A DNA stretch of 64,000 nucleotides from Ectocarpus siliculosus. Its lineage: Eukaryota; Sar; Phaeophyceae; Ectocarpales; Ectocarpaceae. The position numbers and the translations under genes are program-made. The stretch spans positions 652,030-716,029 of the forward strand of contig FN649758.1 in the NCBI GenBank assembly GCA_000310025.1. The letters are read 5' to 3'. A model generated the notes under the pieces. It worked only from the letters and a program-made list of their open reading frames with translations, had not been told where the DNA came from and ran no database searches. Below, in pieces: positions 1-64,000 of this stretch (positions within the stretch are counted from its first letter, which is position 1; each line of letters opens with the position of its first letter).

Positions 1-189
1 GTACAGCTGCTCCGCTTGGCCAAATTTTGGCGGGTGATGATTGTCGTTCGCCCGAAGGTATGGGAAAAACAACATGTGTGTGCCCACACAAATGGTGGTG
101 TCGAAGGAATTCCTTTCGTGTGTGATTCAGGGCATGATCTGCATCTCGCTGCCCCCAAGCAAAATGACTGACAGGGTTGGGCGCCTAGG

Positions 190-192
<3 letters not shown>

Positions 193-263
<71 letters not shown>
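193..263. repeat. (GA)n microsatellite
   Basis: About 70 bp of uninterrupted GA dinucleotide, followed by a G-run and a C-run. It keeps several reading frames open, giving spurious Arg/Glu or Ser/Leu repeat peptides on both strands. I see no gene in bases 1-483. Confidence 0.95.
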
Positions 264-268
<5 letters not shown>

Positions 269-483
269 CCCCCCACAGAGTGGAGGAAGAGAGGTAGATA
301 CACAAGACACAAACGCAGAGAGGCACACTGGACACACTTCCCGAAAGGAGCTCCACCTCCAGAAACGGTTCGAACCAGCCCACCGCCTCCCAACACACCA
401 AAACCTCGGCAAGGTTATGGCTGGTGAACACGCTCACACGCAAAAACGGTTACAAAACCTATTGGCATCAGGCGCTAAGTAGG

Positions 484-2318
484 TTATCCCACCTGACTGC
501 CGGAAACGCTGGACGTGGCCGAAGCCTCCCCACCTCCCTCCTGTCTCCGCCCAGCAAAGAACCCTCTCCACCCCCCGCTCGAAACCTCAAGCGCCGCCGG
601 CACGGCCACCCGCGGCCGCGGTGCGTCGGCGCGCTGCCCGCTCTCTGCCACGGGCGTATCGAGCGTCACATTTCCCAGGTTGCTGCTGTTGTTCGGCTCG
701 GGATCATCGCCACCGCCGCGGCCTCTCCGCGGTGCAACTGGGACCGGTTCCTCCGAAAAGCCGGCCGAAGAAGCCCCTGCCCCGCTCCCAGTGTCCGTCA
801 AGTTCGCCCCGGTACCACCCCGCTCTGCTTGAGCGCTTGCCCTCAAAGCGGCATCGCGCATTGCCTGCGACCGGGCCTTCTGCTCCGCAAGCGTCCTGGC
901 CGCGGCCCAAGCCTCTTCCCGAGCCCTGCTCTTGCTGGTGGTGGTGGTAGTCACAGCAGCGGGAACTACGGCAGCAGCCGCATCCTGCTGCATCGTAGGC
1001 GATGGCGCAGGTAGGCCCGCAGTATCTGCGTCTCTGAAAGGAGTCTCCGGTTCGGTAGCGAGTTGGACTTTCGCCGCTCCTGACGGTGACTCTCGCGAGG
1101 CAACGGAGCCGCCGCCGCGCCGCTCTCTTGCTATACCCTCCTCTTGGTTCCGCTCCTCCCTTGCCTTAGCATCAGCCACGTCCGGCAAGGGCCGCCTTCC
1201 TACCTCTTCTTCGCGCCGGGCGGCCAGGCGTCGCTTGTTGTCACGCGCCTCGGCTTCCTGTCGCGCACGCATCCAACGCCTGCTTTCTTCTTCTTCCTCC
1301 TTCTCCCTCGCAGTTCTCTCTTCCTCTGCCGCCGCCGCCGCCGCCGCCGCTTCAGCTGCGACACGTCGGTCTTCGTTCCTCTGGCGATCTCGGTCCAGAT
1401 CGAGAGCGCGTTGGCGTTCTCGCTCTCGCTCTCGCTCCTCGTCTTCGAGCACGCGCATGCGTTCGCGTTCCCGTTCTTCTGCTTGCAACACGGCAGCCGC
1501 AGCCGCCGCGGCGGCTTCCTCCAACCTCTTCTCCTCCTCTTCTTGGAGCACCCGCTGCCGCCGCCGCTCGGCTTCGACAGCCTCGGCTTCCAGCCGAAGC
1601 GTTTCTTCTCGCCGCCGTCGCTCGTCTTCCCTCCCGCTCTCCTCCTCCTCCTCCTCCTCCTCCTCCTCTGCTGCGTGCAAGAGGTCCGCTTCTTCTTCTT
1701 CGCCTTTCCTCTGCCTTGTCGCTTCTGCGTCGCCCCCCGCCTTGTGCATCAACGACGTCTTGCTGCTAGGAACAGCGTCTGCGTCGTCCTGCTGCTGTGC
1801 GGGTGGCCTCTTCCCGCGGTGATGCTGATCTAGCGCTAAGGCTTCTCTCACCTTGCGTTCCATCAGCCCCTGACGGGCACTCAAGCTTGCCGGTCTCGCT
1901 GGCGCATGCGGAGGAACTGCTTCAGCAGGACCGCTGCTGCTGCCTTCAAGCGCGTTGATGTCAGTGCCTGCAGCGGCATATGCTGGTGTGGCCGACGAAG
2001 GAGCTTCATCGCGTACACCTGACAGGGAGGAACGAACGCACGGGACTGTCTGAACATTCATCTCAAGCACCTGTCGTTGTGGCATACGCGCGGTTGGTGT
2101 GCTGTGCACATGTAGTGCCACGTGCGGACCGTTTACAGCAGCAGCAGCAGCGATGGACGCGAACTAAATACGTACGGCATCGTACCTTTGTTGTTGTCTC
2201 CGTCCACGGCACCCACAGTCGAGCCCTCGTCGTTCGAAGTCTCGTCCCCTTCATCTCCGTCGTAGCGACCGGTGACGGTGTCGAGAGCACCGTCAAGATA
2301 GTTTAGCAGAAAGGACAT
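484..2318 (-). CDS. Acidic Glu/Arg/Ala-rich coiled-coil protein, function unknown
   Basis: Two-exon model, complement of 484-2101 and 2176-2318, giving 586 residues. The first exon starts MSFLLNYLDGALDTVTG and continues with an Asp/Glu/Gly-rich stretch. A GTACGT donor follows, then a short intron of about 74 bp ending CACAG; phase and total length agree (1,761 nt). The large second exon is open for over 530 codons. Its middle third is a long charged region of poly-Glu, Arg-Glu dipeptides, poly-Ala blocks and heptad-like Leu/Ala spacing, which predicts an extended single alpha helix or coiled coil. The C-terminal third is Ser/Gly/Pro-rich and probably disordered. I see no signal peptide, membrane segment or catalytic motif. 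Such composition occurs in cytoskeletal, centrosomal and RNA-associated scaffold proteins, so I do not assign a function. The alternative start is the in-frame ATG at 2121, without the small exon. The gene is divergent from the VAP gene, about 410 bp away. The long open frame on the opposite strand (932-1822, poly-Ser) is a composition shadow. Confidence 0.6.
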
Positions 2319-2731
2319 GTCTACATCAGCTCTCGTCCGCCTGTAAACTCCGTTGTGGTTGTAGTTGTAGGGAGACGGAAAAAGTAGCCACAGGAGGAAT
2401 TTCTGCGAGTAGTTGGACTGAAGAAAAAACACGACTCACACAACCACTCTGTTTTTGACAATCGAGTGCCTTGTCTTGCCCTCTAGCAGTGTGCTGCGCG
2501 GACTGAGAACAGTCAGCAGTCACCTGCTCCTGGCACGGTGCACTCCACTGTCCAGCGCCAGGCGAAGGGGCTCCGTGAAGAAGTTTTCGATTTTGCATAC
2601 CCCCTAAGAGACACCTTAGAGCAGGGGAAGTGCAGCAACGAGCCAGCAAGTGGGTAGAGAACGAGAGGCAGAGAGAGAGAGAGAGAGAGAAAGAGCGACG
2701 GATAGAGGCTTGGACTCTGCTGCGGGAGAAA
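2319..2731. promoter_or_regulatory. Shared intergenic region between divergent genes
   Basis: About 410 bp separate the start codons of the minus-strand coiled-coil gene and the plus-strand VAP gene, so both promoters and 5' leaders should lie here. The region holds a GA tract around 2670-2692 close to the VAP start. I see no clear TATA box. Confidence 0.45.
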
Positions 2732-3648
2732 ATGGCGGACGCTTCAGTGAACGCCTCGCGACCACTTGTCGACGTAAGTCTCGCTGAACTCTACTCTTGT
2801 TAATTCTCGGTGGGCATCAAAAAGTGCTTGTGTTGAGCGCAAGTGTTAAACTGCTTGTACGTGTGTTTTCTGGACTTGTTGGACGGATGATGTTCCACCT
2901 GCTTGTAGTATGCCTCGACCTCTCTCTCAGAGATGGGAACACAGCAAGCAAGTCACAGATTCATTAGCCATGCATGATTTTTTGACAAGAGCACGGCGGT
3001 TGCTGTGTTTGACGTGGATTGATGAGTGATGATTGCACACAGAAGCTTGTTCTGCGCGAAAGGACATGCGTGAAGTGAAGAACGCAGTAGTGCACCTGCG
3101 TGACAGGTTTCGGCAATCATCGGGCACGCTTGTTACAGCAGCAAACTCGCTCCCATAGCAGGCGGAACCTCAACTACTGCCACCACCCTAGACTCACGTG
3201 TGGACAAATCCTTGTTTTTAAGCTCCAACCGAGGACCATGGCGATGACCTTCCTCAACATTGAGTTTACATTTCGCGAACGATTGGCAGTTTGAAAGGCA
3301 GGCCTGTGTGTATGTATGCGCGGGAGAGAAATGTAGTAACTCTGGCATAACCCTTTTGAGTCTTCAGGCGTTCTGACTGATCATTGATTGATCATTTTGC
3401 AAATGCTGGTGTAGTGGCAAGTCGTGGAGTTGCCGCCCTCCAGCCCTTCGCGCCGTGTATTGGCAACCTGGTGTGTCTAGATGATTAGAACCCGCGCTAA
3501 CCGGCTGACCAATGAAGAGGCGTCAGTGACAGAGGGTAACATCAAGGTCTCGGGAATGGGGCCAATCAATGCCAAATCATGAATCTCTCAACGTATGTAC
3601 ATGAACGTGTGTGTGCATACATACATACAACATACATACATACATACA

Positions 3649-3679
<31 letters not shown>

Positions 3680-6600
3680 GTGTTCTTTGGCAGCCACACA
3701 TACACTCGCCCGAACGTAGGAAGCCACTGCTGCAAAGAGCAGAGGGCAGCAAAAGGGAGGGGTATTGCAAGCCCTGCCGAAGCCCAGATACCGAGGATAT
3801 CGTGGTATGCTGCATCTCCCAACAATTTGAAAATCGTTCCCAAGATCCAGCAGTCATTTTGTCAGCAGCTACAACGAACGCTAAACAACACCACTACTAC
3901 TGCTGTAGACGAGTATCACATATCAGCAACACATCCACACTCGTAGCGCACACATACCCTCGCCCGAACCCAGGAAACCACGAGGTACAGGTGTGTGCTG
4001 GTGGATGTGCTTGTTGTTTGAAGAACAAGAAAAACAAAGGAGCTCTAGAGAGCTGGCAGGGCACAATTCGGGGGGAACAGAGAACAGAGAAGTACAGAAG
4101 TACAACTACCAGCTGTGGGTCTTCACTGATCATTTTCCCTCTTTGGACTGATCATTTCCACAACACCGAAAATAGACCAGTTGAGGCAGCTAACCTGCCC
4201 TACTGACCGCAGCGCGACCACCCATCAACCCTTTCTACGACACTGTCTGTGGCCACCACCCTGTCGCCGGCTTCCCTCATGGCCTACAGGTGGAGATAGC
4301 TGTTGCGTGTGCACAAGTACCCTGGTGTCTTTCTCTGCACTTCTCTCTCTCCCGCTCGCTCCATCTCTCGATTTTTTTTTGCGCAAAAAAAAGAATCTGA
4401 CAGTCCAGCCTAGACCCAAAGGGGTTAATAGAGACAAGGCAGTCCCTCCCGGAGGCAATTTGCTTGGGTGCTGCTGGCTGTTGTGTACACGTAGAAATCG
4501 CTTTATTGCAGATGATGCCTGCTCATGGTGCAATAAGCTCAACAGAGGAGAACCCTGCTTGCCTTCAATACATGCAAATGCTGTCTGTACGTCCTTGCCG
4601 CTACAGCAGTAGTCCATCGCAAAACGATCAAGGAGTAGTGGAGGTTGACAGAGTAGTTACGCGTTGCGAAATGCCAACCTACCCACACCCTTTGTACGGC
4701 ATGCCTGTACCCATGTTGAACCCCCTGCATTTTCTGCGAGCAGATATTGTGGAATGCACAGGATGGACGCCTTGCAGCTTCAAAAACCCATCCCTATTGT
4801 TTCACACGTTGGCACATCTAACATGACTGCTGTAGATACCAAGAGGTTCCCTCGTGTCGGAGACGCCTTGTCGGTATGTAGCTTTTCGTTTGGCGCTTCT
4901 CCAGGGCTTTAGAAGCACCTTTGATGCCGAGATATCGCCACTCAAACATCGGCCGGGCTAGGTATGTCATCCAATGCCACTTGTTAAGAAGTTAACCGAC
5001 AGTGGTCCTTCCTTTTCGTCTCTGACCTAAATCCGAAGTAAATCTGATACCATGCACAGAATCAAGAGCATGTTCCGGAGAATGCTGTCGCACAGTCAAC
5101 CCAACGCCAATTCGCGCGCGGTCAGTGGGCCTTCGCCTGCACACACGGGAGTTAGTTACCGCCCTCAACCATCCCCGTCTTTTCCGGAAATAATTGCAGC
5201 CCTTTTCCTACTGGAAACCCTTTCTGTTTGTCCTCTGCCCACATTTGCTTCGCCATAATTCCGGTCGTTGTTTTTTGTCCTCGCAGATCACGCCGGACAC
5301 GCTGTCTTTCGAGCTCTTCCCCAACTCGCAGCCCGGCTGCGTGCTCTACGTCAGCAACGCCGCCGGGGTCACGGTGGCCTTCAAGGTAGCTACCATTCTA
5401 CCCTCGTGGTCTTGTGTTGGAGTTGGCGGCCGGCCGGTATGGGCTTCACAGCCGCCGGCTCGTTGCAGTTGAACGCGCCACCGCGTAAGAAATTGGGACT
5501 TGGGTCTTCGATTTTCATGGGATGCACGTGAAAAACTTGAACCCTACACACACTTTAGGCTATGCTTGGTTTCCCGACCAATCAAACACGGAGCGACGGT
5601 TGCGGCGCAAAATATTTTTGCTCGTAGGTCGTGGCGTGTCCTGTTTCGAGTTAGTGCGACTGGGGTAGCACCTACCATGGAGTATGTAGACGCGACATGT
5701 TTTTCTTATTTGTGCCCGTGTAGTCCAGTCCATGTTCACGATGCACGAAGAAAAAACGTCTTGAATAGGAATCCGAGAACAGTTTAACGCGGACCATCAT
5801 GTGGTGTGCGGCTCAAATTTGGTTGGGTGCATCGCTGCTACAACTGTCGGGATACCTGTTGATCTACTGCAAGAAGTCGGCAAGACTTTTGGTCGAACGT
5901 AGAGTGGTACAAGATACCAAGAAGACGTTGGCGCTACTTCTAGGTTGCGCATTTAGTAAAAGGATAACACTTCGTAGCGACGACTACGAAGTACGACACA
6001 AGATAACACACCGACTGGACCGATTCTCGATGCTCGATTTATCAACAGTTGAAACGTCGCAGCGCCGAAAATGGCGGCGTTGAAGCCGTCTGGTCGAGAG
6101 CTCTGCGAAAAAGTATCGTTTCGTCCATGCATCATCTTCGTCGTGGAGTAATCGAGCTTTGAAAATCGGTCCAGGGGGTGGTGTTATCTTGTGTCGTATA
6201 GGGTAGTGTACTGCTGTGGTTTTTGTTACGGTCGTCGTCGTTCGTTGCCAGCGCCACAGACGTGTCCGCGTAGTGCTCGGTAGCTGTTAGCCCGCCAACC
6301 CGGTTCCTATTCACTTACACGAAGGACACCCGTACAGCACGCCTTCTCGCTGCCGTTTTCCCTCGCTGAAATCCGAGACCCTGCAGAAAGGGCGGCTATG
6401 CCGACGTGGGTGCCCCCCCGCGTCTCCCTGACGCTACGGTGCGTTCTGACCACGTACCTCTCACATTGCCCACGCTTGATTGTTCGGCGTCGGCGCTATC
6501 TGCCTGCCTGCAGGTGAAGACAACGGAGCCGAGGCGTTACCTTGTTCGACCAAACCAGGGGATGATCGGGCCGGGAGAGAGGGAGGCGGTGAACGTCTAC

Positions 6601-9600
6601 CTCATTGAGAAGGAGTGCAAGTGCGTCAGTCAGTCAGTCAGTCAATCAATCTCGTCGATGACACCCGTTTCCCACACCTCCCGCTTTTTCTCGCTCTCCC
6701 TTTTGTGTTAGGGTGCCTCCTGCGGGTGCTATGCTATATTTCGCATGTTTGTTGTCGTTTTTTAAGTTTTCGCCCAACGTCGTCTTCACGCTTACGACAC
6801 CTGAGGCAGTTAGTCAAAACAGGTGACTGTTTTTGATCTCCCAGACGCATGCAATTCTTCCCGCCAGCCCTCACCTTTACAGTTTCTGGCGAATGCATCT
6901 TCGAGGGGCACTTCATCCCTGCACTGGATCTGACACCCTTACCCTATTGTGCGGAGATCCGCTGCTATGTTTCGGTCTGTGTTTGTACGTGCGATCTCGC
7001 CATTTCCATTTTCGTCGTGTTTCCGTCGTTGGCATCAATCCCGCCATTCCGTGCCAGTTTCACCACGTTCCATCCTGTATTACCGCTTGTTTGTCTTGGC
7101 CGGGGCCGAACAGCCTACTCATCCATGAGGGTGTCCAGACGCCTTCTTCCCTGGGAAAGGTCAGCGACAAGTTTTTGGTTCAGACGGTGGGCCTTGGGGA
7201 AGGGGAGGCGGCGCTACTCACGTCCGTCGCCGCTGCCAAGCAGACCGAGGCGGTGAGTCATGACGCACAAGGTCGCGAGACATTTTGGGCTTTAGGGTTA
7301 CGGTAGTGATGTTGCTGTTGATGGTGGTAAGTGGCGGTGTTGCTACTGCTGTTGTGGTGCTGCCGCTATTCCTGTCGTCGATGTTGTCGTTGTCGTCTGG
7401 TGTGTTGATGTCGCTTCCCGAGTGTGCTCGAGACAAGTCTTGCGGCCCTGGAGGATTGGGAGGCTCTCGAACGAGAGGCCGAGGCACACGCTTGGAACCT
7501 CGAGATTGACCCGCTTTTGCTGCATTCTCCTGACCCACGACCACCAAACACCGACGACCCCCAGGTCAATACTCCCCTCGTCATGCCTGAGTAACCCTCG
7601 CCGCCATCCCCCCCCCCCCGGTGCTTTCCAGCTGACGAAGATTTGGGCGACCTTCAACAAGACTGCCATCCGCAACAAGAAGCTCAACGTCAGAATCTCC
7701 CTCGCAAGCGGTGCGGCGAAATCACTGTCCGCCGCCAACAGCACGGCGGCGGCTAGTGTGGCGCAATCGCCGGCACGGACGGTGGGCAGCGACAGCGGCG
7801 GGGCTGTTTTCGCTTCCCCCGGCAGCCAAACTTCCCCCTCGGGCGTCGCGGCGAGGGGGGCCTACGGAGCGAGGAACGGGGGGGGGGGGTCTCGAGGGCA
7901 GCGTTTCGAGGGCAGGGGGGGTAGGGGGCGCGGGGCTGGACGAGAACTCTAGAGTACTAGCGAACAAATACGACGATGTGAGTGTGTCTTGTTTGTATTG
8001 ATGCGGCAGCCGCTGGATACACCTTGGACACTTTGGTTGGCCTGTGGTTTGCTGTAGTTATCCCCGTTTTGTTCGGTCGGTTCCAATTTTTACCTCCACC
8101 ATGGTAGTTCCCCAAACGCGTCTACTTTTTGAGTACCACCCGTTTCTCACCCATTGTGAATACATCAGCAGCATTTGTGTGCACACTTAGCCGAAGTCGG
8201 CATGGTCGTGTTGACCCTTTGTACCCCATCGTGTTGTTGACAGCTTCGTCTAGTGTCCCGGTCGTCTTTTTTTTTTCGTTTCGAATTCATGTTGTTGGCA
8301 CGCTGTTGGTTCCGATGTAGTTTCACGTGATAAAAAAGTGACATCCGTTGCGTTTCTACAGAGCTGGTTTGGCAGATGGGGGCATATCTGCCGGTCGTAG
8401 CAGAAATATAGTATCAGCGCAGCCCTTTCGTCGTTGATCGTCCGTGCGGTTGAGAGAGGGAAGTGACGCCGGTGATAGATGCGTTCCCAGCATGAACAAC
8501 CCGTACATCTACCGCAAGCCTACGCATCGTAGGCAGCTGGAGGAGACCATCGTCATTTGCTGGCATCCAGTGTGTTCCATAAGTTGTTCTGTCCAGCTCA
8601 CATAGATTTCAATGGTTGGCCGCTGCATGTGCTTCTGGTGTATCACGCTGCTTCTCTGTTTCCGCTGTATGAGCTGGAGATGTATAGGCGGAAAAGCAGC
8701 TAGTTTGCACAGGGCACCCATGCATGCGAAGTTTATTCGACGTACACATTTTTTTGCGGACGTCGCACATACCTGGTGTTTTTTTTTTGTCGATGCCAAT
8801 GTTGTGTCCGCCCTGCATGTACGCAGATTCATGAGTTTCCTCTATTTTTTTCGCGTCTTATTCTTGCATCCGCCTCCGAACATAGCGTGACAATGAATCA
8901 TTAGTTTTTCACGAACCGCCTCTCGTTGTCTGTCTGGTCCTGCCCATCTGTCTCCCTCTCTCTCTCTCTCTGCCGGCTGTCCTCTCTGCTTGTCGTGTCT
9001 GCCCTACATGGTTTCTCACAGCTTGTGAACTACACGGCAAACTTGACAGAGGAGCGCGATGAGCTGAACGCTAGTTTAGAGGAGGCCAAGAAGGCGCTGC
9101 AGCGGGAGATGGCCACCCGGATCGCACTAGAAAGCAAGGGCCAGATGCAGCAGGGCAGAAAGGTGCGCCTGTCATTAACAACCCGCGTTTTCCCTGTCAG
9201 GAGCTAGCCTGTGTACGCGCAGACAAATGGTATATCTTTGGGGTCAGGACGGATTATGTACAGAGACTGGCAGCCGTCAGGATGGTGAAAAACGTGGGGA
9301 GAACGTGTTGAACAGGTTATCGGGGGAGGTGGGATCGGAGCGGAAGCTTTCTAGTGCGAAGGAGTAAAATGTGGTACACGCGTGGTTAGTCGTGAGCGGT
9401 GCAGTTGTGATTGAACAGGCGGTGGGCCTGCGCATTCTACGATACTCGCCATCTACGAGAAACACACATTTACATTGTCGATAGTTGTACGAGAAGTACT
9501 TTGGGACTGCTGTGTCGTCGCGTCGGCGGCGGGCTCCGCTCTTCCTTTTCCTTCATACACGTGCAGCACGTTTGGTGTTTTTTTTTTAAATGCAAAGAAC

Positions 9601-10365
9601 TGCTTCATCTGTAAGGCACCGTATGCACACGACTTCGTCCGTCCTTCTTATTTCTGTGGGACTCCTCGTTTGCATCGCAACAGCAGCAAACAGTTTCACC
9701 ACGTCACGACATGATACAATCGCCACGCCCCCGAACCCCTCACGCCGTTTCGCATGAAGGAACTAATCTGACCCGCGTCCCGCTGCGTTGCCCTCTGGGT
9801 CGTTTCTGGCCCTCTGTCTTGCGCGTACATGGCACGGCGCCAATCACCATCATAATCAACAACACAACAAATCGCTTGTTGTCGTCATCATCGGCAATAC
9901 CGCCGACAACCCCGCCACCACCAACATCATCACAACCAACACCAACAACCACGCATCGTCGGCATCATCTTCGTCATCGTCAACAACACCAACATCATGA
10001 TCAAACATCATCATTAACATGGCTCTCATCCAATACCACCACCGTGATCATCATCGCCAACAACATAACAACGTCGTCATTGTCAACATCACGGACATCA
10101 ACATCGACAACGACAGGGATCCACAAGGGGGGGCGTTCGTCCCCCGGTTAACCATCAGCGCGATGGCGGCGGCGGCTTCGGGCTGGTCACCCTGTCAATC
10201 GTAGCTTCTATTTTTTTCTTCCTAGGCCACTGGCTTGACCTGGCTAGTGCCGGCGACGCCGTCACCGCTCGCCCATCGGTGATCCAGCAGTACGCGGCGT
10301 CACCCCAGCCATTCACCAGCAGTGGGAGCAGCCGGGAGGGCGGGGAGGGGTCGTCGGAGTTGTGA
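2732..10365 (+). CDS. VAP-family (MSP-domain) ER membrane-contact protein
   Basis: Seven exons: 2732-2773, 5287-5385, 6514-6620, 7114-7252, 7632-7977, 9022-9162, 10159-10365. The start ATGGCGGAC sits in a purine-rich context. Exons 1-5 encode an MSP domain of about 120 residues, including the family core VAFKVKTTEP and RYLVRPNQG, then KFLVQT and KIWATFNK. VAP proteins use this surface to bind FFAT motifs of lipid-transfer and tethering proteins at ER contact sites. A Gly/Ser-rich linker follows, then a coiled coil beginning YDDLVNYTANLTEERDEL, then one membrane segment (FGLVTLSIVASIFFFLG). Splice phases agree at every junction. Two oddities. Exon 5 contains a run of 12 G (7878-7889) across which the frame must change by one base to join the linker to the coiled coil, probably a homopolymer miscount. 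And about 45 residues follow the membrane segment, whereas VAPs usually end there. Introns carry CATA and CAA/CAT repeats. No gene symbol is given because the family, not the exact orthologue, is what I recognise. Confidence 0.88.
3616..3677. repeat. (CATA)n microsatellite in VAP intron 1
   Basis: About fifteen near-perfect CATA/TACA units with one interruption, inside the 2.5-kb first intron of the VAP gene. The rest of that intron (2774-5286) shows no exon I can support. Confidence 0.95.
9840..10135. repeat. CAA/CAT/CCA triplet-rich tract in VAP intron 6
   Basis: Nearly 300 bp dominated by imperfect CAA, CAT, CAC and ATC triplets, just upstream of the last VAP exon. The apparent Thr/Ser/His/Asn-rich peptides read through it are composition artefacts. 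Confidence 0.8.
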
Positions 10366-13300
10366 CACTGCTGTTTCGTCCCTGATGGTTTGTTCATCCC
10401 GCTAGATCGCGCACCCTGCAAGGCTACAGGCTCTTGGTTGGGACTTCCATGCTGTACAGCTACGGCTGGACTACTCGCTGTCATCATGACGGCAGGATCG
10501 GCGGCGCGTGAGGAGGAGACCTTGTTTTGTAGCCTTCAGCAGGAAAATATCAGGCAGGGATGGTATGTAGGGAGACACGTGACGAGAAGGAGAGCATTTG
10601 CGCATTTGATGCTAGCGATCACGGGTCCTTGGTGGGTGTATGTAGCGGACGACCCGTGGTTTTGGTGGGGACGCAAATGCGTCCTATTTTAGCATGCACA
10701 GCGCCCTGTTAATCACGGTTGGTTGCTGCATAAACCATCTTGACTACATCCAGACATCCAGACATCCAGACATCCAGACATCCAGCGGCATCCGCGACGT
10801 TCCCCTTGCATCGGTTCCATCGAACGGGAAGATATGTGTGTGCTCGCCCGGGGTAAACAGGAGTGGCACCTTTCCTTGCGTTCCGCGCGTGCGTTGATTC
10901 GTGTGTTTGTCGTGTGTGGAGATCGGGATGTTTCGGAGGCACGAGGCCTTGGGACGGTCGTGGTTTGGGCTTTGTTGCTGCCAAGTGGCATGCACGACGA
11001 ACGCGGTGGCTCGACGTAGAGTGAGATGGTGGTTGCCCTCAGTGAAAGCGTTATTGAACGTGATGTTGGGAGTGCACAGAAATTCGAGAGGAGGGTACAT
11101 TGGAGGAAGAAAGGGGTAGGGTTGTCTCTTACGTGTACAGGCGGATGTAGAAATGATTCCCCAGTGTATCATGGCAATAGCAACGAAGTATCCTGCGAGA
11201 AAACTGGAAGGACACTGACTTGCTGCTGATGTTCGTAAACCTCGGCGTCTGTTTGTGCATGTGCAAAGTTAGCAGTGAAGCGGTTAAACGCCCAACCGGG
11301 AAGAGGGTGACTGTTGACAGACGCCACGTCGGTGAGAACATCTTGCTACAAGGCGATGTTCTTTTCTCAGTCGATAGGCTTGTCTCTTGAAGCCTGCCAA
11401 AGAAGGACTGCTCACAGTAGTGAGTGGGCATGGACGGGCCGCGTGGTCCATACTGTTCCTTGTTGCTCTTTCTGTGTGTTATTTAAGAGGATGGGCCTGT
11501 CCTTTACGGGGACATGATATCCAATATACTGTTTTAAGTGTGAGGATAGTGCTGTTCTCCATGAATGGGGACTGCGCGGACGGTAGACTGGTTCAGTCGT
11601 TCGTTTTCTTAATACGATACAGCAAGTTTGAAGTAGGATGGGAGGGATAGAAGAGGAGCGTTGAACGAAGATCTTTGTTTGTAAACGGCATGGCGGCTTC
11701 ATTCTCATCTCGCTTTGTAGGCATTTGCAGGTTGATGGCAAAGCCGACGTGGCACTCCAGCTGCGCAATTTCATCCGGGGGTGATTATTCCCATCTACTT
11801 GAAAGATCTCGTTCATGTGAAGACGAAAGTTGTCGGGGGTCGGCTCCTGCCGTTGCACCGACGAGGTTACACTATGCATACAACCAAATTCCTGTCGAAC
11901 GATCTCTTTCGGCTCGTCAACAAGCCTGACGGAAGTGGTCTCCGCGGAACCCAGATGGTGTTTCCTTGCAGCTGGGATGTTGCCCTCACTGTTCTGGAAG
12001 CTCTCGAGCATGGACGGTGCCCTCTGCGATACTGAACAAGTCACACAGAACGAACCGTAAATACTTAAATAATACCTGTGTGCTACGGCAACGGACGTGC
12101 GAGCGTTCCCATATCGCAGTCGAGCACATGAAATGCACGAAACACGCTCGCACAAAACCCGTATTGCTCGGAAGAGTCGTTCTACTATCGTCGACTTCCA
12201 TGATAGCCTGAGATTTTACTTGTGGCGGTGTGCGAAGAACGAAGAACGACCGCCTATGTGATGAAAATGACCAATTTTCCTTCCAGCTTTGATCGTTGCT
12301 GTGAACGGCTCTAGATGCCGGAACATTTAGTGGATCACGGAATATTTTCGGTTTCATGTGTATTGGTGAGTTCCCACCATTCTCTCACTTAGTGTCCGGG
12401 TGAGGTAAAAGTACGTGCTTGACGTTCTACGTGCGCGCCGCCACGCTGCAACGCATTCAGCAGAGCGGCCCAACAGCGAATTGTGAGAGCAATACATGAC
12501 AACTGGTTGCAGCCCACGGGACCCACTCGCGATGTCACGAACCTCACTGCCGATAGGCTACTGGTGGTGCTTTGTTGAAGTCTCGCAATCTTGTGCGTCA
12601 ACTCCGACCTTCACGAATACAACACGCAACTCATTTTCTCACCCTCGTTTTTCCTAATCGCATCCACCTGTCCATAGATTCCTGTATTTTTGGCAACGGT
12701 TGGCTGCATGTAGCTTTTGCCGAATTCAGCGTCGCCTTGTTCTCGTCGTTGACCCGTGAGTCCAGCCGTAGGTCTATTGATAGATTGCAAAGAGCGTTGG
12801 AAGTGGCACGGGATTTAGTTCTCTTGCAATGTCCGCGCCCTGACGGGGTCGTAATCGAGGCGGCCTTCCGTCCTTACAATATTGTTGTACGTACTGCAAT
12901 GCAGCCAACACAGAAGAGTGAACTCGATTGCTCCGACCCGGTCACGTTTCGACCGTTGTCGTCACCCTCTCGCGGGCCACCATAGCGGCATCTGCATTGT
13001 GAGCATCTCGTCGTGAGCAAGAGAAGAACTGGTAAGGCTTGTATTGATCTTCTTGTTCCGCTCATTTTCGCATGACAGACGTGATTTTCAACAGGGTGAG
13101 GGCGAGGTTCGACGACCTGGAGAGTCAGTACTCCTTCAGTCGCCCGACGGTGAGAACAGATTATTCCACGTCTTCGGTTGTCAAGAATTGCACAACCCAA
13201 GTAGTCGTAGAGATTTCGCCGCATGAAAGTGTGTTCCAGTATGATTCGGGGCATCAGTTTTTGAGCTCTCCCATGGACAAACTGTGCTCATCGTGGACCA

Positions 13301-13693
13301 AAGCGGATGAACCCGCTACAGCATCGAGCTCTGGCCTGTTTCCGGTGGCCTTTCGGCGATTCGGTTTGTCGTCAGGAATTGGCGTGGTTTTACGCCGCTG
13401 CTCGTAGCGTGCGGCGATCGATTTCGTAGATCTTGTGGAGTATCGAGCGACTAAATTGCGCTCAGAATAAATGATCTCCTTTGAATGTTCTACAGTGTTG
13501 ATCCTCCCAAAGTCCACCCACCTGTGACCTTCCTCGGGCATTGTCCGCTTATGACAGGTGCCGCAATCTGGCTCGTTCTGCGGCTTGTATCTTCAGTAGC
13601 TTGGTCTTGTATGAGGTAAATTAAAGAGAAAAATCGAAAGCACAATCTTGATATTGCCGTGTTCCTTCGCACCGCGCTCACCGCCTCACTCTA
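10366..13693. other. Region without a supportable gene
   Basis: It begins with the VAP 3' flank. A short tandem repeat of GACATCCA units lies at 10750-10782. Plus-strand stretches near 11730-11990, 12760-12886 and 13095-13149 have exon-like composition and possible splice signals. The middle one reads RALEVARDL with GTACGT at its end; the last reads RARFDDLESQYSFSRP before GTGAGA. I could not link them into a phase-consistent model or recognise a family. The 247-codon minus-strand frame at 11412-12155 has no recognisable domain. Confidence 0.4.
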
Positions 13694-16600
13694 CGCAACG
13701 CCCCACTTACAACTCTCGAAAAACGGCCCTGCAGCCGTACCGTCTACACAAAGCCAACGCCACGTCGTCGAGTGATCAAAATCTGGATTGATACCATGAC
13801 CACAAATAGACTACAACCCAACTCTTTCGCATCTCCCCGCACGACTCAATGAGCAACTCAGGTACATGTGCGTGCGCGCGAATGGTATTAGCCTACCCTT
13901 CGGTACGACCGTTGCCTCCTAATCAACGACAGCACTTTTGCCCTGCGGAAAAAAGGCAGCCAGAGAAACAAGGAAATCACCATCGTACTGCTGTACATGT
14001 ATGTGTGTACATATATGTAGTCCTCGCCCATCCGTCGACTTAACGGCGTTCTAGGATAGTTGAAGCCCGTTTCCACTGCCTTATTCGCCTTCGACCTTCG
14101 AAACCACGACCTCTGCAACTGGGTTCTTCCAGTCGTAGTCTGCTTGCGAAAGGTCTCCCACGCCATTAATGCCTCGGTGCACGTGGATAAAGCCCTCTGA
14201 ACCACGGCCGCCAAGATTTTCCCTTGGCTTGGGGCTTGCGGGACACGCCCGGCCCCGAATGCAGGTACACTTCTCGTTGTTTTTCTCGGTACCTTTGGGA
14301 AAAAAAGGGAAGAACGCAGGGCCCGTGAATTGATTCTCCGGTATTTTGTTTCATTTCCCTCGTGTGCGCGGTTGTCCGTCGTGCGGTCATTTCGTCCATA
14401 TCGCGAATACCATTGTTGGTGGGAATCGTTGCCACCAAGAATCGTTGGTAGGAATCATTGCCACCAAGAATCGTTGCAAGCCACACAAAGAATAGTTCTC
14501 GTTCTCCGATCCAGATCGGGGTATGTCGTAAAGCAGGTCACGACAGGGGGGTTCAGGTAGAATACGCAAGTGAAAGGTATTCTTGTAGGCAATCGTGATG
14601 TGAATACCGAACATGATTTTCGATTATTCGGACGTCTAACTGGGGGAACACATGGGTAGGTGTCGACTATGGAGTATGGTCCTTGTGAAGAGCGACAGCT
14701 TCATGGCGATGAGATACGCGTTAGAAAAGTAGTCCTCATATTTCGGAATGGCGTGCGCGCGAAGTTCGTGTCAGCTGTGTGAAATTCCCTTGTCCCTTAC
14801 CGGCATCAAAGGCGGGGGGAAAGAGCTTGGACGGGCGCTTGTCGAGGAATTTGGATCCATCGATTCCCATGAAGGCGTCGTTGGTGTTGGCTGCGTCAAC
14901 ATAGTATAGGCAGTTTAATCGATTGATTAGAACTTCGGGTCGTGAGCAGCTTCATTCGACACAGGAGTACACCCATCTCGTAGGAGAAGGCCTGGGGGGT
15001 TTACATGAAACGATGTCGAATCAGTGAGTGCAGCGACATCGCTGAAAGCGATTGAGCGCGTGCGAGCAGATGTAGCAGACGGGACGCATGAGGCGGGATG
15101 AGGCGGTGTTCGGCGATATTTGACGCCGATTGTAATGGTGGGATCACAGGAAAATTGCCGTAGTCTGAAGCGGCGCCGCGCCACTGAGTTTCGCACGTCC
15201 TGTACAAAAATAAGGCCATGTGCCACCGTACTGTCTCTCTTCAGATCACCATCAGCAATTTGCCTGGACATCAACATTCACACGCCCACAGGTTGTCCAC
15301 ACGGATTCAAGTTCAAATTTGCGACTTGGGGATAACGATGGGTATATGCATCGTCTTGTGTTTCGGAAACTCACTGAGCTTGGCCACCACCGAGTAGACA
15401 GGTCGCTTGCATTTGTTCGCGTCAAACGTGATTTCGCCATTCCATGTCTTCCCGGGCAAAAGGGGGCCCTCGGCCGCGGCAAAGCCACAGAAGCCGTCCT
15501 CGCGTGTTGCGATTATCTGTGCGTGCATCGCCCGCCGTTTTGAGAGGCGCGTAGAAACGGTGGAGCGTGTGTGGGTTCCGCGTTTCGTAGAGGGAACAGC
15601 GGTATTGAAGTGTTCGGGTAGCTCCGGTGACAACACCATGCCACGCTCCGTATTGAGTCCCCCGTCCGAGCAAGAACACGGGGACAAATAATCTCGATGG
15701 ACTGGACGTTGAAAGTTCGACAGAATGAGAGGTGGGTACACATGTGAGAGCGAAGACTCCTACTTATCTAGACTGCCACGGCAATTGGCTGTTAGCGTGA
15801 CGCGATGAATCCCTTGTGAAACCAACCAGCGACATACCTCTATAAACCGGTTGACGCCCTCTTCTGCCATCCGCTTGATTGCGCCTCTCGCCTTCCTGCC
15901 CTTAGAGAATAGGGGACTACCCTGGTGAGCAAGAGGGAGAACGGGTGCGACAGATGAAAAGTGTCACGCCGTTGCGGGGGCTGCCGCTCGAAGCATTCAT
16001 GGTTCGTTGGCAGGAGGTAAGGGCACAACATTCCAAGGCAGCCCGTATATTCTCTCCACACAATCACTGGGCTGGTCGGGGAGCAACACGAAGGACAGGT
16101 ACATGGTGTTCAGGACCTGGGCACCTACCTTTTCATGCGCCACGATGATGGGGGGCGAGAAGTCCTGCTTGAAAGTCAAGTTCGTCACGCGGACCTGTAC
16201 GACGTTCGTTCATTGATTGTGTTTGGAGAGGGCGCGGCAGATAAGAACGTTGGCTGGGTACAGACATGAGAGGGAGGCGCTATCGTGACCAAGCTCCGGG
16301 TCGAGGGGACAGCTACCGGCACCGCCATCGACAGTGTTTGTTCAAGGCACTAAGTAGTTGTTGCTTCTAGCTTCAACAACGTGTGGACTGGGAGAACTGC
16401 TGTACATTCTATGTCTCGACCCTCTGAGTAGCTCGACGTACACTGATCGGCCTCCGCTATCTTCCTCACACACAACACGACCATGGCAGCTCGCCTTGTA
16501 CGTCTCCATGCTGCTGCCGCTTGTCGAGCAACCGCTGGCGAGGGAGAGCACTGATGCTAAAGCGAGACCGAACGCGAACTTGACCATCTTCCTCTTGACT

Positions 16601-18719
16601 ACTGTAGGTGTGATATGGTTGGCAGAATGAAGGAACAGAGGGGACAAAGGCCAAGACAGATGAGTGGGGCAGGTGATGGTGATGGGGAAAGACTCGTCCG
16701 TCTCATTGGCATATTCCACGTCGCTCACTGTGAATGAGGGTCTTGTCGAGCCAGAAAGCGCAAATCAACGTTCAGGCCTTGGTGCAGCCGAACAAAATGC
16801 TTCTCAGCGTGTATGAATACACATATCGGCATGTGCCTCACGCGCGGGTGGATGTGCACACGTCAACACCACCTGGATCAGGAGACAATGTCGTGTTCCG
16901 ACAAGTTGAAACAACGCAACCCTCACTCATCACTGCCTTCGGCGAGCGAAAATGGGATATGTTTGTCGTTTGCTGTCAAGCTCGTCCTCACTTGCGAACC
17001 GCTGGCACACCCTCGAAGCGATTCGAACGGATTACTCATTGCGTGTACCGTGTACCACCCGCCTCACCTTCCTTTGTCGTCGCGTGATGTTCCACCTCGA
17101 TCGGTAGCGGTGCGGGATGGCGATGCAGCTTGGGGTTCAGATGTGGTTGTGAGTCTCTGTTGTTTGTGACAGGTGGGGAAGGGTGAGGGCTCGAGGAGAG
17201 AGGCTGGATCTTCCGTCGTGATCAAGATGGTTGAACCGATCGTCAGTGTGTCCCGTCGTCCAAATGCATCGTTGAACTGACAACCCGGACGAATAGCGGA
17301 ACTGTCAGTTTTGCCTCGCGGCGATCGTTGAAGCGAGCCAGCCAAGACGTCGACGACTTTCGATTGTGGGCCATACCCGTCTGAACGGTCCACATTGTGC
17401 AATTACCATTCACAGCTGGAAGACGCAGGAAATCGGTCCAAGCTTCAAGCCCGTCGGCCCTTGCCGTGAAAGTGACTTGATGATGTCAGACTCTCCGGAC
17501 GACAGAGAAGGCGGGGGTGTTTGGTCCCCGGATTATCGCCTCACTTTAGCTAGGCCACGTAAAACGTCTGCCGCACTCACCAAGCTATTTGCTACCTTGG
17601 AGTATCGCCTGATCTCATCAAACATGAAAATAACACCCGAACGTGAAGGGTCCGTCTGTCGGGAGAATCATTCCACGTTCTCTGAGTATCGTCTGGCTTC
17701 TCAAACGTCTGGCGCATCGTACCTTCGGAAAAAACAATGTGCCGATCTTAGCAACTTCTCTAGAGGAGTCGCGCTGCGTTTGCTCCGTATCGACACGTGA
17801 ATGCCCCTCCTTGTCGTAAGGCGTCATGTTTCCGTCCCCGGGGGCAACCCGTAGAGTTGTGGCATGCCGGCGCTCGATGCCGGTAGCATTTATTGCCGGG
17901 CCGAAGGTTAAATGTGTCGACGACTTTAACACCTTGTGGAGCACACTCTGTAGACAGGCGATGAAGCGGTGGCGCCGGCGAGTACCGAGCATCGACTGTG
18001 CCATCGACCGCCTTGGAAACCACAACCGCAAGGGACGGGCCGAGCGACAGTCCGATACAGTCGCGAAGACGCCATGAACCAGCGCTCAGCGACCCCTTTG
18101 TAGGGAGAGCGGCGGCCCCCCTCGTACATGTAGCATAGCGTCGCCGTGGCTGGCAAACTGAGGGATATTTGTGGTCGTGGATTCGAACGAACATTGCCCC
18201 TGCTGAAGTACAAGCATGCCGCTTAACCGGGCACGTATACGTAGCTCTATGCAGTCATCGGTTGGGTGAAGCGACCCCATTGTCGAAACCAGAAATCATA
18301 TCTGTGTACTTACTTCACTTTGACCACCTACCGGATGGCGAAGGTGCTTGGACTTTGTGTCGGGCGGGCGAACCCAAGAGCAGGTTTTTCGATTTTTGGT
18401 ACCCAAGGACGTACCCTCATCACTACTGTACGTACCATTGAGATATTGAACGCTGGCAGGGAAGTGTAAGGTGCACGGGATGCCACGACTCAATGCCCAG
18501 GCCAACTCGGCCCCAAGCGGAGTGTCTGCTGTTTCATTTCCAGCACTCGGACACGAAGTGGTCGGGTCCTCCCCAAGACCACGCTGCAGTACTTGACGCG
18601 CTGGGCCGAACTACTAACGACTCGACATTCATTCGTTGAGGAGGTGAGCGAATGGTGATGTTTTCCGGTCAAAAGAATGTGACAGTCTGTTGTTTTGGCA
18701 GAATCATCTACAGAACACA
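13694..18719. repeat. Direct duplication, copy 1 (about 5.0 kb)
   Basis: Almost the whole segment recurs in the same orientation at 19263-25156. The match starts at CGCAACGCCCCACTTAC and ends at GAATCATCTACA. Outside the spondin exons I count only scattered single-base changes and small indels of 1-5 bp, roughly 1-3% divergence. The unit holds one complete spondin-domain gene on the minus strand plus about 2.1 kb upstream of it (16588-18719). In that upstream part several frames are open on both strands, but none is recognisable. Non-triplet indels between the copies (for example at 16830 versus 23260, and 16911 versus 23343) argue against coding there. Confidence 0.95.
14081..16587 (-). CDS. 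Secreted Spondin_N-domain protein, copy 1
   Basis: Minus-strand exons in transcript order: from ATG at 16587 to about 16465 (donor unresolved), 16194-16129, 15921-15838, 15516-15375, 14890-14801, 14292-14081. Exon 1 gives a signal peptide (MVKFAFGLALASVLS). The rest follows the Spondin_N fold in order: VTNLTFKQDFSPPIIVAHEK; GRKARGAIKRMAEEGVNRF; GPLLPGKTWNGEITF; NTNDAFMGIDG; FPPAFDAG; TEKNNEKC; GSEGFIHVHRGINGVGDL; DYDWKNPVAEV. These match conserved blocks of Spondin_N, namely the 'TNDAF' loop, the DAGTE-NNE segment with a downstream cysteine, and the HVHRGI-GVGDL-DYDW-NPVA end. Phases agree across all resolved junctions. Spondin_N domains occur in extracellular-matrix adhesion proteins of animals and in secreted bacterial proteins, so a cell-wall or surface role is inferred. 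The protein is about 230-240 residues with no other domain. It lies in a direct duplication with a second copy at 20.5-23.0 kb. Family assignment is from memory of the consensus. Confidence 0.8.
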
Positions 18720-19262
18720 TATGTCAGAGCATCATTCCATGGCGGGGTTGAATTCCAGCGGGCCAGCGCAGGGGAAAGCGGGGGTAAATTAGTGCTGCCG
18801 ACTTGACAACCGTTCGTTGTAGTCGATTCTCCTCCCCTTCGTGATACTCATTGCTGTGTGTGACTCCGTCCATCTTACGGATCCGGACCAGCTGCGATCC
18901 TGGACTCAGACGTAAGTGTTTGGGGTGAGGTTGAACAAGCACCCAAATGCATGCGCACAGCCGCGCTGCTGTACTACAGTAGTGACCATAGATTCGGTCC
19001 CTACGTTTATTCTCGAAAGGGCGGATACAATGTCTCGTGCGGAGTAGAGATCAACATCATATCGACCAACTTGGTAGCTTTTGGCGGGAACGCGCATTTC
19101 GGGTTCCGGCCGACGATGCTGATCGAGAGTGCGTCCAAAGAGCTACGGTGACAGGTCCTTGTACGTCGTCTTTCTTCATTTCAAGGAATTCACTTCACTC
19201 TGTGATTAACCCGTGCGGCAGCTTCTGAATGTCGAACCGTCCGCTGACCACAGAAGTTCGTC
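18720..19262. other. Single-copy spacer between the duplicated blocks
   Basis: This 543-bp spacer has no counterpart in the duplicated unit. Plus-strand frame 18951-19151 (containing GPYVYSRKGGYNVSCGVE) and a minus-strand frame over the same bases are both open. I cannot decide whether either is coding. Confidence 0.5.
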
Positions 19263-19365
19263 CGCAACGCCCCACTTACAACTCTCGAAAAACGGCCCTG
19301 CAGCCGCACCGTCTACACAAAGCCAACGCCACGTCATCGCGTGGTGAAAATCTGGATTCATAGAC

Positions 19366-20224
19366 GGCAAATTTTTAATGTACCGGGACAGCGCTTTTAG
19401 GAGTTTGATTACGCGGGCGAAGCCCGCCAATAAACGGTGAAACCCATAATTGATCTGCGAGCCAACGCTTTCAAAATCACCTTTCTCAATGAATCGATGA
19501 AGGAAAGGAGACACCAGAGCAGAGGTGCCGTCACTGGGGCAGCAAAGGAATCACCGTGCAGATATTCTGCCATGCGGGTTGTCAACAAACCGACGCGTCG
19601 GGATGGATGGATGATTGATGTGGTGATTGCTTTGGGTGGGGTGTTCACTCCAATAAAGAACCTACCGATAGATGGAGTCAAGAGAGCGAAAAAAAACAAC
19701 GCGGAGCTGCCAGAGCATCATCATCACGTTACTTGAAGTGTTCTGGCGAAAGGACGGGCGTGCAGATGATATATAAGCATGCATGGATCCCTGGGTGTAG
19801 GTACTACTGCTGTGCTGCAGTAGCTCGACATAAAATGTTCGCGTGTGTGTGCGTGATGCGTGCGTGCGTGTTTGTACCTCTTCTTTTAGCGGGTGCTGCT
19901 GCGTACTCACTCGTCATCGACACTCAGTGTGGCTGGCATTGCGAAACTTCGTGCACACAGAAACCAGAGTGGTCTCTGCTGCTGTTGGCGTCTGGTATGC
20001 GTAAGTTGCAGCGCCCAGGCTCCCGCCTGATGTGTGTCGGTCTCTGAACTGGTTGGTTCGGATGCGGTGCGCGCAGAAGAAAAAGCGGCGTAATTGCCAA
20101 CATTACTCGAAAATAGACAACACGCCAAGTAGGCGCCAAGTTAAATGGAGACAGCTGATTGGCGGACGCCAAGTTAAATCTGTCCCGGCGGCTTTTTTGG
20201 CTTTTTTGATTCCGGGATTCAGGC
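19366..20224. other. 860-bp segment present only in copy 2
   Basis: The segment is bounded by the 7-mer GGATTCA on both sides (about 19354-19360 and 20214-20220). At this point copy 1 has a short junction with a single GGATT. This fits either an insertion making a 7-bp target duplication, or a deletion from copy 1 across the short direct repeat. Near the edges lie CCGGGACAG (19383-19391) and its inverse CTGTCCCGG (20180-20188), plus a repeated CGCCAAGTTAAAT near the right edge. I see no recognisable gene; the frame at 19437-19736 matches no family I know. Confidence 0.6.
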
Positions 20225-20513
20225 ATACCATGACCACAAATACAACCCAACTCATTCGCAACTCCACGCACGGCTCAATGAGCAACTCAGGTACATGTGC
20301 ATGCGCGCGAATGGTATTAGCCTGCCCTTCGGTACGACCGTTGCCTCCTAATCGACGACAGCACTTTTGCCCTGCGGAAAAAAGGCAGCCAGAGAAACAA
20401 GGAAATCACCATCGTACAAGTATTGCTGTAGTCCATATATGTAGCCCTCGCCCATCCGTCGACTTAACGGCGTTCTAGGATAGTTGAAGCCCGTTTCCAC
20501 TGCTTTCTTCGAC

Positions 20514-23017
20514 TTAGGCCTTCGATACGACAACCTCTGCAACTGGGTTATCCCAGTCGTAGTCTGCTTGCGAAAGGTCTCCCACGCCATTAATGCCTCG
20601 GTGCACGTGGATAAAGCCCTCTGAACCACGGCCATGATTTTCCTTTGTCTTGGGGCTTGCGGGACACGCCCGGCCCGGCATGCAGGTACACTTCTCGTTG
20701 TTTTTCTCGGTACCTTTGGGAAAAAAGGGAAGAACGGAGGGCCCGTGAATCGGTTCTCCGTTTCAATATATTATGTTTCATTTCCCTCGTGTGTGCGGTT
20801 GTTCGTCCTGCGGTGGTTTCGTCCATATCGCGAATACCGTTGTTGGTGGGAATCGTTGCCACCAAGAATCGTTGGTAGGAATCATTGCCACCAAGAATCG
20901 TTGCAAGCCACACAAAGAATAGTTCTCGTTTTCCGATCCAGATCGGGGTATGGCGTAAAGCAGGTCACGACAGGGGGGTTCAGGTAGAATACGCAAGTGA
21001 AAGGTATTCTTGTAGGCAATCGTGATGTGAATACCGAACATGATTTTCGATTATTCGGACGTCTAACTGGGGGAACACACGGGTAGGTGTCGACTATGGA
21101 GTATGGTCCTTGTGAAGAGCGACAGCTTCATGGCGATGAGATACGCGTTAGAAAAGTAGTCCTCATATTTCGGAATGGCGTGCGCGCGGAGTTCGTGTCA
21201 GCTGTGTGAAATTCCCTTGTCCCTCACCGGCATCAAAGGCGGGGGGAAAGAGCTTGGACGGGCGCTTGTCGAGGAATTTGGATCCATCGATTCCCATGAA
21301 GGCGTCGTTGGTGTTGGCTGCGTCAACATAGTATAGGCAGTTTAATCGATTGATTAGAACTTCGGGTCGTGAGCAGCTTCATTCGACACAGGAGTACACC
21401 CATCTCGTAGGAGAAGGCCTGGGGGGTTTACATGAAACGATGTCGAATCAGTGAGTGCAGCGACATCGCTGAAAGCGATTGAGCGCGTGCGAGCAGATGT
21501 AGCAGACGGGACGCATGAGGCGGGATGAGGCGGTGTTCGGCGATATTTGACGCCGATTGTAATGGTGGGATCACAGGAAAATTGCCGTAGTCTGAAGCGG
21601 CGCCGCGCCACTGAGTTTCGCACGTCCTGTACAAAAATAAGGCCATGTGCCACCGTACTGTCTCTCTTCAGATCACATCAGCAATTTGCCTGGACATCAA
21701 CATTCACACGCCCACAGGTTGTCCACACGGATTCAAGTTCAAATTTGCGACTTGGGGATAACGATGGGTATATGCATCGTCTTGTGTTTCGGAAACTCAC
21801 TGAGCTTGGCCACCACTGAGAAGACAGGCTCCATGCATTTGTTCGCGTCAAACGTGATTTCGCCATTCCATGTCTTCCCGGGCAAAAGGGGGCCCTCGGC
21901 CGCGGCAAAGCCACAGAAGTCGCGCTCGCCTCTTGCGATTATCTGTGCGTGCATCGCCCGCCGTTTTGAGAGGCGCGTAGAAACGGTGGAGCGTGTATGG
22001 GTTCCGCGTTTCGTAGAGGGAACAGCGGTATTGAAGTGTTCGGGTAGCTCCGGTGACAACACCATGCCACGCTCCGTATTGAGTCCCCCGTCCGAGCAAG
22101 AACACGGGGACAAACAATCTCGATGGACTGGACGTTGAAAGTTCGACAGAATGAGAGGTGGGTACACATGTGAGAGAGAGGACCACCTACTTATCTAGAC
22201 TGCCACGGCAATTGGCTGTTAGCGTGACGCGATGAATCCCTTGTGAAACCAACCAGCGACATACCTCTATAAACCGGTTGACGCCCTCTTCTGCCATCCG
22301 CTTGATTGCGCCTCTCGCCCTCCTGCCCTCGGAGAATAGGGGGTTACTACCCTGGTGAGCAAGAGGGAGAACGGGTGCGACAGATGAAAAGTGTCACGCC
22401 GTTGCGGGGGCTGCCGCTCGAAGCATTCATGGTTCGTTGGCAGGAGGTAAGGGCACAACATTCCAAGGCAGCCCGTATATTCTCTCCACACAATCACTGG
22501 GCTGGTCGGGGAGCAACACGAAGGACAGGTACATGGTGTTCAGGACCTGGGCACCTACCTTTTCATGCGCCACGATGATGGGGGGCGAGAAGTCCTGCTT
22601 GAAAGTCAAGTTCGTCACGCGGACCTGTACGACGTTCGTTCATTGATTGTGTTTGGAGAGGGCGCGGCAGATAAGAACGTTGGCTGGGTACAGACATGAG
22701 AGGGAGGCGCTATCGTGACCAAGCTCCGGGTCGAGGGGACAGCTACCGGCACCGCCATCGACAGTGTTTGTTCAAGGCACTAAGTAGTTGTTGCTTCTAG
22801 CTTCAACAATGTGTGGACTGGGAGAACTGCTGTACATTCTATGTCTCGACCCTCTGAGTAGCTCGACGTACACTGATCGGCCTCCGCTATCTTCCTCACA
22901 CACAACACGACCATGGCAGCTCGCCTTGTACGTCTTCATGCGGCTGCCGTTCGTCGAGCCACCGCTGGCCAGGGAGAGCACTGATGCCAAAGCGAGACCG
23001 AACGCGAACTTGACCAT
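20514..23017 (-). CDS. Secreted Spondin_N-domain protein, copy 2
   Basis: Paralogue of the gene at 14.1-16.6 kb, with the same six-exon structure: ATG at 23017 (exon 1 to about 22895), 22624-22559, 22351-22265, 21942-21801, 21317-21228, 20713-20514. Exons 2 and 5 are identical in sequence to copy 1. Exon 3 has one extra codon (GSNPLFSEGRRARG). Exon 4 reads IIARGERDFCGF where copy 1 reads IIATREDGFCGF, and KCMEPVFSVV where copy 1 reads KCKRPVYSVV. Exon 6 lacks one codon in the linker before GSEGF, reads DYDWDNPVA instead of DYDWKNPVA, and ends earlier (VVVSKA then stop). Every indel inside exons is a whole codon, while introns and flanks carry indels of any length. This shows that both genes have been kept as proteins. 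Role and caveats are as for copy 1: a secreted, probably extracellular-matrix or surface protein. The exon 1 donor is unresolved. Confidence 0.8.
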
Positions 23018-25156
23018 CTTCCTCTTGACTACTGTAGGTGTGATATGGTTGGCAGAATGAAGGAACAGAGGGGACAAAGGCCAAGACAGATGAGTGGGGC
23101 AGGTGATGGTGATGGGGAAAGACTCGTCCGTCTCATTGGCATATTCCACGTCGCTCACTGTGAATGAGGGTCTTGTCGAGCCAGAAAGCGCAAATCAACG
23201 TTCAGGCCTTGGTGCAGCCGAACAAAATGCTTCTCAGCGTGTACGAATACACATATATATCGGCATGTGCCTCACGCGCGGGTGGATGTGCACACGTCAA
23301 CACCACCTGGATCAGGAGACAGTGTCGTGTTCTGACAAGTTGAAAACAACGCAACCCTCACTCATCACTGCCTTCGGCGAGCGAAAATGGGATATGTTTG
23401 TCGTTTGCTGCCAAGCTCGTGCTCACTTGCGAACCGCTGGCACACCCTCGAAGCGATTCGAACGGATTACTCATTGCGTGTACCGTGTACCACCCGCCTC
23501 ACCTTCCTTTGTCGTCGCGTGATGTTCCACCTCGGTCGGTAGCGGTGCGGGATGGCGATGCAGCTTGGGGTTCAGATGTGGTTGTGAGTCTCTGTTGTTT
23601 GTTACAGGTGGGGAAGGGTGAGGGCTCGAGGAGAGAGGCTGGATCTTCCGTCGTGATCAAGATGGTTGAACCGATCGTCAGTGTGTCCCGTCGTCCAAAT
23701 GCATCGTTGAACTGACAACCCGGACGAATAGCGGAACTGTCAGTTTTGCCTCGCGATCGTTGAAGCGAGCCAGCCAGGACGTCGACGACTTTCGATTGTG
23801 GGCCACATCCGACCCGTCTGAACGGTCCACATTGTGCAATTACCGTTCACAGCTGGAAGACGCAGGAAATCGGTCCAAGCTTCAAGCCAGTCGGCCCTTG
23901 CCGTGAAAGTGACTTGATGATGTCAGACTCTCCGGACGACAGAGAAGGCGGGGGTGTTTGGTCCCCGGATTATCGCCTCACTTTAGCTAGGCCACGTAAA
24001 ACGTCTGCCGCACTCACCAAGCTATTTGCTACCTTGGAGTATCGCCTGATCTCATCAAACATGAAAATATCACCCGAACGTGAAGGGTCCGTCTGTCGGG
24101 AGAATCATTCCACGTTCTCTGAGTATCGTCTGGCGTCTCAAACGTCTGGTGCATCGTACCTTCGGAAAAAACAATGTGCCGATCTTAGCAACTTCTCTAG
24201 AGGAGTCGCGCTGCGTTTGCTCCGTATCGACACGTGAATGCCCCTCCTTGTCGTAAGGCGTCATGTTTCCGTCCCCGGGGGCAACCCGTAGAGTTGTGGC
24301 ATGCCGGCGCTCGATGCCGGTAGCATTTATTGCCGGGCCGAAGGTTAAATGTGTCGACGACTTTAACACCTTGTGGAGCACACTCTGTAGACAGGCGATG
24401 AAGCGGTGGCGCCGGCGAGTACCGAGCATCGACTGTGCCATCGACCGCCTTGGAAACCACAACCGCAAGGGACGGGCCGAGCGACAGTCCGATACAGTCG
24501 CGAAGACGCCATGAACCAGCGCTCAGCGACCCCTTTGTAGGGAGAGCGGCGGCCCCCCTCGTACATGTAGCATAGCGTCGCCGTGGCTGGCAAACTGAGG
24601 GATATTTGTGGTCGTGGATTCGAACGAACGTTGCCCCTGCTGAAGTACAAGCATGCCGCTTAACCGGGCACGTGCATGTAGCTCTATGCAGTCATCGGTT
24701 GGGTGAAGCGACCCCATTGTCGAAACCAGAAATCATATCTGTGTACTTACTTCACTTTGACCACCTACCGGATGGCGAAGGTGCTTGGACTTTGTGTCGG
24801 GCGGGCGAACCCAAGAGCAGGTTTTTCGATTTTTGGTACCCAAGGACGTACCCTCATCACTACTGTACGTACCATTGAGATATTGAACGCTGGCAGGGAA
24901 GTGTAAGGTGCACGGGATGCCACGACTCAATGCCCAGGCCAACTCGACCCCAAGCGGAGTGTCTGCTGTTTCATTTCCAGCACTCGGACACGAAGTGGTC
25001 GGGTCCTCCCCAAGACCACGCTGCAGTACTTGACGCGCTGGGCCGAACTACTAACGACTCGACATTCATTCGTTGAGGAGGCGAGCGAATGGTGATGTTT
25101 TCCGGTCAAAAGAATGTGACAGTCTGTTGTTTTGGCAGAATCATCTACATAACACA

Positions 25157-26321
25157 CTAGGACTAGGGTTATACACACTAGGGTTAAGGATTGCCCCCCC
25201 CCTCCAATGGGCCTGGGGGCCAACATCCAGGACGGATGGGGATGAGGGTCCGGGAGGAAGGGAAGAAGAAGAAGGGGAGAGGATTTGTAGGGGCGGGAAG
25301 AAGGGACGGTGTTGGGAGAGGCAAGGAAGTGGTGAAGAATTTCGGCACTCGACGAGCGCGCGGTCCCGTCGGGGGTGAAAGGGACATGTCAGTCCGTAGT
25401 TTTGTCTATCGGAATCGAAATGCCGAAAAATCGAGGTATACATTATGTACATAACGATGGAGAAGGCCAACGAGGAAGGTACGAAGAGAGGAAATTGCAC
25501 CCCACGTTCGACGTTCGAAGTCGGTGTGAAAACTGTGGCAAGGAAAGAGTGCGAAGGAAAAGAAAAAGAAAAGGGAGACGTCGACGTTTGCGTCGTGGAA
25601 CGATCCTTCCGTATAACGCAGGTACTCACCAATGCAAGACGGGGAGGTAAAATACCCATCGTGAAAGTCAAAACGCAGGTCATAACCGCATATGACTCAT
25701 GCGCGGAGAAGTTACCACGGAGACTTGTCAACAAAAACTTTGAAGGCCGGCTGAGAAGGTTTGAAGACACAAATACTTGAGCGACGATGGCAAGCGCAAC
25801 GTCAAAACTTCACAAGAAGAAAAGTGCATACAAAAAAGAAAAGGCCGAATGCCGACCTGTGGCTCTCTCGGAATGAAGGGATTCCCACAATTTCCAACAG
25901 ATAATCCACAAGACAGACCTCTGAAGGTTCTGGGTAGAGAGAGATCGGAACGGTTTTTAATGTGAAAACACAACAACAACAACAATGATGAAGGTCGACC
26001 CGTCCTGCGTCGTTCGGTGTATAATGATAAATAAATGCGAAAGATGGACTGCGTAAAGATCCAGCGGTCTTTTTCGGCAGTGGCAAAGAAATATGCAACC
26101 ACATGTCGCAAAAAAAAAAAAAAGTTGAGCGGGATACCGTAGGACATAGAACACCGCCTTCTCTGTTGCTGCAGGCAGGTTTACTTCCACAACGACCCGG
26201 GAACCCAACCCACTCTTGTATTTCGGCCTACAAGACTCCAATCGACGCAAGCGCCGGTAGGAGAGTGCGGGACAGATGCCGTACAGCACAACTCCACTCT
26301 CCTACGACATCTGTGTACAGT
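25157..26321. other. Region between the duplication and the first LTR element
   Basis: The segment opens with two CACTAGG/ACTAGGGTTA-like motifs (25157-25185), resembling degenerate TTAGGG telomere-type sequence, then a C-run and a purine-rich stretch. Both strands carry long open frames over 25141-25780, but neither has a domain I recognise, and the purine bias explains the openness. A 43-bp stretch at 25931-25973 recurs imperfectly at 54141-54188. Bases 26186-26326 resemble 32316-32476. Confidence 0.5.
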
Positions 26322-26326
26322 AGTAC

Positions 26327-26557
26327 TGTTCGTGTGTGCATGAGTGGATGAGAATATTCCAACGGGACTGTAGGAAGTGGCTACGCAGATAGGAATTGAT
26401 AGTCCCCTGGGTTGGTTTCGTGGTTGATCCACGGGGCTCGACCCTGCGGGAGTGCTTGCTGTGTCGTGCGTGGCACTCTCTCTCTCCCGCCGCGTCCTGA
26501 TCGTGTCTGCTGTCCTAAATACAAGTGATACCATCATCTTCAACACATATACTAACA
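26327..26557. repeat. 5' LTR of the first LTR element
   Basis: 231 bp starting TGTTCGTGTG and ending ACTAACA. It contains the stretch around GATCCACGGGGCTCGACC and a CT-rich tract, both shared with the 3' copy. Confidence 0.75.
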
Positions 26558-27001
26558 CTCTAGAGTGTATCCCTCGAGGGAACCCGTGCTGGAGATGAGT
26601 GGCGCCGATGTTGCAGCAGAGGCTGCCGACGTCACCTGGTACCACTAGTACGCAGGCAGGGTTGGCAACCTGGAGAGCAAAGTTTCAGGCCTGACGGACG
26701 AGGTACAGCAGTTGGCAGGGCTACTCCGAGCCGCCCTCGGAAAGTTAGAGAAGGAGGGGGAGTCCGGCGGCGCCACGGTGGGCGGTGTCGTTACGGGCGC
26801 CACGTCTGCCCGCGATCTGCTGGAAGAGGGGCCGCATAACGACGGAATCACGCCGCCCGCACAGCACGGGGGAAGAAGCACCAGACCGGGAACCAGCCCG
26901 GTTGTGCCAAGGATCCCTGCTGGAGCGGACCTGAGCATAGGACCGGGCAGCGGGGACGTCAGGGGGTCATCATCCCAAGAGCAGCCTGCTGCGGTGGGCG
27001 C

Positions 27002-27875
27002 TAATCGGTAAAATTAGACCATCCGGCTAGTCAGCGCTGACTTGTCGGATGGTCTAGTTCCGCGAAGTAAAAGATATGCTCTGAGCTCGTTAGCACCCGG
27101 TCGGACCACATGGGCTTGAGGCTGTTTGTAGCTTAATCACTGGGATTGAGAGTAGAGATCTCCGGGGCGTGCAGTACCCCTCGCCAGACGCCGCTGTTTG
27201 GTAAACAAATGGTGATTCTTGTGTAAGTGGACCATTGGGATTCGAACCCGTGCGTGGAACCTTGTGTAAGAACGCTTGGACCATTAGACCACTAAGTCGG
27301 CGCTGACTTTGCTCTAGTTCCGCAGATCAAAAAGATATGCTCAGAGCTCGTTAGCACCCGGCCGGATCACATGGGCTTGAGGCTGTTTGCAGCTGCTTAC
27401 TCGTTGAGAGGAGGGATCTCCGGGGCGTACCCCTCGCCATACGCTGCTGCTCAGTCAATGGTAATTCTACGCAAAGAAAAGTGATCCGGCCGGTATTCGA
27501 ACTTCGTGCGGGAATCCGGCTAGTCAGCGCTGACTAGCCGGATGGTCTAATTTTACCGATTAAAAGATATGCTCTGAGCTCGTTAGCACCCACGGATGGT
27601 CTAATTTTACCGATTAAAAGATATGCTCTGAGCTCGTTAGCACCCGGCCGGATCACATGGGCTTGAGGCTGTTTGCAGCTTAATTACTGGGATCGAGAGG
27701 AGGGATCTCCGGGGCGCACCCCTCGCCATACGCTGCTGCTCGGTCAATGGTAATTCTACGCAAAGAAAAGTGATCCGGCCGGTGTTCGAACTCGTGCGGG
27801 TATCCTTTAATCCGCGGAACTAGACCATCCGGCTAGTCAGCGCTGACTTGCCGGATGGTCTAATTTTACCGATTA
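27002..27875. mobile_element. Inverted-repeat DNA element with tRNA-like modules, nested in the LTR element
   Basis: The 874-bp block begins TAATCGGTAAAATTAG and ends with the exact inverse CTAATTTTACCGATTA. The inverted ends extend about 35-40 bp into GACCATCCGGC...AGTCAGCGC. The 5-mer GGCGC lies on both sides (26997-27001 and 27876-27880), consistent with a target duplication. Inside are about three tandem units of 230-290 bp sharing AGATATGCTCTGAGCTCG and GGGATCTCCGGGGCG. Each unit carries a minus-strand pol III B-box-like motif; the clearest is GGTTCGAATCC at 27237-27247, with an A-box-like TTAGTGGTCTAATGG about 45 bp upstream. No transposase is present. It looks like a non-autonomous foldback or MITE-type element built from tRNA-derived units. 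Confidence 0.7.
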
Positions 27876-28544
27876 GGCGCTTGCATAGGCTACACGGCTG
27901 CAGAAGAGATCATCAGCAGTCGGCCGGTTGCGGTAGGCGAACCGGTGTGGGCATTTCAGGTCCGTGCGAACGGTGGGTTTGGTAGATTCCAGAACACCGA
28001 ATACCTCTACAACATAGGCAACGCTGGTAGAGATGCAGCCACCGCTCGAGGCACTTGCCGAAGAGTCAGAGCAACGTACTCATCACGTCGAGAAGAGCTG
28101 TGCGGCGCTGGAGGGGGTGCCGCAGACGGCACACCAAGTGTGCCTGTCGACCGCGGGACAGTGCTTTTGTCTAGAGAGCTGGGGCAGCATGCATCCCCAC
28201 GACGCCGTCGATGCGCCATCAAAGCAACCAGGTGAAGCTAATCGTGGGACCATGGGAAGAAAGACACGGTGGGGTGAGGCAGTAGATAATACCGGTGCAA
28301 CAAGCGGGGGCATCGGTCAGTATCGTGCAGACCCTGTAGGCTGTCCTGGCGATCGTGGTGGCGAGCGATGACGAGGAGCTGGATGTAGCACGTGAGGCCT
28401 TGTAAGAAGAGGTGGAGGAAATACATCATAGCCGCGCGAGTCACTGTGCGCGCTCCATCCACACACAACAGCAGCAGCAGCAGGAGATGGTGAAGATGGC
28501 ACCATTGCAGCAGCGTGGGAGGGTGGACTCACCGAAAACCGGCC
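27876..28544. other. LTR-element interior, no recognisable gene
   Basis: Sequence between the nested inverted-repeat element and the minisatellite. Short frames are open in several phases (for example 28033-28371), but I recognise no domain. It is probably interior of the first LTR element. Confidence 0.4.
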
Positions 28545-29395
28545 GCAAGGCCGTGTGCCCATAGCCGCGACGGCAGGGGCGCGGGAGGGCACCATCAAAA
28601 TAAACACGGCGGGAGGGCCGTGTGCTCATAGCTGCGACGGAAGGGGCGCGGGAGGGCGACAACCAAATAACACGGCGGGAGGGCCGTGTGCTCATAGCTG
28701 CGACGGGAGGGGCGCGGGAGGGTACCAACAAAATAACACGGCGGGAGGGCCGTGTGCTCGTAGCCGCGACGGGAGGGGCGCGGGAGGGCACCATCAAAAT
28801 AAACACGGCGGGAGGGCCGTGTGCTCATAGCTGCGACGGGAGGGGCGCGGGAGGGCGACAACCAAATAACACGGCGGGAGGGCCGTGTGCTCATAGCTGC
28901 GACGGGAGGGGCGCGGGAGGGTACCAACAAACTATAACACGGCGGGAGGGCCGTGTGCTCGTAGCCGCGACGGCAGGGGCGCGGGAGGGCACCATCAAAA
29001 TAACACGGCGGGAGGGCCGTGTGCTCATAGCTGCGACGGGAGGGGCGCGGGAGGGCGACAACAAAATAACACGGCGGGAGGGCCGTGTGCTCATAGCTGC
29101 GACGGGAGGGGCGCGGGAGGGCACCAACAAAATAACACGGCGGGAGGGCCGTGTGCTCGTAGCCGCGACGGGAGGGGCGCGGGAGGGCAACAACAAAATA
29201 ACACGGCGGGAGGGCCGTGTGCTCATAGCTGCGACGGGAGGGGCGCGGGAGGGCGACAACCAAATAACACGGCGGGGAGGGCCGTGTGCTCATAGCTGCG
29301 ACGGGAGGGGCGCGGGAGGGCACCAACAAAATAACACGGCGGGAGGGCCATGTGCTCGCAGCCGCGACGGGAGGGGCGCGGGAGGGCAACAAAAA
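28545..29395. repeat. 66-bp minisatellite, array A
   Basis: About 13 units of 66 bp, some 67-68 bp. Each contains CACGGCGGGAGGGCCGTG, a perfect 6-bp stem (CACGGC/GCCGTG) around GGGAGG, followed by G-rich GGGAGGGGCGCGGGAGGG. Because 66 is a multiple of three, long frames stay open on both strands (for example 28595-29617 minus). These repeat a 22-residue unit and should not be called proteins. Confidence 0.95.
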
Positions 29396-29832
29396 AAAAA
29401 AATCTAACGCCCCATGGCGCGTCGGACGGGGCGTGAGGGGGGGAGAAAATCGAAGCAGCCCCGTGGCGCGCCGGAAAGGGCGTGAGGGGGAACCCCGCGG
29501 CACGTCGGAAGGGGCGTGGGGGGGAGGGTACTTGCCTCGTGATGCTAAAACGGGAACTCCTTTTCTGGCGAGGCTACAGGCCGGGACGAGCGCTGGGAGG
29601 GGAGCAACACGCATCACAGTGCTGGATTGGCACTTCTTTCTTGACGGTATTTGGTGTTTGATGGTATTCGTAGCGAAGTTGGTGATCCTCGTTAGTTGTC
29701 ATGAGTGCACTTTGGTTGAAGAGCCAGGGAGGGTGTTTCGTGTTTCTCGGAGGCCTTCGCGTCCACATGTTCAGTGTTTTCCTGGTAGTCATTTGGTTCA
29801 AACCCTTCTTGATTGCGGCCACGTGGGGCCGT

Positions 29833-29932
29833 NNNNNNNNNNNNNNNNNNNNNNNNNNNNNNNNNNNNNNNNNNNNNNNNNNNNNNNNNNNNNNNNNNNN
29901 NNNNNNNNNNNNNNNNNNNNNNNNNNNNNNNN
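29833..29932. other. Assembly gap (100 N)
   Basis: Exactly 100 N. The 440 bp before the gap (29395-29832) recur almost base for base at 30689-31126, after the second minisatellite array. This suggests the same locus was assembled twice on either side of the gap. Confidence 1.
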
Positions 29933-30690
29933 GACGGAAGGGGCGCGGGAGGGTGCCAACCAAATAACACGGCGGGAGGGCCGTGTGCTCATAGCTGCGA
30001 CGGGAGGGGCGCGGGAGGGTACCAACAAAATAACCCGGCGGGAGGGCCGTGTGCTCGTAGCCGCGACGGGAGGGGCGCGGGAGGGCACCATCAAAATAAA
30101 CACGGCGGGAGGGCCGTGTGCTCATAGCTGCGACGGGAGGGGCGCGGGAGGGCGACAACCAAATAACACGGCGGGAGGGCCGTGTGCTCATAGCTGCGAC
30201 GGGAGGGGCGCGGGAGGGTACCAACAAAATAACACGGCGGGAGGGCCGTGTGCTCGTAGCCGCGACGGCAGGGGCGCGGGAGGGCACCATCAAAATAACA
30301 CGGCGGGAGGGCCGTGTGCTCATAGCTGCGACGGGAGGGGCGCGGGAGGGCGACAACAAAATAACACGGCGGGAGGGCCGTGTGCTCATAGCTGCGACGG
30401 GAGGGGCGCGGGAGGGCACCAACAAAATAACACGGCGGGAGGGCCGTGTGCTCGTAGCCGCGACGGGAGGGGCGCGGGAGGGCAACAACAAAATAACACG
30501 GCGGGAGGGCCGTGTGCTCATAGCTGCGACGGGAGGGGCGCGGGAGGGCGACAACCAAATAACACGGCGGGAGGGCCGTGTGCTCATAGCTGCGACGGGA
30601 GGGGCGCGGGAGGGCACCAACAAAATAACACGGCGGGAGGGCCATGTGCTCGCAGCCGCGACGGGAGGGGCGCGGGAGGGCAACAAAAAA
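29933..30690. repeat. 66-bp minisatellite, array B
   Basis: About 11-12 further units of the same 66-bp repeat after the gap, followed by the same tail as array A (offset 1,294 bp, with one visible substitution near 29457/30747). The tail has three G/C-rich sub-repeats of the type CCCCGTGGCGCGCCGGAAAG. Confidence 0.95.
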
Positions 30691-31126
30691 AAAAAATCTA
30701 ACGCCCCATGGCGCGTCGGACGGGGCGTGAGGGGGGGAGAAAATAGAAGCAGCCCCGTGGCGCGCCGGAAAGGGCGTGAGGGGGAACCCCGCGGCACGTC
30801 GGAAGGGGCGTGGGGGGGAGGGTACTTGCCTCGTGATGCTAAAACGGGAACTCCTTTTCTGGCGAGGCTACAGGCCGGGACGAGCGCTGGGAGGGGAGCA
30901 ACACGCATCACAGTGCTGGATTGGCACTTCTTTCTTGACGGTATTTGGTGTTTGATGGTATTCGTAGCGAAGTTGGTGATCCTCGTTAGTTGTCATGAGT
31001 GCACTTTGGTTGAAGAGCCAGGGAGGGTGTTTCGTGTTTCTCGGAGGCCTTCGCGTCCACATGTTCAGTGTTTTCCTGGTAGTCATTTGGTTCAAACCCT
31101 TCTTGATTGCGGCCACGTGGGGCCGT

Positions 31127-31756
31127 TCTCCAGGTTGCGAAATGTACAGGAATATATGGGATACTGTTGGAACCGCTGAAGGAACGTATGAGGAAAAATT
31201 AAAATTGGGACACCAGTGTCGTACGTCGACGAGAACAGAGGATTGTCGAAAAATGCATGCCGGTTGTGTGTCGCTCAGAAAATTTTGGATGATTGCCCTT
31301 TGCCCCGGTGCGCTCTGTTACGTCAGCGAGGGGGGGCGATTTCGATGTTTGTCTGATGTAGTGCAGCCGCATGGTAGTTGTTTGAACCAACTCCTCAGGA
31401 TAGTCTTATGCTATTGCTCACCAAGAATTGAGATAGGCCGTTGTTGGAAACAGGGTTATGATCTTGGTACTTCATGCAGGAAGAAATATGATAGCACGCC
31501 GCCCACGTTTGTAGATATAGATTCCGAGCGTGGATTCTGGCGCAACTGGTATTATGCATGTATTGATCTTGCTCTGGTAGCGCAACAGTGACAGTATCTG
31601 GTGGAACGGTGAATATTGGTGGGGGTTTTGACCCGGAGGCCGGGTTTCCCCCTGTTGTTTTTTCGCGTTGGTTTTTTTGTCCGTTTGGGTTTTCGTCACA
31701 TCCGGCGTGTGCATGCCCACTAGTGGTTAGTTACTAGCGTAAAGAACCAGGGAGGG
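31127..31756. other. 3' interior of the first LTR element
   Basis: Unique sequence after the duplicated tail. A frame is open over 30995-31591 but has no recognisable domain and begins inside the duplicated segment. The stretch ends in a purine tract abutting the 3' LTR. Confidence 0.4.
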
Positions 31757-31995
31757 TGTTCGTGTGTGCATGAGCGGATGAGAATACTCCAACGGGACTG
31801 TAGGAATTGGCTACGCAGATAGGAATTGATAGTCCCCTGGGTTGGTTTCATGGTTGATCCACGGGGCTCGACCCTGCGGGAGTGCTTGCTGTGTCGTGAC
31901 ACTCTCTCTCTCTCCCGCCGCGTCCTGATCGTGTCTGCTGTCCTAAATACAAGTGATACCATCATCTTCAACACACTTACAAGGGTATACTAACA
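31757..31995. repeat. 3' LTR of the first LTR element
   Basis: 239 bp matching 26327-26557, including TGTTCGTGTG at the start and ACTAACA at the end. AGTAC follows directly at 31996-32000. Confidence 0.75.
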
Positions 31996-32000
31996 AGTAC

Positions 32001-34179
32001 TGCTGTCGTTGTAGCACCATGTGGAAGATCTCCGAGGGGTCCTCCTACGCGGTAACGACAACATGGCGAGAGTTCTACGTGTACCTGTCGTCGACACATG
32101 TGGCAGCCGCACGACACACGAACGGATGTTTGCATCGCATTGTACTATGGTTCGCCGTGACAGGAAGCATCCCATCCAGTTAGGTCGTTGCCGTAGTACG
32201 CGGACGTCGTTCGGCGTCTAGTCCATACTGCTGTAGTAACGAAAACACACCAGTAATCGAGCTATCTATGCATGCATGCAATAATTTTTGTTCTGGTTCA
32301 CTTTTGCCTCCACAACCCGAGAGTCTCACGGCTGTATCTCGACCTACAAGACTCCAATCGACAAACCAGCACTGGCTGAAGTGCGTAGAAGATGTTGTGA
32401 CAGCACCACTAAGTCGACACTCGTACGACTTCTATGTACAGTCGGCGTATCTGGTCCATACTGCTGCTGTAGAAACACAAAAATCGAGCCATTTTTTTTT
32501 TCTCCTATACTAATAACAAGAAATGTATCACGTCACGACGACCATCCTGTGAGTAAGACTTAACTACAATTATGTCGGAGGCCTGAGACGCAAGAGTTCA
32601 ACCATTGTTGCACTCTAAAAGCAAGACGTCTTTTTCGGTGCATCAGTTCGCGGTCGCCTTGAGACTTTTTTTTTCGCCGGCTGTTGCCCGACGTGGGCGT
32701 GCCACTGAAAGCGCCCCTGTCGCGAGCTCTAGACTCCAAGGGCGAGCCGAGTTCCAGCACCGTGAAGTACGGCTAAATTTCCTTCATCCGGGCGCGTCTA
32801 CGCAAGGGACTTCAAGGGACTGTGATCTCTAAAGAATCACGCAGCTCATTGGACGAGATTTCGGAGAACGTCAACTCATAAATCATCACACATACTTGAA
32901 GTACAAACTACATGTATAGACCTCGCACAGACTTTTTTTGCCGCATGGTCTCATCTGTAGATAGATATCGACAGACTGTCCGTACTATGTGGTAGCGTTG
33001 TAGGTACAGTCGTGCATGCATGCATCCTGTTGCCTTCTCTAGCGTGAGCAACGCAAACTGGAGGATGTGCATCGTGTATTATTGTCACCGCGCGGATGGT
33101 TACGTACTACGTAAATGCCACACACCCCCTCCAAGATGCACATATTCTACAGCAAGCTGAAGCAAGATTGGACAAACAAATGTAGATCGTTGTTGTTGCG
33201 GCGCCACAACTAACTTTAGACGTAACTTGCTTTGTTTTGAGCTTGAACATGCACGCAAATCTCACGGCATCATCGATTGCTGCTGCAAGTGCTGCAAGGT
33301 TGGAGGCACATGTCTTCTGTAATACTGTGAACACTGCTGTTGTTGACTGCTGTTGTTGTATTGAAGGTGCAGCTGTAGACTGCGCTATATCGTGTATATC
33401 CAGTTAAACAAGGGAGATGAACTTTTCGTCATACCACACCGTTTCATGGAATAATTGCGGGAAGTTGGGAAGTTTGTCAGAAGTCTGTGCAGAGTGAATG
33501 AAAAAGTGCACATTCGTCGAATGTTCCGAATTTCCTCTCCAAGTTAGTCAGAATTTAGCCTGTAAAGCGTGAAAACTGCTCCAGCCCCACCGGCCCCACC
33601 CAGTCACTCTCATTTTCGACATCCTCCCCTCTCATACACGCATCGACCTGCAGCTAGCTGCAACACAACACGAACGCCCTCTCCCGTCGCTCCGCAGCAA
33701 AGCGTAAGTCCACGCAGTCAGAGAGAGAGTCGTAGTGGAGAGTCTCGCCGCCCTGTACAAAAGGCCGACCCCAACTGGCCTTGCCCCGGTCCCGTCTGCG
33801 ACGACGGCGGTCACCTTTAGCTCATTAACAAGGGCGACGGTAAAGGCAAGTAGTTTTCCCCTTGCGACCGTAACAACAACCGCGATGAGGACTCAGTTGT
33901 AGCGTATCCTGCACCATCCTCACCCCGTCGACAACGTACCCCAAGCCGTGCCAGCTCTGCCTCGCCCTGGTGGGAGGTACTCCTTCGCTCGGGATCCCAA
34001 CCCAACAGGTCAACAGCCGCGGCTACAAAGGTAAAAGTAATTTCTCTCTTTAATTATATCAAGTAATTTCCGCCTGATGTGTGCCCGAATGTTGTTCACG
34101 CGTTGTATGAAGCCCTGACATGAAACTGCATCGCAACCGCAACCGCTCGTATATCCATCCTCTCAAATCTACCCCCCAC
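32001..34179. other. Region without a supportable gene
   Basis: Bases 32316-32476 are a diverged copy of 26186-26326, sharing CCTACAAGACTCCAATCGAC and a downstream Arg/Cys-coding-like stretch; the two flank the first LTR element. 33560-34030 is Ser/Pro/Arg-rich on the plus strand and lies directly upstream of the Helitron fossil, so it may be a decayed part of it. Otherwise I see nothing. Confidence 0.4.
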
Positions 34180-34870
34180 CATCTTATGGCGCTGTTTTGA
34201 AACCACTAAATTCATTTCTGCTCAAAGAAGGTACAACGGGCTTTTCGGATTTACTGCATTAGGCGCAGGTGGTATTCAAAAAAATACATGGACTGTACCG
34301 CCAGCAGCCCCTTCAATGCTCCCCTTACATGGACGGACGTGCTTACCACCGCACATTCGACCTCCAACAACATTCATTGTGAGAAATATTCCGAGTCGAA
34401 CAACTCGAGGTTTTACATATATATATATACGATTCTGAATTCACACAGAACATTTCATCCCTTAAATTAGACGCAAACATCGCGACAACTTTACGAACGT
34501 ATGTGCACAACAATATTCCGTGGGCACAACAATACCGATCTGCTGTACATAGCATTATTAATCAACCTAACGCCCACCACGCTGAATCCCCGGACCCTGC
34601 GTACATTGAGTTCGCCGAAGTAAGCCGAACAAACGACGGACCCGTTGAAGGTTAAAAAGTTTCAGCACCGGAAATTGCAGCTTTAGTCTTTACATCAGGT
34701 GAGGAAAACAGCGGATCACGTGCTGTAGTAACTTATCCACGTGACAGTCCGGACGACAAGCCTAGGTTCCTGCCCCTGTGGAGTGCAGCGTACGAAACTC
34801 TTCAGTTGCCGATGCTAATGCTCTACGGCTGCTACGTTCTTACCGGCGCAAGAAAAGAGAGGCGACCGTA
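34180..34870 (+). mobile_element. Helitron Rep/helicase N-terminal fragment (degenerate)
   Basis: Reading the plus strand from about 34229 gives RRYNGLFGFTALGAGG, then HGRAYHRTFDL, then IYIYDSEF...LDANIATTLRTYV. Further on come SAPEIAALVF, AVVTYPRD and SAAYETLQLPMLMLYG. These match in order the Helitron-like N-terminal region (RYNxxFAFTSLGA, YHRIG, AQIYIYD, LD--I--L, and VVT-RDG...HPAYDPLQYPLLFPYG), which precedes the rolling-circle Rep and Pif1-type helicase domains. In-frame stops follow QQHSL and VEG, a short AT repeat lies at 34423-34436, and the protein ends after LTGARKERRP. No HUH Rep or helicase motif follows. It is a truncated, inactive copy of a rolling-circle DNA transposon. The family call is from memory of the consensus. 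Confidence 0.68.
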
Positions 34871-35574
34871 GCTTACATCTCTCTTTCGTTCGCACCGGGC
34901 GAAGCTAGACAAAAATTCACGTACACGTGTAATGGAGCAACTAGTGTATTTGCATTGTACGAGCGTTTCATGAACGTTGTATGAGCGCTTATTGGATATT
35001 TTGAATTTTCTTTGGATATGGATATTTGGCGACGTTGAGGGGTATTGAAGTAGCTTGAAGGAAGATCAAAATCCCAGCCCCGCTCCCTCACTCTCCGAGT
35101 GGGCGCTGAGCGGACCTGGTCTAAGAAGGCTAAAACAAGAGATCAAACAACAACTGTGAGTACCCGAAGCCAGGAGCAACGAACTTGCTCCCTTCCCTCT
35201 TTTATTTCTCTGTTCCTCCATAACATTGTGGCGTCGTCGGCAGGCTCTTTTGGCTTCATGTTACACGGGGAACTTCGCATTTCTCGAATACAACGCGAAC
35301 GTCTTCACACCGTTCATTCGGTCACCCTGCGGCTTCATGCTCTTGGTATGCAATGCACAGCCTTCACACCTTCCCTTTAAGCCTACTACTGAGGACGAGG
35401 GCGCCTCCGCGCCCGAAGTCCGGAGCCCTTGAATATATTTCATGATTCCACGTTGCGATGTCTGTGAACTAGGATGATTGCGGTTCTTTTTCGTCGAGGC
35501 GAACATTTGTTTTAGCTATATGCCTGGCCGCTGAGTGTGGCCATCCTGCCCGTCCTTGCGTCATGTTTGTACAC
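34871..35574. other. Region between the Helitron fragment and the interrupted host gene
   Basis: No gene that I can support. Short plus-strand frames (35099-35380, 35226-35432) have no recognisable domain; 5' exons of the downstream host gene could lie here. Confidence 0.35.
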
Positions 35575-36183
35575 AACACGATCGCTCCAAGGAGGAGGAC
35601 GAGTTGATTCGAAAGATCGACGGCGTGGCCACAGCTGTGCACGGGGCGATCAATGAGGTAAAGGTTGAAAGGACGACGGGAATCGCCGAGGTAGAAGGGG
35701 GGGTCACCGGCTTGAAGGGCGAGATGAAGGAAGAATTCAACGAAATGAAGGTTGATATGGAGGAAGGGTTCAAGGACACGAAGACTGAGTTACGTGACTT
35801 GAAGCACGAGGTGGGGGGAGGGTTTGACCACACCAAGGCCGGATTGCGTGAAGTGAAGCAGGAGGTGAAGGACGGGTTGGGCATGATGACGGGAAGGCTG
35901 GATAAGGTGCTAGCGAGCACCCAAGAAAGCGCCATGCGCCTCAAAGACTTGCAGGCCCCGAACTACCTTTACCCTCGCCTTGTCGTCGTCAAGGAGGCTG
36001 GAATTGGTGGAAGATCTCCGAGGGCCACAGACTGGGTGGAAGAGGTTTATTCCGGGCATACTTCGTGGCTTGGGGAAGAAGGATATGACACTTCACTTCC
36101 TATGCCCGGTCGACATGACCAAGGTGCCGTGCGGCTATGGTGGTGACGACTATCGATTTCAATCAGGAGGCGCGTGGCTGGGT

Positions 36184-36670
36184 TGTTGTTGGATGTACTC
36201 ACAGCATTGACAGAATATTGCAACCGAGGAATGTTCCTAGAAGATGGAGCGGGGAATTTTTGGGGTTCCGCAGTAGTAGTAAATTGGGGGAATGGTGGTA
36301 CCATCTTTGCCACATATTCTTGTTTTCTGGGTATGCGTGGCTGCAACGGTGTTGGCCACGTGCCCTTGATTAATTCATCTTCTTTTTTCCCGGCTATCAC
36401 GCCCTGGGCTATCACGCCCGTGCCCATACTACCTATCCACCAGCTATCACGCTGCCAGGCTTTCACGCCTCTAGGCTATCACGCCATCACAACAGATCAC
36501 AGCACCAGCGTCAGCACATCAGAGCTATCACGCTCCGGAACATCACAGATGCGGCGGGTTACCACACCCGTGGGCAGTTTACTGTATTTTGGCGTTGCCG
36601 GCAAACTCGCCGCGAGGTTCTTTTATTTTTGCCGTCTACAACTACGCCGGGCGCACCAAGCCACCCAACA
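36184..36670 (+). repeat. 5' LTR of the second LTR element
   Basis: 487 bp. It includes a cluster of the decamer GCTATCACGC (36388-36525) and shares its whole sequence with the 3' LTR. Confidence 0.8.
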
Positions 36671-36689
36671 CGCTAGCGGAATAAATCAA

Positions 36690-38962
36690 GAAAGTGGCTG
36701 CTGTGTCTGCGCGAATAAGACGGCTGGAGGAGATGGACGAAGACCTCCGCGGGGACCAGGGACTAGTTCCTCTCCCCACGGGGAAGACAACGGGGGGGAA
36801 GGACGAGGTTCGTTGAACCTCCCCGATGTGGACCAACAGGGAGGAACGAAAGCAGCCGCGGATGGAGGGGAACAAGATCCAACTGTCGCCCTTGTCGACC
36901 TCCTCCGCCGGGTTGCCAACTTCGCCCCCCAGACTCCGGGACATGACGTCCGCTCAGGCACGTCTAGTTCCCAGCCCGTAGAGTTGAAGCTGAGAGAGAG
37001 AGTCGAAGTACCTGAGTGGAATGATGCTTTCTTGAAGGATCGAAGTGTGACTGTCGCGTTCCGATTTTTTACGAGTTGTTTCTCAGGGTGGATTGATGCA
37101 GAGGGTCTTGAAGAGATCATGAGAGGAGAAGAGATTCCTGTGGGTTCGTTGCACGTCGATAAGACTTGGTTGCAGCAGAGGTATGGCGATGAAAGTGTTC
37201 GAAAGGCCACGAGAGTCTGGATGTGCTTGATCACGAAAATCAACGTTCAACCTATACTAGACCAGATACTACAATAGCTTCAGAGAGTCCACAAGCAGGG
37301 TGGAGAGTGTTTCAGTCCTACTACACTACAAGCAGGACGCATGAGAGAGAAATTCTGGACGGCACTTGGAACTGCCTTAGGCAGAAGCATGGAGAGACTC
37401 TGGTAGACTACTGGGGAAGGGCGAATACTGTGTGGATGCAATTACAGTCTTGTGGGGACAATCGAGCGGAGACGTTAATGTCGAGACACTTTGCACGTGG
37501 CTTGCTCCCAATGTACGACGATGTCAAAGACCGTATTCTGTTCCACCCCATGCTTTCGAGAGGTACTCTGGAAGAGACGCTGAGGCTGGTCGAGCACGAG
37601 CAGAGGATCAAACGGAGGTCTGGGGAGGGGATCGAGGACACGAGGCATGCGCCCGTCGCTGCCGGCGTGGGCCGGGGCGGCGGCATGAGGAGAGCAGCTG
37701 CTGCGGGAGCGGATGGCGGACCATCTCATGAGCAGAGAGGTGCCTTCTTCTGCCAGGTTCACGGAGCGAACTCCTCCCACAACACCCCGGACTGCCATAA
37801 ACTTCGCAAGGACTTCTTGTTCCACTACAACGACTTCATGGCGTTCATCCGCGAGAGGGCCGGTATGCGGGGACCAGGTTTTCCTCAGGCCGGGGGTCAA
37901 GAATCGGGGCGCTTGTCGGGCGGATCATATCGAGAGCAGCTGCACCAACTCGACCAAGGGACAAGCTGGGGTCGGGGCCGCCCGTTCTGTCCCCGTTCTG
38001 CAGGGCCCGACGCTGATGAGCAGCGAGTCTTCAACGAGACCTTTAGCACCGCTACTCAGCCGGCGACTCAGCAGCAGCAGCAGCAGCAGTACACCGGCGC
38101 TACTCCAACGACCTCTTCCTCCTCGACGGCGACCCCCTCTCCACCTCCGGGCGACATTCCTCCAGCAAGTGGCTCCCCTCTTCGTCTCTTCCTCACACGT
38201 AGTGTGAATTCTCTAGGCGAGTCTGATTCTGTGTCTGGAAATGAGATTGGAGTTGTTAGTGATGGGGAGGTGTCTGGTGTTCCCGTTGCTGGTATGCCTG
38301 TGCCTGATGTTCCTGTGGTTTCTGTGGTGAAGCCTGTTGTGACCTTTCAAACCCCGGTATGGCACACTAGGATGTCAACACTCAAAGGTGGTGAGCAGTT
38401 GCAGGGGGACTCGGGGACGAGTGCGGGGATGTTTGATGCGAGGGAAGGTGTTGCGTCTAAGTGTGATGTGGCTGCGTTGGATCGTGCCGAACAAATGGAT
38501 GTTGACGTTTTCCACCACCGCGCTGGCTACTTTCCCGAACCCGTTGTGAGTTTGACTGCCAAGCATCAAGGGAACAACCTCCCCAGGGAGTTGGGACCCG
38601 GGGCCATCGCCGCTTCGCCGCCCGCTGTCACCGCTGCGCCTTGGCCTGCAGCCGCCGCCGCCGCACCGTCGCCGCTGCCGCCAAGCCCCGGGGCCGCCGG
38701 GCCGCCTGCATCCTCCCCGGATGCCGCCGCGCTGCCGGACCCGCGGATGACTACGACGAGGACTGCCGCCGCGCTGCCGGACCCGCGGATGACTGCGACG
38801 AGGACTACCACCGCTCCGCTACCCGCCGCTGTTACCGCCGCCGTGCCGTTGCCGACACGCAAATCGGTGCCGACCTCCGAGGCCGATGGACCACATCCAT
38901 CTCCGACGGCGCGTATTGAACGGCAAGCCGATGATTCGGCCTGGGATGATAGGGACCGGTGA
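36690..38962 (+). other. gag-like region of the second LTR element
   Basis: The first half resembles retrotransposon gag capsid sequence (for example FQSYYTTSRT, DYWGRANTVWMQL, LMSRHFARGLLP). It is followed by a zinc-knuckle-like motif CQVHGANSSHNTPDCHKL (pattern C-x2-H-x5-H-x4-C) and a long Pro/Ala/Thr-rich tail with direct repeats (LPDPRMT). Gag proteins package element RNA in virus-like particles. It is an LTR-element fossil, not a host gene. Confidence 0.65.
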
Positions 38963-40347
38963 GCTGGGGGAAGGCGAGCTTGGGGGCGACGAGATGGAGG
39001 GCGGTAGAGAACAGGATGTTTGGGAGGGGTGCATGTGGGAGATCAAAAACAACCTGCTGGGGGTCGCCCCTCCGAGCGGGGCACTCCGTTTGTGCTCGTG
39101 ACGCGCCTTGCATCGCGCGACGACATCGAGTCTGATCTAACAATGTGGGTTTCGTGTTTTGTTTTGTTTTGTTTGCCTTTCTTTCTGGCAGCGCGTTCTA
39201 CTATTGCACTGGTTTTTCTTTGTTTGTTGCTGTTATTATGTACATCCAGAATCATGGGGGGGGGAATGTCATGTGTGACCATGATTCTATAGGGCATGAA
39301 CAGCAATCCATTTGTTTCTGTTTTTCCATATGAACAGCTACCTTTGCAGGGGGGCTGTCTACACGTTTGTTTGTTGGCGTATGGATATTCGCGGAGTGTT
39401 CTTGCATGAACTCGGAAATATAAGGGGTATGTTTCGGGATGTGACAACGGGGGGGCTGTCTACATGTTTGTTTAATTTTCTATCCATTTCTTCGCCCAAG
39501 AATTGTAATATTGTTTTGTTTGAGTTTTTGTGCCTACTCTTTGAAATTGTTTTTTCCTCAGAATTGTCCGTCGCCATTCCGATGTTTTTCTGATGCAGCA
39601 CTGTGGCGCTTGTTTGGTATTTGTCTGAGAATGGTTCTGTGCTGTTGACGGTTTGAGATAATTTCCAGAGAAGAGTGCATCGCCCAGCGGGGATGGAAAC
39701 CACGGGCAACGGCGGTTTAGTGACAAATGTATGCGGGTTTGTGGATCCGGAATTGTTTTCTTGTTTGGTTTTTGGTTTTGGCTTGTTTCGGCGTTCTTTC
39801 GGATTTGGTTTTGCGATTGAAATTGCACCTGCAAGAATATTTGACGGCATGAAGGCTGCGTTGAAACTGTTCAGAAAGGATCATGATGATGGAATAGGGT
39901 TATTGGTTTGAATCCTTGCGGCCATGTCGCGAAGGCCGCTACTACTATGGTTGTGCTTGCTGTTTTTGTTTTTTCCTTCTGCGTGTGGCATTGTTTTTAG
40001 GTAGAAGGCTCTATCTACGTTGTTGTCCCCTGTGTATTTGGCGCGCCTCTCCATGTACCATCGGCCAGGGGTAACCCCTCTATTTCTATAAAATGATATG
40101 TCTTCGATGCTGTTGTCAATTGTCATTGAGGAAAAATAATAAAAGAGGAAGGTGGGCCTATCTTTGTAGCACTCCATGACTCCAATGCACCTCGCGCTGT
40201 CAACCACGCAGGCAGGGCACGTAGCGATGTCACATGCTTCAAGGAGATTTTGTTTCTGAGGCAGGTTTGGTGTTGTTCCATGTTGCTGAGGTATTCTGGT
40301 TTGTAATTTCATCGTGTTTGTTGGACATTGAATTCAAGATTGGCCGA

Positions 40348-40419
40348 TAGAAAATACTCGGAAGGGTTTTTTTGTCTGCATTAAGAAAATACTCGGAAGC
40401 GTTTTTTTGTCTGCATTAT
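40348..40419. repeat. 36-bp tandem duplication in the LTR-element interior
   Basis: AGAAAATACTCGGAAG followed by a T-run and GTCTGCATTA occurs twice in tandem. A related doublet (GGGGGGCTGTCTACA followed by GTTTGTTT) lies at 39349 and 39448. Confidence 0.8.
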
Positions 40420-41017
40420 TAATGGTCTTCGTGTTGTTATGAGGATGAGGTGTTGTGGAGTCGAGCATTTTTGTGCAATCATGATTCTTGTGCTACTTGT
40501 GGATTTGAAGTATCCTCGGAAAGTGATTTGTCCCGGACGGTGTTGGATGTGTTTGCATTTGTGTTTGTTTTCATTTGTTCCTGATATAACCCATTGCAGT
40601 TGTTTCCACGATTTGAGTTTTGGATGATTTGATATTGGGAATTTGAAATTCATGAGCGACCGATGGAAATTGTTGGTGGTGTCCCTGGTTTAGTGGTTTG
40701 GAACCGATGGGAATTCCAGTCAAGTGTTTCTGGTTTAATGGTTTTTAGTGAATGTTTTTATCTTTGGAGATTCTGGATACAATGGAGACCGATGGAGATT
40801 CTGGTATTTAGTAGGTGTTTCTGGTTCGTTTTCGACCAATGGAAGTTCGAACTAGTCTCTCTGGTTGAATGGTTTATGGTTGTTGAAAGAGAATGGGAGG
40901 AGAAACGACTGTTGCACACAATGACATTGATTTCTGGAGTTTTTGGGATGGGTTTCGTGTGATGCATAATATAAGCCAGTTCGGGAATAATCTCGACAAT
41001 GCAGCGAGCAGGGGGGC

Positions 41018-41522
41018 TGTTGGATGTACTCACAGCATTGACAGATTATTGCAACCGAGGAATGTTCCTAGAAGATGGAGTGGGGAATTTTTGGGGTTCC
41101 GCAGTTGTAGTAAATTGGGGGAATGGTGGTACCATCTTTGCCACATATTCTTGTTTTCTGGGTATGTATGCGTGTCTGCAACGGTGTTGGCCACGTGCCC
41201 TTGATTAATTCATGTTCTTTTTTCCCGGCTATCACGCCCTGGGCTATCACGCCCTGGGCTATCACGCCCGTGCCCATACTACCTATCCACCAGCTATCAC
41301 GCTGCCAGGCTTTCACGCCTCTAGGCTATCACGCCATCACAACAGCTATCACAGCACCAGCGTCAACACATCAGAGCTATCACGCTCCGGAACATCATAG
41401 ATGCGGCGGGTTACCACACCCGTGGGCAGTTTACTGTATTTTATCGTTGCCGGCAAACTCGCCGCGCGGTTCTTTTATTTTTGCCGTCTACAACTGCGCC
41501 GGGCGCACCAAGCCACCCAACA
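41018..41522 (+). repeat. 3' LTR of the second LTR element
   Basis: 505 bp matching 36184-36670. The length difference comes mostly from one extra GCTATCACGCCCTGG unit and a few small indels. Confidence 0.8.
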
Positions 41523-42274
41523 TGGGTGAAGAAAATATCGCCTGTGCTGCAGGTAAGACAAGAATTGTAAGAAACCGGTGGGAGTCGGTGACACTATTTT
41601 TGGGTGAGGTTCTACGGTGAAGTTCCACTCTTCCTGATACCCTGCTGTTTTTGGGGAAGGTCGCATTCCAAATGGACGCCTCTCGCAATGCAACACGGGT
41701 TTACATTTCCAAGGCGTGAACTATTGGGGCCAGGTGGCTTGGGTATCTGCCTTGACATGCGAGTGATCATGAGCTGTGGTATATTGTTTGTCGTCGGTTT
41801 CGTTTGTGCGCCCTCTTCGTACAGGTGGCCATGGTGACCGCGAAGGTGGCGCTGAACGCAACGACAGGACTGAACGTTGATATCTCGGATTTCCTGAAGG
41901 ACGTGAAAGATGGGTTGGTCGAGGAGCTAGTCGACCGCACTCTCGACGAGGAGGCGCCGCTTCGTGCTGTTTCGGGTGAGGACAACATGGGCGCAGATTT
42001 GCAAAGGGATACGAGGGCCTCGTACGAAGCGCTGAAGGTTTTCATGGGAAACGAGGAACCCAGGAGGCGGAAGAACGCCCGGGATGGTGATGGCTACGTA
42101 GACTTCAGGGACGAGATGAAGCGTGTCATCGACGGGAGAGGCGGGATGGTGTGGGTTCGGAACGAAATCAATCACAAGTGGCGGGAGTCGATTTCGGTTG
42201 CTGCTCCAACTAGCGTGACGCCACCCTTCGCATACATACGCATATCGGAAGCACAGTCACAGGGTGTAGGTTAG

Positions 42275-43530
42275 TGTAGAATCCGCGCAACACTTGATGT
42301 CGGAAATCAACAGAAAGGAATCGACGAGTGGAGAAAACGTATGCAGTAGTTTCCTGCCTTAAACTGGAGACAAAGGTACTTTGGTGAAGATGGTTAAACG
42401 CCAATGGAGTGGTGGTGGATGAAGGCCTTTAGGTCGTCGGAAGTCTCGAGGGAGGACTGCGGCAGAGTACGGGGTACGATAATGATGAGCGGTCGGACCC
42501 GTTTCTTCTTGTACCACTTGCGAAGACAATAGCGGGCACCGGCCTTGAAGGTGTGAGAATGTTGGCACATGCACGGGGTTGTCAAATACGAAAAATGCCA
42601 GGTGTCAGTTCTGGCCTGGCAAGCCGTGCCAGGCGACATCAGCAGCCTGATGCACAGTAAGTAGTAGCCATGATGAGGGCTCGCTGCCTCGGCTCTTACT
42701 GGCCTGGCTGTGCTTTTTTCTTGACGTGGATCGGTGCATCCCTGGCTACAGTGAGTGTCCTCGCACTACCGGGGGAAGGCGGATCTATTCGTCGCCCCCT
42801 TGAGTTCGGGGTGGTTTTGACTTGGGTGTGAGCTGAAACCAAGACGTTGGCTTTGTGAGGTTCATTCTGGTCCGTGTCGACCAAACGTTTTCATTGTTTC
42901 AGAAAGAATTGGGTGTCGGACGCGTAGGGTCGAAGACCTCCAGCTCATATTCAATTTCTAGTCATGTGGACACCCTGTAAAATACTGCGTCCAAAAATTG
43001 TTTGCGGCTCAGATTCCGAGTTGGGCAATGGGCTCAATTCCCTGGTTCACTGCCCCAGGCAGTCCACTCGATTGGAAGCCAGTACGCGAACGAAAGCAAC
43101 GACGACTCTGTTCCAGTTGCACCGGCACTGCGCCGGAAGAGATCAGCGATGGTAACAACGAGTTTTGTAGGCAGAAAAATGAAGTGTACCCTTTTCTGTA
43201 CTGCCGCTTTGGCTAGACATCTCAGATGCCCAATCTCTCAGATTCCGCAGATGAAGTAGTTGCAGGGATCAATTTCCGATGAAACAGGAATCGCTTTCCG
43301 ATTCCGTCGCTTGGACAACGTAGACGAATGCACTCCTTTGCGGCTGCCCAGCCCTCCCAGCACACCCGGCATCACAGGTGCAGGTTCCCCTTCCGGAAAT
43401 ATCGCCTCAACGAGGCAGGAGAACACACTTCTTTTGGGATTGCTGAGCCTCGAAACTAATCCAGAGAGAGACAACAAGGCTGGCATACACTAACACGTAA
43501 CTCTGACACTCCATTACGCCGGACAACGAA
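42275..43530. other. Intergenic region between convergent genes
   Basis: It lies between the stop of the interrupted host gene and the stop of the THOC7-like gene. Small frames on both strands (minus 42394-42639; plus 43002-43259 and 43260-43493) show no recognisable domain. Confidence 0.4.
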
Positions 43531-46036
43531 TTAGGCGGCGCCTGCGTCCGGCATCTCTTCGTCTTCGTCGGGCGGTCCGCCGCCGGGCGGTACCTCACCA
43601 TTTGCTCCGACGGCGACCCGTTCGACTTCGTCGCTCTCGGCCGACGGAGAGCGTTTTCGGCCACGTCGCCGCTCCCCCTCTTCCTCCGCCTGGCCAAGAC
43701 CAAAAAGAAGCAGTACGTTTAGTCTGCATTGTTTCCAACAAATACGAAAATATGGATGGTTGTGTTGGTGTTCAATTTCCATTGTTCCTTGATTATCCAA
43801 AGTTGTATTTGTACGCTGTTTCCATTTACCATTTATCGTACGTCTTGCCTTGTTGATTGAAAAGCAACAGAAATCCGGTGCACCCAGAACGTCGTGTTGT
43901 TTTGTAGGTTGTTGGAATTATTTCGCCATGTGCCGAGTCCACTGGGGTTTCTATTCGATAACAAGCTGACTGTGTGCCGACTACCCAAGCGTAACACTTC
44001 CAGATGGTTAAGCGTCGGGTATCGTCGCAGGGGTATACAAGGTGTCACTATAAGAGGTCGATATTCCGAGAGGGGATTTACCCCAATGAATAGCAACATC
44101 AACGGGGCCTCGGAAATTGTAGGCAAACAATGATTGCATGAGTGCAGATCGTGGGCTGTACACTCGCCGACTGATGGTTGACGATCCTCGAAGGGAAGCC
44201 AGCACCACCATAAAAAACAACCGACTACTGGCATGATCGCTGTAGTTATGGTAGCGATGAAATTTTCTGGTTGTTTGATGCTCTCTTGCCGTCCTTGTTG
44301 CCTCGGAATTGTTAGGCAGAAACTATTCCTACCATAGTAGTGTGCAGTAGAGAGCAACGGAGAAATTTATGTCTATTTAGTATCGATGCACAAGTCGGTA
44401 TTATGGTCAAGAGCCCAGATGCGTCGTAAACTTGACAGTTTCACACCTGTCTAGGCTACAGAGAATATCAATATGTCGTTTTACGACCACACATGTCTGA
44501 CAACGAAACGGTCATACTCGTGAGACCAGAGTATTGGAGCACTCAAAATCACACGACCTAGGGGGACCCGGCAAAAAGTGCACACAGTTTTCCACCCCCG
44601 AGAGCCCTTCCCGCTCCCCGTTTCACCCTCTCTGCATCCTGAGAATTTTCGTTCATACTGCTACGAAGACATGCGCATCGCCACCGCTACAAGATTTTTT
44701 TTTCCGGAGCGACCGAAGATTTTTGTTATGAGCACTCCTGCTGGCGTGTAAGAGGGAACAAAGACACCCCACCTCTCCGTCGTCGTCGTTGCCGTCATCA
44801 TCGCCCTCCTCCCCGTCTCCATTGTCCCCGTCCCCTTCTTCTGCGGTGCCATCCACTACCAACTCCTCGTCCAGGCCGATGAGCTCCAGGGCACCCACCG
44901 TCGGTTCCTCCTCCACCTCGCCCTATTGGGGAATGATTGATGTCGCATCGTATCATGTGCGGCAGGACATGGCGTGGCATGGAATGGCACCGTACGATGT
45001 GGTGCGGTATGATGGTTAGAGTGCCCGGGTTTGTAAGACCGGTAATAGTTGACCGGTCATGATTTTTGGCTACAGTCAATGATTTCGACATTTCACGTAC
45101 GTACTGCTTGTGATGGCACCGACAAACCCGGTGAAGAAAGTTCTTTGTGAGGTCGAACAAAATTACATACACTTTTCAGATAAAACACGCGGGATAATAC
45201 TTCATAAAAATAAATAAAACCAGGAGAAGAAGACGATCAAGACAGGACGATAGTCCCGAACTAGAGGCCTTGTGCCCCCACGGTTTGAATAAATTTATAA
45301 TAGTACTTCTTCCCCGACGCGTTCGTGAATGATAGTTCTGAAAGATGACTTTCCAAAACTGCATTTGTTTCCGCCCGAATCGTCGCAATTGTTGAGACAC
45401 GGCGATTCTTGTGGGGTGGAGTGTCTTCTCCCGAAATGGTATTTGCGCCATAACTTTCCTTACAACACGAATCGGGTGCTACCAATGGGCTCATTCGAAC
45501 GTTGTTGACGACAGCTTCTCACGATTATATTGGTTCCCCTCAATTCGATGGGGAAGGCTACTCTTTTTATCCAGGCACCCGTATTGGCCTCACAAATGCC
45601 GGCACTGTAGTGTAAGATATCGTACGGGAAGGTGTGACGTCTGATGCCGGATAGCGCAGTATCAGTGTGTGCTGCCTCAAATTGAGCGGGACATCAATAG
45701 GCGTTGGATACAATTTCGTACACGCGGTGTGTGGCATCGCACACACGGTGAGGTATCGTGCATACGCAACTCGTTGACGGTGGCTTGTGGATGTCACGGG
45801 CACCATAATGGGCTGTTACTGGACTTCTCTTGTCGCGATAGACCAGTTAGTGGTCCTCAACAGCTGCCGTCGGTCGACCATTCTCGTGCCTTACAGTTGA
45901 CCGTAGGCTACAGTCTTGTCACGAGCACAAGTAAGCAACATCAAGAGGCCATCGCAGCAACGCACAAACGACAAACGACAACGAAAACAACAACGGCAAC
46001 AACAACAACAACAACGACAACAACAATAACAACAGC

Positions 46037-46067
<31 letters not shown>

Positions 46068-48457
46068 CCAATGACACCAGCAACAATAACAACAACAACG
46101 ACAACGACAGCAGCCGGCGTAACATTCGTTCGCACCTCTTCGACCGTGGCCTGAATGTCGGTCAGCGACTGCAGGAGGAGCGCAATCTGCTTGTGCTTCA
46201 GTTTCTGCACCGCCTGCACCGCCTTTCGCCTCTCGTGCAGCAACACGAGCTCCTGCTCGAGCTTCTCGATCGCCAGCTGAAGCACCATAAAAACAGCAGC
46301 GTTCATGTACCCAAACGCTCGTTGTTCGATACGGTAGGCAGAAGGGCAGGCAATTCTGCATCGACATGTTTGCGCCGACCCGACAGCGGGCCTTCAGAAC
46401 TAACGAAGAACTTCTCGTCATGGTACAGTAACCAACGCAGCTATTTTTACAGCACTGATATTTTCAGTAGTACCAGTGTTCGGATGCAGCAGCAGCAGTT
46501 TTCGATGTAGCGGTCACGTGAGGGATAAATGCGGTACAACAAGGCAGCCTCCCCCCCCCCCCCTTCAATCACGGTACTTGAAGGATAGTCGATTCCCGAC
46601 GGCGACAAGGTGGTCGCTGAGCGGGAAAACTTGCCTTCGTCGCCCTGTGCGGAGGGTACTTGTTGATATCCTTGCACGTCTCCTCGTACACCTCCTTGTT
46701 GTGCCTCTTCTTACGCTCTACCACCAGGCCCTCCTTCAGTGCTCCGATCTCCTCCTGCACGCCCTTAATGCTCTCCTGTAGGGCGTGCAAGAAATTATTA
46801 CGAACAACACGGTACTCTTTTGACGCTGGTTACTCCTTCCCCGCATGATGTTGCACATAGCAATGGTGGTGCTGCTGCAATTATTGGTACTGGCATTGTG
46901 TGTTACTTAACGTACACGAAGATTCGGTAACTGCATGTACAGGTTGAGGCATACCACCAAGGCTGTGTGGGTTCACCTCTCACTCTACGTGGTCACCAAT
47001 GAGACACGTAAGAAAGCAATATCACCACTTTCCGTCACTTCGAGGTCTGCACGCTCTTGGTTTCCTTAGGGAAACAAAAACAAGACGCCCCTTCTGTACA
47101 ACACGATGAAATCACTACCGCTACCCCCGGAAATTTGATCCAAAACAAATGATGGCGGCTTGTTTCGGAAAGTGGTTGATTCGGGGAAAACGCGCGATAT
47201 GGCGATATGTCTCTCTCCATCAGCAAGTTGGGTTCGCCCCTTGGCCTAGACTGGTGGAGCTGGGTGGAGCTGGGTTCCGCACCTCGATCTGATCCCGCTG
47301 GTTGCTGTAGTCCTCGATATCCCGCTCGCTCGTTTTCTCGATGGCCTCCGCTTTCCGAAGCTGTCATGCATAGCAGTAGTTTCAGGAGAACCACCCACGC
47401 CGGGAGGTTGAGCAGAGATGTCACGTGAAGTCACCACGAGTCTCTAACGATGTAGTGCGGCAAAAATCCCTCGGGACTTCCGTAAGAGTACCAAACAAGA
47501 TTTCTGAAAAGAGCATCAAGTGGAAAATATGTTGTACGACCTCCGTAGGTTCTTACCCCGGATGGGCATGACGATTCCTCAGGAATGGGGTTTAAACAGA
47601 CACAATAAATTTCAGTATCCAACAAATGTCGCGCAACCCATACTGCAAACACTCCAACACAGGCGCCGTTGCACTTTCAGCCAGTATACGACAATACTGC
47701 TGGGCCCTCTGTTATCCACAAAAGAACATGAACAACACGACGTGCATAGCCGAATAAAAAAGGGAAAAAAATCAAGCTTTTCTCGATAATGTGGCGTTCG
47801 CATGAACCCGGTGCTACCTCGAAGCCGTAGGTGCGAATCTCCTTGATGGCTCCTTCCGCGGCCTCCCGGACTTCTTTCTCCTTGGCGGGGTCACGTGTTC
47901 TGGGGCCGGAATTTTCTAAATCTGGCAACACCAAGGTCAGAAAAGCCTGAGAATTTGATTGGACAACGAGAAGAGAAAAACACAGAGAAACGAGAAAGAG
48001 AGAAACAAGAAAGAGCGTCGTGTGAGCTACGGCGGACCATGGTCGAGGCAAGCGATAAGCACCACAACAATCTGTGAGAAGAGATTGCAATCGGAGGGGG
48101 CCTGACGACATGGGTCCTCCATTAAGCGGCGGCGACGCTCATAATATCCAGCAAACCAGCTATTAATCGCAAGACATACGTGTCGCCGTCGTACTTAGCC
48201 GAAGGAAACAAACATACGCGTGAAAAGGAACAAGAAAAATGTGAGGACTGACGCGAGAAGAGATTCTGCAACAACCCGCGAGTGTGCACGCACACGAAGT
48301 CGACTCTATCGATAGCACTACAGTACATACATATATGGATCTTTCCGCGACTCGCCTGAAACTTGTGGTTGCACAGGTAGGAGCTCGACACCAATCTTGT
48401 GTTGTTCTCCCTGCCGCGAAGCCGCTCCACCAACACGTCCACCGGCGGCACCTGCAT
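43531..48457 (-). CDS. THOC7: THO complex subunit 7 homologue
   Basis: Minus-strand exons in transcript order: a poorly defined first exon from ATG at 48457, then 47921-47818, 47360-47283, 46775-46635, 46276-46136, 44922-44773, 43689-43531. The resolved exons join in phase and give 256 residues plus the N-terminus. The core is a continuous coiled coil: AEGAIKEIRTYGFE, RDIEDYSNQRDQIE, VQEEIGALKEGLVVERKKRH, YEETCKDINKYPPHRATK, LAIEKLEQELVLLHERR, LLLQSLTDIQATVEE. This mirrors THOC7, with its 'I-hHP-R--T-KE---LE-EL' segment and 'L-SIHELQ-TLE' end. THOC7 is part of the THO/TREX complex that couples transcription to mRNA packaging and export in the nucleus. Exons 6-7 add an acidic Asp/Glu/Gly-rich and Arg/Lys-Ser tail ending DEDEEMPDAGAA. 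The intron after the exon ending at 46635 starts GCAAGT, a GC-AG type. The first exon is uncertain; its donor may be GCGAGT after HKFQ or a later GTATGT. Confidence 0.78.
45960..46110. repeat. (AAC)n-rich tract in a THOC7 intron
   Basis: About 150 bp of AAC/ACA/AAT triplets just downstream (in transcript direction) of the exon ending at 46136. It gives spurious poly-Thr, poly-Leu or poly-Val frames. Confidence 0.9.
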
Positions 48458-49528
48458 GCTGCCTGCCTTCCACCTCGTACCCCTTCCCCGACTCCCCTCT
48501 CTCTCTCTCTCTCTCTCTCCTGCCTTGCCAAGTCCCCTGTCCAGAGGGTCGCGTTTAGCTTTCCTTCCGGTGCCGAAGACCGCGAAAATATGTTGTACCT
48601 GATGCCTTGTGCTTTCTAGCTGCCAACCCTTGGTTCCCACCGAGATCCTCACGCCACGATCACCTTTGGCCGCTGGGCAGCTGGCCGGGGCGCAATATCT
48701 GGGCTGGTTTCGCCTCCTGGTGTCTCGATCTGTTGTGTTGTTCCTATGTACATGATGGCGTGCGGGATGGTGTGGCAATGAACCGGTGGAAGGGTGTTGG
48801 ATATACGTGTACGCAGGCGGCAGGCGGACATGACCGGGGAACCGTAGTAATGCTGCAAGCACATCGCTGGCAAAGGGCGGGTGGTCGGCTGAAAATGCAA
48901 GCACACCGCCATTCGCTCAGGTATGAACTTCGCGCGCGATCAATCGTCTCACCCCGCACACCCCCGCGCACCCGCGCACCAAAAATTAGGAGATTGCCCC
49001 GCATATGTTCGATGTGTGCGGTTAAAAATTGAAAATTGAAATGTTGAAACGTTGCAGGCTATCCTACCTTATCTTCCTTCCAACATCCTTCTGCACATCC
49101 ATTGAATCCAACGATCTACAGTCAAGCATCGCGCACCACGTCGCCAACGCCCTCTTGTGTTTGCTAATGGCCTAGCGAACAAGTCACTCTTCCGACGGAA
49201 CACCATCCTGACAAAAACAGCCGCGTGCTGTACCAATACTCCGTCAATCTCTCAGTTATCTCCCAGAGATTTCAAGCAAAACTCCATGAACGTGGACCCA
49301 CCTCGGTGCGCGTAGCTGTCGTAGGTGACACGAGAATGGCAGTGAGTAGCAGTGGCGCCGTGCACAAGGGTCTTGTACAGGCAAATCTCAAATCTCAGCA
49401 GGGGGCACTGCACATGGTGTTTACCACATGGGTCCACTTTTCTTGATTCGACGTTCCCCCTCCCTTGCGTTGCCGTGTGGCGCGCGCTGTCATCGCCGCT
49501 GACAACAAGACGAGAGATACTGTCAACT
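48458..49528. promoter_or_regulatory. Divergent intergenic region of THOC7 and the ClpR gene
   Basis: About 1.07 kb between opposite start codons, with a CT tract at 48504-48526 and AAATTGAAAATTGAAA near 49023. The long minus-strand frame 48122-48904 extends through it, but its upstream part has no recognisable domain. I treat it as leader and promoter of the THOC7 gene. Confidence 0.4.
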
Positions 49529-52500
49529 ATGGTGAGAAGAGGGTCGTGCGCCGGAGCGTGCGTGGTGGCATGCGTCCTCGCGGTTGCACCCGCACCATCC
49601 GCGGCATTTCTGTCCTCCCCACGCCTCGCCAAGGTCGGAGCGTCAAGGTCAGTGCAACCAGAGACACACACAAGCGACGCAGACTTGATCATGCTTGCCT
49701 TGCACACCCGAGACACGTCTCAACGGCCGTGTAGCTCTCTGGTTAGCAGGCGTAAGCGGTGTTATGTCTGCGGGCTGAGCTGGATAGGCCGATCGGCATG
49801 TTTGTGTCTACCCTCCAAATATTTTCTGATGCTTCACTTGGTCCTTCGGTCAGCAACAGCCCCCCAACGAGAAACGTGCCCAACTTGAGGTCGTGGGCCG
49901 TCTGCAAACATGTGTCAAACTCACGGACACATTGCCCTCGGTCGCCGTGGTGGACTGGCATAGATGTTGCGGCGTGGTTGGTATTTGTCTAGGTTGCTAA
50001 GAGTTGCGGTGGCATTTGGCCACGCGTTGGTTACAGCGACTCGTGCATGTGCCTGTTTGACGCGTGGCTACGCAAACTGTACCCGGCGCTCTTCACTTGT
50101 TTTTAGAGAGGAGCGACCAGCAGGGCTGGTACAAGGAGCAGGATTGTCGCATCAACGCGAGCTACAGCAGTAGCTATTGTATACGACGACGTGTACAGTA
50201 CTCTGAAGACACATGTTGTTGATTGCCGGATGGCAATGCAACGGTGCTACTATGACTGTTGGGGCAGCTCCTTGTCTACACAACAGCAGTACCCCGGCCA
50301 CCGTGGTCCGCGTGAAATCTACATTTCCATGCCTCCTGACGGCAACCTCACTTTTATGCATATAGATAGCAGACTGGTCCGGCCGAGACGCCAGCAGGAA
50401 GCACTGCTTGTTTGTTGGGTTACCCGAAGTGCGGACAAACGTACATGTGTGCTGCCGTTTTTTTAAGTTCGATATTGCTCCACGTCCAAAGAGAGTGCTG
50501 TGTGCTGTCCAAACCCGATCGACACGTGCGTGGACAGACAGCTCTCACTCGACGAGATCTTGATCTTCCCACCAGGCGCAACCCTTTTTGTCGTCGTCGG
50601 GTTGTTGGGTGAGGAGCAAATCGAGCAAAATCATAGAAATCGATCGATCGCACGCCCGTGCGTTCGCCCTCCCGCACTCTTGCACTGTTTGTGCCCACCT
50701 TCTGCGTGGTGTGCGGTCGAGAAGAGCTATTTAGGTGCGTTGAACTTCGTGCATTTCCGAAAAAATCTTCCGTATGCCTCTCTCATTACTGATGACTTGT
50801 CAAAGGAGTACAAATAGCACGTACCAGGTGCAGACGCGAGTCAACATCGGCCCGTGCCCAAATTTGCAGAGCGCCCGTACATTGGGTCACTCGGAGTTGA
50901 GAGCGGTCAAATCGGCTCGACATGGCTCGTAGTTTACATCTTGTAACATGGCTTGTAACGCCCTCACCTACAAGGCCCGCTCCAGAAATCTGAGGCCCCT
51001 GCTTGCACCGAATTCAGCATAGGTTCATCGGAATTGGCCATTATCGCGGGGTGCGGGGACGCCGACGTAGCTAATTGCTAGTAGTCACCCTTTTTTTCTT
51101 GAGTCCGGCCTGATGAAATGTTACCTCTCAGTTCAAGCAGTCCATTGATGTGTTCGATATACTGAATTAATTGTGTCAGGTTCCGGGCCCGGTCGGGTAC
51201 ATTTACACTGCTATCCCCGTCGACGGAGAATATGGGGATGCCCATGCTCTGGATATGATTCCTGTCTGACAGGCTTCGACGTTGGTCTTTACTGTTGTAC
51301 TAGCGGGACGAGCCAAGGACGGGTGAATGGCGGGAATGAGAAGGGCGGGCGTGGTCACCCCGCCCCCCGCGCGCAGGCGTTCTACAGTTTTTGCACCACG
51401 CAGCGAAGGAGTGGGGAATCCGCTATCTCATGTGTTCGGTGCGCCTTCTACTCTGTTTTGTTCCCTTCTTGCCGTCCGTTTCCAGGTCAAATGGGGCCAG
51501 GGAGGCAACGCGGACGGGAGCGATGCACATGTCGGGGTTACCCGCGGACTTTGACCCGCTGTCGCCCAGCATGGACCACTTGTCTATGATCGACCAGGCT
51601 AGCAAGGGGCGCTCTCAACCAAGCGTGAGTGGTTATGTCTTTAGATTTTTCGTTTCGTGAGTTTCCCTGATTCTCGAGCTGTTTTTCGTGGTGGCCTTAC
51701 TTTGACATGATGCCGATGCGGGTGTACTCCCACGCGAGTGTGGACTACCTTGCGGGTATTCTGAAATATTCAAGTGTTTTGTTTTCTTTTCGTCTTAACT
51801 TCAAATCAGCGCTCACAGCACAAGTGCCGTTTACTCTAACCCGTGGTCACACAGAAGGACCCGTCTACGCTCCCCTCCTGCGGTAGGTTGCCTTCGATTT
51901 GTAATGCGAAGAGTTCAGCACTATCTTCCCTCTGTGTACACACGAACTAGCGCTATCCACTAGGCCAGGAGCGGAAGCGAGGGAAAAACTCACTTTGCAA
52001 GAAAAGCTCGCTTACGCCAGGATTCGAGCCCCTGACCTGATCCCTAGAAGGTTTCGAGGATACCAACTAGACCACCGGGGCGAAGTGTAGATCCGCTATA
52101 TCTCTGGGACACCTGCCAGCCACCTGTTATGGAAGCATCACCTCCACAGTGTTCAATGCTCTCGTGGTCTTAGTTTTGTCTCCTGGTTTTTCGTTGTGCT
52201 TACGAAGAATAGCGCTGAATATAGTTTTCTCTGTTTTCCTTGCACGCGTCAGATTACTGGGGCAGTGGAGAGGAGTGCTTCAACTCTGTGTTGTACGTGG
52301 TGCTTGAACAGCGCTTCAGATAAGCGCGAGTGCAGCAAGCGATGGTGCCTATCCGTATGAATTTGCTTTCCTCCGTACGGGACACGGGCGTCGGTGCGCA
52401 TCAACGGCTATTTTATTTCCGTCTTGTCTTTCGCTTTCCTCAGATGTTGCATGGCAAGGCGTCGGATACGTCGCGGTTCTATGTACGACGTCATCCTTTC

Positions 52501-55500
52501 CCAACTTGTTTCGACATAGGATCGGACGTTCAGCGCCGAAGTGGCCGTAGTTCATGTTGCTTCTGTTTCGTTTGTTGAAGCACTCCTGATGATGATTGCG
52601 GATCACGGACGTACTTTCGGTTCCCTCACAATGTTTGTTTTTTGTGTGTTTCCGATTGTCCTTGTGAACGTTGTATGTATTCTAGATGATCGGGGGTGCG
52701 GGCGGTGTGACCGAAGACAGGAACACGGACCTTGACGGGGCGAGGGTGGGACCTCCTCCTGACCTACCGTCGCTGCTGCTTCACAACCGCATCGTGTACC
52801 TCGGGATGCCCCTCGTGCCGGCGGTGACGGAGCTCATCATCGCGGAGGTGAGGCTTTGCATGCTCGGTTAGATGACGGCTTGTTGGTGGTGGTAGTGGGA
52901 GTTGTGGCGGTGACATTGTTCGTGTTGTTTATTGTTGTTGGCGGTGGTAGTGGCGTCGTTGTTGCTGCTGCTGTTGGCGGTTGCTGTGTGTTGAGAAACG
53001 TGTTGCTTGTTGTTGGTGGTGGTGGTGGTGGTGGTGGTGGCGGTGGTGGCATTGTTGTTGCTGTTGCTGTTGTTTATTTTTCTTACTGTTGATCAACAAT
53101 CTTGTTGGCGTTGTTGTTTCTGGGGGCGGTGGTGGTGGCAGAGGTGGCGTCACCGGTGGCGGTTGTTGAACGCGTAATTTACCGTTGTGGTCGTGTTGCC
53201 GTGTCAATTTTCCTTTTCCTTTACGCGAGTGCTACACAAACTGCCTTCGACATGCTGCGTTCTACTTGGCGATGAAACGTGTCGGAGCGTGTCTATGCCT
53301 TGTTGGTGGAGCGAATTTGTGTGCTATCGCTGCTGTGACTCTTTCGGAGCTATGTGCACCTGTACAGCAGTGTGCTGCTGTTCCACGAAGAAAACGGATA
53401 TTAGCTTGAATCCTGCGTTGCGAACGGTTCTTCCCTTAATGTCTCCACTCAGCACGACACTCAACTTGGTCCTTTTCTTGCTGACGCTGTGCCAAACGTG
53501 TCTCGATGCGATTCGATCACAGCTGCTGTACCTGAACTACGAGTCAGCCTCCAAGCCGGTGTACATGTACATCAACACGCCGGGCACATCCACCCCCGAC
53601 GGTCGCGCGATCGGATTCGAAACCGAGGCGTTCGCCATCAGCGACTGCATGAACTACATCAAGCCTCCGGTGTACACCATCGGAGTGGGGCAGGTCGGTA
53701 CCCCCCGCCCACCCCCCGATGTTTTTCTATTGGCGTTGCATTGTGCAAGTGCCCGTTAGCGTTCGTCGGTTATAAATCCTTTCTGGGGTTGCACGTGAGT
53801 GTGTACCGTCAGGAACGTCGTGTATGTGTTTTCGTGTTGAGCTATAATATCATTGTTTCAGCAACAAGCGTGGGGTCATTTGTCGAAACAGTCCGGCGAG
53901 TTGTCTCAGCAGAGCTCGTGATCAATGCTTCCGCGCACCACGGCTCCATTACACACACCCAGCACCGGAGTCCCGCCCCCGGCAGGCATATGAGTGTAAG
54001 CCTCAACGGCTTTATCAAATATTATGTCGCGTACGTTCCAATCTAGTAAAACGTGGTGGACCGGGTAGGGATCGGGTAAGTTACCCTGTTACCATAGGAA
54101 TCGACCGTGTCAAGTGGCAGATCAGTACGGACAGAACCAGTTACGGGCAGAGAGATCGGAACGGTTTGTAATGTGAAGACATTAACCACAACAGCATGAA
54201 CAACCGGATTGTTGTCCATTGCTTGGTCAGGCGTTCGGGCTGGGGGCCATGCTGCTTGCCTCGGGGGAGAAAGGGCACCGTTCGGCTCTGCCCAACGCGA
54301 GCATCATGCTCCACCAGCCGCGCAGCATGGCGAGGGGGCAGGCGTCGGACATCGCCATCAAGGCCAAGGAGGTGCAGTGGCTCTCGATCATTTTATGATT
54401 GTCCCCGCTACAGTAGTATCTTCAGTCGATTTCCCTGCCGTAGCACCAATATCACCATGTCAATTTGCTGAACTTTTTTTTGACATGCATATACTCTCTG
54501 ACTGCCGTTTGCGTGCCGGCTATGTATTGCGTAGCGAAGTTCTATTTTAGCGTCGGAGGGCTTTTTTTTCAACGTCTGACGGAGCCACCAAGGTCAGCAA
54601 GACCAGTGGCGAACATTGATAACATGAACGATAAAAACAGCAGGACGACTCAACAATACACGATCCTGTTACCTGTGTGGGTCGTGGTGAAAGTAGATTC
54701 TACAGCTATTCGAATTTGGTACAATACTCTAGCCTTTAGGTAAATGAATGGTGAGGACGATTGCACGTTGACTGCTTTCCGCCGCGTGAGCTGTTGCAGC
54801 GACGGTAGGGGACAGACTTAGCCGTCACGGTCAGAGAAGGCCGCTAGAGCAACGTCAAAGCTGCTGTCCCGAGAGATTTTCCTCACCCTCATGACCAGTT
54901 GGACTTGTGTTGCGCCGCTGTAATTAACCCACACCAGCCGTAGTATTCTTCCTATCTACCACTCAACATGTTTGAGTGCTGACGACATTGTTGCTGCTGT
55001 TTCTCGCGCCAACCACTGCTGTAGACCATTAAGAGGATGAGCGTCGCGGTGTAATATGGAGAACGCCCAGAACAACACGCCGCATTCCTTGTTCGTTGAC
55101 CAAAACAAACCCATTTGGTGCGTGTATTTCTTGGTGGTGACGACCCAGGTAATGGCCAACAGGAAGACGGCGACGCAGATGCTTTCGGAGGCATGCGGAA
55201 AACCTTACGACGAGGTCCTCGAGGACTCGTCCAGAACGTTCTACATGTCTCCCGACGACGCGGTAGAATACGGCCTCATCGACAAGGTGAATTGATTACG
55301 TATTTTGGCCGTTTCCCTGTTGCGCTCTTCTGACGGTATTTATGGGTTATTTTGGCGCTATGGAGGCGTGCTGTGTTGTAGTAGAACAGGTTGTTTTCTT
55401 GGCCGAGGCGTTTTCTCAACCCCGTGTTATTACATTCATTTGTGTTGGTTTTAGATTTTTGATTGCACCGCACTCATAGGCACCATTACACGACCGCATA

Positions 55501-56045
55501 TTTTGAGCAAGGACAGCCAAGGGGATATAAAGGGTTTTCTTTAGTTGATGTTACTGATGATCCTGCCCTTCTGCCATGTATTCCCCTTAAGTACCTTGCG
55601 GTCCGGAACATTGCAGGGTGACAATGTAGCGCGGCCAAATCTCTTCGCACCGGTTCGGCAGCTTTATCACTTCACCTTCCTTACCCCGAGAGTTTGAGCC
55701 TCTTCCTTATAGCGATTAAGCGGACTGTGACTTCACAGTATTCTCGAGGGATAAGTATTGCATGGTGCCTTAGGATATGTTAACGCCACACGTTGACGGC
55801 GAAAGTGAGTGGTTGTCTGTCATGTGCCTTCCGCGAACGACCATCTTATGCCAGTGCCGTGAGTCATTCGCCCCCCCTCTATTTATTTATTTTTATATAG
55901 TCCTCCTGCTGTTTTTTTTTTTGTTTGTTTCTTGTTCCCGAAGGTGTTGCGGTCGAGCAAGAAGGACGATGTCGTGGCGCCCGCCTTCCTCGACGCTCTG
56001 TCCATGGGCTCAAAAACAAACAGGCAGTCCTTGTACGAGGACTAG
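49529..56045 (+). CDS. Plastid-targeted ClpR-type Clp protease subunit
   Basis: Seven exons, all in phase, 323 residues: 49529-49647, 51486-51624, 52686-52847, 53523-53693, 54231-54371, 55149-55286, 55944-56045. The N-terminus is a signal peptide (GACVVACVLAVAPAPSAAF) whose end resembles the ASAF motif of secondary-plastid import, followed by a Ser/Lys/Arg-bearing transit-like stretch. The ClpP fold then follows: LPSLLLHNRIVYLGMPL, YMYINTPGTSTPDGRA, YTIGVGQAFGLGAMLLASG, MLHQPRSMARGQASDIAIKAKE, FYMSPDDAVEYGLIDK. In active ClpP the loop after GQA reads ASMG with the catalytic Ser; here it reads FGLG. The His of LHQP is kept, and the Asp position (RD-F in ClpP) is Thr. This is the signature of ClpR, the structural, non-catalytic subunit of the mixed ClpP/R ring in cyanobacteria and plastids. 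It is divergent from THOC7. I cannot tell which ClpR subtype it is. Confidence 0.9.
52005..52085 (-). repeat. tRNA-derived (SINE-like) module in a ClpR-gene intron
   Basis: The minus strand has an A-box-like TGGTCTAGTTGG (52074-52063) and a B-box GGCTCGAATCC (52030-52020), with a pairable T-arm (CAGGG, GCTCGAA, TCCTG). The two ends do not form an acceptor stem, so this is not a good functional tRNA gene. More likely it is a tRNA-derived SINE head. Confidence 0.5.
52880..53165. repeat. GTT/GGT triplet-rich tract in ClpR-gene intron 3
   Basis: About 285 bp of GTT, GGT, GCT and GTG triplets, including a (GGT)n run at 53017-53048. Frames through it give poly-Val/Gly/Cys or poly-Pro/Gln/His peptides on the two strands and are artefacts. 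Confidence 0.9.
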
Positions 56046-56514
56046 ACCGCTAGCTACAGCAGTAGCCTGCTACAGCAGTGGTCTACTGCTGTTGTTGTCG
56101 AGTCCTTCCGTTGTCAAGAGCAGGCTGTCGGTCTGGTGTGCTGGTTGCATGACGGCCCCGGGTTCCCAAATGATTTTTGTCTGTGTTCCAGGCGGGGACA
56201 AGGGTCGCACAACGGCACCGGTTTGGGGACATGTTGGTTGCATGCATGCATTCGTTGTTTCTGGTTTTGTTGACTTTGGGTGAATGTCTGTAGGCGGGGA
56301 GCCGGCTGTTGTGTCGTGCCAGGGAATTTGGTTGACGAAAACTCGAGTTGGGGTTCTGCTGTTGTACGCACAGCAGCACAGCAGCTGCTGTGAGTGTTGT
56401 GAGACTACGTTGCAGGCGATGGACGATCTTGCCCTCACCAGAAGTGTGCAATCCTGTTGTTACGCAAAGGGCGGGATGACATGTAGAGAAAGCATTGTCG
56501 TGCACACCTTGATT
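56046..56514. other. 3' flank between convergent genes
   Basis: It starts right after the ClpR stop with clustered CTACAGCAGTAG / CTACTGCTGTT motifs (56053-56091). No gene is seen; this should hold the ClpR 3' UTR and that of the opposing gene. Confidence 0.4.
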
Positions 56515-56634
56515 CTAGATGCGACGAAATTTGCGCTCGGCATCGGCCTTGGCACTAGGTTCTCCCCGATATACAGCGTCCAGGTACCTCGTGAAGTGCT
56601 CCTTGGGAGGCATCATCGGCGCGGTTTGCATAAC
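56515..56634 (-). CDS. Terminal exon of an unrecognised minus-strand gene
   Basis: The minus strand has a good acceptor (CAACAG) at 56635, followed by 39 codons and a TAG stop: VMQTAPMMPPKEHFTRYLDA, then VYRGEPSAKADAERKFRRI. Codon use and composition look coding and phase is 0 at the acceptor. I do not recognise the family. I could not find its upstream exons in 56635-57441; the frame at 57181-57423 is only a possibility. If it extends further, it would overlap the plus-strand gene that begins at 57442. It is convergent with the ClpR gene. Confidence 0.4.
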   Translation of the reverse strand, partial: VMQTAPMMPPKEHFTRYLDAVYRGEPSAKADAERKFRRI

Positions 56635-57441
56635 CTGTTGAAACGTTGGTGAAGCAAAAACGTGGCTTGAAACTGACAGAACTGCTGTCGTTAACCTGTT
56701 GTTTCGAATGTTTTGGTTTGAGAGCAAAGCTGCGGATGTATGGCAGTGTTACATGCTAAACATTAAACATGTATGGCCACGGCTGCTCCATTGCACCCCT
56801 CCCGCCGAACAGAGATGATCCGCCACCGCACGCTGAGCACGGCACACAGAACGGCATGGACATGAAAAAGGGTGTCACCAGACGTGCGTTGAGCCCGTTC
56901 CTAGGGATTTTTTTTATTGTTATGACGCCGACTAACCCTAAGCAAGCGAGATAGCCTTTCCGTGTCACAAAGCCGTTGAAGCGTTGGATTCTGGCAAGCG
57001 CCGTGCTGCCGTGCTTATGGCGGGGGGATCTGCTTTGCTATGCCAGAGACCGATTCAACGTCCGCACAAGCAAACAGATGTTTACGTTGCCAGTCTCTGT
57101 GCGGGGGCATATTGGTCCCCTGCCCACCCGCCCCCCAACTCCCTCGTAGTACATACAGTTTTACATCCCGATGAGTAACATCAACCGGAAGCCAAGAAGC
57201 ACTGTTGCTTGGACGCTGGACGCTGGTACACTGCTGTCTGTAGGCTGCCTTCTTGCTTCTTGCCTTCGTTACAGGGAGGAAATGCGGAGATTCCGTTTCC
57301 GAAACGGCACGAGAACCTTCTTTTGTTTTTTAGGTGGGGCGGTGGGCGGTGGGCCGCAGCAGGGGCAGGGCCCGCTGCTTCCTCCAAAAACAGTTCTCTC
57401 TCCTCTCTCTCTCCCGTCTGCACAGGAATCGGCCAGCAACA

Positions 57442-60081
57442 ATGAGCGCTGCCGCGTACGCGACCATCGATGAGACTTCTGGGGTAAGAAGCACTAGATA
57501 ACTAGCGCAATGCGTATCAACAAGTAGGCACAGCAGCAACCCGTGTGCTCTCTCTGTTCTTTTTTTCGCAATCCTACATATACGGAGGAGGATGATTCGA
57601 AGTCAAGAAATTCTACTGCCACATTGCCTGCTACGCTGGATAAACTGCTGATGCCCCATTCCTACCGATCTGCTGTCAGCCACACGCGATTGTTTTTCCT
57701 CCGATACCTGGGCTGTCTTCGTTTCCGCAGCTCTTGTCTATCTTTTGTGCTTGAAATTCCGCGCATGGATTCAATCTTGAAGAAAAACGCGAGAGGCGCA
57801 CCTACGCAGAAGTTCCGAGAATCACTCGGAGATGCGTTTGGTACATCGTGTATGTAGAGGATTCAGACAACACCGCAAGCCACCCTAGTGCCGGCCAGGC
57901 ACCCTTCGACGTGGCTCGTACCGCTGCTGGCAGTACTATATGTCAACCCTACCTTTGGCTGATGCAATCTATGTACAGCAGATCGAAGCTGCTAGTTGTT
58001 CGCGAAAGAGGTCAATCCTTCCGATTCATGGGTTGCTGATATTCTCCTTTAGTTCTTCGTACTTCTAACGCGCACGAATGATAACTCCTCGCTGCCTCGC
58101 CACGCGCCTTCTTCCCGGATGGCCAGAAGATTAATGCCGTGATTGGACAGCCTCAGTCTGCGGAGGCGGCGGTGAGTGATACTTCTATCCTTTAGACGTT
58201 GATTGGTCGAGATATGACAGCGTGCGCGAGAGACAGAGACAGAGAGGCAGAGAGAGAGAGAAAGAAGTCGGTGGCGTGCGGCGTGTTTTCTCGGACCGTG
58301 TGTACTCTGTCCACATGTAACACGGTGGATTGTCCTCTTTACATGCATGCCGGTTGTGCCACGTGTGGAAACGTGCCCGAGTTGTGATCTGATGTATGCG
58401 TATGGTACCTCCGCGCGATCACCAACGACGATATTTACTCAGATCAACAGCGAACTTCCACCGCGTACGACGCTCTTCGTGTGCCTTCCTTCTTGCTAAA
58501 AAATAACGCTGCAGCCCCTCGTCGCCCCGCCTGGAGCGCCCACCGTGGGGATGTGGGTAGAAGAGCGCTACTGCGGGCTTACCACTTGGCTCATCACCCT
58601 CGTGGGAGGCCTCCCGTGTTCGTACTTCTGCCCTTGCGACCGCAGGACGGTGTGGGTCAGCGGAGGAGTCAAGGTCGGTCTTGACGTCTTGACATGATTG
58701 ATGGGGAAAACAAGTACGGAACATGCCCGCGCTTACTTTACCCTCCTATGCATACAAGTAGTACTGGAAGCCCAAATGGGGACACTTTGGGGACAGAGCA
58801 CTCAAACGCCTCTTTATACCGCACCATGGTCGTCATTATGTACTGCACTGTACTATGCTCCGCTGCGTGAAACGTGTGCGTGCGTGGGAAAACCTTGGTC
58901 TAACATGTTTGAGTGATGTGGTAAGCTGTGTGATATACTGCTGTGTGATCCCTGTGTGCCTCTTCTGGGCCTCTGACTTGCTGTACGCAATAATATCCCA
59001 AGCCGCGGGTCCCCGTTTGGTACACTGTAAATGTACATAGCCTAGTACTGGAAAAAAATGCTGACCTCGCTTCAGTATAGACAGTGTCGCCAGTGCACTT
59101 GGGGACACTTGCCATGCTGAAGTCAAGTCAGCCTTCGGCCGTCAGGACTGCTGTACAGCCTCGCCCAATGACCGGACGCGATTTATTCTGGACCCATGAC
59201 CTGTAGCTAGCCGGGTACTAGAAGGGTTAAGAACCTCTAGTTTTGGCCGACGCTGGAGTTCTTAGAGTCATGCTATGAATGGCCGTCATGTAGGTTTTAG
59301 TATAGAGGTTCTCAACCGAGCTCACAAATGGTACTCAAGCTGTCATATTTGGAGTTTATTTAGGCTGTATGTCTTTTAACTGGTTGTAACTGCCAGGTTC
59401 TCAAGTGCGGGCGCTCTCTGTAGTGCAAGCACACGGCCTCGCTTGATTTTATCCTTCTGTAGTTTTCGTTTTGATAACGACTGGCATGCAAGACGCAGCA
59501 GCATGAAATACCACCGCGCACGCCGTTGTTGGGTGGACTATTGTTTCGGTGTAGGGGTTTTCCTCGGCTCGACTGCTGTGCATTATGTCTAGTTTTTTGC
59601 GCACAATTCAAGTCGTACATGTCTCTTAATAACTTACTTGTTGTTGCAGTTCCATCTCTATGTCTCTTAATAACTAGCTGTTATTGCAGTTCCATCTATA
59701 TGTCTCTTAATAACTAACTGTTGTTGCAGTTCCTTCTCTTCTTGCTGCTGCGGCGGTCGCGGCTTCCTATCCGATCCCCTCTCCCCGCAAGCTTCGCATC
59801 TTGACTTAATTCCGAAGCTCGGCAAAGCAATCAGCCGCTATAATAGCATGTTGTGCATGGCATTTGCTACATACCAGAGGTATCCTGCCTGGTCGTGCGC
59901 TTTGTGTGTTGGTAATTACTTCCTATCATTTCCTTCTTTTCCTTCTGTTCTCTCGTTCCCCCGACCCCGTCCCTTTTTCTTTTTTTTCCAGTACAACGAG
60001 AAGGGAGCCGTGACCGACGACTACCTCTTCCTCAACCCCTGCCCACCGGGAAGCACGTGCCACCCCAACCCCACCGCCTAA
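57442..60081 (+). CDS. Small Cys-rich single-pass membrane protein
   Basis: Four exons, 111 residues, all junctions phase 0: 57442-57483, 58127-58171, 58515-58673, 59992-60081. The polar N-terminus starts MSAAAYATIDETSG. The middle reads VEERYCGLTTWLITLVGGLP, followed by CSYFCPCDRRTVW. The end reads YNEKGAVTDDYLFLNPCPPG, then STCHPNPTA. A Tyr-Cys-Gly motif leads into a hydrophobic segment of about 17 residues ended by Cys-x3-Cys-x-Cys-Asp. Small proteins of this plan (YCG-hydrophobic-CPCD) are, from memory, common in protists and algae and resemble PLAC8 or other Cys-rich membrane mini-proteins, but I cannot name the family. Such proteins often sit in the plasma membrane or endomembranes. The long third intron (58674-59991) holds a small inverted repeat and a tandem repeat with three acceptor-like sites. 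Confidence 0.75.
59225..59317. repeat. Short inverted-repeat (MITE-like or hairpin) element
   Basis: GGTTAAGAACCTCTA (59225-59239) and TAGAGGTTCTCAACC (59303-59317) are inverted copies with one mismatch, enclosing about 63 bp. It could be a miniature foldback element or a transcript hairpin in the intron. Confidence 0.5.
59619..59737. repeat. 40-41 bp tandem repeat, three units
   Basis: Three units of ATGTCTCTTAATAACT followed by TTGCAGTTCC. Each contains an acceptor-like TTGCAG. It lies about 255 bp before the real acceptor of the last exon of the small membrane protein. Confidence 0.85.
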
Positions 60082-63000
60082 CCTGAAGGACAACGCCTCC
60101 TTGTTCCAAGGGGATCGGGGACACGGCGTCTTGGTCGAAATCAACAACGAACTCATCTTTTGTCGTTGTTGTTTCGTCAACGTCGATCGCCAGATCTTGC
60201 CTCTCTTTGGAGCATCCAAGATCAACACCAAAAGCTAACCGTTTTTCTTGAAATACTATATATATCTGCCGAGTACGATAGGGTTGGTACCGAGGGAGGG
60301 GTGATAATTGTTGCTGGTTTTGTTGACACGATCCTTTTATGGATGCCTTGCATTTTTTATGCAAACAGAAACGAGACCCTAGCCCGGGTACGTATTACAA
60401 GTGTCAAGTCTGGCGTTTAATTAATTAATGCCAGGTTCTTTTTTTCTAGACAAGGAAGAATGCAGAACCCTTGCAAGACCAGCCAAAGGTCATTTTCAAG
60501 GCTTTGTATGTATATGAATTGGCACACCTTTTGCTTCACATGTTCAGTTTTTTTGTAGTACAGTATCACCCTCCTCATGGAATATCCCTGTTTTCCGTTA
60601 TGGCCTGATCCTTACAGTGTGAGGTGTTCCTTACACCCTTCCTTACTTTTATGGAGGATACATACATACCGAATATTTTCTTGGTTCTTCCCCCTGAGTT
60701 AGAGGCGCTCGCCCCGGCTCTGTACCTGCAGGCCAGGGGTCCTGCACTGCTATAGGCATTGGTTGATCTCGTGGCCGAGAGATCCCGACATTATAAATTG
60801 GATTCCTTTTGTCTGTCTGAGTGGACCCGTGATGTTCCTACGTTCAACGAGCCATGAGAACTGTCATCCTTGCATGCATGCGTGCTGCACCATGATGCCG
60901 TGCTTGCGAAAGAGAACCTGCGCGGCATGGTCGCCGGTTACATCCGACGCGAGCACTGCTGCTGTAGGCCAACACAGCTGCAACGTGTTTTATCGTGGTA
61001 GATTTTTCGGAACAGTGTCAAACGAGAAGAATGTTTGCTTCGCGAAGCACGAAACTATCAACAGTAGCCCATCGCTTCCTTTTCGCCACGTCCCAGAAAA
61101 TTATACCTTTGCAGCCAGAGGTGGTGTAGTAGTGTGCCTGAGCCCCTTCTGCCGGTCTTCCTCTTTTCTTTTTTTCACGACGACGGCTGGCTCCAACATG
61201 TTTCCAGTGGGGATGAGTGTAAAGTGGTTGTGTCCTGGCGCTGTTGGACCGCCTCACAAACGACTGATATACTCGTAGTGGGGGGTTCGCGTTTGCCAGA
61301 CTTGCACTGCTTGGGGTTGGCAAACCCGCACGTATCTCTGTCTAGATCTTGGTTGCCCCCCGAAAAGATGCGAATTGGCGACGGCAACTCGTTCCCCGAC
61401 AAGCGATGTCACAGCATGCATGTACATGTTGAACGGGTGTTTCTTTTCTGATGACGTCAATGGCTACCCAAACAACACAACATTGCCATGTCATCTCTTC
61501 ACCCTCTTTAGGAGTTCTTCGCAGTTTGAACATTATTTCATTGCTTTTTTTCGTCAAAAGTTGACACACTTAGCATTCACCCGTGAAAGAAGAGCGAGTG
61601 AACGCCTCCCGTTCCTGCATTTTTCAAACGTACCCCTCAACAATAGCGCCATGAATTTCACGGAACCCCCACACCCCTTGTACTCCTATGACATCCACCC
61701 TCACATTCACGACAGACACCCCTTCCTTTCCGAAGCTCCAACCCCATCCAACCAACACTGCTTGTTGCCGTGAACAAACGTCACACCAGTCAGCTTTAAC
61801 CCTTGCTAATCGTGGAAGACATCATGACTCCCAGCCGGCGTTTTCGGCGAGAGCCGGCGTCCCGTGTGGGATGATTTTATTTATTGGTCTGGAACACCAA
61901 GACCCCCCTGCAAGAACGCCATCAGATCACTGGTGAAACCCCAGCCTTAACCTCGGGGTGAGACACAAGCTGCATGTCCCCCCCCCAGGAGCGGTGATAG
62001 GCTAACAACAACAGTAGTGTCACAGTAAGCCACCCTTCCGGGAGTTTTTTTTATAGTCTTCAAAAAAGAGGCAACGCACGACCACAAGCCGCGCATGTAA
62101 TGTCATCGCCGAATATTACTAAACTACGGCATCATTGCAGCATGAGCCTGTCGAGGTTACCCGATACATACCATGGTATACAAGAAACATCGGAAAAAAA
62201 GGGTTTTTACGCGATAAATAGGGAACACACGACACCCTTTACGATAGATACTTCGCGGGCGTGAATCTTGATCTTACCACCCCGACCTGTCGTTCGGAGA
62301 TCTCGTAGAATTTCGTACGTCACGACGGACAGCTGCTGCACAACAGCCTGCATCTACCGGGTGGGGTGGGACCTGGTGAGGGCACCATCATGGACAACGC
62401 CTCTTCAGGGGTAGCAAAGACCGGCATTCGGTGTAGTTACGCCGCATAGAAAAAAACAACCGGCAAAGAGAGGGCGGATAGAAAGCTTCCCACCACAACT
62501 GCAAGCACGACAACATCTACACCCTCTGCCATGCGACACCCCCTTCGACACACGGCTTGAAAGAAGCACGACTGACTCCCGGACCGAGGCTACAACATGG
62601 AAAAACAAAAAACATAAGACAGGGATAAGACCAATGGTCGGGGTGGGGTGGTACCACCAGTGCCAAGTCGTGTGTAAAGCCTTGAATCTCTCCTCCTCCT
62701 CCTCCTCCTCCTCCGAACATAAGAACCGTCCCGTGGAACCAACGGAAAAGCCGCAGGTAAACTTGACAATTTCTCGCAATTGTCCGATACCCTGCAGCCT
62801 CGTAACAATCTCCCCCCCTCCCAAAAAAAAATGTTGAAAAAAAGAAAAAAACGCGTAAAAAAAAGGCAAAAACGAACAAGAAGGTTTTTTCTTAACCTTC
62901 ACCCACCATCATCCCGAAAACCCTACATGTACAGCATCACAAGAACGCCGATCTCCTAGATAAATAGCCATGGCTGCCGGATGGGTCGTTAAAGACGACT

Positions 63001-63139
63001 CACGAAACGCCGCAGCCAACTACCATCAAACTACCACTCCCGCGCACACAAGCGCTGCTTTCGGCAGAAACAACGCATGACCGAGTTGGTAAACGTTGTG
63101 CAGGGGAGAGAGAGAGCGGCAGAAATTAACCCCCCCCAG
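60082..63139. other. Intergenic region, no gene seen
   Basis: It should contain the 3' UTRs of the two converging genes. There is a (CTC)n tract at 62691-62714 and A- and T-runs near 62820-62890. The frame 60763-61278 (171 codons, Cys/Ser/Phe-rich) and the minus frame 62405-62902 have no recognisable domain. Confidence 0.45.
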
Positions 63140-64000
63140 TTAAAAGTCAGCGTCCAATCGAAAGTTACGTCTGTCCTCCCCAGGCCCCCCGCCACCCCCC
63201 ATTACTCCCGCCTTCTGGTACTCCCCCACCCTCTTCTCGAAGAAATTAGTCTTCCCCTGCAGGCTGATGAGGTCCATCCAGTCGAACGGGTTTTGCGTCC
63301 CGTAGCTCTGACAATTGCGGGAAAGCGAGGCAATCAATTTGTTCTCGTTATTAATTCCGTTTCAACAAATCCCGCGGCAACACCCACGGAGGAACAAATT
63401 TGCGTCTCCTGAACGTGCGTGAAAAATCATAAACTCGTTGCAAATTCACCGCCAGCATGCCGGGTTCAGCTGCTGCTCGATGGTACGGAAATCACCACAA
63501 CCATATCGAAGAGGCCTCTTTTCGGAAAAAGACCGGAGGCATGTTAACTCGAAAAACGTTTCGTGCGATACTGCAACTTGCCTCACCCTTCCGTACAAGT
63601 ACGAACACAAAGACATGGGCGACGTGAGAAATTGGAAGCGCAACGTAGGGCAAGAAACAATAACTTGAATAATGCGCGGTGCACTGTACCTTGCCGTATC
63701 CGAGAGACCCCAGCAGGCGGTCTGCCACGAACTCGATGTACTGCGACATCACGCCCGCGTTCATGCCGATGAGGCTGCAGGGAAGGGCCTGGCGCAAAGT
63801 TGAACACCACAAGCCAGAATAGCGATACCACCACCGGACGAGAAGCATGACGTTGCCACCGCCGCCACGCCATCGGGGGAAACGAGCGACAAAGACATGC
63901 AACGGGTCAGAGGAGGAGGCACGACAGCAGTCAAACCGTGACATACCGGCGAGGGATACCGTAGCGGAAGAAGTCGAGCAACAGGTAACACCGACGGCTG
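63140..64000 (-). CDS. Ribonucleotide reductase small subunit (R2), 3' part
   Basis: The last two exons are seen on the minus strand, 63774-63690 and 63307-63140, joined in phase 0; the gene continues beyond the window end through an intron that begins at 63775. They encode [20 protein letters not shown], then LGSLGYGK, then [36 protein letters not shown] and, at the end, NFRLDADF. This is the conserved C-terminal third of class I R2, including the [22 protein letters not shown] block. The terminal F-LDADF tail docks to the large subunit and carries the radical-transfer tyrosine region in the family. R2 houses the di-iron tyrosyl radical for dNTP synthesis; the iron ligands lie mostly in upstream exons outside this window. 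A Gly-rich insert (GGGGGPGED) separates the EYQKAGVM block from the tail. Confidence 0.93.

What the first reader, a model, noticed from the sequence alone, without database searches (positions are those of the whole stretch)
14081..23017. Spondin-domain duplicates diverge in exons, not introns
In the direct duplication, introns and flanks differ by roughly 1-3%, and exons 2 and 5 of the spondin genes are identical. Exon 4 differs at about 11 of 142 positions, and all but one of those changes alter amino acids (TRED-G versus RGERD; KRPVY versus MEPVF). Exon 6 and the start of exon 3 are also rich in replacement changes. All exon indels are whole codons. Reversed divergence (exon above intron) suggests positive selection, or gene conversion limited to some segments, on a secreted adhesion-type protein. 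Counts are by eye.
Basis: partly seen in the sequence, partly recalled or inferred. Interest (0 to 1): 0.75.

Follow-up and report, generated by a model that had tools for sequence, protein, structure and literature searches.

The report
Spondin gene twins, patchy coding divergence
Two neighbouring copies of a spondin-type gene are nearly identical in most of their introns but differ in short coding stretches, most simply because the copies overwrite each other except where their proteins are kept different, a pattern already known from primate colour-vision genes.

Summary
The duplication is real: 13697-18719 matches 19266-25156, with 862 bp extra in the second copy. Each copy holds a six-exon minus-strand spondin-domain gene (235 and 232 aa). 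Coding divergence is 35/705 (5.0%) against 22/1797 (1.2%) in introns. Three corrections apply. (1) Exon 6 is not special: 14/209 against 28/399 in the non-coding DNA around it. The anomaly is exons 1 and 4, weakly 3; 19 of the 21 differences in exons 1-5 lie in four patches of 15-27 bp. (2) dN/dS is not above 1: 0.80-1.02 for the gene (bootstrap 0.39-2.67), 1.5-1.9 in exon 4, not significant. (3) Synonymous sites in exons 1-5 are raised too: 6 seen, about 1 expected (P 0.0005-0.001), so selection on amino acids by single mutations is not the whole story. Gibbon L/M opsins show the same pattern, explained in print by gene conversion in introns with exons protected by selection. I favour that. 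Import of segments from unseen paralogues and clustered adaptive changes remain open, because the genome is not held. New member of a known kind.

The parts
13697..18719 (.). Duplicated unit, copy A
   Evidence: 97.3% identical to 20225-25156 over 13791-18719; left end 13697-13793 matches 19266-19362 at 93.8%
19266..25156 (.). Duplicated unit, copy B, with 862 bp (19363-20224) not present in copy A
14081..16587 (-). Spondin gene A: exons 16474-16587, 16129-16194, 15838-15921, 15375-15516, 14801-14890, 14081-14292; 235 aa
   Evidence: gene model; NCBIfam NF038123 E 2.6e-23, residues 39-229
20514..23017 (-). Spondin gene B: exons 22904-23017, 22559-22624, 22265-22351, 21801-21942, 21228-21317, 20514-20713; 232 aa
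   Evidence: gene model; 91% identical to A
16504..16530 (-). Divergent patch in exon 1 (alignment columns 20-28), 5 of 27 bp, just after the presumed signal peptide
15892..15915 (-). Divergent patch in exon 3 (columns 63-71), 3 of 24 bp plus one codon present only in B
15493..15507 (-). Divergent patch in exon 4 (columns 93-97), 5 of 15 bp, TREDG vs RGERD
15391..15408 (-). Divergent patch in exon 4 (columns 126-131), 6 of 18 bp, KRPVYS vs MEPVFS
13791..14412 (.). 3' block of generally high divergence: 3' flank, exon 6 and the end of intron 5
   Evidence: non-coding 28/399, exon 6 14/209
14413..18712 (.). Low-divergence remainder; its non-coding DNA differs at 31 of 3800 sites

Best explanation
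A spondin-domain gene was duplicated head to tail long enough ago for the copies to reach about 6-7% divergence. Gene conversion between the neighbours then homogenised introns 1-4, most of intron 5, the 5' flank, exons 2 and 5 and the middle of exon 4 to about 0.8%. Short coding patches in exons 1, 3 and 4 escaped because conversions that erase useful amino-acid differences are selected against, and nearby synonymous differences were kept with them. The 3' end, exon 6 included, lies outside the recently homogenised stretch. Both proteins keep the spondin scaffold and differ mainly in loops, so they probably bind different partners or act in different settings. Shown: the divergence map, the raised synonymous sites, the open frames. 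Inferred: conversion as homogeniser, selection as protector, loops as binding sites, the age of the duplication.
For: Exons 1-5 21/496 vs non-coding 31/3800; synonymous sites raised as well (P 0.0005-0.001); dN about equal to dS. Non-coding divergence is itself strongly uneven along the unit: 28/399 in the 3' block vs 31/3800 elsewhere, p 3e-14, dispersion 3.5, reached by 0 of 5000 shuffles; longest identical non-coding run 539 bp, p 0.014. The left edge of the duplication shares the high level (93.8% identity over 97 bp), similar to dN (0.063-0.066) and dS (0.065-0.078) in exons 1, 3 and 4, as expected if 6-7% is the age of the duplication. Gibbon L/M opsins show exons above introns, dS 6.1-6.4%, dN not significantly above dS, with the same explanation (PMC3213168, passages); a review shows the same for human opsin exon 5 (PMC3924837, passages).
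Against: Outside the 3' block the non-coding DNA fits one uniform rate (dispersion 1.15, p 0.23), which also suits a single recent duplication or one long conversion. Two of the patches reach 33% (12.5% and 19% in the others), far above 7%, so retention of old divergence alone does not make them. Four of the six synonymous changes in exons 1-5 lie in or beside replaced codons and one is an averaged path. No third sequence was available to see conversion directly.
Confidence: 0.45

Rival explanations
1. Segment import: after a recent (about 0.8%) duplication, short exon pieces in one copy were replaced from diverged paralogues elsewhere in the genome, by short-tract conversion or from spliced cDNA, like the segment switching described for viperid three-finger toxin genes.
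For: Four compact patches, two with 33% difference, synonymous and codon-indel changes carried along; clustering p 0.005; uniform 0.8% elsewhere. Segment switching in exons and not introns is described in PMC2474615 (passages).
Against: No donor in the window within 4 mismatches for the patches of 18 bp or more (the 15-bp patch has many chance matches at 3-4 mismatches). The 3' block and the left edge of the duplication would need a separate import that stops at the duplication edge.
Confidence: 0.25
2. Clustered adaptive change: the duplication is about 0.8% old and loops of one or both proteins changed quickly under positive selection, with some multi-nucleotide mutations that brought synonymous changes along.
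For: Replacements in exons 1-5 are 15 against 2.9 expected from non-coding DNA, P 4e-7. Exon 4 has 9 replacement to 2 synonymous changes. Changes sit mostly in loops. 11 of 20 replacements alter charge vs about 0.34 expected, p 0.05.
Against: dN/dS 0.80-1.02 overall and not significantly above 1 in any exon tested; synonymous excess; the 7% 3' block is unexplained.
Confidence: 0.2
3. Artefact or relaxed constraint: misassembled alleles, consensus error, or loss of constraint in one copy.
For: Changes fall at columns that vary in the family anyway (entropy 2.35 vs 1.80 bits, p 0.02). Copy A lost a proline kept in 51 of 52 relatives. Genome and reads are not held.
Against: Exon indels keep the frame while 9 of 10 non-coding indels are not multiples of 3; splice sites are GT-AG in both copies; allelic variation or relaxation alone would not make exons more diverged than introns.
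Confidence: 0.1

Closest known systems
Primate L/M (red/green) opsin gene pair
   Same: Tandem paralogues with exons more diverged than introns, synonymous divergence about 6%, dN not above dS (PMC3213168, passages; PMC3924837, passages)
   Different: Here the patches are shorter and up to 33% different, no polymorphism or sister species data exist, and the functional difference is unknown
[quoted passage not shown]
   Same: Changes confined to short exon segments with conserved introns and conserved scaffold (PMC2474615, passages)
   Different: Switched toxin segments are 12.5-50% identical there; patches here are 67-88% identical, so related rather than replaced
Exon shuffling of LRR exons in brown algal ROCO genes
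   Same: Diversifying coding units in an algal receptor-like family (PMC11378527, passages)
   Different: There whole 72-bp exons are shuffled; here exon order and number are the same in both copies
FS-domain-only spondin-like proteins of Saccharina and Neopyropia
   Same: A spondin domain and no other domain found; reported raised in kelp sori, and in red alga thalli given a gametogenesis inducer (PMC11333212, passages)

Membership tests
Spondin (FS / Spond_N) domain family | Match to a curated spondin profile above its cut-off | tested here: met
   A: NCBIfam NF038123 83.2 bits, cut-off 40 (B not scanned there). Pfam Spond_N falls short: 16.7 bits, cut-off 24, for A, no match for B
Spondin (FS / Spond_N) domain family | C2-like FS fold | tested here: inconclusive
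   Model of bacterial homologue L005 (pLDDT 84.3) matches 3d34 E 6.6e-13 and 3q13 E 3.6e-11; the window protein itself was not folded
Spondin (FS / Spond_N) domain family | Ca2+ ligands of the PSPDW and DAGTD motifs | tested here: inconclusive
   Both copies have NTND and DAGTE at the matching motifs; two Asp and a Glu where F-spondin has three Asp. Correspondence judged by motif, binding not tested
Paralogues under gene conversion with protected exons (opsin-like) | Exon divergence, synonymous included, above intron divergence | tested here: met
Paralogues under gene conversion with protected exons (opsin-like) | Introns group by species, exons by paralogue | not testable with these tools
   no sister genome or other paralogue held
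Positively selected paralogues | dN/dS significantly above 1 | tested here: not met
   0.80-1.02 overall, 1.5-1.9 in exon 4 with Fisher p 0.73-1.0
Segment switching (ASSET) | Exon segments replaced by dissimilar sequence, introns conserved | tested here: inconclusive
   Patches are 67-88% identical; no donor in the window for patches of 18 bp or more

The most novel reading that the evidence does not exclude
The pair belongs to a larger family of secreted spondin-like recognition or adhesion proteins in this eukaryote in which loop-coding patches of 15-27 bp are exchanged between paralogues while introns and scaffold exons stay uniform: a patch-swapping system that makes new binding surfaces, for instance in gamete or cell recognition.
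Probability: 0.12. Interest if true: 0.7.

Novelty: new member of a known kind. Interest (0 to 1): 0.36.

Why it matters
Coding stretches that diverge faster than introns point to the residues that matter between gene copies. Here they mark a few loops of a spondin-domain protein, a family about which one paper says there is little information in algae and reports four genes upregulated in kelp sori (PMC11333212, passages). If confirmed, the pair is a small testable case of selection resisting gene conversion in a non-animal, and it shows how a high exon divergence can be misread as dN/dS above 1.

Tried and rejected
Exon 6 as a selected exon: rejected, same divergence as its non-coding surroundings. 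dN/dS above 1 for the gene: point estimates 0.75-0.96 on the first codon alignment and 0.80-1.02 on the corrected one. Donor patches in the window: none within 4 mismatches for the three patches of 18 bp or more; the 15-bp patch gives many matches at 3-4 mismatches, which I take as chance. A third spondin copy in the window: tblastn at loose E gave only hits within the two copies down to E 0.17. Own genome: not held. Viral contigs: no relative with the single protein, one with the six-sequence alignment. Plasmids: 3 bacterial records. Solved structures by sequence: none up to E 1. tRNA genes and Rfam families in the window: none found. A ts/tv shift in exons 1-5: 12:9 vs 24:7, p 0.14. Excess of charge-altering changes: 11 of 20, p 0.05, too weak to claim.

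Rows dropped: of 80 bacterial loci fetched, 52 passed my open-frame and motif rule and 28 were left out; 40 of the 52 went into alignment A2 for the model. Positions 13697-13790 were left out of the divergence counts. Two mismatches at 14210-14211 became one after a better gap placement. The entropy test kept columns with more than 20 sequences.

Full report
WHAT IS THERE. The window looks eukaryotic: the two genes studied have five GT-AG introns each, and an open frame at 53178-53756 matches Clp protease (E 3.3e-11). That it comes from a brown alga is my recollection of sequence style and was not tested. A unit of about 5.0 kb at 13697-18719 is repeated head to tail at 19266-25156, with 862 bp extra in copy B. 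Each copy carries one minus-strand gene of six exons with an open frame. The models rest on homology and splice signals, not transcripts; the domain match begins at exon 2, so exon 1 with its presumed signal peptide is the least certain. Copy A matches NCBIfam NF038123, spondin domain, at E 2.6e-23 (83.2 bits, cut-off 40); Pfam Spond_N gives 16.7 bits (cut-off 24) for A and nothing for B. A model of one of them (pLDDT 84.3) matches the F-spondin domains of mindin and F-spondin.

DIVERGENCE MAP. Exons 36/705, introns 22/1797, p 6e-8; 35/705 after a better gap in exon 6. By segment: 3' flank 17/280, exon 6 15/209 (14 corrected), intron 5 16/507, exon 5 0/90, intron 4 0/483, exon 4 11/142, intron 3 5/321, exon 3 3/84, intron 2 0/207, exon 2 0/66, intron 1 1/279, exon 1 7/114, 5' flank 5/500 then 15/1622. 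The 3' block 13791-14412 stands apart: its non-coding part is 28/399 and exon 6 is 14/209, no difference (p 1.0), while the other non-coding DNA is 31/3800. So exon 6 belongs to a generally diverged stretch, while exons 1 and 4, and less surely exon 3, exceed their own introns. Sliding the exon map round the unit reaches the observed exon rate in 0.4% of positions, all within 60 bp of the true one. Differences inside exons 1-5 are clustered (p 0.005): 19 of 21 fall in four patches of 15-27 bp.

SELECTION. Corrected codon counts for the gene: 23 replacement and 9 synonymous differences; dN 0.047-0.049, dS 0.048-0.058, ratio 0.80-1.02, bootstrap limits 0.39-2.67 over three ts/tv weightings. Exon 4: 9 and 2, ratio 1.5-1.9, not significant. 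Against the non-coding rate both classes are raised in exons 1-5: 15 replacements vs 2.9 expected (P 4e-7) and 6 synonymous vs 0.95-1.14 expected (P 0.0005-0.001). The reversed divergence is real, but selection on amino acids by single changes does not explain the synonymous part. One of the six synonymous changes is an averaged path in a codon with three differences; with five, P is 0.003-0.006. Four of the six lie in or beside replaced codons, and the two outside patches are close to the number expected by chance.

MECHANISM. In gibbon L/M opsins the exons are more diverged than introns, synonymous divergence is 6.1-6.4% and dN is not significantly above dS; the authors infer gene conversion in introns with purifying selection against conversion in exons (PMC3213168, passages). 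A review describes a peak of divergence at exon 5 of the human pair with low flanking introns (PMC3924837, passages). The present pair shows the same features. Its 3' block and the left edge of the duplication keep a 6-7% level, similar to dN and dS in exons 1, 3 and 4, as expected if 6-7% is the age of the duplication and the rest was overwritten later. Two results sit less well: the remaining non-coding DNA fits one uniform rate (dispersion 1.15, p 0.23), and the patches reach 12.5-33%, beyond 7%. Import of exon segments, as described for viperid three-finger toxins (PMC2474615, passages), or adaptive clusters with multi-nucleotide mutations therefore stay open. Two sequences cannot separate these.

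PROTEIN. Replacements and indels in the domain fall at columns that vary more in the family (entropy 2.35 vs 1.80 bits, p 0.02, 52 of 80 loci). Mapped on the modelled homologue they lie mostly in loops: before the first helix, after the second helix, between strands 94-101 and 107-111, and in the long loop before the last strand; exceptions are the end of the second helix and one residue in strand 107-111, and a few positions do not map. The long loop is modelled with low confidence. In the IRG/MPG motif the second residue is proline in 51 of 52 relatives and in copy B, arginine in copy A, so A seems to have the derived state there. The motifs that hold the Ca2+ ligands of human F-spondin (PMC3117680, passages) are identical in the two copies, with Glu in place of the third Asp. 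Kelp spondin-only genes are reported upregulated in sori, and red-alga ones after a gametogenesis inducer (PMC11333212, passages and abstract), a hint and no more for function.

LITERATURE. Searches on spondin with brown algae, spondin with Ectocarpus, tandem duplication and gene conversion with brown algae, and a broader search (one search listed 10 of 25 papers) showed no paper that by title and abstract start describes this pattern for spondin genes. Only open-licence PMC papers were searched and most listed papers were not opened.

VERDICT. A real, statistically firm pattern, narrower than described, best read as a tandem pair under gene conversion with protected coding patches: a new member of a known kind.

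Noticed in passing
19363-20224: 862 bp present in copy B and absent at the matching point of copy A (13793); probably an insertion, no match elsewhere in the window beyond 22 bp.
   Followed up: partly
28513-30694: Array of repeats with spacing near 66 bp on both sides of a 100-N gap (29833-29932); a probable collapsed or unresolved repeat in the assembly.
   Followed up: no
36187-36670 and 41018-41522: Direct repeat of about 500 bp, 93.7% identical, near long open frames at 36-39 kb without Pfam match; could be the ends of a retroelement, not tested.
   Followed up: no
L001:2914-4290, L002:2146-3579, L084:2902-4361: Marine-type bacterial plasmids and one IMG/VR contig carry two spondin-like genes side by side in the same order; the second gene of L084 was judged by eye only.
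   Followed up: no
53178-53756: Open frame with a Clp protease match, E 3.3e-11, probably one exon of a larger gene.
   Followed up: no
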